Assembly (NCBI GenBank): GCA_017545905.1
Contig: JAFWXL010000021.1
Coordinates: forward strand, 1 to 50,200
Direction: 5' to 3'
DNA length: 50,200 nt
Source: Clostridia bacterium
GTDB taxonomy: Bacteria; Bacillota; Clostridia; Christensenellales; Aristaeellaceae
The notes below the pieces were generated by a model. The model ran no database searches. It was not told the origin of the DNA and saw only the letters and a program-made list of their open reading frames with translations. The position numbers and the translations under genes are program-made. Shown here piece by piece: positions 1-50,200 of the stretch (position 1 is its first letter; each line of letters opens with the position of its first letter).

Positions 1-1
1 C

Positions 2-1357
2 GAGCCTACCAACCATATCGATGCGGGTACCATTGCATGGTTGGAGACGCGTCTGGCCGCGTATCGCGGTGCGCTGATGATGGTTACGCATGATCGCTAT
101 TTTCTGGATCGCGTGTGCAACCGCATCGCAGAGCTGGATCTGGGCGTGCTGTATATGCATGACGGCAATTTTTCCTATTATCTGGAGCAGAAGGCCGCGC
201 GTCTGGATATGGAAAACGCGGCTGCACGCAAGCGAAGCTCGATCCTGCGCCGGGAACTGGAATGGATCCGCCGCGGCGCGCAGGCCAGAAGCACCAAGCA
301 GAAGGCACGCATTCAGCGCTTCGAGGAGATGAGCGCGATCAAGGGACCGCAGGCTGAGGCGAAGCTGTCGCTCTGTTCAACCAGCTCGCGCCTGGGAAGG
401 CGGATTGTGGAATGCGAGGACGTCTGTAAAGCCATGGGCGGCAGGCAGCTGGTCAGCGGGTTTACCTATACGATCCTGCGCGATGAGCGCATGGCCATCG
501 TCGGTCCCAATGGCTGCGGCAAGACGACCATGCTGCGTATGCTCTCGGGCGAGCTTGCGCCGGACGCAGGCAGCGTCGTGCTGGGCGATACGGTGAAGGT
601 TGGCTTTTTCAGGCAGGAATTCCCGATTGTCGACGAGAGTATGCGGCTGATTGACTTTATGAAGGACATCGCCGAATATGTGACCACGCCGGACGGACGG
701 TTTTCTGCCAGTCAGATGCTTGAGCAGTTTCTCTTCCCGCCGGATGTGCAGCTCACGCCGGTGAACAGGCTCTCCGGCGGCGAAAAGCGCAGGCTGTATC
801 TGGCCAGCGTGCTCATGAGTGCGCCCAATGTGCTGCTGCTTGACGAGCCGACCAATGATCTGGACATTGCCACGCTGGAGATTCTGGAAGACTATCTGAC
901 GGGCTTTCAGGGCGCGGTGGTGGTCGTCTCGCACGACCGCTCGTTCCTGGATCGCGTGGCGGGCAGGCTGTTTGCCTTTGAAGACGGCGCGAGGCTTTCG
1001 CAGTACATCTGTTCCTTCTCGGATTATCTGGATCACGTGTCCGCGCAGCAGGAGCTTGCCGCAAAGGCACAAAAGAGCGAGAGCGGCGCCGGCGCATCGC
1101 GCCGGGAGAAGCCGCGCGAGCTGCGTATGAGCTTCAAGGAGCAGCGCGACTACGACACCATCGATGCGCGCATCGAGGAGCTCAATGACAGGCTCGCAAG
1201 AATCGACGAGGACATCGCACGCTACGCCAGTGATTTTATGAAGCTGACGGAGCTTGCGGCGCTCAAGGAAAGCACGGAGCAGGAACTCGCTGAGGCGGAG
1301 GAGCGCTGGCTGTATCTGACCGATCTGGCAGAGCGCATCGCGGCGCAGAAGAAATAA
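2..1357 (+). CDS. ABC-F family ATPase, Uup-like (5' end outside window)
   Basis: Soluble tandem ATP-binding-cassette protein of the ABC-F type, which acts on ribosomes rather than in membrane transport. The frame is open from base 2, where it begins with the D-loop EPTNHID of the first ATPase domain, followed by its switch histidine (VTHDRYF). A basic, helical linker follows (EWIRRGAQARSTKQKARI), then the second ATPase domain with Walker A GPNGCGKTT, signature LSGGEKRR, Walker B LLLDEPTNDLD and switch SHDRSFLD. After it comes a charged C-terminal helical region rich in Glu and Arg, resembling the coiled-coil DNA/RNA-binding tail of Uup. There is no transmembrane segment. The first Walker A and signature lie upstream of the window. 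Family assignment is secure; the Uup subtype is inferred from the C-terminal coiled coil. Confidence 0.93.
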   Translation, partial: EPTNHIDAGTIAWLETRLAAYRGALMMVTHDRYFLDRVCNRIAELDLGVLYMHDGNFSYYLEQKAARLDMENAAARKRSSILRRELEWIRRGAQARSTKQKARIQRFEEMSAIKGPQAEAKLSLCSTSSRLGRRIVECEDVCKAMGGRQLVSGFTYTILRDERMAIVGPNGCGKTTMLRMLSGELAPDAGSVVLGDTVKVGFFRQEFPIVDESMRLIDFMKDIAEYVTTPDGRFSASQMLEQFLFPPDVQLTPVNRLSGGEKRRLYLASVLMSAPNVLLLDEPTNDLDIATLEILEDYLTGFQGAVVVVSHDRSFLDRVAGRLFAFEDGARLSQYICSFSDYLDHVSAQQELAAKAQKSESGAGASRREKPRELRMSFKEQRDYDTIDARIEELNDRLARIDEDIARYASDFMKLTELAALKESTEQELAEAEERWLYLTDLAERIAAQKK

Positions 1358-1427
1358 TGCGATATGGGAAAGGGCGAAGCAAATCGTCCTTTCCTTTTTG
1401 CTTCGAATAAACGGATTCCATATCGCA
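1358..1427. other. Nested inverted repeat after the ABC-F gene
   Basis: Directly after the ABC-F stop codon, TGCGATATGG (1358-1367) is matched by CCATATCGCA (1418-1427). Inside this, CGAAGCAAA and TTTGCTTCG form a second perfect stem. The nested stems could fold into one long hairpin at the ABC-F 3' end. The run of T is inside the structure rather than after it, so a classical terminator is not certain. Confidence 0.5.
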
Positions 1428-1430
1428 TAT

Positions 1431-1459
1431 CCTTGATAGCACAAAGAGCGATATCAAGG
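1431..1459 (+). promoter_or_regulatory. Hairpin overlapping the lipoprotein ribosome binding site
   Basis: CCTTGATA (1431-1438) can pair with TATCAAGG (1452-1459) across a 13-nt loop. The 3' arm contains part of the AAGGAGG ribosome binding site (1456-1462) of the lipoprotein gene starting at 1472. Folding would partly hide the site. The pairing is seen in the sequence; a regulatory role is inference. Confidence 0.4.
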
Positions 1460-1471
1460 AGGATATGCGGT

Positions 1472-2089
1472 ATGCATATAAGGAAAAAAGCGCTGTTTGC
1501 GGCGGGTCTTCTCGCAGGCGCGGCAGCGCTGACAGGATGCACGATGATCTCAAAGCCAATGACCTCGCCCACGCCGATGGCCGCGCAGCAGCGAACGCCG
1601 GCTCCGGCGACGGCTGAGCCTTCGCCGCAGGCAACCGCAGATGCGGATGTGAATGAGCCGGAAGCGCTTGAACTGCTCGTCGGCGGCGAGGCGGCAGAGG
1701 AAGGCGCCATCGTGGAAGACGGCGAACTGCTGCTGCCGCTTGCGCAGACGGCGCAAAAGCTCGGCTGGAAGGTTGGCGGCGAGCAGACCGAAGAGGAGAC
1801 GCAGACAAAGTGCGTGATCACTCTTGAAAAGGATGACAGCCGCATCACGGTTGCGTGGACGGTCAGCGACAATACCGCCAGGAATATCTCGTGGCAGAAG
1901 GACGGTCTGCTCATTCCTGTGGATACGCGCATCACGACGCTGGGCGATATTGTCTATGTGCCCGCCGCTTTTTTCGAGGAGGCGACTGGCGTGAGCGTCG
2001 TACAAAAGCAAACAAACGTTATTGTTTCAACACCGAAACCTGTCGATACCCCCAAAATGATGCAAGATTCCTCTGGCGAAAATGGCTGA
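1472..2089 (+). CDS. Lipoprotein with copper-amine-oxidase N-terminal-like domain
   Basis: A 205-residue secreted lipoprotein. The N terminus is a basic, hydrophobic signal ending in the lipobox LTGC (Cys at about residue 23), followed by a Pro/Thr/Ala-rich linker. Residues about 70-190 have alternating strands and the pattern LLLPLAQTAQKLGWKV ... VYVPAAFFEEATG, typical of the copper amine oxidase N-terminal-like domain common in clostridial envelope proteins. That domain is not an oxidase and has no metal site here. The start is chosen because AAGGAGG lies at 1456-1462; an upstream in-frame ATG at 1364 has no such site. Exact role unknown. Confidence 0.78.
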   Translation: MHIRKKALFAAGLLAGAAALTGCTMISKPMTSPTPMAAQQRTPAPATAEPSPQATADADVNEPEALELLVGGEAAEEGAIVEDGELLLPLAQTAQKLGWKVGGEQTEEETQTKCVITLEKDDSRITVAWTVSDNTARNISWQKDGLLIPVDTRITTLGDIVYVPAAFFEEATGVSVVQKQTNVIVSTPKPVDTPKMMQDSSGENG

Positions 2090-2096
2090 AAAACCG

Positions 2097-2126
2097 TTGA
2101 CATGAGCGCGGGGAGACTGCTATAAT
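2097..2126 (+). promoter_or_regulatory. Sigma-A-type promoter of the 6S RNA candidate
   Basis: Consensus -35 TTGACA (2097-2102), an 18-nt spacer and consensus -10 TATAAT (2121-2126). Predicted transcription start is near 2132-2134. No good coding frame follows, which fits a strong promoter for a stable RNA. Confidence 0.8.
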
Positions 2127-2132
2127 AATCCC

Positions 2133-2390
2133 AGAAGTCAGCGGAGCATTCCGCTGAGTCAGATGTCCTGGGGTGTGCGCCAGTCGTCTGTATTTTCTCC
2201 TACATTTTCATAACAGGAGCCCGGATGTTGATTCGTGGATGTCACGCCCCCGTACTTTGTACGCCAGGGGACGGCAGAAGCGCGTCACAGGGCGCCGACC
2301 TACCGCGAGCGGTGGGTGAAAAACGACGGCAGCGGCACTTTGGGATACTTTGGCGATCAGCGCAGTCCAGGCAACTGGGCTGCGTTTTTT
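2133..2390 (+). ncRNA. ssrS: 6S RNA candidate
   Basis: A transcript from a consensus promoter to a strong terminator with no convincing protein. The core matches the Firmicutes 6S pattern: a 5' arm TCCTGGGGTGTGCGCC (from about 2165) can pair, through an internal loop, with GGCGCCGACC (from about 2300); between them lies the motif TTTTCTCCTACATTTTCAT followed by AACAGGAGCCCG, like the central bubble arm of 6S RNA. 6S RNA binds the sigma-A RNA polymerase holoenzyme and mimics an open promoter. Odd points are a 5' leader hairpin (CAGCGGA/TCCGCTG) and a tail of about 80 nt after the core, making the predicted primary transcript near 258 nt, longer than usual. Identification is by recalled motif, not by a covariance search. 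Confidence 0.66.
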
Positions 2391-2391
2391 T
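2361..2391 (+). terminator. Rho-independent terminator of the 6S candidate
   Basis: GCAGTCCAG pairs with CTGGGCTGC across a GCAA loop and is followed by a run of seven T. Confidence 0.85.
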
Positions 2392-2450
2392 GTGGGCTCT
2401 GCCCACACCCGGCAGGGACATTGTCTTTGCACCATTCGGCGTTTCGTGCT
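2392..2450 (+). repeat. 3'-end palindromic repeat, copy 1
   Basis: Starts right after the T-run of the 6S terminator. It contains GTGGGCTCTGCCCAC, then ACCCGGCAGGGACATTGT, and ends near TTCGG. It is nearly the same as the core of the copy at 37569-37656 (GGGCTCTGCCC, ACCCGGCAGGGACATTGT). It belongs to a family seen six times in this window. Confidence 0.7.
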
Positions 2451-2500
2451 GGTTTGAAATTGCATCGCTCGGGCGGAGGGTCCTCTGATACTGCCATGGG

Positions 2501-2532
2501 CAAAATAAAAAGCTCTCCCTTCAGGGAGAGCT
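2501..2532 (-). terminator. Terminator of apbE
   Basis: On the minus strand AGCTCTCCC and GGGAGAGCT form a perfect 9-bp stem with a 4-nt loop, followed by TTTTTATTTT. It lies just past the apbE stop codon. Confidence 0.85.
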
Positions 2533-2559
2533 GGCACGGCAAGGCTGATGCAGAGAGGC

Positions 2560-3633
2560 TTACTTGTTTGTTGCGCCGCGGGATTTGGCGATCTTTGCTG
2601 CGCCGGCGGTCATTTCCTTGCTGCCGTCGGGGAAGATCCACATAGCCTCCACGCCGTCAAGCGATTCGATAAACGCGCGGGATTGCTCGTAAGGCATCAG
2701 ATATGCCGCGGTGGAGAGCATGTCCGCCCATCCGGAATCTTCGGCGATGATGGACACAGAGCGGAAATGATCGGCGGGCATCAGCGTGTCAGGATCGATC
2801 AGATGGTGATAGTTCTTGCCGTCCACGGTGTAAAAGCGCTGATAATCGCCGGAGGTAACGACGGAGCCGTTGGCAAGGAACAGCGTTTCCACGATGTCCG
2901 ACAGGCCGAAGACCGCGCCGTCCGGGTCCTGAATGCCCACGCCCCAGCCCTTACGGCCGTCCAGCGGGGGATTGCCCAGACGCACATTGCCGCCGGCGCT
3001 GATGATGAAGGAATTCATATCGCCGGCAAGGAGCATCTGCCCGACGATCTCGGTGGCATAGCCCTTTGCAACTGCGCCGACGTCGAGCTTCATCTCCGGA
3101 TCAGCGAAGTAAACCGTCATGTTCGCATCATCCAGAATCAGATTGCTGATGTCTGTGTGGGGAAGGGCGGCTTCGAGCGTATCCATCGGCGGCAGCTTGG
3201 CGCTCAGCGGATCGCTGAGACCGGCGTCGCGGTAATGATGCCAGATCGAAAGCACGCTGCCCATGGCGACATTGGTCTGTCCCTGGCAGGTTTCGTAATG
3301 GCTCTTGCAGAACTTGAGCAGGCCGTAGAGGATCGGATCGACCTTGACCGGTTCATTGGCCGCCTTTTCATTGAGCGTATAGACGCTCACAATGCCTTCG
3401 CTTTCGTAGCTGTGATAGGTGTCAAAGAGCTTATGCATGTAGACATACTGCTGATGCACAGCCTCAGCCCACATGTCATAGGTCTGCTGGCTGTCGGCAA
3501 AGCCGATGAGCTGGATGACCGTATCAAATGTATCCATAAAGACCGAGCTGTATCGGTTCATTTCGGCGTGACCGGGCAGGATCAGCGCAAGACAAAGCGC
3601 GACAAGCAGCAGCGCTGCAGCCAGTTTTTTCAT
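2560..3633 (-). CDS. apbE: FAD:protein FMN transferase (ApbE)
   Basis: ApbE moves FMN from FAD onto a Ser/Thr of target FMN-binding domains outside the membrane, using Mg2+. The 357-residue protein has an N-terminal Sec-type signal (residues 1 to about 23), then the family motifs: MDTFDTVIQL near residue 33, NVAMGSVLSIWHHY at 121-134, DVGAVAKGYA at 184-193 with the substrate-site Lys190, HHLIDPDT at 276-283 and the metal-binding ADMLSTAA at 303-310. The usual Gly after DPxT is Leu here. No lipobox Cys is visible, although many Gram-positive ApbE proteins are lipoproteins. The start has GGAGGT at 3643-3648. The gene is monocistronic with its own promoter and terminator. A likely client is the flavoprotein at 45818-47602, which has a matching acceptor motif. 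Confidence 0.92.
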   Translation of the reverse strand: MKKLAAALLLVALCLALILPGHAEMNRYSSVFMDTFDTVIQLIGFADSQQTYDMWAEAVHQQYVYMHKLFDTYHSYESEGIVSVYTLNEKAANEPVKVDPILYGLLKFCKSHYETCQGQTNVAMGSVLSIWHHYRDAGLSDPLSAKLPPMDTLEAALPHTDISNLILDDANMTVYFADPEMKLDVGAVAKGYATEIVGQMLLAGDMNSFIISAGGNVRLGNPPLDGRKGWGVGIQDPDGAVFGLSDIVETLFLANGSVVTSGDYQRFYTVDGKNYHHLIDPDTLMPADHFRSVSIIAEDSGWADMLSTAAYLMPYEQSRAFIESLDGVEAMWIFPDGSKEMTAGAAKIAKSRGATNK

Positions 3634-3667
3634 CGGATTGATTACCTCCATGTGTGATGCTTGAACC

Positions 3668-3696
3668 ATTATATCAGAAATATGCCCGCGCAACAA
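3668..3696 (-). promoter_or_regulatory. Promoter of apbE
   Basis: Minus strand: TTGTTG (3696-3691), 17-nt spacer, TATAAT (3673-3668). It is about 35 nt upstream of the apbE start. Confidence 0.7.
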
Positions 3697-3762
3697 GGCG
3701 CGATCGCTGGAAACAGGACCAGCAAAAGCAAGTGGAGACAGGCATTGACAGCTCCTGCGCGA

Positions 3763-3792
3763 TTTACAAATTGCGCCCGGTTATGGTACAAT
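3763..3792 (+). promoter_or_regulatory. Promoter of the SpoIID/SH3 gene
   Basis: TTTACA (3763-3768), 18-nt spacer, TACAAT (3787-3792), about 60 nt before the start codon. A TTGACA at 3745-3750 is too far from this -10 to be its partner. Confidence 0.55.
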
Positions 3793-3853
3793 GCCATTGC
3801 TCTTGTGATGTATGCGCATGCATACACAATACGGACGAAAGAGGGACATGACT

Positions 3854-6757
3854 ATGGTACAGAATAATAAACGGGCAGTGCCCGTTCCCGCTTCCGAGCC
3901 GGTTGCAGTTTTCTGGCGGCGCAGCGCGCTGCGGCTTGCTGTGCTGCTGCTTACGCTGCTTGTGCTTTTGCCCGTTTCATCGGCTTTGGCAGATCCGGGC
4001 GTGGTCAGCGGGACGACGGTGTCCGGCACGGTGCGCGTCTATCTGTCTTCAATCGCTTCCAATACGTCGGTGGATGTGACGGTAAACGGCAGCTATTCCA
4101 TCGGCGGGGATACGGACCGCGCCATTGCACGCGGCACGCAGCTCACGGTATCCAACAGCGGCGGCACGCTGCACATGCGCATGAACGGCAGCACGCAGAC
4201 GATGGGCAGCCGCTTCAAGCTCAGGCGCCATCAATCCTCCGGTGAAAACGGCGTGCGCATTGCGCAGGCCAGAAAACCGCAGAGCCTGTATCCGGGCGAT
4301 ATCGAGTTCATTGCCAAGGGCGGCAATGTGCAGATTGTGGTGCATGTGTACATGGAGGATTACATGCTCGGCGTGCTCCCGTATGAGATGGACAATTCCT
4401 TCCCGCTTGAGGCGCTCAAGGCGCAGGCCGTGGCGGCGCGCACCTATGCGCTCAAAAAGATGAGCGCGCAGGCGGCTACCTATGACGTGGTCGATACGAC
4501 GAGCGATCAGGTGTACAACGGCACGCCGGCAGGCAATGCGCGCTGCGTGCAGGCTGTGGAGGAAACCAGCGGTATCGTCGGTACGGTCAACGGCGAATAC
4601 ATGGCCAGCTACTATACAGCCTCCAACGGCGGTCAGACGGAATCCGTCGCCAATGCATGGGGAAGCGGCTCCTACAGCTATCTGCAGCTCAAGGATGATC
4701 CGTATGACCTGCGCAACAGCGCGTCGATTGCCAAGTCCGTCACGTTTTACCGGGACGGCACGACCAGCATTTCCGCACTGACCGAGCTGCTTCGCACAGA
4801 AGCGGCCGCCATGGTGGGCGCGCATTCGGTGCGCATCACGGGCATCACACATGTGATTCCGCACAGCCCCAAGTACGACGAGCCTTCGCGCGTGTACAAG
4901 AAGGTGGACGTCGGCCTTGTGCTGGAGGGCTATGGCAATGTGACAGTAACGCTGGACTATTTCAATCAGATCGAAAGTCTGTGCGCGATGTCGATCAACG
5001 TGCTAAAAAACGAAACGATCTCCGTCGCCGAGACAGTCGGCGGCTACAAGCTCACGGCCAGGCGATACGGCCACGGCGTGGGCATGAGCCAGCGCGGCGC
5101 CCAGCAGATGGCCAGAGAAGGCCTGAGCTATGAGCAGATTCTGGAATTCTATTATCCGGGCCTTGTGCGTACGCGATATACGATGACGCGTACGATCCTC
5201 CCGTCTATTGACGGCACGGGCGGTTCGGTGGATGGCCCCGTTTCCGATGCGAAGAGCGCGATTGTCACGCTTTCCAATCCGCTGGACAGCCTGAATCTGC
5301 GCAGCGAGCCGAGCACGTCGTCTTCAATTCTGGCGACGATGGCGCATGGCACGCAGGTGACGCTGCTTAAGATGGACGGTGCATGGAGCCGCATCCAGTA
5401 TGGCACGCTCAGCGGCTACGTATCCAATCAGTACATCAGCGTGCAGGAGGATGCAGTGGACGAGACGCCGCAGGGCGTTATCAGCCGCGGTACAGCGGTC
5501 GTATCCCTGTCGGATGAGAGCCAGACGCTGAATCTGCGCGCCGCGCCGACAGTGAATTCTGCGGTGCTCTCGCACCTGCGCCACGGACAGACGCTGACCG
5601 TGCTGGAGCGCTATGAGCGCTGGACCTATGTGCAGATGGGCTCGCTGAGCGGCTATGTCTCCAACGACTATATCGTATATGACGCCGCGGGCGGGCAGAT
5701 GCAGACGCCGCAGCCGGCGCAGACCCCGCAGACGCTTGAAAAGCGCACGGCGATCGTGCTGCCCGAGGGCGGCCTGAACCTGCGTTCCGGTCCGTCGCGC
5801 ACCTCCGGCGTGATTCTCACGCTGCCGCAGGGCACGATGCTCAGCGTGACCGGCGGGCAGACGGGCGATATGCTGCCCGTGTCGCTGGGCGGCCTGTCGG
5901 GCTATGTTGCCAGCGAATATGTATTCACGGCGACGGATATCGAGCTGGGTCTGGCGTCGCCGACGCCGTCTCCGGTTCCGACGCCCACGCCGACGCCCGA
6001 GCCGGTTGAATATGCGGCGAGCGTCACGGCATACAGCGGCCTCAAACTGCGCGAGCAGCCCGATACCGGCAGCCGGACGATTACAGCCATGCCCTATGGG
6101 GTAAGCGTTATGGTGACGGGCGCGCAGGTGAATGGATTCTATCCCGTGCGCTACGGCGATCTCACGGGCTACGCATCTGCCAGCTATCTGAGTTTTGACG
6201 ATGCGGCGGCGCCTGTGCTGCCCACGCCTGTGCCCACGCAGGCACCGGTCCTTCAGCCGACTGCCGCGCCCACGCCGGTGCCGCCTGCATCGCAGATCGT
6301 AACAGGGCGCACGGCGACGGTCACAGCTGCGAGCGGACTGAACATGCGCGCGGATTCCAATACTTATTCCGACGTGATCGCAACGCTTGCCTACGGCGTG
6401 GAAGTGGTTGTCACCGGTGAAATGATCGGCGGCTTCTATCCGGTACGTGTGGGCACGCTCAGCGGCTATGTCAGCAGGGAGTACGTGCGCTTTGGCGAGT
6501 CAGCCGTGCAGACGGCCGCAACGCCGGCGCCGACCAGCACGCCGAAGGCGGGCGAATACCGCGTCGTGGTGGACAGCGACAATGGTCTCAACCTGCGCGC
6601 TGCGCCGCATACGGGCAGTCAGGTGGTCTATGTGCTGCCTTACGGCATGGTGCTCACCGTCCTTGGAGAGAGTGAAAACGGCTTCCTGCATGTGCAGTGG
6701 GCAGGCTATACGGGTTATGTCTCCCGGGAGTATGTCACGCCCTTTGGCGCGCAGTAA
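3854..6757 (+). CDS. Secreted SpoIID/LytB-domain protein with six SH3 repeats
   Basis: A 967-residue exported cell-wall protein. Residues about 25-45 are a hydrophobic signal/anchor ending in ALA. The SpoIID/LytB region spans roughly 140-440: VYMEDYMLGVLPYEM, the Glu-containing LEALKAQAVAARTYAL, YYTASNGGQTES and RYGHGVGMSQRGAQ all match the family that in SpoIID cleaves peptidoglycan glycan strands as a lytic transglycosylase. Six bacterial SH3 domains follow, each starting with a LNLR/LKLR/LNMR strand and ending GY(V/A)S..Y; some are joined by Pro/Thr linkers. SH3b domains usually bind peptidoglycan. Three ATGs compete; 3854 is chosen because the AAAGAGGGA site at 3838-3846 leaves about 7 nt, against 1 nt for the ATG at 3848. 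The SH3 tail makes it much longer than sporulation SpoIID, so vegetative wall remodelling is more likely. Confidence 0.88.
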   Translation: MVQNNKRAVPVPASEPVAVFWRRSALRLAVLLLTLLVLLPVSSALADPGVVSGTTVSGTVRVYLSSIASNTSVDVTVNGSYSIGGDTDRAIARGTQLTVSNSGGTLHMRMNGSTQTMGSRFKLRRHQSSGENGVRIAQARKPQSLYPGDIEFIAKGGNVQIVVHVYMEDYMLGVLPYEMDNSFPLEALKAQAVAARTYALKKMSAQAATYDVVDTTSDQVYNGTPAGNARCVQAVEETSGIVGTVNGEYMASYYTASNGGQTESVANAWGSGSYSYLQLKDDPYDLRNSASIAKSVTFYRDGTTSISALTELLRTEAAAMVGAHSVRITGITHVIPHSPKYDEPSRVYKKVDVGLVLEGYGNVTVTLDYFNQIESLCAMSINVLKNETISVAETVGGYKLTARRYGHGVGMSQRGAQQMAREGLSYEQILEFYYPGLVRTRYTMTRTILPSIDGTGGSVDGPVSDAKSAIVTLSNPLDSLNLRSEPSTSSSILATMAHGTQVTLLKMDGAWSRIQYGTLSGYVSNQYISVQEDAVDETPQGVISRGTAVVSLSDESQTLNLRAAPTVNSAVLSHLRHGQTLTVLERYERWTYVQMGSLSGYVSNDYIVYDAAGGQMQTPQPAQTPQTLEKRTAIVLPEGGLNLRSGPSRTSGVILTLPQGTMLSVTGGQTGDMLPVSLGGLSGYVASEYVFTATDIELGLASPTPSPVPTPTPTPEPVEYAASVTAYSGLKLREQPDTGSRTITAMPYGVSVMVTGAQVNGFYPVRYGDLTGYASASYLSFDDAAAPVLPTPVPTQAPVLQPTAAPTPVPPASQIVTGRTATVTAASGLNMRADSNTYSDVIATLAYGVEVVVTGEMIGGFYPVRVGTLSGYVSREYVRFGESAVQTAATPAPTSTPKAGEYRVVVDSDNGLNLRAAPHTGSQVVYVLPYGMVLTVLGESENGFLHVQWAGYTGYVSREYVTPFGAQ

Positions 6758-6780
6758 GGTGCAAAAGTGAACATAAGCTG

Positions 6781-6818
6781 AAAATCCGCAGACCGGTTGC
6801 AATCGGTCTGCGGATTTT
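6781..6818 (+). terminator. Terminator of the SpoIID/SH3 gene
   Basis: AAAATCCGCAGACCG (6781-6795) and CGGTCTGCGGATTTT (6804-6818) form a perfect 15-bp stem with loop GTTGCAAT. Symmetric A and T ends could allow termination both ways. Confidence 0.85.
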
Positions 6819-6825
6819 GTACAAT
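6797..6825 (+). promoter_or_regulatory. Promoter overlapping the upstream terminator
   Basis: -35 TTGCAA (6797-6802) lies exactly in the loop of the terminator hairpin; after 17 nt comes -10 TACAAT (6820-6825). It would drive the methyltransferase gene at 6868. Confidence 0.55.
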
Positions 6826-6867
6826 GCTGTCATAAATGAAACCGATATCTCCGGAAAGGACAGGAAT

Positions 6868-7614
6868 ATGGAAAATGACGTTTTGATTCTGGAAGGCGAG
6901 CGCATCGATGATCTGCAGAGAGATGGTCTTCGCATCATTCAGCGCACGGACGGATTCCGTTTCGGGACGGACGCCGTGCTGCTGGCGGATTTTGCCGGCG
7001 TGAAGAAGGGCGAGCATGTGGCAGATGTGGGCACGGGCACGGGCGTTTTGCCGCTGCTCCTCTCTGCACGGGCGCAGGATACGACGTTTGATGCCTTTGA
7101 GATTCAGGAAGGCGTGGCGGACATGGCCATGCGCAGCGTGCGCCTGAACGATCTGACGCCGCGTATCCGCATTCACCATGCGGACTGCCGCGACGCCGCC
7201 GGAATCATCGGTCATGAGCGCTGCCATCTGGTGGTCACCAATCCGCCCTATACAAAGGGCGGCGCCGGGCTGGTGAGCCCGGAGCAGACGCGCGCGCTGT
7301 CGCGAAGCGACTCGGATTGCCCGCTTGAGGCGTGGATGCTTGCCTGCGGCAGGCTGCTCAAAAACGGGGGCAGGCTGTGCTGCGTGTTTCCTGCGCCGCG
7401 CTTTCTGGAACTGTGCGATGCGATGCGCCATGCGCGTGTGGAGCCCAAGCGCGTGCGCTTTGTCGCAGCCAGGGTGTCGTGCAGCCCGAAACTGGTGCTT
7501 GTGGAAGGGCTCAAGGGTGCAAGGCCGGGGCTGCACATGCAGCCTCTGCTCATTACGCATGACGAACAGGGAAACTTTACGCAGGAGATGCGAAGGATCT
7601 ACGGCGAGGAATGA
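6868..7614 (+). CDS. TrmN6/YfiC-type N6-adenine methyltransferase
   Basis: A 248-residue Rossmann-fold SAM-dependent methyltransferase of COG4123, whose E. coli member (YfiC/TrmN6) methylates adenine 37 of tRNA1-Val. Visible features: RFGTDAVLLADFA near residue 32, SAM-binding motif I VADVGTGTGVLPLLL near 50-64, acidic loop FEIQ, and the amino-methyltransferase motif TNPPYTKGG near 122-130. N-PP-Y is the catalytic motif for methylating exocyclic adenine amines. The start follows GGAAAGGACAGG. It has a promoter of its own. The substrate in this organism is inferred from family only. Confidence 0.85.
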   Translation: MENDVLILEGERIDDLQRDGLRIIQRTDGFRFGTDAVLLADFAGVKKGEHVADVGTGTGVLPLLLSARAQDTTFDAFEIQEGVADMAMRSVRLNDLTPRIRIHHADCRDAAGIIGHERCHLVVTNPPYTKGGAGLVSPEQTRALSRSDSDCPLEAWMLACGRLLKNGGRLCCVFPAPRFLELCDAMRHARVEPKRVRFVAARVSCSPKLVLVEGLKGARPGLHMQPLLITHDEQGNFTQEMRRIYGEE

Positions 7615-7617
7615 TCT

Positions 7618-8439
7618 TCAAAGGGTGAAGCGCCGCTTGTTCTCTCTGTCGCAGAGAATGGCCAGTGTGAAGGACAGCAGGCATGAGAGCAGCGAGGCAA
7701 GCGAACCTGTGGCAAAATAGAGCATCAGCAGCAGAAACGCACACAGCAGATAGCGGCGCAGCTTGGAGGCGGAGAGCGCAAGCGCTCTGATTCGCTGCCA
7801 GGAGAAAGGCTTTTTCTGCCGGGCCTGATGGCGCGCGATATCCTCGTCCGTTGCCGGATGCAGCCTGCCGGACAGGAGCGCCAACTGCCTGCCGCTGATC
7901 AGGCGTATGGGCGGGTCGGCCCACTCCGCTGCGCGCGTGGCTTCGGGCGTAAATGCTGCCGTGCAGGCGAGGGCGACCTTGTCTGCGCCGCATTCGATCC
8001 GCGCGCGGTGTGCGCTGAGCACGTCGCCCTGACCGGCACTGGTGCCGGGCAGACATTGCGCAAGGCGCACCAGCCATGTTTCGCCTGCATAGCGCATCTG
8101 GCTGCCTTCAAGGCTTTCCCCGCCCAGCGTATCGCACAGCAGGATGCACACGCGTCTGCCTGCCGCGGCGTTGGGCAGCATGATCAGCTCATCCAGCGCG
8201 ATCATGCCGCCGATACGCTCGCGCAGCATCCGCTCGCGCGCGCTGATGGTGCGCTTTTCTATGAGCATGATTGTCAGGCTGACGAGTACAAAGAGCGCGC
8301 AGCCGGCTGCAAGGCCCAGAGGCCCGCTCTGCCACAGAAAGAAAAAATATGCCACGCACAGCGCGAGAATCAGTGCGCGAAGCGCCAGCCGGTCCAGCGC
8401 GCTGGCCAGCGCATTCTTGCTCTCAAAGGGTGAAGTCAC
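7618..8439 (-). CDS. Membrane protein with Mrr-like domain, function unknown
   Basis: A 273-residue protein not assigned to a named family. Two hydrophobic segments (about 22-36 and 41-61) and a C-terminal hydrophobic hairpin (about 229-263) flank a cytosolic region. Residues about 123-194 read like the core of the Mrr/NERD-type restriction-endonuclease fold, in particular VALACTAAFTPEATRAAEW followed by IRLISGRQLALL, which is the usual TNS.FTP.A..LA ... I.LIDG..L..L tail of Mrr domains. The catalytic D...ExK is not evident: the equivalent strand reads HRARIECGADKVALA. It starts at GTG with GGAGG 10 nt upstream, and ends 4 nt from the convergent methyltransferase gene. The fold is inferred from pattern only; nuclease activity is doubtful. 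Confidence 0.7.
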   Translation of the reverse strand: MTSPFESKNALASALDRLALRALILALCVAYFFFLWQSGPLGLAAGCALFVLVSLTIMLIEKRTISARERMLRERIGGMIALDELIMLPNAAAGRRVCILLCDTLGGESLEGSQMRYAGETWLVRLAQCLPGTSAGQGDVLSAHRARIECGADKVALACTAAFTPEATRAAEWADPPIRLISGRQLALLSGRLHPATDEDIARHQARQKKPFSWQRIRALALSASKLRRYLLCAFLLLMLYFATGSLASLLSCLLSFTLAILCDRENKRRFTL

Positions 8440-8513
8440 GGCAGTTCCTCCGGAATTATGTATGATGACATATGTAGTTTTTTCTTTTTTTCAAATTGTA
8501 TTCCATACCCTCT

Positions 8514-8541
8514 TTGAAAACAGGCGGGAATTTGGTATAAT
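8514..8541 (+). promoter_or_regulatory. Promoter of the nadD operon
   Basis: TTGAAA (8514-8519), 16-nt spacer, TATAAT (8536-8541) with an extended TGG just before it. It lies 41 nt upstream of the nadD start. Confidence 0.75.
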
Positions 8542-8582
8542 ACCTTGTTGGATGTCATTTTCGGCGAAAGGGATGAATCGCG

Positions 8583-9200
8583 ATGCGGCAGATCGGTCTG
8601 ATGGGCGGCAGCTTCAATCCCATTCACTGCGGCCATCTGAACATGGGCCGTGCGGCGCTGGAATGCGGCGCGGTGGAGCAGGTGCTCTTTCTGCCCTCGG
8701 GCAATCCGCCGCATAAGCGTGCGGGGCTGGAGGACAAGATGCACCGCCTTGCGATGGCACGCCTTGCCGTTGCGGGTGAAAAGGACATGGATGTGTGCAC
8801 GGAGGAGATTGAGCGAGAAGGCGTGATCTACACGGTGGATACACTGACGATTCTGCAAAAGAAAATGCCGGATTGCCGGTTCCGCTATCTGATCGGCGCG
8901 GACACGCTGTGCGCGCTGCACACGTGGCGGAGGCCGGAAGATGTGATCAGGCTGTGTGAGCTTCTTGTGGTGATGCGTCCCGGCGAGGACGAAACCCGGA
9001 TTCTGGCGGACGCTGAAAGCTGGCGTGCGCGCGGCGCACAGATCGATTTCCTGCCGGCAAAGAGGATGGATGTTTCCTCAACGCTGATCCGTGCGCGATT
9101 GGCGCAGGGGCAGGCGCTGGAGGGCCTTGTGCCCGGACCGGTGGAGACATATATCCGCACACACGGACTCTATGGAACGCATGGAGATATGGCCCGATGA
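8583..9200 (+). CDS. nadD: Nicotinate-nucleotide adenylyltransferase
   Basis: Transfers AMP from ATP to nicotinate mononucleotide, making deamido-NAD in the shared de novo and salvage NAD pathway. At 205 residues the length is normal. It has the nucleotidyltransferase signature GGSFNPIHCGH (residues 9-19), LPSGNPPHK near 39-47 and C-terminal VSSTLIRARL (ISSTxIR motif). The start follows GAAAGGG by about 10 nt. Its stop overlaps the yqeK start by 4 nt. nadD-yqeK-rsfS is the conserved Firmicutes order. Confidence 0.96.
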   Translation: MRQIGLMGGSFNPIHCGHLNMGRAALECGAVEQVLFLPSGNPPHKRAGLEDKMHRLAMARLAVAGEKDMDVCTEEIEREGVIYTVDTLTILQKKMPDCRFRYLIGADTLCALHTWRRPEDVIRLCELLVVMRPGEDETRILADAESWRARGAQIDFLPAKRMDVSSTLIRARLAQGQALEGLVPGPVETYIRTHGLYGTHGDMAR

Positions 9201-9763
9201 AACGAGAGAAGATGGAATTCAAGCTCAAAAAGGAGCTGGACCGTCAGCGCTTTGAGCACACGCTGGGCGTGGAGAAGACGGCGGTCAATATGGCGCGCAT
9301 CTTTGGCGAGGATGAGGAACAGGCAGCGCTGGCAGGGCTGCTGCACGACTGCGCAAAGTGCCTGCCGCTTTCCCAGATGGTCAAGGCCGCCAGGCATGAG
9401 GATATTGATCCCGTGATGAAGGAATCCAAGGCGCTCATGCATGCGCTGGCAGGTATGTGCATCGCCAGAGACGTCTACGATGTCAAGGATGAAGCGGTGC
9501 TCTCTGCCATCCGCTGGCATACGACTGGACACGCGCAGATGACCGCGCTGGAGAAAATCGTCTATCTGGCCGATATGATTGAGCCGTGCCGCAAGCCCTA
9601 TCCGGGGCTGGATACGCTGCGCGAGCTGTGCATGCACGATCTGGATCAGGCGATGCATACGGCGCTGCGCATGAGCCTTGACCACGTCAGGGAGCAGGGG
9701 AAGACGCTGCATCCGGATACGCTGGCGGCGCTGAAAACCTATGAACCCGAACTAGAAGCATAA
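9197..9763 (+). CDS. yqeK: YqeK-type HD-domain Ap4A hydrolase
   Basis: HD-superfamily phosphohydrolase of the YqeK family, shown in other bacteria to cut diadenosine tetraphosphate symmetrically into two ADP. The 188 residues carry the metal ligands in order: FEHTLGVEKTA (His), LLHDCAKCLP (the His-Asp pair), later HALAG and IRWHTTGH, and LADMIEP (Asp). Its ATG overlaps the nadD stop (ATGA), so the two are probably translationally coupled. Confidence 0.93.
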   Translation: MKREKMEFKLKKELDRQRFEHTLGVEKTAVNMARIFGEDEEQAALAGLLHDCAKCLPLSQMVKAARHEDIDPVMKESKALMHALAGMCIARDVYDVKDEAVLSAIRWHTTGHAQMTALEKIVYLADMIEPCRKPYPGLDTLRELCMHDLDQAMHTALRMSLDHVREQGKTLHPDTLAALKTYEPELEA

Positions 9764-9764
9764 T

Positions 9765-9779
9765 CCGGGCGGCGCCCGG
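9765..9779. other. Short GC hairpin between yqeK and rsfS
   Basis: CCGGGCGGCGCCCGG forms a compact stem directly after the yqeK stop. No T-run follows, so it may stabilise or pause the transcript rather than terminate it. Confidence 0.4.
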
Positions 9780-9818
9780 GTATCAACCAGGACTGAAGAC
9801 CAGGAGGAAAACAGAGAT

Positions 9819-10190
9819 ATGGAAACCAGAGAGATTGCGCTGCTTGCAGCGAAGGCCCTTGATGATAAGCGCGGCAAGGATATCACCGTGCTCAAAGTGG
9901 ACGAGATGACCGTGATCACCGATTACATGGTGATCGCCACCGGCCGCAGCGTGCCGCAGGTGAAGGCGCTGGCTGACAATGTCGAGGAGGAGCTGGGCAA
10001 GCTCGAACTTGATCCCAAGCGCCGCGAGGGCTATACCGAGGGCCGCTGGTGCGTGCTGGATTACGGCGATGTGATGGTGCATGTGTTCCATGAGCAGGAC
10101 CGCGAGTATTATCAGCTGGAGCGCCTCTGGGCGGACGGTACCAACGAACTGGAGCTCTCCTTTGAGAAGGATGCATCCGAGCAGGCCTGA
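9819..10190 (+). CDS. rsfS: Ribosomal silencing factor RsfS
   Basis: RsfS (Iojap family) binds ribosomal protein L14 and blocks joining of the subunits when nutrients are low. The 123-residue protein has the full family pattern: LAAKALDDKRGKDITVLKV, TDYMVIATGRS, near-C-terminal GRWCVLDYGDVMVHVF and REYYQLERLW. AGGAGG precedes the ATG by about 10 nt. It is third in the nadD operon, the usual place. Confidence 0.96.
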   Translation: METREIALLAAKALDDKRGKDITVLKVDEMTVITDYMVIATGRSVPQVKALADNVEEELGKLELDPKRREGYTEGRWCVLDYGDVMVHVFHEQDREYYQLERLWADGTNELELSFEKDASEQA

Positions 10191-10206
10191 TCGCGGAGGT
10201 TTCGCT

Positions 10207-10806
10207 ATGCCGAAAAGGAAAGATTTGCTGCTGATCGTGCTGGTGCTGGCGCTGGCTGCCGCGATGCTGGGCGTTTCCAAGTTCATGCCCAGAACGGATA
10301 TCAGCGAAAAGACCGCTGACGCGACGCTTGCGCCGGATGCGATCGAGTATGTTGCCACGCCTGAACCGACCGCAGCGCCGACTGTGCAGCCCACGGCTGC
10401 GCCGACCGCAGCGCCGGAGCAGGAAATGACTGAGGAACCGACTGCGCAGCCCGCGGCTGAGCCGACCGAGGCACCCGCTCAGGAACAGGCGATGGTTGGT
10501 CCGATGCCGCCTAAGAAAGTGGAGGTCGTGCGCGGCCATGTGATCCTGACGGTGGGCGGCCGCCAGTACGGCGATCCGATTCCGATGGATCGCGACAAGA
10601 TCATCACCCTGCTGCAGGATGACGGCAAGATCAACAAGGTGCATATCACGCCTGAGAAGGTCTACATGGAGTCGTCCACCTGTGACAATCAGGATTGCGT
10701 GCAGCAGGGCGAGGTTCACGTGGATACGCATCAGCAGCGTATTCTGGGCTGCTACATCATTTGCCTGCCCAATAACGTGAGCATTGAGATGGTTCCTGCC
10801 GAGTGA
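10207..10806 (+). CDS. NusG domain II-containing membrane-anchored protein
   Basis: A 199-residue protein with an N-terminal membrane anchor (residues about 7-25), a long Pro/Ala/Thr/Glu linker (about 45-95) and a C-terminal NusG domain II (about 105-197). The domain shows VILTVGGRQYGDPIPM, KVYMESSTCDNQDCVQQGEV (the paired-Cys motif of the family) and GCYIICLPNNVSIEM. This is not the transcription factor NusG; it is the extracytoplasmic family that in Clostridia typically precedes the Gx transporter, as here, and often travels with FMN-binding proteins. GGAGG lies 8 nt before the start. Biochemical role unknown. Confidence 0.88.
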   Translation: MPKRKDLLLIVLVLALAAAMLGVSKFMPRTDISEKTADATLAPDAIEYVATPEPTAAPTVQPTAAPTAAPEQEMTEEPTAQPAAEPTEAPAQEQAMVGPMPPKKVEVVRGHVILTVGGRQYGDPIPMDRDKIITLLQDDGKINKVHITPEKVYMESSTCDNQDCVQQGEVHVDTHQQRILGCYIICLPNNVSIEMVPAE

Positions 10807-10841
10807 GGCGGGCATTCCCGACAAGAGAGGAAGTTATTTTC

Positions 10842-11354
10842 ATGCGCAACAAGCGCGCGCAGAGTATTGCGCTTTCCGGGCTGCTGACCAGCCTGATGCT
10901 GGTTTTCGGTCTGATTGAGCGCCAGTTTCCGCTGACAGCGGCGATACCCGGTGTAAAGCTGGGTCTGGCGAATTCCGTGCTGCTCTACAGCCTGTATATG
11001 CTGGGCGTCAAGCAGTCCTTTGTGCTGATGCTGCTCAAGGCGCTGATGAGCTGGCTGATCTATACGAACATGAACGCCATGTTCTATTCGCTGGGCGGCG
11101 GCCTGTTCTCGCTGGTCGTGATGATCCTTGTCAGCAGGATGAAGGGCGTGAGCATCATCGGCGTGAGCGCACTGGGCGCAGTGTTTTTCAATGTCGGCCA
11201 GATTCTGGTTGCTGTGTTCATGCTGAATACCCCGCAGCTTATCTTTACCTATCTGCCGATCCTCATGATTTCCGGCGTGGTTACCGGTGTGCTCACCGGC
11301 GTCGTTGCACAGATGGTCATGAAGCATCTCAGGGCGATGGGCACGCGCAGGTGA
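10842..11354 (+). CDS. Gx transporter family membrane protein
   Basis: A 170-residue integral membrane protein of the family labelled Gx transporter or, historically, heptaprenyl diphosphate synthase component I. Conserved blocks: PGVKLGLANSVLLYSLYMLG, MFYSLGGGLFSLVVM, IGVSALGAVFFNVGQILVA and YLPILMISGVVTGVLTGVV. It is probably a small-molecule uptake S-component-like protein with about five or six membrane segments. GAGAGGAAG lies about 9 nt upstream. It forms an operon with the NusG-II gene. Involvement in quinone or flavin supply for extracellular electron transfer is inference from the usual neighbourhood. Confidence 0.88.
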   Translation: MRNKRAQSIALSGLLTSLMLVFGLIERQFPLTAAIPGVKLGLANSVLLYSLYMLGVKQSFVLMLLKALMSWLIYTNMNAMFYSLGGGLFSLVVMILVSRMKGVSIIGVSALGAVFFNVGQILVAVFMLNTPQLIFTYLPILMISGVVTGVLTGVVAQMVMKHLRAMGTRR

Positions 11355-11358
11355 CAGG

Positions 11359-11432
11359 AGGGGATGTTGGGGCTGCGTCCCTGAGACCCGCATGGGGAAA
11401 CCTCCCCAGACTCCATCTTCACTTCGCGCTTG
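11359..11432 (+). repeat. 3'-end palindromic repeat, copy 2
   Basis: Begins 5 nt after the Gx transporter stop, in the same orientation as the gene. Segments in order: GGGATGTTGGGG, CTGCGTCCCTGA, ACCCGC, TGGGGAAACCTCCCCA hairpin, then GACTCCATCTTCACTTCGCG. The last block matches GACTCCCTTCTTCGCTTCGC in the minus-strand copies. Confidence 0.75.
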
Positions 11433-11451
11433 TTTTCAGAAGCTATACTGT

Positions 11452-11483
11452 AAAACGCCTCCGGCATTGCCGGGGGCGTTTTT
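11452..11483. terminator. Terminator between Gx transporter and degV
   Basis: ACGCCTCCGGC and GCCGGGGGCGT pair across an ATT loop, with AAAA before and TTTTT after, so it can serve both converging genes. Confidence 0.8.
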
Positions 11484-11503
11484 CGGATATCTTTCTTGAA
11501 GCC

Positions 11504-11570
11504 GCAGCGAAGCGAAGAAGGGAGTCTGAGGGAAGATGTTCCTCAGACGGGCCCGGGCGGCAGCCCGGCG
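11504..11570 (-). repeat. 3'-end palindromic repeat, copy 3
   Basis: Abuts the degV stop codon at 11571 and reads in the degV sense on the minus strand: GCCGGGCTGCCGCCCGGGC, GTCTGAGGAA/TTCCCTCAG hairpin, then ACTCCCTTCTTCGCTTCGCT. Same family as copies 2, 5 and 6. Confidence 0.78.
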
Positions 11571-12416
11571 TCACTCCGCCTCGACGAACACCAGACCGAA
11601 CACGCCAGGGCCAACGTGTGTGCCGATCGTTGCGCCGACGGGGTGGATGTCGTTGCCCTTGCATGAGATTCCAGTCTGATTGAGCTTCTTGACGAAGCTC
11701 AGGCAGTTGTCCGGATTATAGGTATACAGCGGCATGACAGGGAAGCGCTCGTCAATCCTGTGCTGCTCGATGAGCTTGAGCAGGCCGGCGCTGGCGCGGT
11801 GCAGGCCCATGCCCTTGCCGGCAAGGGCAACCTTGCCCTCGTCGTTGAGGGTGATGAATACCTTGAGCTGCACAAGGGAGCCGAGGCTGGCGGCGGCCTG
11901 CGGAATGCGTCCGCCGCGGGCGAGATAGTCGAGCGTATCCAGACAGCCGTAAAGCCGGATACGTCCGCAGAAGCGGCGAAGCTCTTCAGCGATTTCACCG
12001 GCGGTGAGGCTGCCTTCGCCGCGCAGCTGGCAGGCGCGTAGCACAAGCATCTTTTCGGCAGTGGCTGCGAGCATGGAGTCGACGATGTGGATATCGTCGT
12101 ATTCGATCATGCTTCTGGCGAGCGTCGCGCTCTGCACGGTGCCGGACAGGCCGGAGGAGAGCAGCACGCACACGACGCTGTCGCCGGCTGCCTTTGCCTC
12201 TTCAAAGACGCTCAGAAAAGCGTCGGGCGTCGGCTGCGAGGTCTTGGGGTTCTCGCCGGACATGATGCGATTCCAGAAGATATCCGGCGTCAGCGTAACG
12301 CCGTCTTCATAGGCGTCGCTGCCAAAGACAATCTGCAGCGGCACGGCGGTAATGTGATGTGTATACAGTTCTGCGGCGGAAAAATCCGCCGCAGAATCGG
12401 TGATGATTCGGATCAT
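11571..12416 (-). CDS. DegV family fatty-acid-binding protein
   Basis: DegV proteins bind a fatty acid and, as FakB subunits, present it to the kinase FakA. The 281-residue protein has the family start IITDSAADF, the SQPTPDAF block (residues about 59-66), the fatty-acid carboxylate-binding loop LLSSGLSGTVQSA near 85-97 and LDYLARGGRI in the C-terminal half. The late IGTHVGPGVFGLVF is also typical. The start is preceded by AAGGAAA. No FakA-like kinase is in the window, so the partner must lie elsewhere. It is followed by repeat copy 3. Confidence 0.92.
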   Translation of the reverse strand: MIRIITDSAADFSAAELYTHHITAVPLQIVFGSDAYEDGVTLTPDIFWNRIMSGENPKTSQPTPDAFLSVFEEAKAAGDSVVCVLLSSGLSGTVQSATLARSMIEYDDIHIVDSMLAATAEKMLVLRACQLRGEGSLTAGEIAEELRRFCGRIRLYGCLDTLDYLARGGRIPQAAASLGSLVQLKVFITLNDEGKVALAGKGMGLHRASAGLLKLIEQHRIDERFPVMPLYTYNPDNCLSFVKKLNQTGISCKGNDIHPVGATIGTHVGPGVFGLVFVEAE

Positions 12417-12438
12417 TCGGGTTTCCTTTCAGTGTTTA

Positions 12439-12897
12439 TCAGGTTTTGTTTGCCGTGGGAACGATACCGTCAAGAATCTCAGTGATTTCACTGAGCTCTT
12501 TGGCAACCGTCAGCGCACGGTCAACGCCGATTCTGTCGATCAGCTGACCAAGAATCGCCTCAACGCCCTCGTGCTCCTGCAGATAGGCAGCTTCACCTTC
12601 CTCAGTCAGGCGGATGAAGATCATGCGCTTGTCCAGCTCTGCGCGCGTGCGGGTGATATAGCCGCGGCTTTCCAGCGAGGTCAGAATCTTGTTCATCTGG
12701 CTCTTGAGCAGGCGCGTGCGGCGGATGAGATCGGTCGCGGTCATCGGATTGGCCTGCGTGCTGTGACGCAGAAGCAGACCCATGACGTGCGCCTCGTTAT
12801 AGGTATGAGAGGAAACGAGGCGTGTGTTCCACAGCGTGCTCGTCAGGTTCAGCCAGGAATCCAGCAGCTTGTCGCCGGCGTAGACGATGTCGGTCAT
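12439..12897 (-). CDS. MarR family transcriptional regulator
   Basis: A 152-residue winged-helix regulator. The DNA-binding core is at about residues 45-110: MTATDLIRRTRLLKSQMNKILTSLESRGYI (helices 3-4) and the wing RAELDKRMIFIRLTEEGEAA. AAGGAGG is upstream of the ATG. It lies 22 nt upstream of degV on the same strand, so the two may be co-transcribed. The promoter has an inverted repeat next to the predicted start site, suggesting self-repression. Ligand unknown. Confidence 0.9.
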   Translation of the reverse strand: MTDIVYAGDKLLDSWLNLTSTLWNTRLVSSHTYNEAHVMGLLLRHSTQANPMTATDLIRRTRLLKSQMNKILTSLESRGYITRTRAELDKRMIFIRLTEEGEAAYLQEHEGVEAILGQLIDRIGVDRALTVAKELSEITEILDGIVPTANKT

Positions 12898-12916
12898 AGA
12901 GAGACCTCCTTAAAAA

Positions 12917-12931
12917 GTTCAACAAATGAAC
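12917..12931. promoter_or_regulatory. Candidate MarR operator
   Basis: GTTCAACAAATGAAC is an inverted repeat (5-5-5) just downstream of the predicted start site of the marR gene, a usual place for an autorepressor site. Binding is inferred. Confidence 0.4.
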
Positions 12932-12940
12932 GACGTGAAT

Positions 12941-12969
12941 ATCATATAGCATCAGCGTATCGCTGTCAA
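12941..12969 (-). promoter_or_regulatory. Promoter of marR-degV
   Basis: Minus strand: TTGACA (12969-12964), 17-nt spacer, TATGAT (12946-12941). Confidence 0.75.
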
Positions 12970-13093
12970 GCATTTGCACATAAAAAACAGTCGTTTCAGA
13001 AATATCTCAGCATTCGAGAAGAAGTATAACAAAAAGTGATCTGATTCGCAAGCAGAACACATGCTTTTGTGAATTGGAATGTCTGTGAAGACT

Positions 13094-13122
13094 TGACAAA
13101 ACGGCGCAAACAGTCAATAATA
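13094..13122 (+). promoter_or_regulatory. Promoter of galK
   Basis: TTGACA (13094-13099), 17-nt spacer, AATAAT (13117-13122), 57 nt before the galK start. Confidence 0.65.
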
Positions 13123-13179
13123 AGAGTGACATATTCTGCACAAAAACAACCTGATACATATTATATGGAGGGATATCCG

Positions 13180-14463
13180 ATGAACAGTCAGTGGACGGCT
13201 TATCAGAATTCTCAGGCGTTTGCTTCCCGCGTGGCGACGCTCTACGGCGCCGGCGAGAAGGTTCTTGAAAACCAGAAGGCGCGCTACGGCAAGCTGGTGG
13301 AGCGCTTTGAAAATCGCTTCGGCGAAGGCCATGGCGAGCTGTGTTTCTTCTCTGCACCAGGCCGCACGGAGATCGGCGGTAACCACACCGACCATAACCA
13401 TGGCCGCTGCCTGGCGGGCGCTGTGAACCTGGATACCATCGCCTGTGTCGAGAAGACCGACGACAATACCATCGTCGTAGACAGCGAAGGATTCCCGCCG
13501 ATCACGGTGGATCTGTCTTCCCTTGAGATCCGTGAAAAGGACTTTGGCACCACGCTTGCGCTCATCCGCGGCACTGCCGGTATCATGAAGGATATGGGCT
13601 ATCAGGTAGGCGGCTTCAAGGCCACCATTTCCTCTTCCGTGCTGCGCGGAAGCGGCCTGTCCTCCTCTGCTGCGTTTGAGATCCTGATTGCGGCGATCCT
13701 TGACGGCCTGTACAACGGCTGGGTGGTGGATTTCAAGACCCGCGCTGTGATCGCGCAGAAGGTTGAAAACGTGTACTTCGGCAAGCCCTGCGGTCTGCTC
13801 GACCAGATGGCGGCTTCTGCCGGCGGCATGGTCGCGCTCGATTTTGAAACTGCCGACGCCAAGGTTGACGCTGTTGCGTGCGATTTCGCGGCGAAGGGCT
13901 ATGCATTGTGCGTCGTCAATACTGGCGGCGATCACGGCGATCTGACCGACGACTATGCTGCGATCCCGGCCGAGATGAAGTCTGTCGCGGCGCAGTTCGG
14001 CAAGACGGTGCTGCGTGAGGTCGATCCGGCTGAGTTTGAGAAGAACATCGCCAGGGTCCGCGCTGCTGTGGGCGATCGTCCGGTACTACGCGCGATGCAT
14101 TTCTTTGATGACAATGCGCGCGTGGTGGAGCAGGTTGCGGCTGTCCGCGAGGGCAATCTTGAGAAGTTCTTTGCTGATGTGACTGCCTCTGGCGACAGCA
14201 GCTGGAAGCTGCTGCAGAATGTCTATGCCCGTCCCAATCAGGAACAGATGGCCATGGGCATTGAGCTCAGCCGCCGTTTCCTCAAGGGCGAAGGCGCGCA
14301 GCGTGTGCATGGCGGCGGCTTTGCCGGCACCATCCAGTCCTATGTGCCGATGGCGCGTCTGGATGCGTATGTCGCGCTGATGGAAGACGTCTTCGGCAAG
14401 GGCAGCTGCACCCCGCTGATGATCCGCCCGGAGGGCGCGGTCATGATGCCGATGCAGGCGTAA
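13180..14463 (+). CDS. galK: Galactokinase
   Basis: Phosphorylates galactose at C1 with ATP, the first step of the Leloir pathway. The 427-residue GHMP kinase has the sugar-binding signature GRTEIGGNHTDHNHG (61-75), the ATP loop RGSGLSSSAAFE near 149-160 and the third GHMP motif GGGFAGT near 376. GNHTDH instead of GEHTDY is the variant common in clostridial galactokinases. The start follows GGAGGGATA; an earlier in-frame ATG at 13069 lies upstream of the promoter. No galT or galE neighbour is present: the gene has its own promoter and terminator. Confidence 0.92.
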   Translation: MNSQWTAYQNSQAFASRVATLYGAGEKVLENQKARYGKLVERFENRFGEGHGELCFFSAPGRTEIGGNHTDHNHGRCLAGAVNLDTIACVEKTDDNTIVVDSEGFPPITVDLSSLEIREKDFGTTLALIRGTAGIMKDMGYQVGGFKATISSSVLRGSGLSSSAAFEILIAAILDGLYNGWVVDFKTRAVIAQKVENVYFGKPCGLLDQMAASAGGMVALDFETADAKVDAVACDFAAKGYALCVVNTGGDHGDLTDDYAAIPAEMKSVAAQFGKTVLREVDPAEFEKNIARVRAAVGDRPVLRAMHFFDDNARVVEQVAAVREGNLEKFFADVTASGDSSWKLLQNVYARPNQEQMAMGIELSRRFLKGEGAQRVHGGGFAGTIQSYVPMARLDAYVALMEDVFGKGSCTPLMIRPEGAVMMPMQA

Positions 14464-14501
14464 AATAACGGCAGAAGGATTATCACAACAAATTGTTTCA
14501 G

Positions 14502-14536
14502 ACGAAGCCATCCGCACGGATGGCTTCGTTTTTTGA
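14502..14536 (+). terminator. Terminator of galK
   Basis: ACGAAGCCATCCG and GGATGGCTTCGT form a long stem with a short loop, followed by TTTTTT. Confidence 0.88.
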
Positions 14537-14711
14537 CTTACAGGAAACTGCATAAAAGCGTGCAGCGAGTACCGGATTACTTGGTTTGTAAAGCTGTTCG
14601 GAAGCGGGAGCAGCAACTGGCTGCATTTTTGCCAAATGGAAAGCAGTACCGGAATGCCCGCTGCGGATACAGGCAGCTTTGCACGGGTCAGGGAGAAACC
14701 GGGGTGCAGCC
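14537..14711. other. Intergenic stretch with no recognised feature
   Basis: Together with the flanking terminator and promoter this makes a gap of about 350 bases between galK and the dehydratase gene. I see only a small GCAGC/GCTGC hairpin followed by ATTTTTG near 14610-14632, and no convincing gene or riboswitch. Confidence 0.4.
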
Positions 14712-14741
14712 TTGAAATCGCTTTGGCATGTATGGTATAAT
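14712..14741 (+). promoter_or_regulatory. Promoter of the sugar dehydratase gene
   Basis: TTGAAA (14712-14717), 18-nt spacer, TATAAT (14736-14741) with extended TGG. The 5' leader is about 65 nt. Confidence 0.72.
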
Positions 14742-14812
14742 ACAGTGTTGAAAATGTACAGATATGCCGCATATGTCCGTATGCGGCGGTTGACGATATC
14801 GGGGGATAGGGA

Positions 14813-16690
14813 ATGAAGCGGATTCGGGATCATATGTGGCTGCGCAGGATCAGCATGTTTGCGCTGGATCTGGTGCTGGTTGCGCTCTCTGTATATCTGA
14901 GCATGGAGCTCAGATTTGAAATGTATATTCCCACCCGCCATGCGCAGACGATGATGCGCGCTATGCCGGTGGTCTGGCTGGCGTATATGAGCTGCTACGT
15001 GGTCGGCGGCGTGTATCAGATCATGTGGCGCTATGCGGGCGTGCGCGATACGGCGAGGCTCTGCCTGCTCAGTGCGGTTGCCGGAGGCATGACGCTGGCG
15101 GCTAATTCGTTTTTAAATCTGGGGCTGTTCCGCGGCGTGCTGATTCTCATTGCGCTCATCAGCACCATCGCCGTCGGCGGCATCCGTATGGTTTGGCGCG
15201 TGTGCTCCAAGGACCGCATTCCCGGCGGAATCGGCGATGCTGTGCCGGTGATGATCATCGGCGCGGGCGAGGCTGGCGCGTATGCGGTCAATATCTGCAA
15301 CAAGAACCCCAAACAGCTGGGCAAGCCCGTGATCCTTGTGGATGATGCGCCGGGCAAGCAGGGGCTTCGCATTCAGAATGTGCCGGTGCGCGGTACCACG
15401 CAGGAAATTCCAAAGCTCGTCTCCCGATACGGCATCCGTGAGATCATCGTGGCGATTCCGTCGCTGGGCAATGGCGCGCGCATGCAGCAGATTCTGGAGC
15501 TGTGCAACCAGACGCGCTGCCACACGCGTATCCTTTCTGAGCCGGCGGATACGACCGGCGCCGAGGGCACGCCGTTTATCCGCGAGCTGAATATCTCCGA
15601 TTTTCTTTCGCGCGACGAGATTGAGCTCGATACCGCTTCGATTGCCGGCTATCTGACGGGCAAGACGGTTATGGTGACCGGCGGCGGCGGCTCCATCGGC
15701 TCGGAAATCTGCCGCCAGATCATGCGATTCAAGCCGAAGCTGCTGATCATCTTTGAGATCTATGAAAACTGCGCATATGAGCTGGAATATGAGCTGCACC
15801 AGAAATACGGCGCAGAATGCCCGGTGGTGACGCTCATCGGTTCCATCCGCGACAAGAAGCGTCTGGACGAGGTGTTTGAGCAGTATCGCCCGGAGGTTGT
15901 CTTCCATGCGGCGGCGCACAAACATGTGCCGCTGATGGAGCGCAGCCCGGCCGAAGCGATCAAAAACAACGTCTTCGGCACGCGCAATCTGCTGGAATCC
16001 GCCAGCAGCCACGGCGTGGAGCGCCTTGTGCAGCTCTCTACCGATAAGGCGGTTAACCCCACCAATGTGATGGGCGCGACCAAGCGTATCACCGAGATGC
16101 TTATCCAGCGCTACGGCGAGAAGACGCAGATGAAGTGCATGGCTGTGCGCTTTGGCAACGTGCTGGGCAGCCACGGCAGCGTGATCCCGCTGATGGAGGC
16201 GCAGATCCGCAAGGGCGGCCCTGTGACGGTGACCCATCCGGACATCACGCGCTATTTCATGACCATTCCGGAGGCTGCGCAGCTGGTTCTGCAGGCCGGC
16301 GGCATCGCAAGATCCGGGTCGATCTTTGTGCTGGATATGGGCGAGCCAGTGCGCATCATGGATCTTGCTGAAAAGCTGGTCCGCGCGTACGGCTATGAGC
16401 CCAACGTGGATATGCCCATCAAGATCATCGGCCTGCGCCCGGGCGAGAAGCTCTATGAGGAGCTGCTCATGGATTCCGAACGCGACAAGATGACCAAAAC
16501 CGCCCATAAGAAGATCTTCGTGGCTAATGTGGACCGCGTGGATGATGTGCAGTTTGAGCGCATGATGATCACGCTGGAGGCGGTGGTGGATGCAAACGAC
16601 GAGCGCGCCGTGGAAGCCGTGGCGAGCGTCGTGCCGACGTATCACCCGTGGAAGGATCAAAACACTGGAAGCAAAAAGGCTGCGGTATGA
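14813..16690 (+). CDS. Membrane-bound nucleotide-sugar 4,6-dehydratase (CapD/PglF family)
   Basis: A 625-residue polysaccharide biosynthesis enzyme. Four hydrophobic segments fill residues about 12-125; a first Rossmann-like region contains MIIGAGEAGAYAV near 147; the catalytic extended-SDR domain starts with TGGGGSIGSE near 290. HAAAHKHVPLMERSP and STDKAVNPTNVMGATKR are hallmark motifs of the UDP-GlcNAc 4,6-dehydratases (PglF, FlaA1, CapD), where Met replaces the usual catalytic Tyr. It probably makes a 4-keto-6-deoxy sugar for capsule, glycan or glycoprotein. GGGGGATAGGGA precedes the ATG. No glycosyltransferases are adjacent, so the pathway cannot be named. Confidence 0.9.
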   Translation: MKRIRDHMWLRRISMFALDLVLVALSVYLSMELRFEMYIPTRHAQTMMRAMPVVWLAYMSCYVVGGVYQIMWRYAGVRDTARLCLLSAVAGGMTLAANSFLNLGLFRGVLILIALISTIAVGGIRMVWRVCSKDRIPGGIGDAVPVMIIGAGEAGAYAVNICNKNPKQLGKPVILVDDAPGKQGLRIQNVPVRGTTQEIPKLVSRYGIREIIVAIPSLGNGARMQQILELCNQTRCHTRILSEPADTTGAEGTPFIRELNISDFLSRDEIELDTASIAGYLTGKTVMVTGGGGSIGSEICRQIMRFKPKLLIIFEIYENCAYELEYELHQKYGAECPVVTLIGSIRDKKRLDEVFEQYRPEVVFHAAAHKHVPLMERSPAEAIKNNVFGTRNLLESASSHGVERLVQLSTDKAVNPTNVMGATKRITEMLIQRYGEKTQMKCMAVRFGNVLGSHGSVIPLMEAQIRKGGPVTVTHPDITRYFMTIPEAAQLVLQAGGIARSGSIFVLDMGEPVRIMDLAEKLVRAYGYEPNVDMPIKIIGLRPGEKLYEELLMDSERDKMTKTAHKKIFVANVDRVDDVQFERMMITLEAVVDANDERAVEAVASVVPTYHPWKDQNTGSKKAAV

Positions 16691-16695
16691 CAAAC

Positions 16696-16740
16696 AGAGA
16701 ACCGGCGCATACATGTCTGCTCCGGTTCTCTCTGTTTTTG
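16696..16740 (+). terminator. Terminator of the dehydratase gene
   Basis: AGAGAACCGG (16696-16705) pairs with CCGGTTCTCT (16722-16731), followed by GTTTTTG. Confidence 0.8.
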
Positions 16741-16803
16741 GGAAGAAAAGGAAGGGCGTCTTCGTCAGTTAAATATAGCGCTGGCAAAGGCGGTGAAGGA
16801 AAA

Positions 16804-16839
16804 GCAAAAAACGCCGCATAGCCCGGAGGCTTGCGGCGA
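16804..16839 (-). terminator. Terminator of the second marR gene
   Basis: Minus strand: CGCCGCAAGCC and GGGCTATGCGGCG pair with one bulge, followed by TTTTTTGCTTTT. Confidence 0.75.
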
Positions 16840-16843
16840 AGAA

Positions 16844-17302
16844 TCACAGAGAAGCGAGAATGCGAACGACACTGGCGAGCGACTCATTGAGCTCGCGGAA
16901 TTCGGAGACGGTCAGGCCGTCTGCCTGAAGCTGAATCTGTCGGGCGATGGTTGCACGGATTGCGGCGAGCTTTTCCTTGCCGGCTTCCAGCAGCACAATG
17001 TTGACCACGCGGCGATCGTTTTCGTCGTGCTGGCGGTCGACATAGCCGGACTCATACAGGCGATCCACCAGCGGCGTGATGTTCGGCTTGGCAATGCCAA
17101 GACGACGGGAAATCTCGCTGACGGACATCGTGCCCACATCGTTGAGCATGGCCAGAACCTGCACATGAGAAAGAGGCGTGCCGTGCTCGCGCTGCACAAG
17201 ATCCATGTGCAGCAGACGCTTTTTGATCAGGGGAAGAATGTGGAACATATTCTGTGCGACGTTGTCAATCATCGCAGGATCAATCGTACGTTTCTTTGTC
17301 AT
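16844..17302 (-). CDS. MarR family transcriptional regulator
   Basis: A 152-residue winged-helix protein. SHVQVLAMLNDVGTMSVSEI then RRLGIAKPNITPLVDRLYESGYV gives the helix-turn-helix (about residues 45-85), and RQHDENDRRVVNIVLLEAGKEKL is the wing with its conserved D.R. The start at 17302 has AGGAG 8 nt upstream; the longer in-frame reading to 17350 lacks one. It is a single gene. Target and ligand are unknown; a possible operator lies in its upstream region. Confidence 0.9.
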   Translation of the reverse strand: MTKKRTIDPAMIDNVAQNMFHILPLIKKRLLHMDLVQREHGTPLSHVQVLAMLNDVGTMSVSEISRRLGIAKPNITPLVDRLYESGYVDRQHDENDRRVVNIVLLEAGKEKLAAIRATIARQIQLQADGLTVSEFRELNESLASVVRILASL

Positions 17303-17621
17303 ATGCGCTACTCCTGATAGTCTGTATTTCACGGGAGCGCATTTTTGCAATGCGATTCCGGATCAAAACGAACACATTTTACAGGTTTTATAACGAAACT
17401 GCAAGAGGAAATCCTGATGTTTTCACAATTATTCTGTATTTCGTGAAATGGTCATAAAAAACAAAGCGGCTTTAGGGGGATTCGCTTATGAAAATATGGT
17501 TATTTTGCGGCCTGTACAGGAAAAAAGCACAAAGCGCCGAAGGCTGCAGGAAGCATGCGCATAGATGGCAGGGCGGCCTTGCAGGATGACTGCACACGGG
17601 CGTGAGAAGTTTTGCCGTCGC
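17303..17621. other. Intergenic region with paired CTGTATTTC motifs
   Basis: Holds the marR upstream region and the leader of the motor operon. CTGTATTTC occurs at 17322-17330 and again at 17434-17442, the second as part of the palindrome ATTTCGTGAAAT (17438-17449). These could be binding sites for the adjacent MarR protein. From 17450 to 17621 I recognise nothing; riboswitch families I can recall do not fit. Confidence 0.35.
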
Positions 17622-17650
17622 TTTACAGATCGGCATAAATCGGTTACAAT
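17622..17650 (+). promoter_or_regulatory. Promoter of the MotA/OmpA-like operon
   Basis: TTTACA (17622-17627), 17-nt spacer, TACAAT (17645-17650), about 48 nt before the start codon. Confidence 0.65.
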
Positions 17651-17697
17651 ATCATCATGGTTGATGAAGATGAAACCCTGAAAGGAAGGGACATATC

Positions 17698-19269
17698 ATG
17701 GATATTCTGACGCTGCTCAAAGGCATTTTTTCGCTGGATACGGTGATCTATCTGGCCATTTTGCTGGTGCTGTTTTATGCCATGGCGCGCTGCCTGATTC
17801 CACTTGCTCTGCTTGGCGGCAAGCTGCGCCGCGCTGCGCGCGTGATCATTACGGAAAACAAGCAGAATAAAGAAAAGAAATCGTGGAATGATATCCACTT
17901 CCTTGGCGACAGGCTGGAGGGGACGTGGGCGGATTTCCTTCAGAATGCCGAGATGCGCGATGCGCACGGCGAGAGCTGCGATGTGACCCAGTTTATCAAT
18001 GAGGACACGGTGATCTTTGCTGTGGGCAGCCCGCGTCTGGCGGAAATCACGCCCGGCATCCTGACCTCTCTGGGCATTCTGGGCACGTTCCTTGGCCTTG
18101 TGCTGGGTCTGTCCGGCCTGAATCTCAATGCGGCGGATACCTCTGCGCTCCTTGCTGCGATGGAAAAGCTCATCGGCGGCATGAGCACGGCGTTCCTGAC
18201 GTCCATTGCCGGCGTTATTGCCTCGCTGGTGTTCAACCTGCTCAATACGCACTACACCAATAAATGTGAAAAGGCGATTGACCGCTTCTGCGAGGTGTTC
18301 AGCCTCTATGCGCTGCCCAAGCCTGTGTCACAGGATACGGCTATGCTCACCCTTGCGCAGGAGCAGACGGCTTATATCCGTCAGGCTGTGGAGGATGTGA
18401 GCCAGAAGATGGCTGTGCAGATGGAGCAGAGCATTCTGCGTGCCATGCTGCCCGTGCAGCGTTCGATGGATAATTTCATTCTGGCTGCCACGCAGGCGCA
18501 GGTCGAGGGCGTCGACCGCATCGCGCAGGTGTTTGTGCAGCGCATGAATACGGTGCTGGCAGGCGAGTTTGACCGGCTCAGGCAGATTCTGCGCGAGACG
18601 GGCGCCCAGCAGCAGAAATCTCAGCAGGAGATGCGCGCGGCGACCGAGGCCATTGCGCAGATGACGCAGGACGTGGTGAACATGCATCAGCTCTCTCAGG
18701 GTGTGCTGGAGCATTTCCGCGACTATGTGAACGATCTGGATGCTTCCCGCACGCATGTGGAGGAGACAAACCAGAAGACGCTCGAGCTGCTTGCCGCCAT
18801 GAACAAGACCAGCGGACAGCAGGCGATGTATCTGGCAAAGCTGCAGGATTATCAGGCGGCGCTGACGGCAAACCAGCAGCAGTATGCCGCGTGGACGGAC
18901 AAATTCCTCGCCAGCGCGCAGGAGCAGACGCGCATCACATCCCGGGAGATGGACCGCGTTGTCGAGCAGCTGCATGAGGGCGCACAGGCGTTGTCGGGCA
19001 GCTATGACACCTTCACCAAGAAGACGCAGGAGAACATGGCCAGAACCACGGCGCTCTTTGACGAGAGCATCACCACGTCGATCCGCCAGATGAATGAGAC
19101 GCTGGATACCATGCGCGAGACGACGCGCGTGATGCCGCAGCTGCTCAGCCAGAGCCGCGAGCGCTATGCCGAGCAGGTGGATCAATTTGTCACTGCGCTG
19201 GTCAGGCTGCAGAAATCCATGGAAAAGCTTGGCAATGTGATCGACGCTGCGGATAAGAAGGAGGAGTAA
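17698..19269 (+). CDS. MotA/TolQ/ExbB-type channel protein with long helical tail (ZorA-like)
   Basis: A 523-residue inner-membrane protein. TM1 is at about 16-39; a cytosolic stretch with RLEGTWADFLQNAE follows; TM2 (about 120-140) contains PGILTSLGILGTFLGLVLGL and TM3 (about 162-183) contains STAFLTSIAGVIASLVFNLL, the two helices that line the proton path in MotA/TolQ/ExbB. Residues about 200-520 are almost entirely helical, Gln/Glu/Met-rich and free of hydrophobic segments, predicting a very long cytosolic coiled coil. That layout is the one known for ZorA of the Zorya defence system, not flagellar MotA (4 TM, no tail). AAGGAAGGGACA precedes the ATG. It is 3 nt from the OmpA-like gene, so they are co-transcribed. 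No flagellar genes are nearby. Function in defence, transport or wall linkage is open. Confidence 0.85.
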   Translation: MDILTLLKGIFSLDTVIYLAILLVLFYAMARCLIPLALLGGKLRRAARVIITENKQNKEKKSWNDIHFLGDRLEGTWADFLQNAEMRDAHGESCDVTQFINEDTVIFAVGSPRLAEITPGILTSLGILGTFLGLVLGLSGLNLNAADTSALLAAMEKLIGGMSTAFLTSIAGVIASLVFNLLNTHYTNKCEKAIDRFCEVFSLYALPKPVSQDTAMLTLAQEQTAYIRQAVEDVSQKMAVQMEQSILRAMLPVQRSMDNFILAATQAQVEGVDRIAQVFVQRMNTVLAGEFDRLRQILRETGAQQQKSQQEMRAATEAIAQMTQDVVNMHQLSQGVLEHFRDYVNDLDASRTHVEETNQKTLELLAAMNKTSGQQAMYLAKLQDYQAALTANQQQYAAWTDKFLASAQEQTRITSREMDRVVEQLHEGAQALSGSYDTFTKKTQENMARTTALFDESITTSIRQMNETLDTMRETTRVMPQLLSQSRERYAEQVDQFVTALVRLQKSMEKLGNVIDAADKKEE

Positions 19270-19272
19270 CCC

Positions 19273-20211
19273 ATGCGCCCGGGAAAGAAAAGGCGGCGCA
19301 GCGGGGAAAACGGCAGCTATTGGATCTCGTATTCCGATATGATGGCCGGTATGCTCTTTACGTTTGCGCTGATCCTGTTTATGGCGATTTATCAACTGGT
19401 GGATCTGCAGCAGAAGAAGACCATCGAACTGCAGACCAAGGAAGCGCAGCTTTCCACCCAGCAGAGCATCCTGCTGGACCAGGAGGCGCAGCTTCAGGAC
19501 AAGGAAGAGCTTCTTGCCGCAACCACCCTGATGCTTCAGCAGCAGCAGCAGGAACTCGACGAAAACCGCACTGCGCTCACGGCTGCCCAGCAGAGCCTGT
19601 CCCTGCAGCAGAGCAAGATCGAGGAACAGGCGGCGCTGCTGGCAGCCCAGCAAACGGAGATCGACAAGCTGATCGGTCTGCGCTCGCGCATCATTGAGGA
19701 GCTGCGCGATGAGCTTCGCAGCGCGGGGCTTGACGCTGTGGTTGACCGCAACACCGGTGCGATCGCATTTACCGGCGCCGTCCTCTTTGACAGCAACCAG
19801 AATACGCTCAAGGAAAGCGGCAAGGCGCTGCTCAATGCATTTATTCCAGTCTATATCCGCACACTGATGAGCGAGGAAAACGAGGGCTATGTCGGCGAGA
19901 TCATCGTCGAGGGCCACACCGATACTGCCGGCACCTATCTGCACAATCTTGCGCTTTCGCAGGAACGCGCGCTGGCTGTGGCGCAGTATTGTCTGGGCGG
20001 CGAGATGACGGTGCTGACCGCACAGGAAAAGAAGATGCTGGAAAACATTCTCACCGCCAATGGACGTTCCTATGCCGATCCTGTGTATATGCCTGACGGT
20101 GTGACGGTGGATATGGAGGCGTCCAGACGCGTGGTATTCAAATTCCGCATGAAGGATGCGGAGATGATTGATCAGATGAGCGAGATTCTGGAAGGACAAC
20201 AGGGGGATTGA
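19273..20211 (+). CDS. MotB/OmpA-like stator protein (ZorB-like)
   Basis: A 312-residue partner of the preceding channel. One transmembrane helix (about 24-45) starts with SYSDMMAGMLFTFALILF; Asp22 sits where MotB and ZorB carry the proton-binding Asp. Residues about 48-145 form a Gln/Leu/Glu-rich coiled coil. The C-terminal domain (about 160-305) is OmpA-like: VLFDSNQNTLKESG, VEGHTDTAGTYLHNLALSQERA, with the His, Asp and Arg that contact peptidoglycan in the family. It would anchor a proton-driven motor to the wall. Its stop is 1 nt before the next start. The spacer between LAVAQYCL and the last strand is longer than in short OmpA domains. Confidence 0.86.
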   Translation: MRPGKKRRRSGENGSYWISYSDMMAGMLFTFALILFMAIYQLVDLQQKKTIELQTKEAQLSTQQSILLDQEAQLQDKEELLAATTLMLQQQQQELDENRTALTAAQQSLSLQQSKIEEQAALLAAQQTEIDKLIGLRSRIIEELRDELRSAGLDAVVDRNTGAIAFTGAVLFDSNQNTLKESGKALLNAFIPVYIRTLMSEENEGYVGEIIVEGHTDTAGTYLHNLALSQERALAVAQYCLGGEMTVLTAQEKKMLENILTANGRSYADPVYMPDGVTVDMEASRRVVFKFRMKDAEMIDQMSEILEGQQGD

Positions 20212-20212
20212 C

Positions 20213-20707
20213 GTGTATAAAGTGATGAAGATTCTGGCGATCGCGGTGCTGATTGTCACGATCGCGGGCGCGGGCGCTGTGCTCTATGGAATCAGGACGC
20301 TTTCTCCCGTTGTGGAGCAGGTTTATGTGACTGTCACGCCGGCTGGCGACGCGCAGGACGTCTTTGACGGCGCGCTTGCTCAGGTGGCGGACGGCACGTT
20401 TACAGGGCGCGTGTTCAGTGCCGGTGCGGCGCCGGATGCCGAGGAATGTACGTTTCTGACGTATACCGTCCGCCTTGCAAACCGGGGCTTTTTCCCCGCA
20501 GAGTGGGTTTCGCTGGATGTGCAGCCGGTTGAGGGCGATGTGCTTCAGCTGGACAATGTGCAGGCCAATGTGCTTGCAAGCGGCAGCCAGGGGGATATCG
20601 CTGCGACGATCCTGCATGCCGGCGACGCCGCTGCGACCAGCCGGAACTATACGATCCAGTGCTATGTCTTTGGCAGGAAAACCACGCTGCAGGGCAGCAC
20701 ACAGTAA
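20213..20707 (+). CDS. Small membrane-anchored protein of the motor operon, unknown function
   Basis: A 164-residue protein that I do not recognise. One N-terminal transmembrane helix (about 7-27) is followed by an extracytoplasmic domain of about 135 residues with alternating hydrophobic strands (TYTVRLANRGFFPAEWVSLDV, GDVLQLDNVQANVL, NYTIQCYVFGRK), which suggests a beta-sandwich. It starts at GTG, with AGGGGGA overlapping the end of the OmpA-like gene, and is tightly coupled to it. Its position implies a role with the motor, perhaps as a third membrane subunit or a wall-side sensor. It does not resemble ZorC, ZorD or ZorE as I know them. Confidence 0.75.
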   Translation: MYKVMKILAIAVLIVTIAGAGAVLYGIRTLSPVVEQVYVTVTPAGDAQDVFDGALAQVADGTFTGRVFSAGAAPDAEECTFLTYTVRLANRGFFPAEWVSLDVQPVEGDVLQLDNVQANVLASGSQGDIAATILHAGDAAATSRNYTIQCYVFGRKTTLQGSTQ

Positions 20708-20732
20708 CGTCTAAAACGGATAAACCGAACAT

Positions 20733-20771
20733 AAAAAAGAAGGACCGCAGGCCTGCGATCCTTCTTTTTCT
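20733..20771. terminator. Shared terminator of converging operons
   Basis: AAGAAGGACCGCAGG pairs with TGCGATCCTTCTT with small mismatches; A-rich before and TTTTTC after, so it can stop transcription both ways. Confidence 0.8.
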
Positions 20772-20789
20772 GTTGCCGATGCTGTGCGC

Positions 20790-21596
20790 TCAGCGGCAGG
20801 CGCAGCCAAAGCCTGCGTAGGCATTGGCCGCCGGCGCATTGCAGCCGAGGCCGGTCGTGCTGGAATATGTACCGCAGGTGCAGCTGACGTTGCGCGCGCG
20901 CAGCATCTCATCGCTGCACTGGGCCTGCGGAAAGAGCGGCAGGCTGAAAAACTCATCGCATACGGAGTCGGCAAATTCCTCGCACGGCGGCACCTCGCAG
21001 AATCCGTAGCTCGGAACGAGGATCTCTACCTTGGCGAGTACCTTGAGAATTGCGGTCACGCAGACCTCAAGCTCGAAGATGTTGTTGCCGACATATGTAC
21101 CGGAGACGCAGATGGCGGAGACCATCGCCTCGATGGTATAGGGCACGATCGATTCGTCCGGGATGGAGAGCAGCACGTCGCGGTCGATCGTGACGATACC
21201 GCGGCCGATGTATTCGCGGCCGTTTGCATCGGTGAAGAGGATATCGATGGGGACGTCGATCTGGCAGCGCACGCGGGCAAAGCACGGGCGGTCACACAGG
21301 CGCTCAACAGAGAGATTGCGGATGGTGCCCTCGGTTGTCGTGGAGCGGCAGCTTTCAAATGTAATGGGCATCACCGGCTGTGTGCAGGCGTCACTGTGTT
21401 CGCCGCCGCAGGGCACGAGGCCGTAGCTGACGAGCGTGACGCGCTGCTGGCTGAGCTGTTCCTGATACAGACAGCTGTCGTATACGCGCTGCACCTGAAT
21501 GCAGACCCTTTCATTCAGGCCGCTGAGCACTTCATTTGCGCTGACGCTGCAGGGACAATGGGTGGAATGTGCGTTCTTATAGGAGTAGAAGCTCAT
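20790..21596 (-). CDS. Cysteine-rich protein, probable spore coat component
   Basis: A 268-residue soluble protein with 21 Cys, many spaced along the chain and ending in a Gly/Cys-rich tail (TCGTYSSTTGLGCNA ... FGCACR). The middle (about 95-200) has strands such as RVRCQIDVPIDILFTDANG, REYIGRGIVTIDRDVLLSIP and NIFELEVCVTAILKVLAKV, which resemble the SPOCS/DUF3794 repeats of spore-coat and SipL-type proteins. There is no signal peptide. AAGGAGG lies before the start. It sits beside spoIIP and sigG. A disulfide-cross-linked spore coat or exosporium role is inferred from composition and location. Confidence 0.68.
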   Translation of the reverse strand: MSFYSYKNAHSTHCPCSVSANEVLSGLNERVCIQVQRVYDSCLYQEQLSQQRVTLVSYGLVPCGGEHSDACTQPVMPITFESCRSTTTEGTIRNLSVERLCDRPCFARVRCQIDVPIDILFTDANGREYIGRGIVTIDRDVLLSIPDESIVPYTIEAMVSAICVSGTYVGNNIFELEVCVTAILKVLAKVEILVPSYGFCEVPPCEEFADSVCDEFFSLPLFPQAQCSDEMLRARNVSCTCGTYSSTTGLGCNAPAANAYAGFGCACR

Positions 21597-21705
21597 GGCG
21601 CACGCCTCCTTGGGTTGGTTGTTGGTGAGGGAGATTCCTCACGATTTCAGAATATGCCGCGGGGCGCGCGGCGTGCGTGCAAAGCATGGAGCAGGAGGAA
21701 ACGGG

Positions 21706-22524
21706 ATGCACGGACATGGGAAGAGAGACGCGGCGATTGCCGTGCTGCTGATGCTGCTTGCGGGCTGCATGCTTGGGTATGGCTGCATGATGAATGACAG
21801 ACAGCCGCTGGTCATCGAGGTCATTGCGCAGGCAGAAACAGATGCTGAGTCTGAGGATGCAGCGTACAGGCCGCGCATTCTGCTCTATCACACGCATACA
21901 TGGGAAGCCTATGAAATGACAGACGATACGCAGTATGTCCCCACGGAAACGTGGCGCACGAAGGATGAACGATACAACATGGTTCGTATCGGCGAGGAAC
22001 TGGATAGATGCCTGTCGGAGCTGGGATTCACCGTTGTTCACGATAAAACAGCGTTTGAACCGCCGAATCTGTCAAGCGCCTATACGCGCTCGCTGGAAAT
22101 GCTCAGAACACGGCTTTCCAGCGGAGAACAGTACGATTATATCTTCGATATCCATCGAGATGCGTACAGCGGCCCTTATAATGGCGCCAACGCCGTACAG
22201 AACGGGGAACATGGCATCGCCTATGTGATGATGCTCGTAGGCAAGGGAACGGGCGCGACAAACTCGGGCTTTGACGAGCGGCCGGACTGGCCGAAAAACC
22301 TTGACCTTGCGCAGCGCATCACAGACAGCATGAACGCTCAGGTGAACGGCGTTTCACGCGAGGTCAAGATCAAGTCGGGCCGGTTCAACCAGCATGTTTC
22401 TGCGGGTGCGCTGCTCATCGAGGTGGGCAATAACCGAAATACCCTTGACGAGGCGCTTGCAGCCTGCCCAGTCATCGCCCGGGCAATCGCTGAGGTTTAT
22501 GCGCAGGATCATCCGTCAGATTAG
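21706..22524 (+). CDS. spoIIP: Stage II sporulation protein P
   Basis: SpoIIP is the peptidoglycan amidase and endopeptidase that, with SpoIID and SpoIIM, drives engulfment of the forespore. The 272-residue protein has an N-terminal hydrophobic segment (about 9-27, with LAGC inside it) and then the amidase domain: ILLYHTHTWEAY (zinc-site His and Glu, residues 58-69), RYNMVRIGEELDRCL, DYIFDIHRDAYSG (second His) and ALLIEVGNNRNT (catalytic Glu). AGGAGG lies 9 nt upstream of the ATG. It ends TAG and overlaps the convergent sigG end by 9 nt. It lacks the gpr neighbour often seen in other spore formers. Confidence 0.93.
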   Translation: MHGHGKRDAAIAVLLMLLAGCMLGYGCMMNDRQPLVIEVIAQAETDAESEDAAYRPRILLYHTHTWEAYEMTDDTQYVPTETWRTKDERYNMVRIGEELDRCLSELGFTVVHDKTAFEPPNLSSAYTRSLEMLRTRLSSGEQYDYIFDIHRDAYSGPYNGANAVQNGEHGIAYVMMLVGKGTGATNSGFDERPDWPKNLDLAQRITDSMNAQVNGVSREVKIKSGRFNQHVSAGALLIEVGNNRNTLDEALAACPVIARAIAEVYAQDHPSD

Positions 22525-23289
22525 CTTTCGCATGTGGCTGAGCGCAGCCTTTTCCAGCCGGGAAACCTGCGCCTGACTGATACCGATCTCCGAGGCGACT
22601 TCCATCTGCGTGCGTCCCTGAAAGAAGCGCAGGCTGATGATCCGCTGTTCCCGCTGGCTCAGCCGGCGCAGCGCCTCGCTGATGGCAATGTGCTCCAGCC
22701 AGCCTTCCTGGCTGATGCTCTCATCGCGCACCTGATCGCCGATGGTCAGCGCATCGGCATTGTCTCCGCCGATGGGTTCGCACAGGCTGATCGGGTCCTG
22801 AATGGCTTCCAGCGCGAGCGTCACGTCTTCTTTATCCAGCTCCAGCTTCGCTGCGATCTCCTCAACGCTGGGTTCGCGGCCCAGCTCGCGGCTGAGTTTC
22901 TCGCGCATGCCCAGCGCTTTGTAGGCGATATCGCGCAGCGAACGGCTGACGCGGATGGCGTTGTTGTCGCGCAGATAACGGCGGATTTCGCCGATGATCA
23001 TCGGGACGGCATACGTGGAGAAGCGGACATTCTGGCTGACGTCAAAATTATCCAGCGCCTTGATCAGGCCGATGCAGCCAACCTGAAACAGGTCGTCCAC
23101 ATTTTCGCAGCGGTGATGGAACCTTTGCAGGATGCTCAGAACAAGTCTGAGGTTGCCGCGGATGAATTCCTCGCGCGCAGTCTGATCGCCGCTGTGCACC
23201 AGGGGAAAGAGCTCGCGCATGCGCTCGTTGGAGATGACGGGAAGCGTGGAGGTGTCCACGCCGCAGATTTCGACTTTGCCGGTCGCCAT
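22516..23289 (-). CDS. sigG: Sporulation sigma factor SigG
   Basis: Forespore-specific sigma factor controlling late forespore genes. The 257-residue protein has the SigG-specific N terminus KVEICGVDTSTLP, region 2 with ENVDDLFQVGCIGLIKALDNFD and VRFSTYAVPMIIGEIRRYLRD, and region 4 with EQRIISLRFFQGRTQMEVA then GISQAQVSRLEKAALSHMR. GAGGAGGT precedes the ATG. A sigma-G/F-type promoter lies upstream, consistent with self-activation. Its neighbour on the other strand is ylmC, then nrdR. Confidence 0.96.
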   Translation of the reverse strand: MATGKVEICGVDTSTLPVISNERMRELFPLVHSGDQTAREEFIRGNLRLVLSILQRFHHRCENVDDLFQVGCIGLIKALDNFDVSQNVRFSTYAVPMIIGEIRRYLRDNNAIRVSRSLRDIAYKALGMREKLSRELGREPSVEEIAAKLELDKEDVTLALEAIQDPISLCEPIGGDNADALTIGDQVRDESISQEGWLEHIAISEALRRLSQREQRIISLRFFQGRTQMEVASEIGISQAQVSRLEKAALSHMRKLI

Positions 23290-23321
23290 CGGTTTACCTC
23301 CTCGTGATGTGAAGATAAACG

Positions 23322-23351
23322 AATTATGACAGCGTGCCCGGCGAAATATTC
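23322..23351 (-). promoter_or_regulatory. Sigma-G/F-type promoter of sigG
   Basis: Minus strand: -35 GAATA (23351-23347), 18-nt spacer, -10 CATAATT (23328-23322). This is close to the forespore consensus GHATA-18-CATWHTA and unlike the sigma-A promoters elsewhere in the window. Confidence 0.65.
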
Positions 23352-23428
23352 CCGGCAGGTCAGGTCATATTTTGCGACCGGCTGCATATACAGCGGAAAG
23401 AATTTTAAAAAGAATGAGGAGGCTGCGC

Positions 23429-23665
23429 ATGACGTTTTCGGAATTGAGAAAAAAGGACGTCATCTGTATCGGTGACGGACGCGTGCTGGGCAGAGCGGCC
23501 GATCTGGAATTTGACGCGGCAACCGGACAGCTTTGCGCGCTGATTGTTCCGGGCGGCGTGGGCTGCTTTTTTCACGGAGACAAGGGACAGACGACGATCC
23601 CGTGGCAGCAGATTGCCTGCATCGGCGATGATGTGATCCTCATTGCGTCCAAGAAATGCAGATAA
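23429..23665 (+). CDS. YlmC/YmxH family sporulation protein
   Basis: A 78-residue PRC-barrel-fold protein of the YlmC/YmxH family, conserved near sigG in spore formers; its molecular role is unknown. Pattern: FSELRKKDVICIGDGRVLG, DLEFDAATGQLCALIVPG, then TIPWQQIACIGDDVILI. The chosen ATG follows TGAGGAGG by about 7 nt; an ATG 15 nt earlier would overlap the site. Confidence 0.88.
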   Translation: MTFSELRKKDVICIGDGRVLGRAADLEFDAATGQLCALIVPGGVGCFFHGDKGQTTIPWQQIACIGDDVILIASKKCR

Positions 23666-23689
23666 GGCGTCAAGCGGTGAAAAAAGAAG

Positions 23690-23718
23690 TTTACGTTTGA
23701 CCGTGGAAAGCGTATAAT
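23690..23718 (+). promoter_or_regulatory. Promoter of nrdR
   Basis: TTTACG (23690-23695), 17-nt spacer, TATAAT (23713-23718). Confidence 0.55.
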
Positions 23719-23774
23719 AATAAAAGCAATGGATGAGATTTGGATATTTCTAAAGAAAGAGGTAGAATTCTGCC

Positions 23775-24242
23775 ATGAAATGCATATATTGTAATTGTAC
23801 GGAAAGCCGCGTTGTTGATTCCCGTCCGACGGAGGACGGCGCGATCCGCCGCCGCCGTGAGTGCGAGGGATGCCAGCGCCGCTTTACCACCTATGAGAAG
23901 ATTGAAATGCTGCCGGTGTTTATTGTCAAGAAGGATAAGCGACGCGAGCCGTTTGACAGCGCAAAGGTGAGAAACGGTATTCTCAAGGCCTGCGAAAAGC
24001 GTCCGGTGCCGATTGAAGAAATTGAGAAGCTGGTCAATCACATCGAGACGACTGTGTGCCGCCAGATGGAGCAGGAAGTGACCAGCGAGCAGATTGGTCT
24101 GCTGATCATGGAAGGTCTCAAGTCGCTGGACGAGGTGGCATATATCCGCTTTGCATCGGTATACCGCCAGTTCAAGGATGTTCAGTCGTTCATGCTGGAG
24201 CTCCAGCAATTGCTGGATACCCAGAATAAGCCGGAGGAATAA
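23775..24242 (+). CDS. nrdR: Transcriptional repressor NrdR
   Basis: ATP/dATP-sensing repressor of ribonucleotide reductase genes. The 155-residue protein is full length: N-terminal zinc ribbon with Cys3, Cys6, Cys30 and Cys33, including VVDSRPTEDGAIRRRRECEGC, followed by an ATP-cone domain (VKKDKRREPFDSAKVRNGI; EVTSEQIGLLIMEGLKSLDEVAYIRFAS). The start follows GAGGTAG. The sigG-ylmC-nrdR order is common in Clostridia. Confidence 0.96.
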   Translation: MKCIYCNCTESRVVDSRPTEDGAIRRRRECEGCQRRFTTYEKIEMLPVFIVKKDKRREPFDSAKVRNGILKACEKRPVPIEEIEKLVNHIETTVCRQMEQEVTSEQIGLLIMEGLKSLDEVAYIRFASVYRQFKDVQSFMLELQQLLDTQNKPEE

Positions 24243-24304
24243 AAGAATATCGCGCGGCAGGCGCGCCCATGCTGACTGATGAAGCTGTTTCATGGAGGCA
24301 TGGG

Positions 24305-25378
24305 ATGATGGTGAAGACAAAACATTGCAGCATGCTCGCGCTTGCTGCGCTGTGCGTGTTTACGCTGCATGCGTGGACGGAAACGAAAGACGCTGTTCAG
24401 GTATCCAGCGCGCAGGCGGATGCAGAGCATGTGCGCATGCTGATTCCGGGCGGTCAGGCTGTGGGCGTGGCGCTCAAGACGCAGGGTGTGCTTGTGGTTT
24501 CGCGGGTGAGCGGGCAGACGGTCAGAACGCCGCTGCGCGCGGGCGATGTGATCCTGTCTGTTCAGGGAAAACGGATTGCCAGCGCGCAGGAGCTTTCCCG
24601 CAGGGTGATCGAGGCAGATGCGGACAGCGTAAAGCTGTCCGTTTTGCGCGGCGGAAAGACGATTGAGCTCAGCGCAGCGTCGCCTGTGAGCAGCGTGGAT
24701 GGACGGCGCCGGCTGGGCGTGTGGGTGCGCGACAGCACGGCAGGCGTGGGCACGCTCTCATATATCGATCCTCAGACAATGGCATATGGCGCGCTGGGTC
24801 ATGCGATCGTAGACGCGGATACGGGCGGGATGCTTTCTGTGTTCGATGGTGCGATTATGGAGGCGGACGTCGTGGGGGTCACACGGGGAGAAAGCGGGCG
24901 TGCGGGCGAACTCAAGGGCAGTTTTCTCAAAGAGGGCCGTCAGATCGGATCGCTTATACGCAACTGCACGTACGGCATATACGGCGTCATGCGCAGTCAG
25001 ACGGACGGATGGCTTTATCCGCAGGGACTGCCCGTCGGAGACAGGCGTCAGGCGCATGAAGGCGCGGCCCAGATCATTTCGACAGTGGATGAAGACGGGC
25101 CTCAGGCGTATGCCGTGGAAATCCTGCGATGCTTTGATCAGAACAGGCCCAGCCAGAAGGGCATGATTCTGCGCGTGACGGACGAGCGCCTGCTGGAAAA
25201 GACCGGCGGCATCGTGCAGGGCATGAGCGGAAGCCCGATCATACAGGATGGAAAGCTTATCGGATCGCTGACACACGTGTATCTCAGCGATCCGACGCAG
25301 GGCTATGGTATGTACATCGAGTGGATGCTTGAGCAGAGCGACGCAATCGCCGCGCAGGAGCCGGAGGCTGCGGCGTAA
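24305..25378 (+). CDS. spoIVB: SpoIVB peptidase
   Basis: Serine protease made in the forespore that cleaves SpoIVFA and so triggers sigma-K processing in the mother cell. The 357-residue protein has an N-terminal hydrophobic anchor (about 9-22), a PDZ domain (about 50-125: GVLVVSRV, LRAGDVILSVQGKRI) and an S55 peptidase domain with GALGHAIVD (catalytic His near 166) and GIVQGMSGSPIIQDGKLIG (catalytic Ser near 310). GGAGG lies 7 nt before the chosen ATG. Its stop is 28 nt before the Spo0A-like gene, the usual spoIVB-spo0A pairing. Confidence 0.94.
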   Translation: MMVKTKHCSMLALAALCVFTLHAWTETKDAVQVSSAQADAEHVRMLIPGGQAVGVALKTQGVLVVSRVSGQTVRTPLRAGDVILSVQGKRIASAQELSRRVIEADADSVKLSVLRGGKTIELSAASPVSSVDGRRRLGVWVRDSTAGVGTLSYIDPQTMAYGALGHAIVDADTGGMLSVFDGAIMEADVVGVTRGESGRAGELKGSFLKEGRQIGSLIRNCTYGIYGVMRSQTDGWLYPQGLPVGDRRQAHEGAAQIISTVDEDGPQAYAVEILRCFDQNRPSQKGMILRVTDERLLEKTGGIVQGMSGSPIIQDGKLIGSLTHVYLSDPTQGYGMYIEWMLEQSDAIAAQEPEAAA

Positions 25379-25406
25379 GCGGACGGGAGAAAGCAGGCGG
25401 ATCAGA

Positions 25407-26153
25407 ATGCCGATTCATGTGCTATGCGCAGTATGCAGCCGGCGCAGCATGCAGATGCTGATGAGCGAGCTGGACGATGGTGAAAACTGTGTCTTTGACA
25501 TCGTGACAACGGGGACGCAGGCGCTCAAGACCTGCGGACAATCTGCGCCGGATATTCTGGTGATCGACGCTGTGCTGCCTGAGATAGACGGGCTGGCTGT
25601 GATTGACCGGCTCAAAGAGCAGCTGGATGAGCGCATGCCTGCGGTGATTGGCGGCGCGAGAACGACGTTTTCCCGGGCCGGTTTCATCCGGCGGGGCGCG
25701 TGTGCTGTCGTGATGCCATGGAGCACACGGACGGTCAGGGATGAGATTCTCATGGAGATCCGGCGCAGAAAAGAGTATGTGAACTGGGATGCGCTGCTTC
25801 CGGCCCGCCGTATGGCGGGCGAACTGCTCGGACAGATGGGCATGCATGCCTCGCTGAAAGGGTTTGCCTATCTGTGTGATGCGGCGGCGCTGGCCTACGC
25901 AGGAGAATCCCGCATGTTTTCCATCGGCAGGAACCTGTATGAACCCCTTGCACGACGCCACAATACCACTGCCGGGAGCGTGGAGCGGCTGATCCGTCAT
26001 GCGGTTGAAAGCACAATGAACGCCGCTCGGGCAAAGGGCGTATACTCGCTCTTCGGCAATACGATCGATCCGGCAAAGGGCAAGCCGACCAACGCACAGG
26101 TGATTGCGATGCTGGTGCAGAATATGCGCCTTGGGAAGCATGTGGGCGCATGA
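25407..26153 (+). CDS. spo0A: Spo0A-type sporulation regulator with degenerate receiver
   Basis: Master sporulation regulator by position (after spoIVB) and by its DNA-binding domain. The C-terminal domain (about 145-245) matches Spo0A: LGQMGMHASLKGFAYLCDAA, NTTAGSVERLIRHAVEST, YSLFGNTID and GKPTNAQVIAMLVQNMRL. The N-terminal receiver (1 to about 120) keeps the phospho-accepting Asp54 in DILVIDAVLPEIDG, but the acidic pocket at residues 9-11 is Val-Cys-Ser, the switch Thr region reads VIGGARTT, and the conserved Lys of ILKPFD is replaced in VVMPWST. Ordinary phosphorelay activation is therefore doubtful. The ribosome binding site AGGCGG is weak. A second, canonical spo0A elsewhere in the genome is possible. 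Confidence 0.85.
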   Translation: MPIHVLCAVCSRRSMQMLMSELDDGENCVFDIVTTGTQALKTCGQSAPDILVIDAVLPEIDGLAVIDRLKEQLDERMPAVIGGARTTFSRAGFIRRGACAVVMPWSTRTVRDEILMEIRRRKEYVNWDALLPARRMAGELLGQMGMHASLKGFAYLCDAAALAYAGESRMFSIGRNLYEPLARRHNTTAGSVERLIRHAVESTMNAARAKGVYSLFGNTIDPAKGKPTNAQVIAMLVQNMRLGKHVGA

Positions 26154-26245
26154 ACGGAAATCGGTATGCTGCGACACCTGCAAATCGATGTGAATCCTCA
26201 ATCTTTGCCGCTGGAACCGGTATCCGGCAGATAGATTTGCATAAC

Positions 26246-26277
26246 AAAATCCGCATCCTTCCGGATGCGGATTTTTT
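26246..26277 (+). terminator. Terminator after the Spo0A-type gene
   Basis: ATCCGCATCC and GGATGCGGAT pair across TTCC, with AAA before and TTTTT after; it also faces the converging oxidoreductase gene. Confidence 0.85.
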
Positions 26278-26307
26278 GCAGGATGAGGAATTGCTTTCGG
26301 ATGATGC

Positions 26308-27348
26308 TTACAGCGTGACAGTCCTGCCGGTTTCGGAGGATTCATAGATGCCCAGAATGATCTCCAGAGGCAGACGGCCGGAATACGCGGTGGCCATTAG
26401 CTCTTCGCCATTGAGAACCGAGCGAACGAGGTTGCCGATCTGCAGGACGTGGCCGGAATTGTCGATCGCCATCGGATCGGAAGCGCCGGAATTCTTCGCC
26501 TGCGCACCGACCGGAAGACGGCATTCAAAGTCGCCCAGATCCCAGTTCATGATGCTGTTTTCTTCCAGAACGACGCTGCCCTTGTCGCCGCTGATGACGA
26601 TGCGGCGCGGATAACCCGGATAGCAGGTGGTGGAGCCTTCGATGATGCCCAGCGCGCCGTTTTCAAACTCAAGCACGGCAGCGGCGGCGTCTTCAACTTC
26701 GAGGGGCTTGCCGCCCTTTTCGCGGGTCAGGCAGCGGGCCAGACCGTTGATCGTCTTCACCGGGCCCATCAGATAGCGGAACACGTCCACGCCGTGGATG
26801 CCCTGATTCATCATTGCGCCGCCGCCGTCCATGGCCTTGGTCGCGCGCCACGCGCCGGAATCATAGTAGGAATTGGCGCGGTAGTAACGCATGGAAAGGC
26901 TCGCATGGGTGATGCGGCCGAACGCGCCGGCGTCGATGGCGCGCTTGACTTCCTGCGTTGCCGCGGCAAAACGATACTGCGAGATGATGCAGACCTTCAT
27001 GCCGGTTTCCTTCTCGGCGGCGATCAGCTCATCCGCCTCGGCAAGGGTCAGGCTCATCGGCTTTTCGCATACGACATGCTTGCCGGCCTTCATCGCGGCG
27101 ACAGCCTGGCTGGTATGCAGGCCGCTGGGCGTGCAGATGCTCACAGCGTCCACGTCCGGATCGGCAAGCAGCGCGTCAAGCGTGTCATAGCCCTTCACGC
27201 CGTATTCGGCGACAAACTTATCCAGACCCGGCTTGAACGGATCAAACGCGGCGACGAGCTCGGCGCCCTCGATCTGACCGATGGAAACAGCGTGGAACCT
27301 GGCGATCGCGCCGCAGCCGATCAGGCCAAAACGTACTTTCTTGTCCAT
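26308..27348 (-). CDS. Gfo/Idh/MocA family NAD(P)-dependent oxidoreductase
   Basis: A 346-residue dehydrogenase of the glucose-fructose oxidoreductase/inositol dehydrogenase family. The N-terminal Rossmann fold starts FGLIGCGAIARFHA; the family EKP motif is in GKHVVCEKPMSLTLAEAD (Lys near 96). The C-terminal domain has DGGGAMMNQGIHGVDVFRYLMG, containing the conserved His of the active site. It is encoded 36 nt downstream of the M24-fold gene on the same strand, so probably one operon, divergent from the tctCBA transporter. The substrate is probably a sugar acid or polyol derivative handled by that locus; it cannot be named from sequence. Confidence 0.9.
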   Translation of the reverse strand: MDKKVRFGLIGCGAIARFHAVSIGQIEGAELVAAFDPFKPGLDKFVAEYGVKGYDTLDALLADPDVDAVSICTPSGLHTSQAVAAMKAGKHVVCEKPMSLTLAEADELIAAEKETGMKVCIISQYRFAAATQEVKRAIDAGAFGRITHASLSMRYYRANSYYDSGAWRATKAMDGGGAMMNQGIHGVDVFRYLMGPVKTINGLARCLTREKGGKPLEVEDAAAAVLEFENGALGIIEGSTTCYPGYPRRIVISGDKGSVVLEENSIMNWDLGDFECRLPVGAQAKNSGASDPMAIDNSGHVLQIGNLVRSVLNGEELMATAYSGRLPLEIILGIYESSETGRTVTL

Positions 27349-27384
27349 AATTCATCTCTCCATCTCGTAATGACGTGGGTGTGA

Positions 27385-28488
27385 TCAGCAGCATTCCCAG
27401 ATGTCGGGGCGCACGAAGGTGTGACCGCCGATCTCGACGGTGATCTTCGGCGCGATGATCGGACGGCTGACCGGGATGATGCCGCTGCTGGTGGAAATGA
27501 CGGTATCCTCGCTCTTGGTGCCGGTGATGGACGGGTTCCAGCAGAACGCCTGATTTTCGGCGATAACGCCCGGGGTGGAGAAGTCCACGCGGTAATCGCG
27601 GCCGGCATAGCCGATCGGGCCGCCCTGATGGTGCTTCTTGAATTCCTCGCCGTAGCCGCGCGCTTCGTAGGCGGCACGGCCGGCTTCCAGCGCGGAGACG
27701 AAGGTGTTGCCCGGCTTGGAGGCGAGCATCAGCGTGCAGTCGATTTCAACGTTGGCCATGTACTGTGCGCGCAGCTCCGGGGTTACGGGCACGAAGTTCA
27801 GCAGACGGGTGCAGCAGATGATCAGGCCCTTGTAGCGCATGTTGCCGCCCAGCTGTACGCGGCTGCGGATCGCCTTGCCGGTCGGAACCGGATGGCGGTA
27901 GTTGTAGATGCGCTCGTCCGCCGCGCACATGGCGGAAACGACGTCCATGCCGTGGCTGCGGATGATGCCGACCAGACGGCCGATGGTTTCATATTCTGTA
28001 TCGCCGGGGCGCACGCTGGAGATGGTCTCTTCAATGGCCTTGGCAGTCAGATAGCCGCCCTCTTTATAGCGCTCGATTTCCGCCTCGGTGAGGGAGAAAC
28101 GGGCGAGCTTGACGTCGTTGGCGACATTGTTGGCTGCACCGTGATCGCGGCCGACCTTGCCGGAGGGCACGAGCCTGTTAATCGTCTCGCCCTCGAAAGC
28201 ATTCTCGTACCAGGTCTGCGCATGGATGGCAAAGCCCATTTCCTCGAGCTTTTCCTCGTCGCGCATACGGGCTTCCTCAATCTTATTGGTCACCGCATAG
28301 AGCTCGCCGCCGCGGGTGACAAGCAGACCGCAGTTGCCCATCTCGCCAAGGCCCACGTAGTTGATGCCGCCGCAGGTCAGCCACGCGAAATTGTCCTGAC
28401 GCTTGAGATAGATTGCGTCCAGATCATGCTTTTCCATAATGGAAACAAGACGGCCCAGTTTGATGGAAAGTTCCTCCTGCCAGGTCAT
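27385..28488 (-). CDS. M24 (aminopeptidase P/creatinase-fold) family protein lacking usual metal ligands
   Basis: A 367-residue pita-bread-fold protein. The N-terminal creatinase-like domain is at about 1-130, the C-terminal M24 domain at about 140-365. True M24 peptidases use two Asp, one His and two Glu as metal ligands. Here HHQGGPIGYAGRD supplies the His and SEDTVIST the last Glu, but the two-Asp strand reads MRYKGLIICCTRL and the first Glu position is in AFCWNPSITG. It may be metal-independent like creatinase, or a hydrolase of the compound imported by the adjacent transporter. The start is the ATG with AAGGAG 10 nt upstream; an ATG 18 nt earlier overlaps that site. Confidence 0.85.
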   Translation of the reverse strand: MTWQEELSIKLGRLVSIMEKHDLDAIYLKRQDNFAWLTCGGINYVGLGEMGNCGLLVTRGGELYAVTNKIEEARMRDEEKLEEMGFAIHAQTWYENAFEGETINRLVPSGKVGRDHGAANNVANDVKLARFSLTEAEIERYKEGGYLTAKAIEETISSVRPGDTEYETIGRLVGIIRSHGMDVVSAMCAADERIYNYRHPVPTGKAIRSRVQLGGNMRYKGLIICCTRLLNFVPVTPELRAQYMANVEIDCTLMLASKPGNTFVSALEAGRAAYEARGYGEEFKKHHQGGPIGYAGRDYRVDFSTPGVIAENQAFCWNPSITGTKSEDTVISTSSGIIPVSRPIIAPKITVEIGGHTFVRPDIWECC

Positions 28489-28578
28489 GAGAATCGCTCC
28501 TTTCATATTTGGAAAAAGACCGGTTGTGAAATGAAATGCATTGCTGTGAACCTGAATACATATAAAAATGCAAACAGG

Positions 28579-28596
28579 TTAATAATCCTGTATTAA
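28579..28596. promoter_or_regulatory. Candidate operator, M24-gene side
   Basis: TTAATAATCCTGTATTAA: half-sites TTAATA and TATTAA with 6 nt between. It begins at the -10 element of the minus-strand promoter. The same half-sites with 4-nt spacing form the perfect palindrome at 28739-28758. Confidence 0.5.
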
Positions 28597-28624
28597 GAAT
28601 ATAAGAAACAATCGTTGTTGTCAA
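28596..28624 (-). promoter_or_regulatory. Promoter of the M24-oxidoreductase operon
   Basis: Minus strand: TTGACA (28624-28619), 17-nt spacer, TATTCT (28601-28596). Confidence 0.65.
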
Positions 28625-28657
28625 GCGAAATTATATAGAATATTTTATTAGTTTTTC

Positions 28658-28686
28658 TTGACTTTCTATGGTTACTATGATATGTT
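28658..28686 (+). promoter_or_regulatory. Probable promoter of tctCBA
   Basis: TTGACT (28658-28663), 17-nt spacer, TATGTT (28681-28686). The 5' leader of about 145 nt contains the palindrome at 28739-28758. Confidence 0.5.
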
Positions 28687-28738
28687 ATGCCTAGATAGTG
28701 ATGACAGGTACGCGCGGGCATCCGGATTCTATGCTGAT

Positions 28739-28758
28739 TTTTAATACATGTATTAAAA
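28739..28758. promoter_or_regulatory. Perfect 20-bp palindrome, candidate GntR/LacI-type operator
   Basis: TTTTAATACATGTATTAAAA is a perfect inverted repeat in the tctCBA leader, about 45 nt after the predicted start site, where a bound repressor could block elongation. The regulator gene at 32002 is the obvious candidate to bind it. Confidence 0.6.
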
Positions 28759-28835
28759 TGACGGCCGATCCGTAAACCGGGGACTGCGTCACGAAAATGG
28801 CAATCGACCCCAATACAAGAAAGGAAGTATGTACC

Positions 28836-29813
28836 ATGAAGAAACTGATCTCTCTCGTACTGGCTCTGGCCATGATGCTGTGCGCCGTAAGCGCGCTGGC
28901 TGCGTATCCGGAGAAGGCTGTTGAGTGCACGATGCCGTGGGCTGCCGGCGGCGGCGGCGATCTGGCGTTCCGCGCCTTCGGCGAGGTTTGGACCAAGGTG
29001 ACCGGTCAGCCGTACGTGATCAAGAACGTTGCGGGCGCTTCCGGCGTTACCGGCGTTATGGAATTCAAGGAGACTGCGGTCGGCGACGGCTACCAGATGC
29101 TCCACTGGTCCAATGCGCACACCTCCAAGATCCACATGAGCGTCGTCGATTACGACGTGAACTCCTTCAAGCATGTTGCGCAGATCGTCGAGAGCGCGAA
29201 CTACCTGATCGTGCCGGCGGATTCTCCGTACAAGACGCTGCAGGATTTCGTGGATGACGTTCTGGCGAACCCGGGCATGGTCACCGTGGCCAATGCCGGT
29301 GTCGGCGGCGGCAACCACATTGCGGCCCTGCTGTTCGAAGAAGCCATCGGCGGCGAATTCGCGCACATCACCTATGACGGCGGCTCCGCTGCCGTGACCG
29401 GCGTTCTGGCCAACGAAGTCAACGCTGCGGTCTGCAATACGCCGGAAGGCATGTCCAACGTGTCTGCTGGTCAGATCCGCATCCTGGCGTCCTTCGCCTC
29501 CAAGCCGTTCGTCGATTATCCGGACGTCCCGCTGGCCAAGGACAGCGGCGTTGCCGGCACTGAGAACCTCGTGATCGAGCAGTGGCGCTCCATCGCCGTT
29601 CCGGCGGACACCCCGGATGAGGTTGTCGCTGAGATGGCTGAGGTTGTCAAGAAGGTCGTTGAGGATCCGGACTTCATCGAGAAGTGCAACACCCTGTCTA
29701 TCGTTGCCCGTTATCGCAATGTGGAAGAGATCAACGAGTTCGTGCAGAGCGAGAATATCCGCTTTGAGAACCTGATCAAGACCAAGGGCTTCGGCGATCG
29801 TTACGGCAAGTAA
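28836..29813 (+). CDS. tctC: Tripartite tricarboxylate transporter substrate-binding protein TctC
   Basis: Extracytoplasmic solute receptor of a TTT transporter, which uses an ion gradient to import carboxylates. The 325-residue protein has a Sec signal (1 to about 22, ending SALA) and the Bug/TctC fold: TMPWAAGGGGDLAFR, IKNVAGASGVTGVMEF, GSAAVTGVLANEVNAAV and IEQWRSIAVPADTPDEV. There is no lipobox Cys, unusual for a binding protein in a one-membrane cell. AAAGGAAG precedes the ATG. Many ACC/GTC/ATC codons suggest high expression. Ligand unknown. Confidence 0.94.
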   Translation: MKKLISLVLALAMMLCAVSALAAYPEKAVECTMPWAAGGGGDLAFRAFGEVWTKVTGQPYVIKNVAGASGVTGVMEFKETAVGDGYQMLHWSNAHTSKIHMSVVDYDVNSFKHVAQIVESANYLIVPADSPYKTLQDFVDDVLANPGMVTVANAGVGGGNHIAALLFEEAIGGEFAHITYDGGSAAVTGVLANEVNAAVCNTPEGMSNVSAGQIRILASFASKPFVDYPDVPLAKDSGVAGTENLVIEQWRSIAVPADTPDEVVAEMAEVVKKVVEDPDFIEKCNTLSIVARYRNVEEINEFVQSENIRFENLIKTKGFGDRYGK

Positions 29814-29848
29814 TCTGAAGAGACTGCTCTTTTCCTGAAACCCGCGGA

Positions 29849-29877
29849 GGCCGGCCGTTGAATACGGCCGGCCTTTT
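29849..29877 (+). terminator. Hairpin between tctC and tctB
   Basis: GGCCGGCCGT and ACGGCCGGCC form a perfect 10-bp stem followed by TTTTC. It lies inside the operon, so it probably works as a partial terminator or mRNA stabiliser giving more TctC than TctB/TctA. Confidence 0.7.
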
Positions 29878-29921
29878 CAGCGGGCAGGGAAGCAATATGC
29901 AAATCCAGGAGGTGTTCCTGA

Positions 29922-30383
29922 TTGAAAAAGAAAAAACCGTTTTCTGAGCTTGTGATCGGCATTGCCTGTATGGCGCTGGGCGTGGTCGTCTTTGTGGCGG
30001 CAGGCAATCTGCAGCAGGTGAAGCTGGGCATTGGCCCGAGCGGCTTCCCAAAGTTTATTGCCGTGGTGCTGGCTCTTCTGGGCCTGGCGCAGACGGCGAC
30101 TGCGCTCATTGCCGGCGTGGAAGCGCCGAAGTTTGATGTGGACAAGCGCGCAGCGAGCCTGTTTGCCGCTGCGGTGGCGATGTCCGTGGCGTATGTGATG
30201 CTGGTGACGCAGATTGGCTTCATCATCTTGACGCCGCTGCTGCTTCTGGGCATGATGTATCTGTTTGGCGAGCGCAATATCGTGAAGATGCTGATCATTG
30301 CCATCGTTACGACTGCATGCATCTGGCTGCTGTTCACGAAGGTCTTCCTGATCTTCCTGCCGGTCGGACGAATCTTTGCGTAA
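29922..30383 (+). CDS. tctB: Tripartite tricarboxylate transporter small membrane subunit TctB
   Basis: The 153-residue small membrane protein of a TTT transporter has four predicted hydrophobic segments (about 8-25, 39-60, 78-103, 116-145). GIGPSGFPKFIAVVLALLGL is a recognisable TctB pattern. It starts with TTG; the strong AGGAGGTG 8 nt upstream decides this start. It is 14 nt upstream of tctA. Confidence 0.9.
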   Translation: MKKKKPFSELVIGIACMALGVVVFVAAGNLQQVKLGIGPSGFPKFIAVVLALLGLAQTATALIAGVEAPKFDVDKRAASLFAAAVAMSVAYVMLVTQIGFIILTPLLLLGMMYLFGERNIVKMLIIAIVTTACIWLLFTKVFLIFLPVGRIFA

Positions 30384-30397
30384 AGGAGGGTATCTGA

Positions 30398-31882
30398 ATG
30401 TTTGAATATTTGCTGGCAGGCTTTGCCAACGTATTTCAGCCGATAAACCTCCTGCTTACGATCTTTGGCACGGTTGTCGGTGTTATGATCGGCTGTCTGC
30501 CGGGTCTGAGCGGCTCTATGGGCATCATCCTGCTGCTGCCGCTGACCTATACGCTTGAAAAATCCGCTGCGCTGGTCATGCTGTGCGGCATCTTCTGCGG
30601 CTCGATGTTCGGCGGCTCTGTCTCCGCGATCCTGCTGCGCACCCCGGGCACACCGTCTGCGACGGCGACGCTGCTGGACGGCTATCCGCTGGCCCAGCAG
30701 GGCAAGGCCGGCAAGGCGATCGGTGTGGCGGCGGTTGGCTCTTTCGTGGGTGGTATTGTCTCTACCATCTGTCTCATTTTCATTTCTCCGCAGCTGGCGA
30801 AGGTTGCGCTGAAGTTCCATTCTGCCGATTATTTCACGCTGGCGCTCTTTGGCATTTCCATCATGGCCAGCTCTGCCGGCAAGAATGTTGTCAAGGGCCT
30901 GATCGCCGGTGCCTGCGGCTTGCTGATCTCCATGGTCGGCACAGACCCGCTCGTTGGTGCGGCGCGCTTCAACTTCGGCTCCACGAAGATGATGATCGGC
31001 TTCCCGCAGCTGGCGGTGCTCATCGGCGTATTCGCCATCAGCGAGGTCTTCACCCAGGTTCAGGGCGGCAAGAACGTCGTCGAGGTCAAGGACCAGGCGG
31101 TGACCGACATCTTCCCGACCTTTAAGGAAATCCGCGGCTTCCTGCTGGCGGCTGTCGTGGGCGCGCTCATCGGCGTGTTCATCGGCATCGTGCCGGGTAC
31201 CGGCGGCGCGATTGCGGTCTTCCTGGCCTATAACGTGGCGCAGAAGATTTCCAGGCAGCCCGAGAAGTTCGGCCATGGCTCCTTCGAGGGCATTGCCGCG
31301 CCGGAGGCTTCCAACAATGGTACGACCGGCGGCGCGCTGATTCCGATGCTGTGCCTCGGCATTCCGGGCGATACGATCACCTCCGTCATGCTCGGCGCGC
31401 TGACGCTTATCGGCGTGACCCCGGGCCCGCAGCTGTTTACCAACAGTGCGGATATTGTGTACGCGATCTTCGCCGGCATGATCGTCATTCAGTTCATCAT
31501 GCTGGGCTTTGGTATTGTGTTTACCCGCATTGCGCCGAAGGTGCTCAAGGTTCCGGTTAAGTATCTGATGCCGATCATCATGGTGCTGTGCATTGTCGGC
31601 GCGTTCTGCCTGGCGAATCAGGTGTATCATGTCGCCGTCGCGATTGCTTTCGGCTTTATCGGCTACTTCATGAAGAAGTTCGGCTTCCCGGGCGCGCCGC
31701 TCGTTCTGGGCGTCATCCTTGGACCGATCGCCGAGAAGAATCTCGACCGTGCGCTGCAGCTCAGCCGCAACGACTGGACGATCTTCTTCCGCCGTCCCAT
31801 CGCGCTGACCTTTATCATCCTGAGCGTGGCGATGATCGCCTGGACGATCTTCTCCAACCTCCGCAAGGAGAAGAAGGCCTGA
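30398..31882 (+). CDS. tctA: Tripartite tricarboxylate transporter large membrane subunit TctA
   Basis: The 494-residue channel-forming subunit has about ten to twelve hydrophobic segments. Family motifs: GCLPGLSGSMGIILLLPLTY, RTPGTPSATATLLDGYPLAQQG, GIVPGTGGAIAVFLAYNVAQK, APEASNNGTTGGALIPMLCLG and PGDTITSVMLGALTLIG. The two PG.GG-type repeats reflect the internal duplication of TctA. AAGGAGGG precedes the ATG. Followed by a terminator. Confidence 0.95.
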   Translation: MFEYLLAGFANVFQPINLLLTIFGTVVGVMIGCLPGLSGSMGIILLLPLTYTLEKSAALVMLCGIFCGSMFGGSVSAILLRTPGTPSATATLLDGYPLAQQGKAGKAIGVAAVGSFVGGIVSTICLIFISPQLAKVALKFHSADYFTLALFGISIMASSAGKNVVKGLIAGACGLLISMVGTDPLVGAARFNFGSTKMMIGFPQLAVLIGVFAISEVFTQVQGGKNVVEVKDQAVTDIFPTFKEIRGFLLAAVVGALIGVFIGIVPGTGGAIAVFLAYNVAQKISRQPEKFGHGSFEGIAAPEASNNGTTGGALIPMLCLGIPGDTITSVMLGALTLIGVTPGPQLFTNSADIVYAIFAGMIVIQFIMLGFGIVFTRIAPKVLKVPVKYLMPIIMVLCIVGAFCLANQVYHVAVAIAFGFIGYFMKKFGFPGAPLVLGVILGPIAEKNLDRALQLSRNDWTIFFRRPIALTFIILSVAMIAWTIFSNLRKEKKA

Positions 31883-31915
31883 TCAACCTGTCTTAAAAAA
31901 GCATACAAATCTAAG

Positions 31916-31943
31916 AATCGTGCCTGTACAAGGCACGATTTTT
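31916..31943 (+). terminator. Terminator of tctCBA
   Basis: AATCGTGCC and GGCACGATT pair across the loop TGTACAA, followed by TTT. Confidence 0.8.
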
Positions 31944-31953
31944 GCTTTATAAT
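31925..31953 (+). promoter_or_regulatory. Promoter of the GntR/LacI regulator, overlapping the terminator
   Basis: -35 TGTACA (31925-31930) is in the loop of the tctA terminator; after 17 nt comes -10 TATAAT (31948-31953). The -35 is a weak match. Confidence 0.45.
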
Positions 31954-32001
31954 AAGAAAGGAATACGATATTGATCATACAAGTAAAGCGAGTTGAAGCA
32001 G

Positions 32002-33120
32002 ATGCCTGAAAAGCCGTTTGTTCCGCTGTATCGCAGGATCTATCTGGATATGAAAAAGAAGATCATGGGCAATGAGCTTGCCCCGGGGCAGAAGCTCCCC
32101 TGTGAGCGCGAGCTTTGCGATCAGTACGGCGTCAAGCGGGTAACCATCCGCAAATCGCTGGAAATGCTTGCCCAGGAGGGACTGATCACCAAACATATGG
32201 GCCGAGGTTCCTTTGTCAGCGGCTCAGATGTGCCGGCAGCGGTGAGTCAGGATTCGGCGTCGACGCTTCTGTTCATCATGCGCCGCAATGAGAACGATAT
32301 CTATCACAATACATCGTCCTGCAATACGCGCATATTCTTTGAGACGGAGCAGATCTGCCGCAGAAACGGGTATCTGCTCAGCTATGTCGGCCTGGACGAG
32401 CATACCAGCCTTGCGGATATCGTGCGCGAGCATCCGGTTTCCGGTGTGTTTCTGGTAAGCTCCTATCACGAGGACACTATCCGCGAGCTGACGCGCATGA
32501 AGATGCCTGCTGTTCTGCTCAATCATTACGATCCGCGTCTGCTTTCCGTCATGCCCGATAATCTGGGTATGCTGGGTCTGGTGCTGGATTATCTCAGTGA
32601 GATGAATCACAGCCGGATCGCCTATGTGGACGGCATGCCGGATTCACGCAATGCGCAGGAGCGCTGGGAGGCATTCCGCTTTGCGATGACCGAGCACGGG
32701 CTTGCGGTGGATCCGGAGCTGTATTTTGTGGGAAACTGGACGTTCGACGGCGGCCGCTCCGCCGCCCGGGCGCTGCTTGCAGCCAGAGAACTGCCCACGG
32801 CTGTCTTTGCTGCCAGCGACATGATGGCAGCCGGCGTGATGGAGGAGCTGCGCGCAGCAGGTCTTCGTGTGCCGGAGGATATCAGCGTCGTCGGCTATGA
32901 CAATCTGGATATCGATGTGCTGCTCTCGCCGCCGCTTTCCAGCGCGACGGTGAATTTCAAAGACATGTGTCAGGTGGCCTTTGAACACCTGAAGATGGTG
33001 ATGGAGCGAGGCGACCGGGACATGGACCATTATGTGATCCGCATGCCTGCATCGCTGATCCGCCGCGATTCGGTGGCATGCCCTGCTGCGGCAAAGGAGC
33101 AAAAGAGCAGCAGAGACTGA
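32002..33120 (+). CDS. GntR-type regulator with LacI-like ligand domain
   Basis: A 372-residue regulator with the AraR layout. The N-terminal GntR winged helix (about 5-72) shows PLYRRIYLDMKKKIM, LPCERELCDQYGVKRVTIRKSLEMLAQEG and GRGSFVSG. A periplasmic-binding-protein-like sensor domain (about 85-365) shows SRIAYVDGMPDSRNAQERW, AVFAASDMMAAGVMEEL and PEDISVVGYDNLDI as in LacI/GalR proteins. Such proteins repress sugar or sugar-acid genes until the ligand binds. It lies directly after tctA. A TTG 9 nt upstream could also start it; the ribosome binding site is poor for both. Likely controls the locus at 26.3-31.9 kb. Confidence 0.9.
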   Translation: MPEKPFVPLYRRIYLDMKKKIMGNELAPGQKLPCERELCDQYGVKRVTIRKSLEMLAQEGLITKHMGRGSFVSGSDVPAAVSQDSASTLLFIMRRNENDIYHNTSSCNTRIFFETEQICRRNGYLLSYVGLDEHTSLADIVREHPVSGVFLVSSYHEDTIRELTRMKMPAVLLNHYDPRLLSVMPDNLGMLGLVLDYLSEMNHSRIAYVDGMPDSRNAQERWEAFRFAMTEHGLAVDPELYFVGNWTFDGGRSAARALLAARELPTAVFAASDMMAAGVMEELRAAGLRVPEDISVVGYDNLDIDVLLSPPLSSATVNFKDMCQVAFEHLKMVMERGDRDMDHYVIRMPASLIRRDSVACPAAAKEQKSSRD

Positions 33121-33202
33121 AAGAACAGACCGGAGGGAATAATACCTGCATCGGCTCCGGCCATTTGATGAAAGATGTCTTCCTGAGGAAAGGAGAATGC
33201 AT

Positions 33203-34369
33203 ATGAATAAAAAGGCGATTCTGATCGTACTGGACAGCGTGGGTATCGGTGAGCTTGCAGATGCGGCGAGCTATGGCGACGCCGGCGCAGATACGCTGGG
33301 GCACATTATCAATACCTGCCATCCGCAGTTGCCCAATATGATGAAGCTGGGTCTGGGCAATATCGACGGCGTCAGCTTTGCTTCGAATGCAGTTGCTGCC
33401 GAGGGCTGCTACGGCAAGCTCAAGGAGGTTTCGGCGGGCAAGGATACGACGACCGGTCACTGGGAGATCGCGGGCGTGCAGCTTGCGCGTCCGTTCCCGA
33501 CATTCCCGCAGGGATTTCCGGCAGATTTCATCGAGCGCTTTGAACAGGCGACCGGCCGCGGCACGCTGGGCAATAAGCCGGCGTCCGGCACGGCGATTCT
33601 TGATGAGCTGGGCGAGGAGCACATTGCCACCGGCAAGCTGATCGTCTATACCTCTGCGGACAGCGTATTCCAGATCGCAGCGAATGAGGCAGTCGTGCCG
33701 CTGGAGGAGCTCTATCGCTATTGTGAGATTGCGCGGGATATGCTTGTGGGTGATCTGGAGGTTGGCCGCGTGATTGCGCGCCCGTTTGTGGGCGATAAGG
33801 CAGGCGCATTCAAGCGCACCGGCGGCCGCCGCGATTTCAGCGCCATTCCGCCGACGACCATGTGCGATCTGCTGGAGAAAAACGGAAAAACCGTCTACGG
33901 CGTGGGCAAGATCGAGGATATCTTCTGCCTGCGCGGCATCACCAAATCCAATCACGCAGCGGGCAATGCCAAGTGTATGGAGGCTGCGTTTGAAGCGATG
34001 CGCGAGGATTTCGACGGTCTGCTGTTTGTCAATCTTGTTGACTTTGACATGGTTTACGGCCATCGCCGTGATGTGCAGGGCTACGCCAAAGCGCTGGAGA
34101 CATTCGACGCCCAGATTCCGCAGATCATGGCGCTTATGGGCGAGGAGGATATGCTGATCCTGACCGCGGATCATGGCTGTGATCCCTGCCATACAGGCAC
34201 GGATCACACGCGCGAGCATGTGCCGGTACTCGTGTGGGGAAAGAAGCTGCAGGGCGGCGTGAACCTTGGCGTCCGCGAGACCTACGCGGATCTGAGCGCA
34301 ACGGTTCTGGACTTCTTCGGCATTGAGAACACGCTCAAGGGCACGTCGATGCTCCCTGAGATGAAGTGA
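33203..34369 (+). CDS. deoB: Phosphopentomutase
   Basis: Interconverts ribose/deoxyribose 1- and 5-phosphates in nucleoside salvage. The 388-residue alkaline-phosphatase-superfamily enzyme shows ILIVLDSVGIGELADAASYGD (first metal Asp), GKDTTTGHWEIAG (phospho-accepting Thr loop, near residue 80), TADHGCDPCHTGTDHTREHVP (metal Asp/His cluster) and typical DeoB length. The ATG at 33203 is preferred over 33197 because AAAGGAG ends only 1-2 nt before the latter. The RluA gene follows closely. Confidence 0.96.
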   Translation: MNKKAILIVLDSVGIGELADAASYGDAGADTLGHIINTCHPQLPNMMKLGLGNIDGVSFASNAVAAEGCYGKLKEVSAGKDTTTGHWEIAGVQLARPFPTFPQGFPADFIERFEQATGRGTLGNKPASGTAILDELGEEHIATGKLIVYTSADSVFQIAANEAVVPLEELYRYCEIARDMLVGDLEVGRVIARPFVGDKAGAFKRTGGRRDFSAIPPTTMCDLLEKNGKTVYGVGKIEDIFCLRGITKSNHAAGNAKCMEAAFEAMREDFDGLLFVNLVDFDMVYGHRRDVQGYAKALETFDAQIPQIMALMGEEDMLILTADHGCDPCHTGTDHTREHVPVLVWGKKLQGGVNLGVRETYADLSATVLDFFGIENTLKGTSMLPEMK

Positions 34370-34380
34370 GTCGGATACAT

Positions 34381-34986
34381 ATGGAGATACTCTTTCACGA
34401 CAAGGATCTTGCGGTGATTGTCAAGCCGGTGGGCATGGAATCGCAGGCTGCTGTGCCGGCAGAACTGGAAAAGCAGCTTGGCGGCACGTTCTATCCGGTG
34501 CACAGGCTGGATCTCAATGTCGGCGGCGTGATGGTCTATGCACGCACGAAGCAGGCTGCCGCAGCGCTGAGCAGGGCCGTACAGGAAGGCGCGATGGTCA
34601 AGGAATACGTGGCTATGGTACACGGCATGCCCCAGGAAAGCGGCGACTGGGAGGATCTGCTATTTAAGGATTCATCAAAGAACAAGGTATTTGTGGTCAA
34701 GCGCATGCGTGGCGGCGTGAAAAAGGCGAGACTGGAATACAGAAGGCTTTCGTCGGGCGAAACCTCGCTCGTGCATGTCCGCCTGCATACCGGCAGAAGC
34801 CATCAGATCCGCGTGCAGTTTGCCTCGCGCGGTTTTCCGCTTGTGGGCGATCACAAATACGGCTCGCGTGACGATTCCAATGCGCCGATGCTCTTTTCCT
34901 GCAGGATCACGTTCCCGTGGAAGGGAAAGACGCGCAGCCATGAAAGGCTGCCCGAGTGGGCGCAGACGCCGCACAGCGCGGAATAA
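34381..34986 (+). CDS. RluA family pseudouridine synthase
   Basis: Isomerises uridine to pseudouridine in rRNA or tRNA. The 201-residue protein begins ILFHDKDLAVIVKPVGM, then YPVHRLDLNVGGVMVYAR, where Asp in HRLD is the catalytic nucleophile, and LVHVRLHTGRSHQIRVQFASRG with GDHKYG near the C terminus. The common HRLDRxTSG loop is HRLDLNVGG here. There is no S4 domain, so it resembles the short RluA-type proteins. A GTG at 34366 overlapping the deoB stop is another possible start. The target site cannot be told. Confidence 0.9.
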   Translation: MEILFHDKDLAVIVKPVGMESQAAVPAELEKQLGGTFYPVHRLDLNVGGVMVYARTKQAAAALSRAVQEGAMVKEYVAMVHGMPQESGDWEDLLFKDSSKNKVFVVKRMRGGVKKARLEYRRLSSGETSLVHVRLHTGRSHQIRVQFASRGFPLVGDHKYGSRDDSNAPMLFSCRITFPWKGKTRSHERLPEWAQTPHSAE

Positions 34987-35010
34987 CCGGATACATACAG
35001 GAGATACGGG

Positions 35011-35940
35011 ATGGAAAAATGGAGCGCTGTGGCGCAGGTGGTTGCGCCAATCTTTGCGGCGGTGTTTATCGGTATCTGGGCGCGCAGAAAAAGCCTGCTG
35101 ACGCTCAAAGAAGTGAAGGGTCTGCAGCAGTACGTGATGAACTTTGGCGTTCCGTGCGTGCTGTTCAATTCCTGCCTGGGCGCAGCGATGAGCGCGGAAT
35201 CGGCGGCCAGTTTTGCGATGGTTTTTCCGACCATTCTGCTGAGCATGCTCTTTGCGTTCTTCGTGCTCAGAAAGAAAATGCCCTATCACAATCTGCCTAT
35301 GCTTTTTGCTGCGCAGGAAAGCGGCATGCTGGGCATTCCGCTGTATCTGACGCTGTTCGGGGCGGCGCATGTGTTCAAGATGGGCGTGCTGGATCTGGCG
35401 CAGTCGCCGGTGTCGATCGCCACGCTCTCGATCCTTGCAGCGGACACCGGAGAAAATCCGACGCCTGGCGCGATTGCCGGCAAGGTGCTGCGCTCGCCGA
35501 TGCTGCTGATGAGTGCTGCAGGTCTGCTGCTGAATGTCTCCGGGGCGAAGGTTATACTGGATCAGGCGGGTCTGCTGGATGTGCTTACGGCCGTGACGGA
35601 GTTTATTGCGCAGCCTGTCAGCGCGCTGATGCTCTTCAGCGTCGGCTTCAGCCTTTCCCTGTCGGAGAGGAATCGCAGCGTGATCATGCGCCTGAGCGCG
35701 ATTCATTTTATTCTTCTGGCAGGCGCGGGCCTGTTCATGCAGGGAATCATGCTGCTGATTCCGCATGTGGAAGCCGAAACGCGCTGGGCAATCCTCATGT
35801 ACACCACGTTGCCGGGCAGCTATATCGCCACGACGCTGGGCCGGACGCAGGAGGAGACGGAGATCGCTTCCGGCGTGTGTTCGCTGCTGACGATCGTGAG
35901 TCTTGCGGTGTTCTGCATGATCGCCGTGTTTGTGGCATAA
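35011..35940 (+). CDS. AEC (auxin efflux carrier) family transporter
   Basis: A 309-residue integral membrane protein with about ten hydrophobic segments arranged as two halves. VAPIFAAVFIGIWARRK at the start, NFGVPCVLFNSCLG, and the second-half SVGFSLSLSERN and YTTLPGSYIATTLG fit the AEC family, which in bacteria exports or exchanges malate-like organic acids. GGAGAT precedes the ATG. It is 24 nt after the pseudouridine synthase gene, so probably co-transcribed with deoB. Substrate unknown. Confidence 0.88.
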   Translation: MEKWSAVAQVVAPIFAAVFIGIWARRKSLLTLKEVKGLQQYVMNFGVPCVLFNSCLGAAMSAESAASFAMVFPTILLSMLFAFFVLRKKMPYHNLPMLFAAQESGMLGIPLYLTLFGAAHVFKMGVLDLAQSPVSIATLSILAADTGENPTPGAIAGKVLRSPMLLMSAAGLLLNVSGAKVILDQAGLLDVLTAVTEFIAQPVSALMLFSVGFSLSLSERNRSVIMRLSAIHFILLAGAGLFMQGIMLLIPHVEAETRWAILMYTTLPGSYIATTLGRTQEETEIASGVCSLLTIVSLAVFCMIAVFVA

Positions 35941-35950
35941 ATGGAATAAC

Positions 35951-35993
35951 AAAAAACCGCGGTCTCTGTTTTGCAGAGATCGCGGTTTTTTTG
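35951..35993. terminator. Bidirectional terminator between AEC gene and gltX
   Basis: AAAAAACCGCGGTCTCTG and CAGAGATCGCGGTTTTTTT form a long stem with A and T flanks, serving both converging genes. Confidence 0.88.
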
Positions 35994-36003
35994 CTATCGG
36001 GAA

Positions 36004-37551
36004 TCAGAGCTTTGCCATCGCGTCGTTCAAGCGCTTCATGGCCTCGTCCTTGCCCAGCAGATAGAGCATTTCGAATGCGCCGCCCGGAGTCGCCTGCTTG
36101 CCGGTGACGGCGATGCGCAGCGGCCAGAGAACGGTGGCGTTCTTCATGCCGGTCTGCGGAATGGCTTCCATGATTACGTCGTGCAGGTTCGCCTCGGTCC
36201 ACTCGGTGATGCCCTCGAGGATCGGCTTCACAAACTCCAGCGCGGTCTTGGAGGTTTCCAGCGTGGACTTGCTCTTCTTGTTGACGAACATGTTCACGTC
36301 CAGCTCCGACATCTCGGCCAGGAAATCGACCATGCCCGGCAGCTGGGAGAGCATCTCCGTGCGGGCCTGCAGCAGCTCGCAGGTGCGCTTGAGGTCGAAC
36401 TTCGCAGGATCGAGCACCTTCGCCAGCCACGGCGTGGCCTTCTCTTCGAATTGCTCCGGCGTCAGCTTGCGGATGTACTCGGCATTGAACCAGTTCATCT
36501 TGCCGAAATCGAAGAAGGACGGGCTCTTGGACAGGCCCTCGAGATCGAAGATATCCTCGAGCTCCTTGAGGGTGTAGAACTCACGCTCGCCGCGCGGACT
36601 CCAGCCCAGCAGCACCAGATAGTTGATGATTGCCTCGACCAGATAACCCTCGGCCATCAGATCCTCGAAGGACGGGTCGCCCTGGCTCTTGGACATCTTG
36701 CGCTTGACAATCGCTTTCTTCGGCTCGCCGTTTTCATCGAGCACGACGTTGCCCTTGTCATCCAGCTCATAGGTATAAACGCCGGTCTTCTTGTCACGCA
36801 GCGTGCCCTCGACCATGACCGGGGTCAGGTGCACGTAGGTCGGCGGGGTCCAGCCGAAAGCTTCGTAGAGCAGGTTGTACTTCGGGGCGGAGGAGAGGTA
36901 TTCGTTGCCGCGCATGACATGGGTGATGCCCATGGTGTGGTCGTCGATGACGTTGGCAAAGTTGTAGGTCGGCAGGCCGTCGGCCTTGATGAGCACGTTG
37001 TCATCGAGCGTGTCGCAGTCGACCTCGACATGGCCGTAGATCACGTCGTCAAAGCCGGCCTTGCCGGTGGTCGGCACGTTCTGGCGGATGACATAGGGCT
37101 CGCCGGCGGCGATCTTCGCCTCGATTTCTTCCTTGCTCAGGTGCATGCAGTGCTTGTCGTACTTGAAGGTTTCGCCCTTGGCGTCGGCCTTGGCGCGCTC
37201 CTCGTCCAGGCGCTCCTTGGTGCAGAAGCAGTAGTAGGCGCCGCCCTTTTCAACGAGCTCCTTTGCGTAGGGCAGGTACATGTTCTTGCGCTCGGACTGG
37301 ATATACGGGCCGCAGGGACCGCCCACGTCCGGACCTTCATCGTGGATCAGGCCGGCAGTCTTCATGGAGTTATAGATGACGTCGACGGCGCCCTTCACCT
37401 CGCGCTCCTGATCGGTATCTTCGATGCGCAGGATGAACTTGCCACCATTGCGGCGCGCCCAGAGATAGGTATACAGCGCGGTGCGCAGATTGCCCAGATG
37501 CATATAGCCGGTCGGGCTCGGCGCAAAGCGCGTACGGACTTCGTTAGACAT
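36004..37551 (-). CDS. gltX: Glutamyl-tRNA synthetase
   Basis: Class I aminoacyl-tRNA synthetase charging tRNA-Glu. The 515-residue protein has RFAPSPTGYMHLGNLRTALY (HIGH-type motif, HLGN here), LRIEDTDQER, GLPTYNFANVIDDH, THVMRGNEYLSS and KRKMSKSQGD (KMSKS loop), then the helical anticodon-binding domain. A Cys-x-Cys (YCFC) near residue 106 is a partial zinc site. It is encoded just below glnS; having both argues for direct Gln-tRNA charging. No T-box-like leader was seen. Confidence 0.96.
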   Translation of the reverse strand: MSNEVRTRFAPSPTGYMHLGNLRTALYTYLWARRNGGKFILRIEDTDQEREVKGAVDVIYNSMKTAGLIHDEGPDVGGPCGPYIQSERKNMYLPYAKELVEKGGAYYCFCTKERLDEERAKADAKGETFKYDKHCMHLSKEEIEAKIAAGEPYVIRQNVPTTGKAGFDDVIYGHVEVDCDTLDDNVLIKADGLPTYNFANVIDDHTMGITHVMRGNEYLSSAPKYNLLYEAFGWTPPTYVHLTPVMVEGTLRDKKTGVYTYELDDKGNVVLDENGEPKKAIVKRKMSKSQGDPSFEDLMAEGYLVEAIINYLVLLGWSPRGEREFYTLKELEDIFDLEGLSKSPSFFDFGKMNWFNAEYIRKLTPEQFEEKATPWLAKVLDPAKFDLKRTCELLQARTEMLSQLPGMVDFLAEMSELDVNMFVNKKSKSTLETSKTALEFVKPILEGITEWTEANLHDVIMEAIPQTGMKNATVLWPLRIAVTGKQATPGGAFEMLYLLGKDEAMKRLNDAMAKL

Positions 37552-37568
37552 GGCTTTCTCTCTTTCTT

Positions 37569-37656
37569 GCGAAGCGGGGGGATGTTGGGGACGACGCGGG
37601 CTCTGCCCGCACCCGGCAGGGACATTGTCCCTGCACCCTTCCTCCGCTTCGCGGCA
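37569..37656 (+). repeat. 3'-end palindromic repeat, copy 4
   Basis: GGGGATGTTGGGG, CGGGCTCTGCCCG hairpin, ACCCGG, CAGGGACATTGTCCCTG hairpin, then CACCCTTCCTCCGCTTCGCG. It lies between gltX and glnS in the plus orientation and is the closest relative of copy 1. Confidence 0.75.
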
Positions 37657-37716
37657 GTTTTAAGATATTGGGAGAGGGGCGGCTATTGCCGCCCCATGGA
37701 TAGATGCTTTTTATAG

Positions 37717-37880
37717 GCGCGAAGCGATGAAGGGAGTCTGAGGGTTCGGATTCTCCGAACTGGGGCAGGAGTGAATGACAGCCCGGTGGGCTGTCAGAGC
37801 TGCCCTGACCGACGAGCGTCGAGCGAGGAGACAGAAATCCCTCAGGCGGGTCTGGGCGGCAGCCCAGCGTAATCCCCGTC
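37717..37880 (-). repeat. 3'-end palindromic repeat, copy 5, with insertion
   Basis: Ends 2 nt from the glnS stop and reads in the glnS sense. The outer parts match copies 3 and 6 (CTGGGCTGCCGCCCAGAC; CTCCCTTCATCGCTTCGCGC), but the CCCTCAG/CTGAGGG arms (37839-37845 and 37738-37744) are separated by 94 nt holding two further palindromes, TTCGGATTCTCCGAA and GACAGCCCGGTGGGCTGTC. Confidence 0.75.
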
Positions 37881-37882
37881 GC

Positions 37883-39574
37883 TTAGTCCAGCTTGAAGCT
37901 GTCCTTGAGCGTCACGACGCGGTTGAACACTTCGAGCTCGTCGGTGGAATCCTTGTCCTTGCTGAAGTAGGCTGTACGCATGAACTGGAAGTTCTCGCCG
38001 ACCTTCGCCTTAGCCAGCCACGGCTCGGCATAGCCGCGCACAACCGTGAGGCTTTCCGGATTGAGCTTCTGGCCGCCAAAGGCAACGGCCTCGGTCTCGT
38101 CCTCGGTCTCCTCAGCCTCGTCGGTGGTATCCTCGTCGAGGAAGAGCACATCGTACAGACGGGCTTCGAAGGGCATGTTTTCCTTCGCACTGACCCAGTG
38201 GATGGTACCCTTGACCTTGCGATCTGCGCCCGGCATGCCGGACTTGGTGTCAAAGTCGACGGTGCAGTAGACGCAGGTCACATTGCCGCTTTCGTCCACA
38301 TCCCAGGAATCGCACTTGACGATGTAAGCGCCCTTGAGGCGAACCTCGCCGTCCGGCTTGAGGCGGAAGTACTTCTTCGGCGCGTCGACCATGAAGTCCT
38401 CGCGCTCGATGTAGAGCTCGCGGGTGAAAGGAACGTCATGCGTGCCCATCTCCGGCTTCTTCGGATGGTTCTCGATGGTGCAGATCTCGGTCTTGTCCTC
38501 CGGATAGTTGGTCAGGACGACCTTGATCGGATCGAGCACGGCCATGGCGCGAGGTGCAACCTCATTGAGGTCGTTGCGCACGCAGAACTCGAGCATGCGG
38601 TGATCGACGACAGAGTCGGTCTTCGCCACGCCGACGCGATCGATGAAATCGCGCACGGCAGCGGAGGTATAGCCGCGGCGGCGCATACCCGCAAGGGTCG
38701 GCATACGCGGATCATCCCAGCCGGCGACGATGTTGTTCTCGACCAGGTAGCGCAGCTTGCGCTTGCTCATGACGGTGTTGGTCAGGTTCAGACGGGCGAA
38801 CTCGATCTGGCGCGGCTTCTGTTCAAAGCCGCAGACCTCGACGACCCAGTCATACAGCGGGCGATGGATCTCATACTCCAGAGAGCAGAGGCTATGGGTC
38901 ACCCCCTCCAGCGCGTCGCCGATCGGATGGGCAAAGTCATACATCGGATAGATGCACCACTTGTCGCCGGTACGGTGATGGGTCGCGTACTTGATGCGGT
39001 AGATCGCCGGATCGCGCAGATTGATGTTCGGAGACGCCATGTCGATCTTGGCGCGCAGGGTGCGGCTGCCCTCCGGGAACTCGCCGTTCTTCATGCGCAG
39101 GAATAGATCCATGTTTTCTTCCGGCGTGCGGTCACGATAGGGGGAGTTCTTGCCCGGCTCCTTGAGCGTGCCGCGATACTCGCGCATCTCTTCCTTGGTC
39201 AGGTCGTCCACGTAAGCCAGACCGCGGCGGATCAGATCGCAGGCATATTCAAAGATCTGATCGTACTGCTCGCTGGCATAATACACGCTGCCGTATTCAA
39301 AGCCAAGCCAATGGATGTCATCCTTGATGGCTTCGACAAATTCTTCCTTTTCCTTGGTGGGGTTGGTATCGTCAAAGCGCAGGTTACAGACGCCGCCGAA
39401 CTTTTCCGCCATGGCGAAGTCCACCGTCAGCGCTTTCACATGGCCGATATGCAGATAGCCGTTGGGCTCCGGCGGGAAACGGGTCTGTACGCGGCCGTTA
39501 TTCTTGCCTTCGGCCAGGTCAGCCTTGATCGCTTCCCAGATAAAATTGCTTCTCTCTTTGATTTCTTCCGCCAT
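37883..39574 (-). CDS. glnS: Glutaminyl-tRNA synthetase
   Basis: Class I synthetase charging tRNA-Gln directly. The 563-residue protein has RFPPEPNGYLHIGHVKAL (HIGH), FDDTNPTKEKEEFVEAI, GVTHSLCSLEYEIHRPLYDW and VMSKRKLRYLV (KMSKS equivalent), followed by the two beta-barrel anticodon domains typical of GlnRS. The start has GAGGAGGGA about 7 nt upstream; an upstream in-frame ATG at 39625 reads through the leader palindromes. An acidic insert (about residues 490-505: DTTDEAEETEDETEAV) lies in the C-terminal part. Confidence 0.96.
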   Translation of the reverse strand: MAEEIKERSNFIWEAIKADLAEGKNNGRVQTRFPPEPNGYLHIGHVKALTVDFAMAEKFGGVCNLRFDDTNPTKEKEEFVEAIKDDIHWLGFEYGSVYYASEQYDQIFEYACDLIRRGLAYVDDLTKEEMREYRGTLKEPGKNSPYRDRTPEENMDLFLRMKNGEFPEGSRTLRAKIDMASPNINLRDPAIYRIKYATHHRTGDKWCIYPMYDFAHPIGDALEGVTHSLCSLEYEIHRPLYDWVVEVCGFEQKPRQIEFARLNLTNTVMSKRKLRYLVENNIVAGWDDPRMPTLAGMRRRGYTSAAVRDFIDRVGVAKTDSVVDHRMLEFCVRNDLNEVAPRAMAVLDPIKVVLTNYPEDKTEICTIENHPKKPEMGTHDVPFTRELYIEREDFMVDAPKKYFRLKPDGEVRLKGAYIVKCDSWDVDESGNVTCVYCTVDFDTKSGMPGADRKVKGTIHWVSAKENMPFEARLYDVLFLDEDTTDEAEETEDETEAVAFGGQKLNPESLTVVRGYAEPWLAKAKVGENFQFMRTAYFSKDKDSTDELEVFNRVVTLKDSFKLD

Positions 39575-39599
39575 GGGAATCCCTCCTCGGTATACTGGG

Positions 39600-39614
39600 T
39601 GGGTATGATATACC
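39600..39614. promoter_or_regulatory. Palindrome in the glnS leader
   Basis: GGGTATGATATACCC, a 6-3-6 inverted repeat between the glnS promoter and start codon. The half-site matches that of the CsoR operator at 42715-42733 but in the opposite order. Confidence 0.4.
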
Positions 39615-39633
39615 CTAGTATCCATAATAATGT

Positions 39634-39662
39634 AGTATACTATACTCTGTTTGATTTTTCAA
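39634..39662 (-). promoter_or_regulatory. Promoter of glnS
   Basis: Minus strand: TTGAAA (39662-39657), 17-nt spacer, TATACT (39639-39634). Confidence 0.7.
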
Positions 39663-39718
39663 TCATCGATTGAATATTTCACATCTTGTGAGCTGCGGAC
39701 GGCCTATGCCCCCAAATG

Positions 39719-39753
39719 CCAAGAACGGGCGATCTGTGATCGTCCGTTCTTTT
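39719..39753. terminator. Hairpin downstream of the copper ATPase gene
   Basis: AAGAACGGGCGATC and GATCGTCCGTTCTTTT form a stem with a TGT loop. The T-run is on the plus-strand side, although the genes here read minus, so the terminator role is uncertain. Confidence 0.5.
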
Positions 39754-39772
39754 GCTATGCGGCTTTAAACCT

Positions 39773-39848
39773 GCGCGAAGCGAAGAAGGGAGTCTGAGGG
39801 ATGAAATCCCTCAGGCGGGTTTCAGGGCGGCAGCCCTGACGTATCTCC
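39773..39848 (-). repeat. 3'-end palindromic repeat, copy 6
   Basis: Abuts the stop codon at 39849 and reads in the same sense: CAGGGCTGCCGCCCTG hairpin, AAACCCGC, CTGAGGGATTTCATCCC plus TCAG hairpin, then ACTCCCTTCTTCGCTTCGCG. It is the cleanest copy of the family. Confidence 0.8.
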
Positions 39849-40058
39849 TTATTCGATGCCCAGCACCGGATAATCCTGCGCTTCGATGGCCTGTCGCAGC
39901 ACGTCGTCCGCGACCGGCTTGTCCATGGTCACGATGGCGGTGCCGGCTTCGTGGCTCACCTCGGCTTCAATCACGCCGTCAATGGCTTCCAGCGTCTTCT
40001 TCACGCGGGCCTCACAGTGTTTGCACATCATGCCTTCGATCTTCATCGTCTTGGTCAT
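39849..40058 (-). CDS. copZ: CopZ-like copper chaperone from an internal start in copA
   Basis: A strong ribosome binding site, AAGGAGGTT (40073-40065), lies 8 nt before an in-frame ATG inside the 3' end of copA. Starting there gives a 69-residue free heavy-metal-associated domain with GMMCKHCEARVKKTL (Cu-binding CxxC at residues 12-15) and the usual CopZ length. The upstream codons read through without a stop, so the same domain is also the C terminus of CopA. Either a fused and a free form are made, or a former stop between copA and copZ was lost. It would still be made despite the TAG upstream. Confidence 0.6.
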   Translation of the reverse strand: MTKTMKIEGMMCKHCEARVKKTLEAIDGVIEAEVSHEAGTAIVTMDKPVADDVLRQAIEAQDYPVLGIE

Positions 40059-42365
40059 GGGTTTAACCTCCTTGTATTTTCTCTTGATTTTCTTATCTTT
40101 TGCCGCGTCGTGCAGCTTAAAAAGATTCAGTCTCAGTGCGTTGGTGACCACGCAGAAGCTCGACAGGCTCATCGCCGCCGCGCCGAACATGGGGCTGAGC
40201 TTCAGGCCGAAAATGGGATACCACAGACCCGCCGCCAGCGGAATACCGATGACGTTGTAGAAGAACGCCCAGAAGAGATTCTCATGGATGTTTTTGAGCG
40301 TCGCGCGGCTCATGCGGATTGCTGCCGGCACGTCGGAGAGACGGCTGTGCATGAGCACGACGTCTGCAGCATCGATGGCGATGTCCGTGCCCGCGCCGAT
40401 GGCGATGCCGATGTCCGCGCGGGTGAGGGCGGGGGCGTCGTTGATGCCGTCGCCGACCATGGCAACCTTGCCCTGAAGCTTCAGCTTGCGGATGACCTGC
40501 GCCTTGCCGCCGGGCAGCACGCCTGCGATGACCTCGTCCACGCCGGCCTGGGCGCCGATGGCGCGGGCGGTGCGCTCGTTGTCGCCGGTGAGCATGACCA
40601 CGCGGATGCCCATGTTCTGCAGTGCGCGGATTGCTTCGGGACTGTCTTCCTTGATTACGTCTGCCACGGCGATTACGCCCAGCAGCTGCTTGCCTCTGGC
40701 AAAGAGCAGCGGCGTTTTGCCCTGACTGGCAAGGCCTTCGCACAGCGCAAGCGTTTCTTCGGAAATAGACGCTGCACTCTGCATGTATTTCATGGAACCG
40801 CCGGTCAGAAGTGTATCGCCCAGTCTGGCGCGCAGGCCGTTGCCCGGCAGCGCACGGAAGTCGGTTACATCCTGCGCCTCGAGGGCGTCTTCCTGTGCAC
40901 GATGGATGATTGCGCGGGCGAGGGGATGCTCGCTGCGCTGCTCCAGCGCATAGGCGAGGGAGAGCAGGTCGTTTTCGCTTACGCCATCCGCCGGCAGAAT
41001 GTCGGTGACCTTCGGTTCGCCTCTGGTGATCGTGCCGGTTTTGTCCAGCGCGACGATTTCAGTTTTGCCGGTTTCCTCCAGCGAGACGGCGGTCTTGAAG
41101 AGAATGCCGTTCTTCGCGCCCATGCCGTTGCCGACCATGATCGCCACCGGCGTCGCAAGGCCCAGCGCGCAGGGACAGCTGATGACCAGCACGGAGATGC
41201 CGCGCGCAAGGGCAAAGCCCAGCGTCTGTCCGGCGAGCAGCCATACCGCCGTGGTGATCACAGCAATGGAAATGACTGCGGGAACGAACACGCCGGAAAC
41301 CCTGTCGGCCACCTTGGCGATAGGCGCCTTGGTCGCGGCGGCGTCGGATACCATCCTGACGATCTGGGAGAGCGTCGTATCCTCACCCACGCGCGTGGCC
41401 TCACAGCGGATGAAGCCGGACTGGTTCACCGTTGCGGCGGATACCCTGTCGCCCGGCGCCTAGTCCACGGGAATGCTTTCGCCTGTGAGCGCGCTCTCGT
41501 TCACGGCGCTTTCGCCTTCGATGACTATGCCGTCCACCGGGATATTCTCACCCGGACGGACGACGAAGATATCGCCCTTTTTCACCTGATCGATCGCGAC
41601 CGTCACTTCCTGACCATCGCGCACGAGTACGGCAGTCTTGGGCGCGAGCTTCATGAGGCTGCGCAGCGCATCGGTGGTCTTACCCTTGCTGCGGGCTTCC
41701 AGCATCTTGCCCACGGTGATCAGCGCGAGGATCATCGCGGCGGATTCGAAGTAGAACTCGTGCATGTAGCTCATCACAGCTTCATGATTGCCCAGCTGCT
41801 GTGCTTTTGTCATCGCGAAGAGGGCATAGGTGCTGTAAATGAACGACGCGCCGGAGCCCAGCGCGACCAGCGTGTCCATGTTTGGCGCGCGGTGGATGAG
41901 CCCCTTGAAGCCGCTGATGAAGAACTTCTGGTTGATGACCATCACGATGGCGGCAAGCAGAAGCTGTGCAAGACCCATGGCGATGTGATTGCCTTCAAAG
42001 AAGCTGGGTACAGGCCATCCCCACATCATTGCGCCCATGGAGAAATACATCAGCACGAGCACAAAGCCCAGCGAGGCGATCAGGCGGCGCTTGAGGATGG
42101 GCGTTTCGCGGTCGGCGAGGGCGTCTTCGTCCATGGCGGGAGCATGGCTTGCGGCATCGCTGCCTGCTCCCTTGAGGCTTGCGCCATAGCCGGCGTCCTG
42201 CACGGCCTTGATGACGGCTTCGGCGCTTGCCGTGCCTTCCACGCCCATAGAGTTGGTCAGCAGGCTCACAGAACAGCTTGTCACGCCGGATACGGCGCTC
42301 ACGGCCTTTTCCACACGGGCGCTGCATGCGGCGCAGCTCATGCCGGTTACGTTGTATTGCTCCAT
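39849..42365 (-). pseudogene. copA: Copper-translocating P-type ATPase (CopA) interrupted by one in-frame TAG
   Basis: Two open segments in the same frame (42365-41460 and 41459-39849) make one CopA-type ATPase of about 838 codons. The first has an N-terminal metal-binding domain ([11 protein letters not shown]), the first membrane helices and the actuator loop ending [10 protein letters not shown]; codon 302 is then TAG (41462-41460), and the frame goes on APGDRVSAATVNQSG as in intact homologues, where this codon is normally Lys. Further on are ISCPCALGLATP (copper-binding CPC), ALDKTGTITRG (phosphorylated Asp), AMVGDGINDAPAL and a second metal-binding domain (EGMMCKHCEAR) at the C terminus. 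A single A-to-T change (AAG to TAG) explains the break. It may be a recent mutation, an assembly error or read-through. Lies 24 nt after csoR, same operon. Confidence 0.8.
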
Positions 42366-42389
42366 ACGATCCCTCCTTTGGAATTGAGC

Positions 42390-42683
42390 TTATTTCATGA
42401 GTTTTTGAAGCGTTGTGACCAGTTCGTCGATGGTTTCGTCTTTGCCATCGCGAATGTCCTGCGCGACGCAGGTCTTGATGTGATTGGCAAGCAGCACTTT
42501 GGTGAAGCTGTTCAGCGCAGCGCTGGCGGCGGAGACCTGCGTGAGGATATCCGTGCAGTATGCGTCGCGCTCGACCATGCCTTTGATGCCGCGGATCTGG
42601 CCCTCGATGCGGTTAAGTCGAGAAATCAGGTCTCTGATTTCCTTGTCTGAGCGCGCCTTAGTCTTGCGGCAGCAGTTCTCCAT
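42390..42683 (-). CDS. csoR: Copper-sensing repressor CsoR
   Basis: A 97-residue helical repressor that leaves DNA when Cu(I) binds. The family core SRLNRIEGQIRGIKGMVERDAYC and NSFTKVLLANHIKTCV supplies the ligands Cys43, His68 and Cys72, the C-H-C set that defines copper-type CsoR rather than FrmR or RcnR. The N terminus adds a CC pair. GAGGTGATT precedes the ATG. It is first in the csoR-copA operon with a matching operator inside its own promoter. Confidence 0.94.
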   Translation of the reverse strand: MENCCRKTKARSDKEIRDLISRLNRIEGQIRGIKGMVERDAYCTDILTQVSAASAALNSFTKVLLANHIKTCVAQDIRDGKDETIDELVTTLQKLMK

Positions 42684-42710
42684 GCAATCACCTCTTTGTT
42701 AGATGAGGCT

Positions 42711-42739
42711 ATTATATACCCTGATGGGGTATAATGCAA
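42711..42739 (-). promoter_or_regulatory. csoR-copA promoter with CsoR operator in the spacer
   Basis: Minus strand: TTGCAT (42739-42734), 17-nt spacer, TATAAT (42716-42711). The palindrome TATACCCTGATGGGGTATA (42715-42733) fills the spacer and matches the known CsoR site type ATACCC-N5-GGGTAT, so CsoR would occlude RNA polymerase. Confidence 0.8.
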
Positions 42740-42743
42740 GGGG

Positions 42744-42781
42744 AAAAACAAAAAACCTGACGGGAATGTCCATCAGGTTTT
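42744..42781 (-). terminator. Terminator of mnmG
   Basis: Minus strand: AAAACCTGA and TCAGGTTTT pair, followed by TTTGTTTTT. Confidence 0.8.
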
Positions 42782-42796
42782 GATGCAGATAGGAGC

Positions 42797-44671
42797 TCAG
42801 GCAAGGTGCTGTTCGCGGTTTCTCTTTTCCAGCCAGACCATGAGCACTGTGATATCTCCGGGAGATACGCCGGAGATGCGGCTGGCTTCGCCGAGGGAAC
42901 GCGGCTGCTGGGCGGTAAGCTTTTGCCGGGCTTCGATGCGCAGGGTATCCAGCGTCATATAGTCATAATTTTGGGGCAGGAGCAGATTCTCATTTCTGCG
43001 GAAACTCTCCACCTGCTTGCGCTCCTTGTCCAGATAGCCCTCATAGCGCAGGAAGATATTGACCTGCTCCTCAACAGCGCGGGGAAGGGGAAGCCAATGA
43101 GAATCAATTGGCTTCAGATCCGCATAGAAGATGCCCGGTCTGCGCAGCAGATCTGCCGCGCAGACGCTGCCGGCAGCTTCCGTCTGTCCGTGGGCAATGA
43201 GCCATGCGTCCAGCGCTTCACTTCTGCCGATCCATGTCTTTTTGAGTCGCGCGATGGCGCTGTCCGTCTGTTCTCGCTTTTCCTGCATGCGCGCAAGGCG
43301 CTCGCCGGAGGCAAGACCAACGCGGTGACCGATTTCAGTCAGCCGCAGATCGGCGTTATCCTGACGCAGCAGCAGGCGGTATTCGCAGCGGCTGGTCATC
43401 ATGCGGTAGGGTTCGTTTGTGCCTTTGGTTGTCAGGTCGTCCACAAGCACGCCGGTATAGCCCTGATCCCGGCCGAGGATGACGCTTTCTTCTCCGCGGA
43501 TATACTGCATGGCGTTGATGCCTGCGAGAATGCCCTGCGCACCTGCTTCTTCATAGCCGCTGGTGCCGTTGATCTGTCCGGCGAAGAACAGGCCCTTGTG
43601 GCTGCGAAGGGAAAGATCTGCGCGCAGCTGCAGCGGATCGATACACTCATACTCAATCGCGTAGGCCAGTCGCAGCACACGCGCACGCCTGAGGCCGGGG
43701 ATGGTATGCAGCATTTCGATCTGCACATCCTCCGGCAGGGAGGTGGACAAGCCCTGCACATACCATTCGTTGGTCGAAAGGCCCTCCGGTTCCAGGAAGA
43801 GCTGGTGGCGGTCCTTGTCGGCAAAGCGCATGATTTTATCTTCAATTGAGGGGCAATAGCGCGCGCCTGTGCCCTTAATCGTGCCCTGATACATGGGCGC
43901 GCGATGGATGTTTTCGCGGATGATGCGGTGCGTTTCCTCGTTGGTATATGTCAGATAGCACTGAGCCCGGTTTTCCATCACGCCGTCTGTCATGAAAGAG
44001 AACGGGGTGATCGTATCGTCGCCGGGCTGCGGCTCCATCTCGTCAAAGTCGATAGAGGCTTCGTCGATGCGCGGCGGCGTGCCGGTTTTGAAGCGTTTGA
44101 GCGAGATGCCCAGCTTGCGCAGCGCGCCAGAGAGATGACTGGAGGCGAGCAGCCCCTGCGGGCCGCCCTGCCAGCTGCATTCGCCGATGATGATGCGGCT
44201 GTCCATATACACGCCCGAGCAAATGACGGCTGCGCGGCAGGCAATCACAGCGCCCGTGGTCGTGCGCACGCCGGTGACGGTGTCTCCTTCGGCGAGGATT
44301 TCGCCGCACTCGCCCTGTCGGATCTCCAGATTCTTTTCGGCAAAGAGCGCGCGCTTCATTCGGTCCTGATAGGCGCGCTTGTCCGCCTGCGCGCGCAGGG
44401 AATGCACGGCAGGGCCTTTGCCGGTGTTGAGCATGCGGGATTGGATGAATGTGTCGTCAATCGCGCGGCCCATCTCGCCGCCCAGCGCGTCGATTTCGCG
44501 CACAAGATGGCCTTTGCCCGTGCCGCCGATGGCAGGATTGCAGGGCATGAGCGCGATGGCGTCGAGGTTCAGCGTCAGCAGCAAGGTTTTCGCGCCCATG
44601 CGCGCACAGGCAAGCGCTGCTTCGCATCCGGCATGGCCCGCACCGACAACCACAATATCAAAAAGGTTCAT
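42797..44671 (-). CDS. mnmG: tRNA uridine-5-carboxymethylaminomethyl modification enzyme MnmG
   Basis: FAD protein that, with MnmE, adds the carboxymethylaminomethyl group to the wobble uridine of several tRNAs. The 624-residue protein is full length: FDIVVVGAGHAGCEAALA (FAD site), LMPCNPAIGGTGKGHLVREIDALGG, MLNTGKGPAVHSLRAQADK, KRFKTGTPPRID and GLFFAGQINGTSGYEEAGAQG. The C-terminal helical domain ends with the GVSPGDITVLMVWLE block. GGAGG lies 7 nt before the chosen ATG. mnmE and rsmG, the usual neighbours, are absent here. Confidence 0.96.
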   Translation of the reverse strand: MNLFDIVVVGAGHAGCEAALACARMGAKTLLLTLNLDAIALMPCNPAIGGTGKGHLVREIDALGGEMGRAIDDTFIQSRMLNTGKGPAVHSLRAQADKRAYQDRMKRALFAEKNLEIRQGECGEILAEGDTVTGVRTTTGAVIACRAAVICSGVYMDSRIIIGECSWQGGPQGLLASSHLSGALRKLGISLKRFKTGTPPRIDEASIDFDEMEPQPGDDTITPFSFMTDGVMENRAQCYLTYTNEETHRIIRENIHRAPMYQGTIKGTGARYCPSIEDKIMRFADKDRHQLFLEPEGLSTNEWYVQGLSTSLPEDVQIEMLHTIPGLRRARVLRLAYAIEYECIDPLQLRADLSLRSHKGLFFAGQINGTSGYEEAGAQGILAGINAMQYIRGEESVILGRDQGYTGVLVDDLTTKGTNEPYRMMTSRCEYRLLLRQDNADLRLTEIGHRVGLASGERLARMQEKREQTDSAIARLKKTWIGRSEALDAWLIAHGQTEAAGSVCAADLLRRPGIFYADLKPIDSHWLPLPRAVEEQVNIFLRYEGYLDKERKQVESFRRNENLLLPQNYDYMTLDTLRIEARQKLTAQQPRSLGEASRISGVSPGDITVLMVWLEKRNREQHLA

Positions 44672-44743
44672 TCGATCCTCCAAAGCATAGGAAAATGAGC
44701 AAACGATATTATAGCACAGCGATGAGAATTTGTCTGCAAAACA

Positions 44744-44772
44744 TTGATCTTTTTGCGCTTTCTGTGTACAAT
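44744..44772 (+). promoter_or_regulatory. Promoter of the MerR regulator
   Basis: TTGATC (44744-44749), 17-nt spacer, TACAAT (44767-44772). Confidence 0.6.
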
Positions 44773-44874
44773 CAAATTGGTTGAGAAATTTGTAACGAGC
44801 GTGAATCTTCCGTTAATTTCCGCTGCAAATTGTGGAAAGAATCGAAAGTGGCTTTTGATTTGGAGGTGTCTCCT

Positions 44875-45672
44875 GTGCGTTATTCGATCGGAGATGTGTC
44901 CCGTGTGCTGGGTTTGACGACGGCAGCGCTGCATTTTTACGAGAAGGAAGGCATTATCGATACGCCCAAGGTGGAGTCCGGCAGGCGGTATTATGAGGAG
45001 GCGGATATCAACCGGCTCATCAGCGCAAAGAAATACCGCGCGATGGGCGTTTCTGTGCGCGATATCGCGCAGCAGTTTTCATCAAGCGGCATGACGGGTG
45101 ATCAGGTCATGGCGCGTATGCGTGAAAAGAGAGAGGAAGCAGCGCAGATTGTGCGCCAATACACCGGTATGATGCGCGATATTGACTGGCTGATTGCACG
45201 GGGAGAAGAGGCCCTTGAAAGGCCGGGCGAGGTGGATATCCGCAGGACTTTTCCCGTTCTGATTCTGCTGAGCAGCTCTGGCGGGCGTATTCCGCTGGAC
45301 AAGCGCGAGCAGAAGGTTGCGCAGCAGTGGCTGGAGGCAATGCCGGCGGTGGGTGTGTGTATCTGCCGGGATCGGGATATGGATCGTGCCCGGCAGGGGC
45401 TTGTGATCAGCGTAAGCCGCGCTCAGGAATTCGGGCTTGAAGAGAATGTGCCCGGCGTGAGGATTGTTTCGGGCGGCATGGCGCTGCATGCCGTCGTTGT
45501 GTGCGGCGAGGAGCAGTATGACGATCCGGATGTGATTTTCAGGCCTCTTCTGGCCTTTGCCAGGGAGCACCGCTTCGCGCAGAAGGGCATGATGTGGGGC
45601 ACGCAGATCTTTGTGGATTGTTCAGAAGGTATCAGACGGCATTATTACGACACGTACATGATCTTCGGTTAA
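44875..45672 (+). CDS. MerR family transcriptional regulator with unidentified C-terminal domain
   Basis: A 265-residue regulator. The MerR winged helix is at about 1-70: YSIGDVSRVLGLTTAALHFYEKEGI, SGRRYYEEADINRLISAKKYRAMG. A helical linker (about 75-125) follows, then a domain of about 140 residues (VLILLSSSGGRIPLDKR ... HYYDTYMIFG) that may bind a ligand and resembles the effector half of BmrR-like proteins in length only. It starts at GTG: GGAGGTG lies 6 nt upstream, and the upstream in-frame TTG at 44830 lacks a site. GGAG and CTCC around the site could pair. It precedes the flavoprotein gene by 145 nt, so it may control it. Confidence 0.85.
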   Translation: MRYSIGDVSRVLGLTTAALHFYEKEGIIDTPKVESGRRYYEEADINRLISAKKYRAMGVSVRDIAQQFSSSGMTGDQVMARMREKREEAAQIVRQYTGMMRDIDWLIARGEEALERPGEVDIRRTFPVLILLSSSGGRIPLDKREQKVAQQWLEAMPAVGVCICRDRDMDRARQGLVISVSRAQEFGLEENVPGVRIVSGGMALHAVVVCGEEQYDDPDVIFRPLLAFAREHRFAQKGMMWGTQIFVDCSEGIRRHYYDTYMIFG

Positions 45673-45754
45673 GCCGGAAGTGCGCCATTTGCAGGCTTGA
45701 AAATGGCGGAAAACCTGCAAAAATTCCTCTTGCTTCCAAAGTTCCTTTGGGTAG

Positions 45755-45760
45755 TATACT
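45755..45760 (+). promoter_or_regulatory. Probable -10 of the flavoprotein promoter
   Basis: TATACT, about 60 nt before the start codon. The best -35 is TTGCTT at 45730-45735, at a long 19-nt spacing, a geometry typical of promoters bent by MerR-type activators. Confidence 0.45.
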
Positions 45761-45770
45761 AAACAAAGAT

Positions 45771-45792
45771 GATTGATAGTTAACTATCAATC
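45771..45792. promoter_or_regulatory. Perfect 22-bp palindrome, candidate operator
   Basis: Half-sites GATTGATAGTT and AACTATCAATC are exact reverse complements with no spacer. It covers about +5 to +26 relative to the predicted start of the flavoprotein transcript, a classic repressor position. The outer TTGAT/ATCAA recalls FNR sites, but the 8-nt spacing does not fit FNR. Confidence 0.65.
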
Positions 45793-45817
45793 AAAGAAAA
45801 GAAGGAGGAAGAACCTT

Positions 45818-47602
45818 ATGAAGAAGATTCTTTCCGTCATCATTGCGCTCGCGCTCATGATGACCGCCGTCCTGGCTGTGGCTGATGCCAGCTACACTGC
45901 GACGGTTGACTCTCAGATCGGCGGCAAGGACGCGGTCACCGTGACCGTCACCCTGACCGACGACGGCGCCATCGCGGCTGTGACCGTCGATGAGTGCAAG
46001 GACACCCCCGGCATCTGCGAGCTCCCGTGCAAGGAGATTCCGGCTGCCATGGTGGCTGCGAACTCCATCAATGTCGACACCGTTGCCGGTGCGACCATGA
46101 CTTCTGACGCGATCCTGGCTGCTGTCAAGGCTGCTCTGGAGAACGGCGGCGTGGACATCACCGCGCTGATGGAGAAGAAGGAAGTCGTCGTTGAGAAGGC
46201 CGCTGACGAGACCCTCGAGGCCGACGTCGTGGTCATCGGCGCCGGCGGCGCCGGCCTGGCCGCTGCCATCTCTGCCGAGCAGAACGGCGCGAAGGTCATC
46301 GTTGTTGAGAAGATGCCCAAGGTTGGCGGCAACACCATCCTCGCGGGCGGCGCTGTCAACGCTGTGGAAGACCGCAGCGAGTTCGCCGTGAAGCAGAACG
46401 ACTCTGTGTACTGGCACTACTGGCAGACCCTCAACGGCGGCGACTGGCAGGGCGATCCGGAGCTGGTCATGACGCTCGTTGAGAATGCCTATGACGGCAT
46501 CCAGTGGACCAAGTCCCTGGGCATGGAGTGGCTCGGCGAAGAGGCTGTCTTCACCGTCTCCGGCGGTCTGTGGCCGCGCGCCTGGAAGCCGGCGATGGTC
46601 GCCGGTACCGGCTTCTTCGATACCTACACCAAGTACATCGAGAAGTCTGACAAGATCGACCTGATGCTCAACACCAAGGCCGAGAAGATCCTGACCAACG
46701 AGAAGGGCGCTGCCTGCGGCATCATCGCCACCGGCGAGACCGGCAACACCATCACCATCAACGCCAAGAGCGTTGTCGTGGCGACTGGCGGCTTCTCCAA
46801 GAACGTCGAACTCCGTATGGCCTATGACGCCATCTGGGGCACCCTGGACGAGAAGGTTCTTTCCACCAACCACGAAGGCGCGACCGGCGACGGCGTGAAG
46901 ATGCTGCAGGCTCTGCAGGCTGACTTCGTGCAGATGGGCAACATCCAGCTCCTCCCGCTGGGCGATCCGAAGACCGGCTCCCTGTCCGGCAACATCGAGC
47001 ATGGCGTCGATACCCGTATCTTCGTCAACAAGTCCGGCCTGCGCTACGGCGATGAGGGCGGCCGCCGCGACGACATGACCCGTGACCTGTTCGCTCAGGA
47101 AGACGCGCTCATGTGGATCGTCATGGACTCCGACACCTATCCGACCGGCGACGAGCTCAACAACTTCGGCGAGACCGCGAACCAGCTGGTTGCGGCTGGC
47201 CGCGCTGTGAAGGCTGATACCCTGGACGAGCTGGCTGCGCTCATGGGCGTGGACGCCGAAAACCTCAAGGCGACCATCGCTGAGTACAATCGTCACTGCA
47301 TCGGCGGCGACCTCGAGGGTCAGCCGGATGAGTTCGGCCGCACCCTGTTCGGACCGGCTATCGACAATGGCCCGTTCTATGCCGGCGCCCGTGTTCCGAC
47401 CGTGCATCATACCATGGGCGGCGTGCGCATCGACACCATGGCCCGCGTTTACAACGAGAACGGCGAAGTCATCGATAACCTGTACGCTGCTGGCGAGGTT
47501 ACCGGTGGTATCCACGGCACCAACCGTCTGGGCGGCAATGCGCTGACCGACACCGTCGTGTTCGGCCGCATCGCCGGTGAGTCTGCTGCTCTGCAGAAGT
47601 AA
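45818..47602 (+). CDS. Secreted flavoprotein reductase with FMN-binding and FAD-binding domains (fumarate/urocanate reductase-like)
   Basis: Extracytoplasmic reductase of the fumarate reductase/urocanate reductase group, which passes electrons from the membrane to an organic acceptor. The 594-residue protein has a Sec signal (1 to about 24), an FMN-binding domain (about 25-118) with VDTVAGATMTSDAI, where Thr93 is the expected site of covalent FMN attached by ApbE, and an FAD-binding domain from 135: DVVVIGAGGAGLAAAISAEQ (141-146 is GxGxxG), EKMPKVGGNTILAGG, TVHHTMGGVRID and GEVTGGIHGTNRLGGNALTD. There is no heme-binding CxxCH and no lipobox. Strongly biased codons (ACC, GTC, ATC, AAG) suggest very high expression. 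AAGGAGGAAG precedes the ATG. The acceptor cannot be told from sequence. Confidence 0.9.
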   Translation: MKKILSVIIALALMMTAVLAVADASYTATVDSQIGGKDAVTVTVTLTDDGAIAAVTVDECKDTPGICELPCKEIPAAMVAANSINVDTVAGATMTSDAILAAVKAALENGGVDITALMEKKEVVVEKAADETLEADVVVIGAGGAGLAAAISAEQNGAKVIVVEKMPKVGGNTILAGGAVNAVEDRSEFAVKQNDSVYWHYWQTLNGGDWQGDPELVMTLVENAYDGIQWTKSLGMEWLGEEAVFTVSGGLWPRAWKPAMVAGTGFFDTYTKYIEKSDKIDLMLNTKAEKILTNEKGAACGIIATGETGNTITINAKSVVVATGGFSKNVELRMAYDAIWGTLDEKVLSTNHEGATGDGVKMLQALQADFVQMGNIQLLPLGDPKTGSLSGNIEHGVDTRIFVNKSGLRYGDEGGRRDDMTRDLFAQEDALMWIVMDSDTYPTGDELNNFGETANQLVAAGRAVKADTLDELAALMGVDAENLKATIAEYNRHCIGGDLEGQPDEFGRTLFGPAIDNGPFYAGARVPTVHHTMGGVRIDTMARVYNENGEVIDNLYAAGEVTGGIHGTNRLGGNALTDTVVFGRIAGESAALQK

Positions 47603-47642
47603 TCAGCGGCTGCTGAAAAGCCATACAGACAACTAAAGACAA

Positions 47643-47678
47643 AGGCTGCGCAGCTTTCGGGCTGCGCAGCCTGATTTT
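47643..47678 (+). terminator. Terminator of the flavoprotein gene
   Basis: AGGCTGCGCAGC and GCTGCGCAGCCT form a perfect 12-bp stem, followed by GATTTTAT. Confidence 0.82.
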
Positions 47679-47764
47679 ATATGCGCGATTATAAAAGGAA
47701 AAGGAAACTGCATCGCGAAATACAAATATAAGGAATTTTGTGATAAAAGGAAATGCTCAAACAC

Positions 47765-49162
47765 ATGAACAGAGATTTGCTCAAGGATCTGCGCGAGGGC
47801 GCGCAGCTTTCGCGCGGGGATCAGATCCGCCTGATTGTGCAGCTCAGTTTGCCGGCGATCATGGCGCAGCTTTCGCACATCATCATGCAGTATATCGACG
47901 CCGCGATGGTGGGAAGGCTCGGCAGCGCACAGTCTGCGTCCATTGGACTGATGGCGTCGAGCACCTGGCTGCTCAGCGGTCTGTGCAGCGCATCGATTAC
48001 GGGTTTTACCGTGCAGGTGGCTCAGCATATCGGCGCAAAGGAAGAGAAAAAGGCACGCTCGATCATGAATCAGGGCTTTGTTCTGGCGATTGTCTTTGGT
48101 GTGCTGATTGGCGCGGCGGGCGCGGCGGCAAGCGGCAGATTGCCGGCATGGCTGGGCGGCTCGGACGAAATCTGCGCGGATGCCGCGGCATATTTCCTGG
48201 TTTATGCGCTCAGTATTCCATTTGTCCAGCTGAACAATCTCTCCGGCGGTATGCTTCAGGCCAGTGGCAATATGCGCGTGCCGAGCATTCTGCAGGCGCT
48301 GATGTGCCTGCTGGATGTGGTGTTCAATGCGCTGCTCATCTTCCCGGGTACGACGGTGCTGGGCGTGCATATCCCCGGCGCGGGGCTCGGTGTGCTGGGA
48401 GCGGCGCTGGGCACAGCGCTTGCGCAGGTGGTCACGGCTCTGCTGATGATGTTTTTCCTGCTGGTGCGTTCGCCTATGCTGTCCCTGCGCAGGGGAGAGA
48501 AGCTCAGGTTTGAACGCCGCTATATGATGCGCGCGCTGCGCATTGCGCTGCCCATTGGCGCGGAGCACATGATCATGTCCAGCGCTTATGTCATGGCCAC
48601 GCGTATTGTTGCGCCGCTGGGTACTGTGGCGATCGCGGCCAATTCCTTTGGTGTGACGGCGGAGAGCCTGTGCTATATGCCGGGCTATGGCATATCTGCG
48701 GCTGCCTCCACGCTCATCGGCCAGAGCATCGGTGCAAAGCGCGACGATCTCACGCGCCGCCTCGGCGTGCTGACAGTCGGCCTGGGCATGATCATCATGA
48801 CCTTCAGCGGCGCGCTGATGTATGCCTTTGCGCCGCAGATGATCGGTATGATGAGCCCGGATCCGGCGGTTGTGGAGCTTGGCGCACAGGTGCTGCGCAT
48901 CGAGGCGTTTGCCGAGCCTATGTTCGCAGCGTCTATCGTCGCCTCCGGCGTCTTCCGCGGAGCGGGAGACACGCTGATGCCAAGCGTTTTCAATTTTGTG
49001 TCCATGTGGGGCGTGCGCCTGCCGCTGGCGGCGCTGCTGGCGCCGCATATCGGCCTGCACGGCGTGTGGATTGGTATGGCGGCGGACCTCATCGTGGGCG
49101 GTATTTTGTTTCTTATGCGCCTTCGCGGCGAACGCTGGATGCATACGGGAAGAAGCAGGTAA
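47765..49162 (+). CDS. MATE family efflux transporter
   Basis: A 465-residue multidrug/toxin exporter, coupled to Na+ or H+, with about twelve hydrophobic segments in two homologous halves. LSLPAIMAQLSHIIMQYIDAAMVGRLG at the first helix and the later GYGISAAASTLIGQSIGAKR, with RGAGDTLMPSVFNFVSMWGVRLP near the end, are typical MATE/NorM signatures. Two starts are possible: 47753 has its AAAGGAA too close, while 47765 gives a spacing of about 12 nt; I prefer 47765. A stand-alone gene; substrate unknown. Confidence 0.92.
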   Translation: MNRDLLKDLREGAQLSRGDQIRLIVQLSLPAIMAQLSHIIMQYIDAAMVGRLGSAQSASIGLMASSTWLLSGLCSASITGFTVQVAQHIGAKEEKKARSIMNQGFVLAIVFGVLIGAAGAAASGRLPAWLGGSDEICADAAAYFLVYALSIPFVQLNNLSGGMLQASGNMRVPSILQALMCLLDVVFNALLIFPGTTVLGVHIPGAGLGVLGAALGTALAQVVTALLMMFFLLVRSPMLSLRRGEKLRFERRYMMRALRIALPIGAEHMIMSSAYVMATRIVAPLGTVAIAANSFGVTAESLCYMPGYGISAAASTLIGQSIGAKRDDLTRRLGVLTVGLGMIIMTFSGALMYAFAPQMIGMMSPDPAVVELGAQVLRIEAFAEPMFAASIVASGVFRGAGDTLMPSVFNFVSMWGVRLPLAALLAPHIGLHGVWIGMAADLIVGGILFLMRLRGERWMHTGRSR

Positions 49163-49282
49163 AGAGATTGACGGGTTTTCGCTGTGCGCGAAAGCCTGTT
49201 TTTTCATATAACTGCAGGAAAAATGGAAAAAGTACGCCGAAATTCGCCATATTGTGAAAAATTGTGACAAAGGTGTTTTCTT

Positions 49283-49305
49283 TTGACAAGGGGTTATGGT
49301 ATAAT
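49283..49305 (+). promoter_or_regulatory. Extended -10 promoter of the scaffold gene
   Basis: TATGGTATAAT ends at 49305 and is a strong extended -10. A consensus TTGACA at 49283-49288 is only 11 nt upstream, too near for a normal -35, so the extended -10 probably does the work. Confidence 0.5.
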
Positions 49306-49368
49306 GAGACGGTTGCATATACACAACAATTTTCCATTCCATTCATCAGGATAAGGAGGACAAACAAT

Positions 49369-50070
49369 ATGCAGTATTCCCGTGAAGTGGAAGAAATGAT
49401 CTGCGTTGCCAAGGGCCCGAATCATGGCCCGGCCCCGATCCCGGAAGAGGGCAAGTGGGTTCAGGCGAAGCAGATTACCGACATCTCTGGCTACACCCAT
49501 GGCATCGGCTGGTGCGCTCCGCAGCAGGGCACCTGCAAGCTGTCTCTGAACGTGAAGAACGGCGTCATCGAAGAAGCCCTGGTCGAGACCATCGGCTGCT
49601 CCGGCATGACCCATTCCGCCGCGATGGCTTCTGAGATTCTGCCGGGCAAGACCATCCTTGAGGCGCTGAACACCGACCTCGTGTGCGATGCCATCAACAC
49701 CGCTATGCGTGAGCTGTTCCTGCAGATCGTCTATGGCCGCACCCAGTCCGCGTTCTCCGACGACGGCCTGCGCATCGGCGCCGGTCTGGAGGATCTGGGC
49801 AAGGGCCTGCGCTCCATGGTCGGCACCATGTACGGCACCAAGGCGAAGGGCACCCGTTACCTCGAGATGACCGAGGGCTACGTGCTCAAGATGGCGCTGG
49901 ACAAGGATGATCAGGTTTGCGGCTATCAGTTCCTGTCCCTGGGCAAGATGATGGACGCGATCAAGAAGGGCATGTCCCCGAACGAGGCGTACGAGAAGAA
50001 CATCGGCACCTACGGCCGCTTCAAGGCTGAGGATGGCGCTGTGAAGTGGATCGATCCGCGTAACGAGTAA
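49369..50070 (+). CDS. NifU-like iron-sulfur cluster scaffold protein
   Basis: A 233-residue protein of the IscU/NifU N-terminal fold. GWCAPQQGTCKLSLNVKNGVI holds Cys49 and Cys56, and ETIGCSGMTHSAAMASEIL holds Cys77, the Cys set expected of a scaffold. The C-terminal part (about 130-233), ending in a domain with KAKGTRYLEMTEGYVLKMAL, is an extension absent from IscU. This long form is regularly found just before GGGtGRT genes in Clostridia, as here (19 nt apart). Codon use suggests strong expression. AAGGAGGA precedes the ATG. No IscS-type desulfurase is in view. Client proteins are not known. Confidence 0.85.
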   Translation: MQYSREVEEMICVAKGPNHGPAPIPEEGKWVQAKQITDISGYTHGIGWCAPQQGTCKLSLNVKNGVIEEALVETIGCSGMTHSAAMASEILPGKTILEALNTDLVCDAINTAMRELFLQIVYGRTQSAFSDDGLRIGAGLEDLGKGLRSMVGTMYGTKAKGTRYLEMTEGYVLKMALDKDDQVCGYQFLSLGKMMDAIKKGMSPNEAYEKNIGTYGRFKAEDGAVKWIDPRNE

Positions 50071-50089
50071 TAAAGGAGGCGTACGAATT

Positions 50090-50200
50090 ATGGCTCTGTT
50101 TGAAAACTATGAAGGTCGTATGCCCCAGCTCCAGCCGGTTCTGGAGAAGTACGGCTTTGCGAACTTTGACGAAGTCACGGCTTACACCAATTCCATGGGC
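50090..50200 (+). CDS. GGGtGRT protein, N-terminal part (runs off the window)
   Basis: Thirty-seven codons are visible, starting MALFENYEGRMPQLQPVLEK and continuing YGFANFDEVTAYTNSMG. This matches my memory of the N terminus of the GGGtGRT family, a conserved but functionally unassigned protein coupled to the NifU-like scaffold. AAAGGAGG lies about 10 nt upstream. The GGGtGRT motif itself is outside the window. Confidence 0.75.
   Translation, partial: MALFENYEGRMPQLQPVLEKYGFANFDEVTAYTNSMG

Follow-up and report, generated by a model that had tools for sequence, protein, structure and literature searches.

Zorya anti-phage systems are built around a membrane motor of ZorA and ZorB, which occurs with ZorC and ZorD in type I, with ZorE in type II, and with ZorF and ZorG in type III. 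The generic ion transporters (GIT) ExbBD, TolQR, and AglRS belong to the same motor superfamily, and ExbB and TolQ are A subunits with three transmembrane (TM) segments. The MotAB flagellar stator is a further relative, having an OmpA-type B subunit and an ion-binding aspartate. The available text of PMC11890865 treats the 5:2 motors as one superfamily, including ExbBD and the Gld/Agl-type energisers, and the available text of PMC12505986 describes the GIT B subunits as missing the OmpA domain.

Here, we describe a motor pair with a third, outward-facing protein from a Clostridia bacterium of the family Aristaeellaceae, found in a stretch of 50,200 nucleotides (contig JAFWXL010000021.1) referred to as the window. 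Gene A (positions 17698 to 19269, + strand) encodes a ZorA-like channel subunit of 523 residues, gene B (positions 19273 to 20211, + strand) a ZorB-like protein of 312 residues, and gene C (positions 20213 to 20707, + strand, GTG start) a family-specific protein of 164 residues. The tight packing of the three genes given in the preliminary description is confirmed, with gaps of 1 to 3 bp. The dN/dS values against two congeners are well below 1 (about 0.09 to 0.13 for A, 0.07 to 0.10 for B, and 0.15 to 0.19 for C), indicating that all three frames are coding.

The ZorA/ZorB-like motor pair

By simple hydropathy, A has TM segments at about residues 16 to 39, 114 to 132, and 164 to 182, and its predicted helical cytoplasmic tail beyond residue 205 comprises 318 residues with four prolines. 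The tail length ranges from 273 to 345 residues across 34 aligned sequences (window included) and lies between 303 and 323 in 30 of them. B has a single TM segment at residues 25 to 43 by the same measure, just past Asp22, as well as a coiled linker and an OmpA-type peptidoglycan-binding domain (Pfam OmpA, 6e-10). These features agree with the initial reading of the pair as a 3-TM MotA/TolQ-like protein with a helical tail of about 320 residues and a single-TM OmpA-like protein with Asp22. The putative ion-site residues, T130, T168, and S169 of A (34 sequences) and Asp22 of B (16 aligned sequences), are invariant, as are the predicted peptidoglycan-site residues H215, T216, D217, N225, S229, and R232 of B in the same 16 sequences.

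The PADLOC search matches A to ZorA1 (1.3e-24) and also to the ZorA2 and ZorA3 models, and B to ZorB1 (7e-66). The best profile matches of A in the PDB are ZorA structures (PDB ID 8qyd, 3e-31; 8vvn, 2.6e-29), with no MotA, ExbB, or TolQ structure at an E value of 1e-2 (0.01) or below. The profile of B favors ZorB (PDB ID 8vvi, 1e-28; 8qyd, 2e-28; 8vvn, 7e-20) over MotB (2e-10). All NCBIfam ZorA/ZorB models matching A or B score under their curated cut-offs, for example 80.7 versus 100 and 77.7 versus 400. Judged by sequence and profile similarity, A and B are members of the ZorA/ZorB family, closer to Zor proteins than to MotAB, ExbB, or Tol, in line with their first assignment.

A and B are homologous to the type I pair over the channel, tail, TM segment, and OmpA domain, with the ion-site residues kept, whereas the solved type I ZorA chains are longer (696 and 729 residues). 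The best PDB match of B, 8vvi, is probably of type II, judging from its 378-residue ZorA and the available text of PMC11890865; compared with that ZorA, A is longer. In the B tree, the family forms one clade (93/85), and B proteins of the true clostridial Zorya I (L234 and L235) and Zorya II (L249) loci group with the family B, those of L234 and L235 lying near the B of the window. Long branches meet in the A tree, where the family is not one clade (2 changes); the family assignment of the named loci is an assumption in both trees. The nearest relatives of the pair with known activity are defence systems, an observation that counts against a role at the cell wall.

By analogy with ZorAB, A and B would form an ion-driven 5:2 membrane motor, in which the OmpA domain of B would grip the peptidoglycan while ions passing Asp22 and the Ser/Thr sites of A would turn A. 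The tail of A, with its roughly 318 residues, would span no more than about 48 nm as a single straight helix and may pass motion or strain to a cytoplasmic partner.

A role in energising transport or surface motility, similar to that of ExbBD or Gld/Agl, would fit the common superfamily of 5:2 motors set out in the available text of PMC11890865. We regard this explanation as very improbable, as B carries the OmpA domain that GIT B subunits are said to be missing, the A profile finds no ExbB or TolQ structure, and the outer membrane marker Omp85 is found in 0 of 26 family genomes, compared with 7 of 14 control genomes. The family looks monoderm. The 12 recurring neighbor clusters listed include, by eye, no TonB-, Tol-, or Gld-like genes. 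The loci read are neither flagellar nor Tol-Pal loci, two settings whose regular occurrence would have spoken against the preliminary description. FliG is found in none of 23 own-genus genomes and in 1 of 14 other-family genomes, with 4 of 14 control genomes positive, consistent with an own genus without flagella, and A differs from the MotAB channel subunit in having three TM segments.

Distribution and the Zorya effectors

B is found in 140 of 150 family genomes, covering 47 of 50 family genera, compared with 18 of the 244 genomes of the class outside the family (E value of 1e-30 or below); second matches of B per family genome are typed in part, among the matches listed. A is present in all 36 of the nearest family genomes, and B has no match at an E value of 1e-12 among 72,556 plasmid records. 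This is the distribution of a core gene pair, not the patchy or mobile one of a defence island.

The absence of known Zorya effectors, noted at the outset for the window, holds at the operon for ZorC, ZorD, and ZorE, and extends to 26 family genomes for ZorC and full-length ZorD. ZorC (EH signature, Pfam ID PF15611) is found in none of these 26 genomes and is positive in two clostridial controls (G394 and G428), which are also the only genomes with a full-length ZorD (SNF2 helicase with Mrr-like nuclease); partial ZorD matches in family genomes reach 253 bits, over the helicase core. PADLOC yields no ZorE match for C at the operon, and the library is positive for L249. The operon proteins have no PADLOC match to ZorF or ZorG either, in a search covering the operon only and run without a positive control. 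The A-B-C operon is therefore not a Zorya system: it shares the motor pair with types I, II, and III, and differs from type I in its core distribution and its outward third protein as well as in its missing effectors. The core distribution also makes the earlier label of a minimal Zorya motor misleading.

The operon could still be anti-phage if AB senses phage-induced disturbance of the wall and powers an effector from another locus, which would make it a core defence outside islands. The membership of AB in the Zor family and the occurrence of true Zorya I and II in the same class, with B proteins grouping with the family B, agree with such a function, and a distant similarity to ZorC is seen in the third genes of L128, L140, and L233, though without a PADLOC or Pfam match. 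However, AB is kept in nearly every sampled genome of the 47 genera, B is without a plasmid match, ZorC and full-length ZorD are not found in the 26 family genomes, and C faces outward without a nuclease or helicase match, which makes a defence function unlikely.

A Zorya-type motor without the known phage-killing part, and with an outward partner, suggests routine cell-wall work. We give an about even chance to the pair being a wall-gripping motor of the Zor type that this lineage uses as core housekeeping machinery, to maintain the envelope or sense the wall, rather than as a phage-defence effector system. A large gut-bacterial family retains a Zorya-type motor as a core gene pair without a known effector, implying that the motor must be of benefit by itself and making the function of a lone ZorAB directly testable. 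Defence catalogues that score ZorA plus ZorB may count such core motors as Zorya.

Operon boundaries and neighboring genes

A sigma-70-type promoter-like site (TTTACA-17-TACAAT, positions 17622 to 17650, + strand) lies upstream of A, with 10 of 12 matches and based on the consensus only, in a region with four such sites observed versus 1.4 expected. Downstream of C, a strong stem with a trailing U run (positions 20734 to 20769, + strand; -20.1 kcal/mol, z -4.8) is predicted as the intrinsic terminator closing the operon. This terminator is absent from the output of a simple pattern scan. The flanks of the operon are conserved in much of the own genus.

Divergent from A lies a MarR-family gene (positions 16844 to 17350, - strand; Pfam MarR, 3e-16), a homologue of which is found on the opposite strand two to three genes ahead of B at 22 of the 80 named loci, and in another genus as well (L087). 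This recurring neighbor is probably a regulator of the operon; a search for inverted repeats upstream of A as a MarR site found none.

Convergent with the operon is a spore-coat-like gene (positions 20790 to 21596, - strand), which has no Pfam match and only a weak match to NF052457 (E value of 0.02, under its cut-off), and which we count as a neighbor and not as a part of the system. Besides this gene, the operon in this genus adjoins spoIIP and spoIVB (Pfam) and a nearby sigma-70-type factor (Pfam), taken by eye for sigG, and such neighbors also occur in several congeners. The coat-like gene also adjoins C in 4 of 41 loci with C away from AB (L178, L181, L182, and L185). These neighbors would be expected if the motor drives sporulation-linked wall remodelling, for example in engulfment or coat assembly. 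Yet they are confined to part of the genus, C is followed by nrdR in six deeper members of the genus and by an M15 gene or other genes elsewhere, and the promoter-like site resembles vegetative promoters, so that we consider a sporulation function quite unlikely.

Protein C and the third gene position

By simple hydropathy, C has a single TM segment at residues 7 to 25; it carries an outward domain, as first described. It is found in 133 of 150 family genomes, with one match each, and in 0 of the 244 class genomes outside the family, and is thus a family-specific, single-copy core gene in its own right. Neither Pfam nor the PDB gives a match for C; the top PDB hit of its profile is an Ig-type protein with an E value of 0.59, and the Pfam tallies are all weak. 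The outward domain is beta/Ig-like at best. We also considered C as an unrecognized ZorC or ZorE and rejected this, given that PADLOC returns no match.

C lies directly behind B on the same strand in 80 of the 130 family genomes with both genes, spanning 24 genera (gap between the HMM matches of 3 to 148 bp), and away from B in the other 50. By genus, 23 are linked only, 20 unlinked only, and 1 mixed (g39), where the sole exception, G135, holds just an 84-residue fragment of C. The count is based on B typed in 139 of 140 genomes, the one left out (G172) having no C match and leaving the count unchanged, and a C behind B could escape detection at contig ends. The preliminary description had taken unlinking in related genomes as a point against its reading, and this unlinking is found in the 20 genera and in part in the mixed one, the 23 others retaining the linkage. 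Its proposal that C stands in for the effector is not supported, given the outward position of C, its absence from the 244 class genomes outside the family, and its incomplete linkage to B. Since C is unlinked in 50 genomes, contact between C and AB can only be inferred; C, as a membrane-anchored outward protein from the same operon, would probably sit at the wall-facing side of the motor and may link it to wall turnover.

In the unlinked genomes, for 41 of which the C loci were read, C lies beside polA in 20 loci. This setting, together with the core status of C, would fit an independent AB operon that C, as a core gene without relation to it, follows by chance in some genera. We consider this rather unlikely, as the position behind B is kept within genera, the window has a single terminator after C, and the third position is mostly refilled when C is away.

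In 39 of 52 loci without C next to B, the position behind B is taken by a different one-TM outward protein. Of the loci in this survey, 43 belong to family genomes and 9 are named loci treated as closely related; the survey corrects the third gene, as gene calling at the 80 named loci took wrong frames in GC-rich loci. It holds five contigs twice (L170/L257, L165/L255, L159/L265, L160/L281, and L162/L287), so that the other protein occurs in 35 of 47 distinct loci; two of the remaining 12 (L290 and L291) belong to genomes with no C match. The grouping of C and this protein into one family was rejected by profile comparison (probability 1.6), which also agrees with C being unrelated to the motor. 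The other protein has no Pfam family above the cut-off and a weak SnoaL/NTF2-like hint, with Pfam E values of 0.008 and 0.02 for two of three members scanned and 0.064 in L162, and with PDB matches of 0.33 and 0.98 behind an unrelated match of 0.11. The idea of a motor plus a small outward partner thus survives in a changed form, with an unrelated one-TM outward protein mostly taking the third position where C does not. C and its replacement point to the wall side as the site of new motor tasks.

A gene of the M15 (D-Ala-D-Ala dipeptidase) family follows C in 16 of the 80 named loci, forms a fusion with C in two genomes (L136 and L212) belonging to one genus, and adjoins C in 5 of the 41 loci with C away from AB. 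It is a neighbor in a minority of loci, a point against the wall reading. We tentatively propose, as a reading somewhat short of probable, that the pair represents a core, non-defence ZorAB branch serving the monoderm wall, a rotary motor that grips peptidoglycan and has a near-fixed tail length and an exchangeable outward partner, coupled to peptidoglycan peptide trimming. If so, the motor family would be wider than Zorya defence, which would represent one of its uses and may have arisen from such housekeeping motors or, conversely, have given rise to them. By simple hydropathy, the N-terminal hydrophobic segment is missing in 4 of the 16 stand-alone M15 copies and present in 0 of the 5 copies away from AB, suggesting that the copies without it may be cytoplasmic.

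The A-B-C operon and its ZorA- and ZorB-like proteins

The three genes lie on the forward strand, with A (positions 17698 to 19269) 3 bp before B (19273 to 20211) and B 1 bp before C (20213 to 20707, GTG start). The sequence scan indicates a promoter-like site upstream of A, and a strong terminator (20734 to 20769; z of -4.8) follows C. The operon is preceded by a divergent MarR-family gene (16844 to 17350; Pfam, 3e-16), a homologue of which is found at the same place in 22 of the 80 named loci, the best of at least 559 relatives confirmed by the contig scan. Compared with two congeners, A, B, and C are alike under purifying selection.

Pfam describes A as MotA_ExbB (27.1 bits) and B as OmpA (39.7 bits), and the PADLOC profiles identify them as ZorA1 (1.3e-24) and ZorB1 (7e-66). 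The NCBIfam ZorA and ZorB models match as well, every one under its curated cut-off. Against the PDB sequences, the top matches of the A profile are ZorA (8qyd, 3e-31; 8vvn, 2.6e-29), the remaining ones being coiled-coil or helical proteins, and no MotA, ExbB, or TolQ appears at E<=0.01. The B profile matches ZorB best (8vvi, 1e-28; 8qyd, 2e-28; 8vvn, 7e-20), with MotB behind it (2e-10). Based on the chain lengths of 696 and 378 and the residue ranges, 8vvn and 8vvi are taken as the type I and type II complexes, respectively, of PMC11890865.

Invariant residues include Asp22 and the OmpA-domain motif H-T-D...N..LS..RA of B (16 sequences) and T130, T168, and S169 of A (34 sequences). Counted along the profile-PDB alignment, T130 and S169 correspond to two E. 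coli ZorA residues, T147 and S184, that have a role in that protein. PMC11890865 describes the Asp of ZorB (D24 for type I, D21 for type II) as encircled by Ser/Thr. The tail of A has 318 residues and ranges from 273 to 345 over 34 sequences, with 303 to 323 in 30 of them; this nearly constant length suggests that length matters.

A core gene pair without known Zorya effectors

A is present in all 36 nearest family genomes (the own genome, 28 others of its genus, and 7 from elsewhere in the family); among 24 genomes from other families of the order, one gave a weak match. In an even sample of 150 genomes across the family, B is found in 140, covering 47 of 50 genera and 82 of 85 high-quality genomes; outside the family it occurs in 18 of 244 class genomes (E<=1e-30), and 72,556 plasmid records gave no match (E of 1e-12). 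FliG is absent from all 23 own-genus genomes searched and Omp85 from all 26 family genomes searched. A and B are thus core genes in a group that looks monoderm and whose members, in the own genus at least, are non-flagellate. Names among the best 80 loci include Candidatus Ventricola, Onthenecus, and Limiplasma, where Ventricola is placed at NCBI under Eubacteriales incertae sedis. Second B-like matches with far longer open frames (562 to 810 aa) are seen, among the matches listed, on contigs of four family genomes (G031:C129, G068:C59, G137:C331, and G161:C25).

By membership, A-B-C is not a Zorya system, in agreement with the preliminary description, which proposed a motor operon lacking the known effectors. 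ZorC (PF15611) is found in none of 26 family genomes and in both positive controls for the ZorC and ZorD searches, G428 and G394; it was not found in G407, a third genome of the class. Full-length ZorD is present in G394 and G428 only (1122 and 814 bits), and all 26 family genomes yield partial ZorD matches over the helicase core, the best with 253 bits. PADLOC, run on the operon proteins, found no ZorE, ZorF, or ZorG among them and nothing for C. Although A and B belong to the Zor family, an anti-phage function through an effector encoded at another place seems unlikely, given the core distribution and the lack of ZorC and full-length ZorD in the 26 family genomes. The strong PADLOC profile matches of both A and B (17698 to 20211) mean that a relaxed two-gene rule would call Zorya at this core locus. 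PMC12505986 treats Zorya as distinct from both the flagellar and the generic ion transporters and omits it from its phylogeny. Within the literature in reach, we found nothing on ZorAB as an effector-free core motor.

Protein C and the variable third gene

C carries an outward domain on a single TM. Searches of Pfam and PDB with the C profile yield no usable match, and a beta or Ig-like fold can only be guessed. The gene is found in 133 of the 150 family genomes, with a single match in each, and in none of 244 class genomes outside the family. C lies directly behind B in 65 of the best 80 of at least 559 relatives. Among the 130 family genomes listed with both B and C, it lies behind B in the same orientation in 80 (3 to 148 bp from B by HMM match) and lies elsewhere in 50; by genus, it is linked only in 23, unlinked only in 20, and mixed in 1. 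Given linkage in 80 genomes and separation in 50, the reading that C is independent of AB is conceivable, if rather doubtful. At the 41 unlinked loci read, C is divergent beside polA (then coaE) in 20, and 17 have varied neighbours. In 4 of the 41, C adjoins a homologue of the spore-coat-like gene that is its neighbour in the window. A sporulation role for the motor, to which such neighbours would point, appears quite improbable.

In 39 of 52 B loci without an adjacent C (35 of 47 with each contig counted once), B is followed in the same orientation by a different one-TM protein, about 187 residues long. The distance is at most 315 bp in 34 loci, one of these with a 22-bp overlap, and about 2.7 to 2.9 kb in five; in the checked locus L170, an alpha-L-rhamnosidase gene lies between. 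This protein is unrelated to C (profile comparison, probability 1.6) and gives a weak SnoaL/NTF2-like hint. The counts indicate that most members consist of AB and a small outward partner, the identity of which varies.

The place after B differs again in other Clostridia. Loci L234 and L235 are Zorya I with ZorC and ZorD, and L249 is Zorya II with ZorE. L128, L140, and L233 carry a distantly ZorC-like protein (hhalign E of 1e-5, probability 82) after a ZorAB-like pair, with no adjacent ZorD; PADLOC gave no match and Pfam no real match for it. In L236, L239, L241, L243, L248, and L250, a ZorAB-like pair precedes a conserved protein that is soluble, about 320 residues long, and a single family by BLAST; Pfam finds TPR repeats in the L241 copy and nothing in that of L236. 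These six loci belong to other Clostridia families and are a separate effector-free arrangement. L237, L238, L242, L244, and L246, one family (f32), have shorter A frames (361 to 378 aa), then B and an alike row of opposite-strand genes.

The B tree has 40 rows, of which the 19 treated as family form a single clade (93/85); adjoining it are three rows from Lachnospiraceae and one on a long branch (98/99 together). A split with 100/100 sets the family, its adjoining rows, the Zorya I/II rows, and L233 against the TPR and f32 group. The A tree is built on 37 rows; its long branches join one another, and the family rows do not form a single clade in it (2 changes).

A possible link to wall turnover and a second putative motor

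A Peptidase_M15 gene (Pfam ID PF01427; 2e-39 to 9e-58 for three proteins) lies 3' of C, in the same orientation, in 16 of the best 80 of at least 559 relatives. The 16 neighbours are one family by clustering, with Pfam run on one member, and are putative D-Ala-D-Ala dipeptidases by family membership only. Two genomes from a single genus, G034 and G105, have C and M15 fused in one frame, in L136 (11092 to 12264; 390 residues, M15 at 192 to 389 by Pfam) and in L212 (4119 to 5318, reverse strand; 399 residues, M15 at 201 to 398 by Pfam). An N-terminal hydrophobic segment makes export likely for 12 of the 16 separate M15 copies. A convergent M15 gene adjoins C in 5 of the 41 unlinked loci, and none of these five copies has such a segment.

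We infer an assembly in which B would hold the wall, ions would pass at Asp22 of B and the Ser/Thr sites of A, and A would rotate or strain, its long tail transmitting inward to a partner. C or its substitute, outside, may contact the motor and couple it to turnover of the wall; the only direct hint of such a coupling comes from the M15 neighbours and fusions.

In the own genome (78% complete), the Pfam MotA_ExbB matches are A and one other protein only. A second putative motor is seen there at locus L072 (G000:C4; 7555 to 9225, 9236 to 10807, and 10842 to 12149, all on the reverse strand), where a MotA_ExbB core is fused to an EAL domain. The adjacent protein has a SpaA prealbumin-like fold and, as judged by eye, a TM with a MotB-like Asp. 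Next to it, a bacterial sugar transferase and an HD domain are fused, and the genes behind look by eye to be of polysaccharide type; the arrangement suggests that this motor is tied to c-di-GMP and exopolysaccharide. Matches to A are also seen in genomes G004 and G025 (loci L071 and L070).
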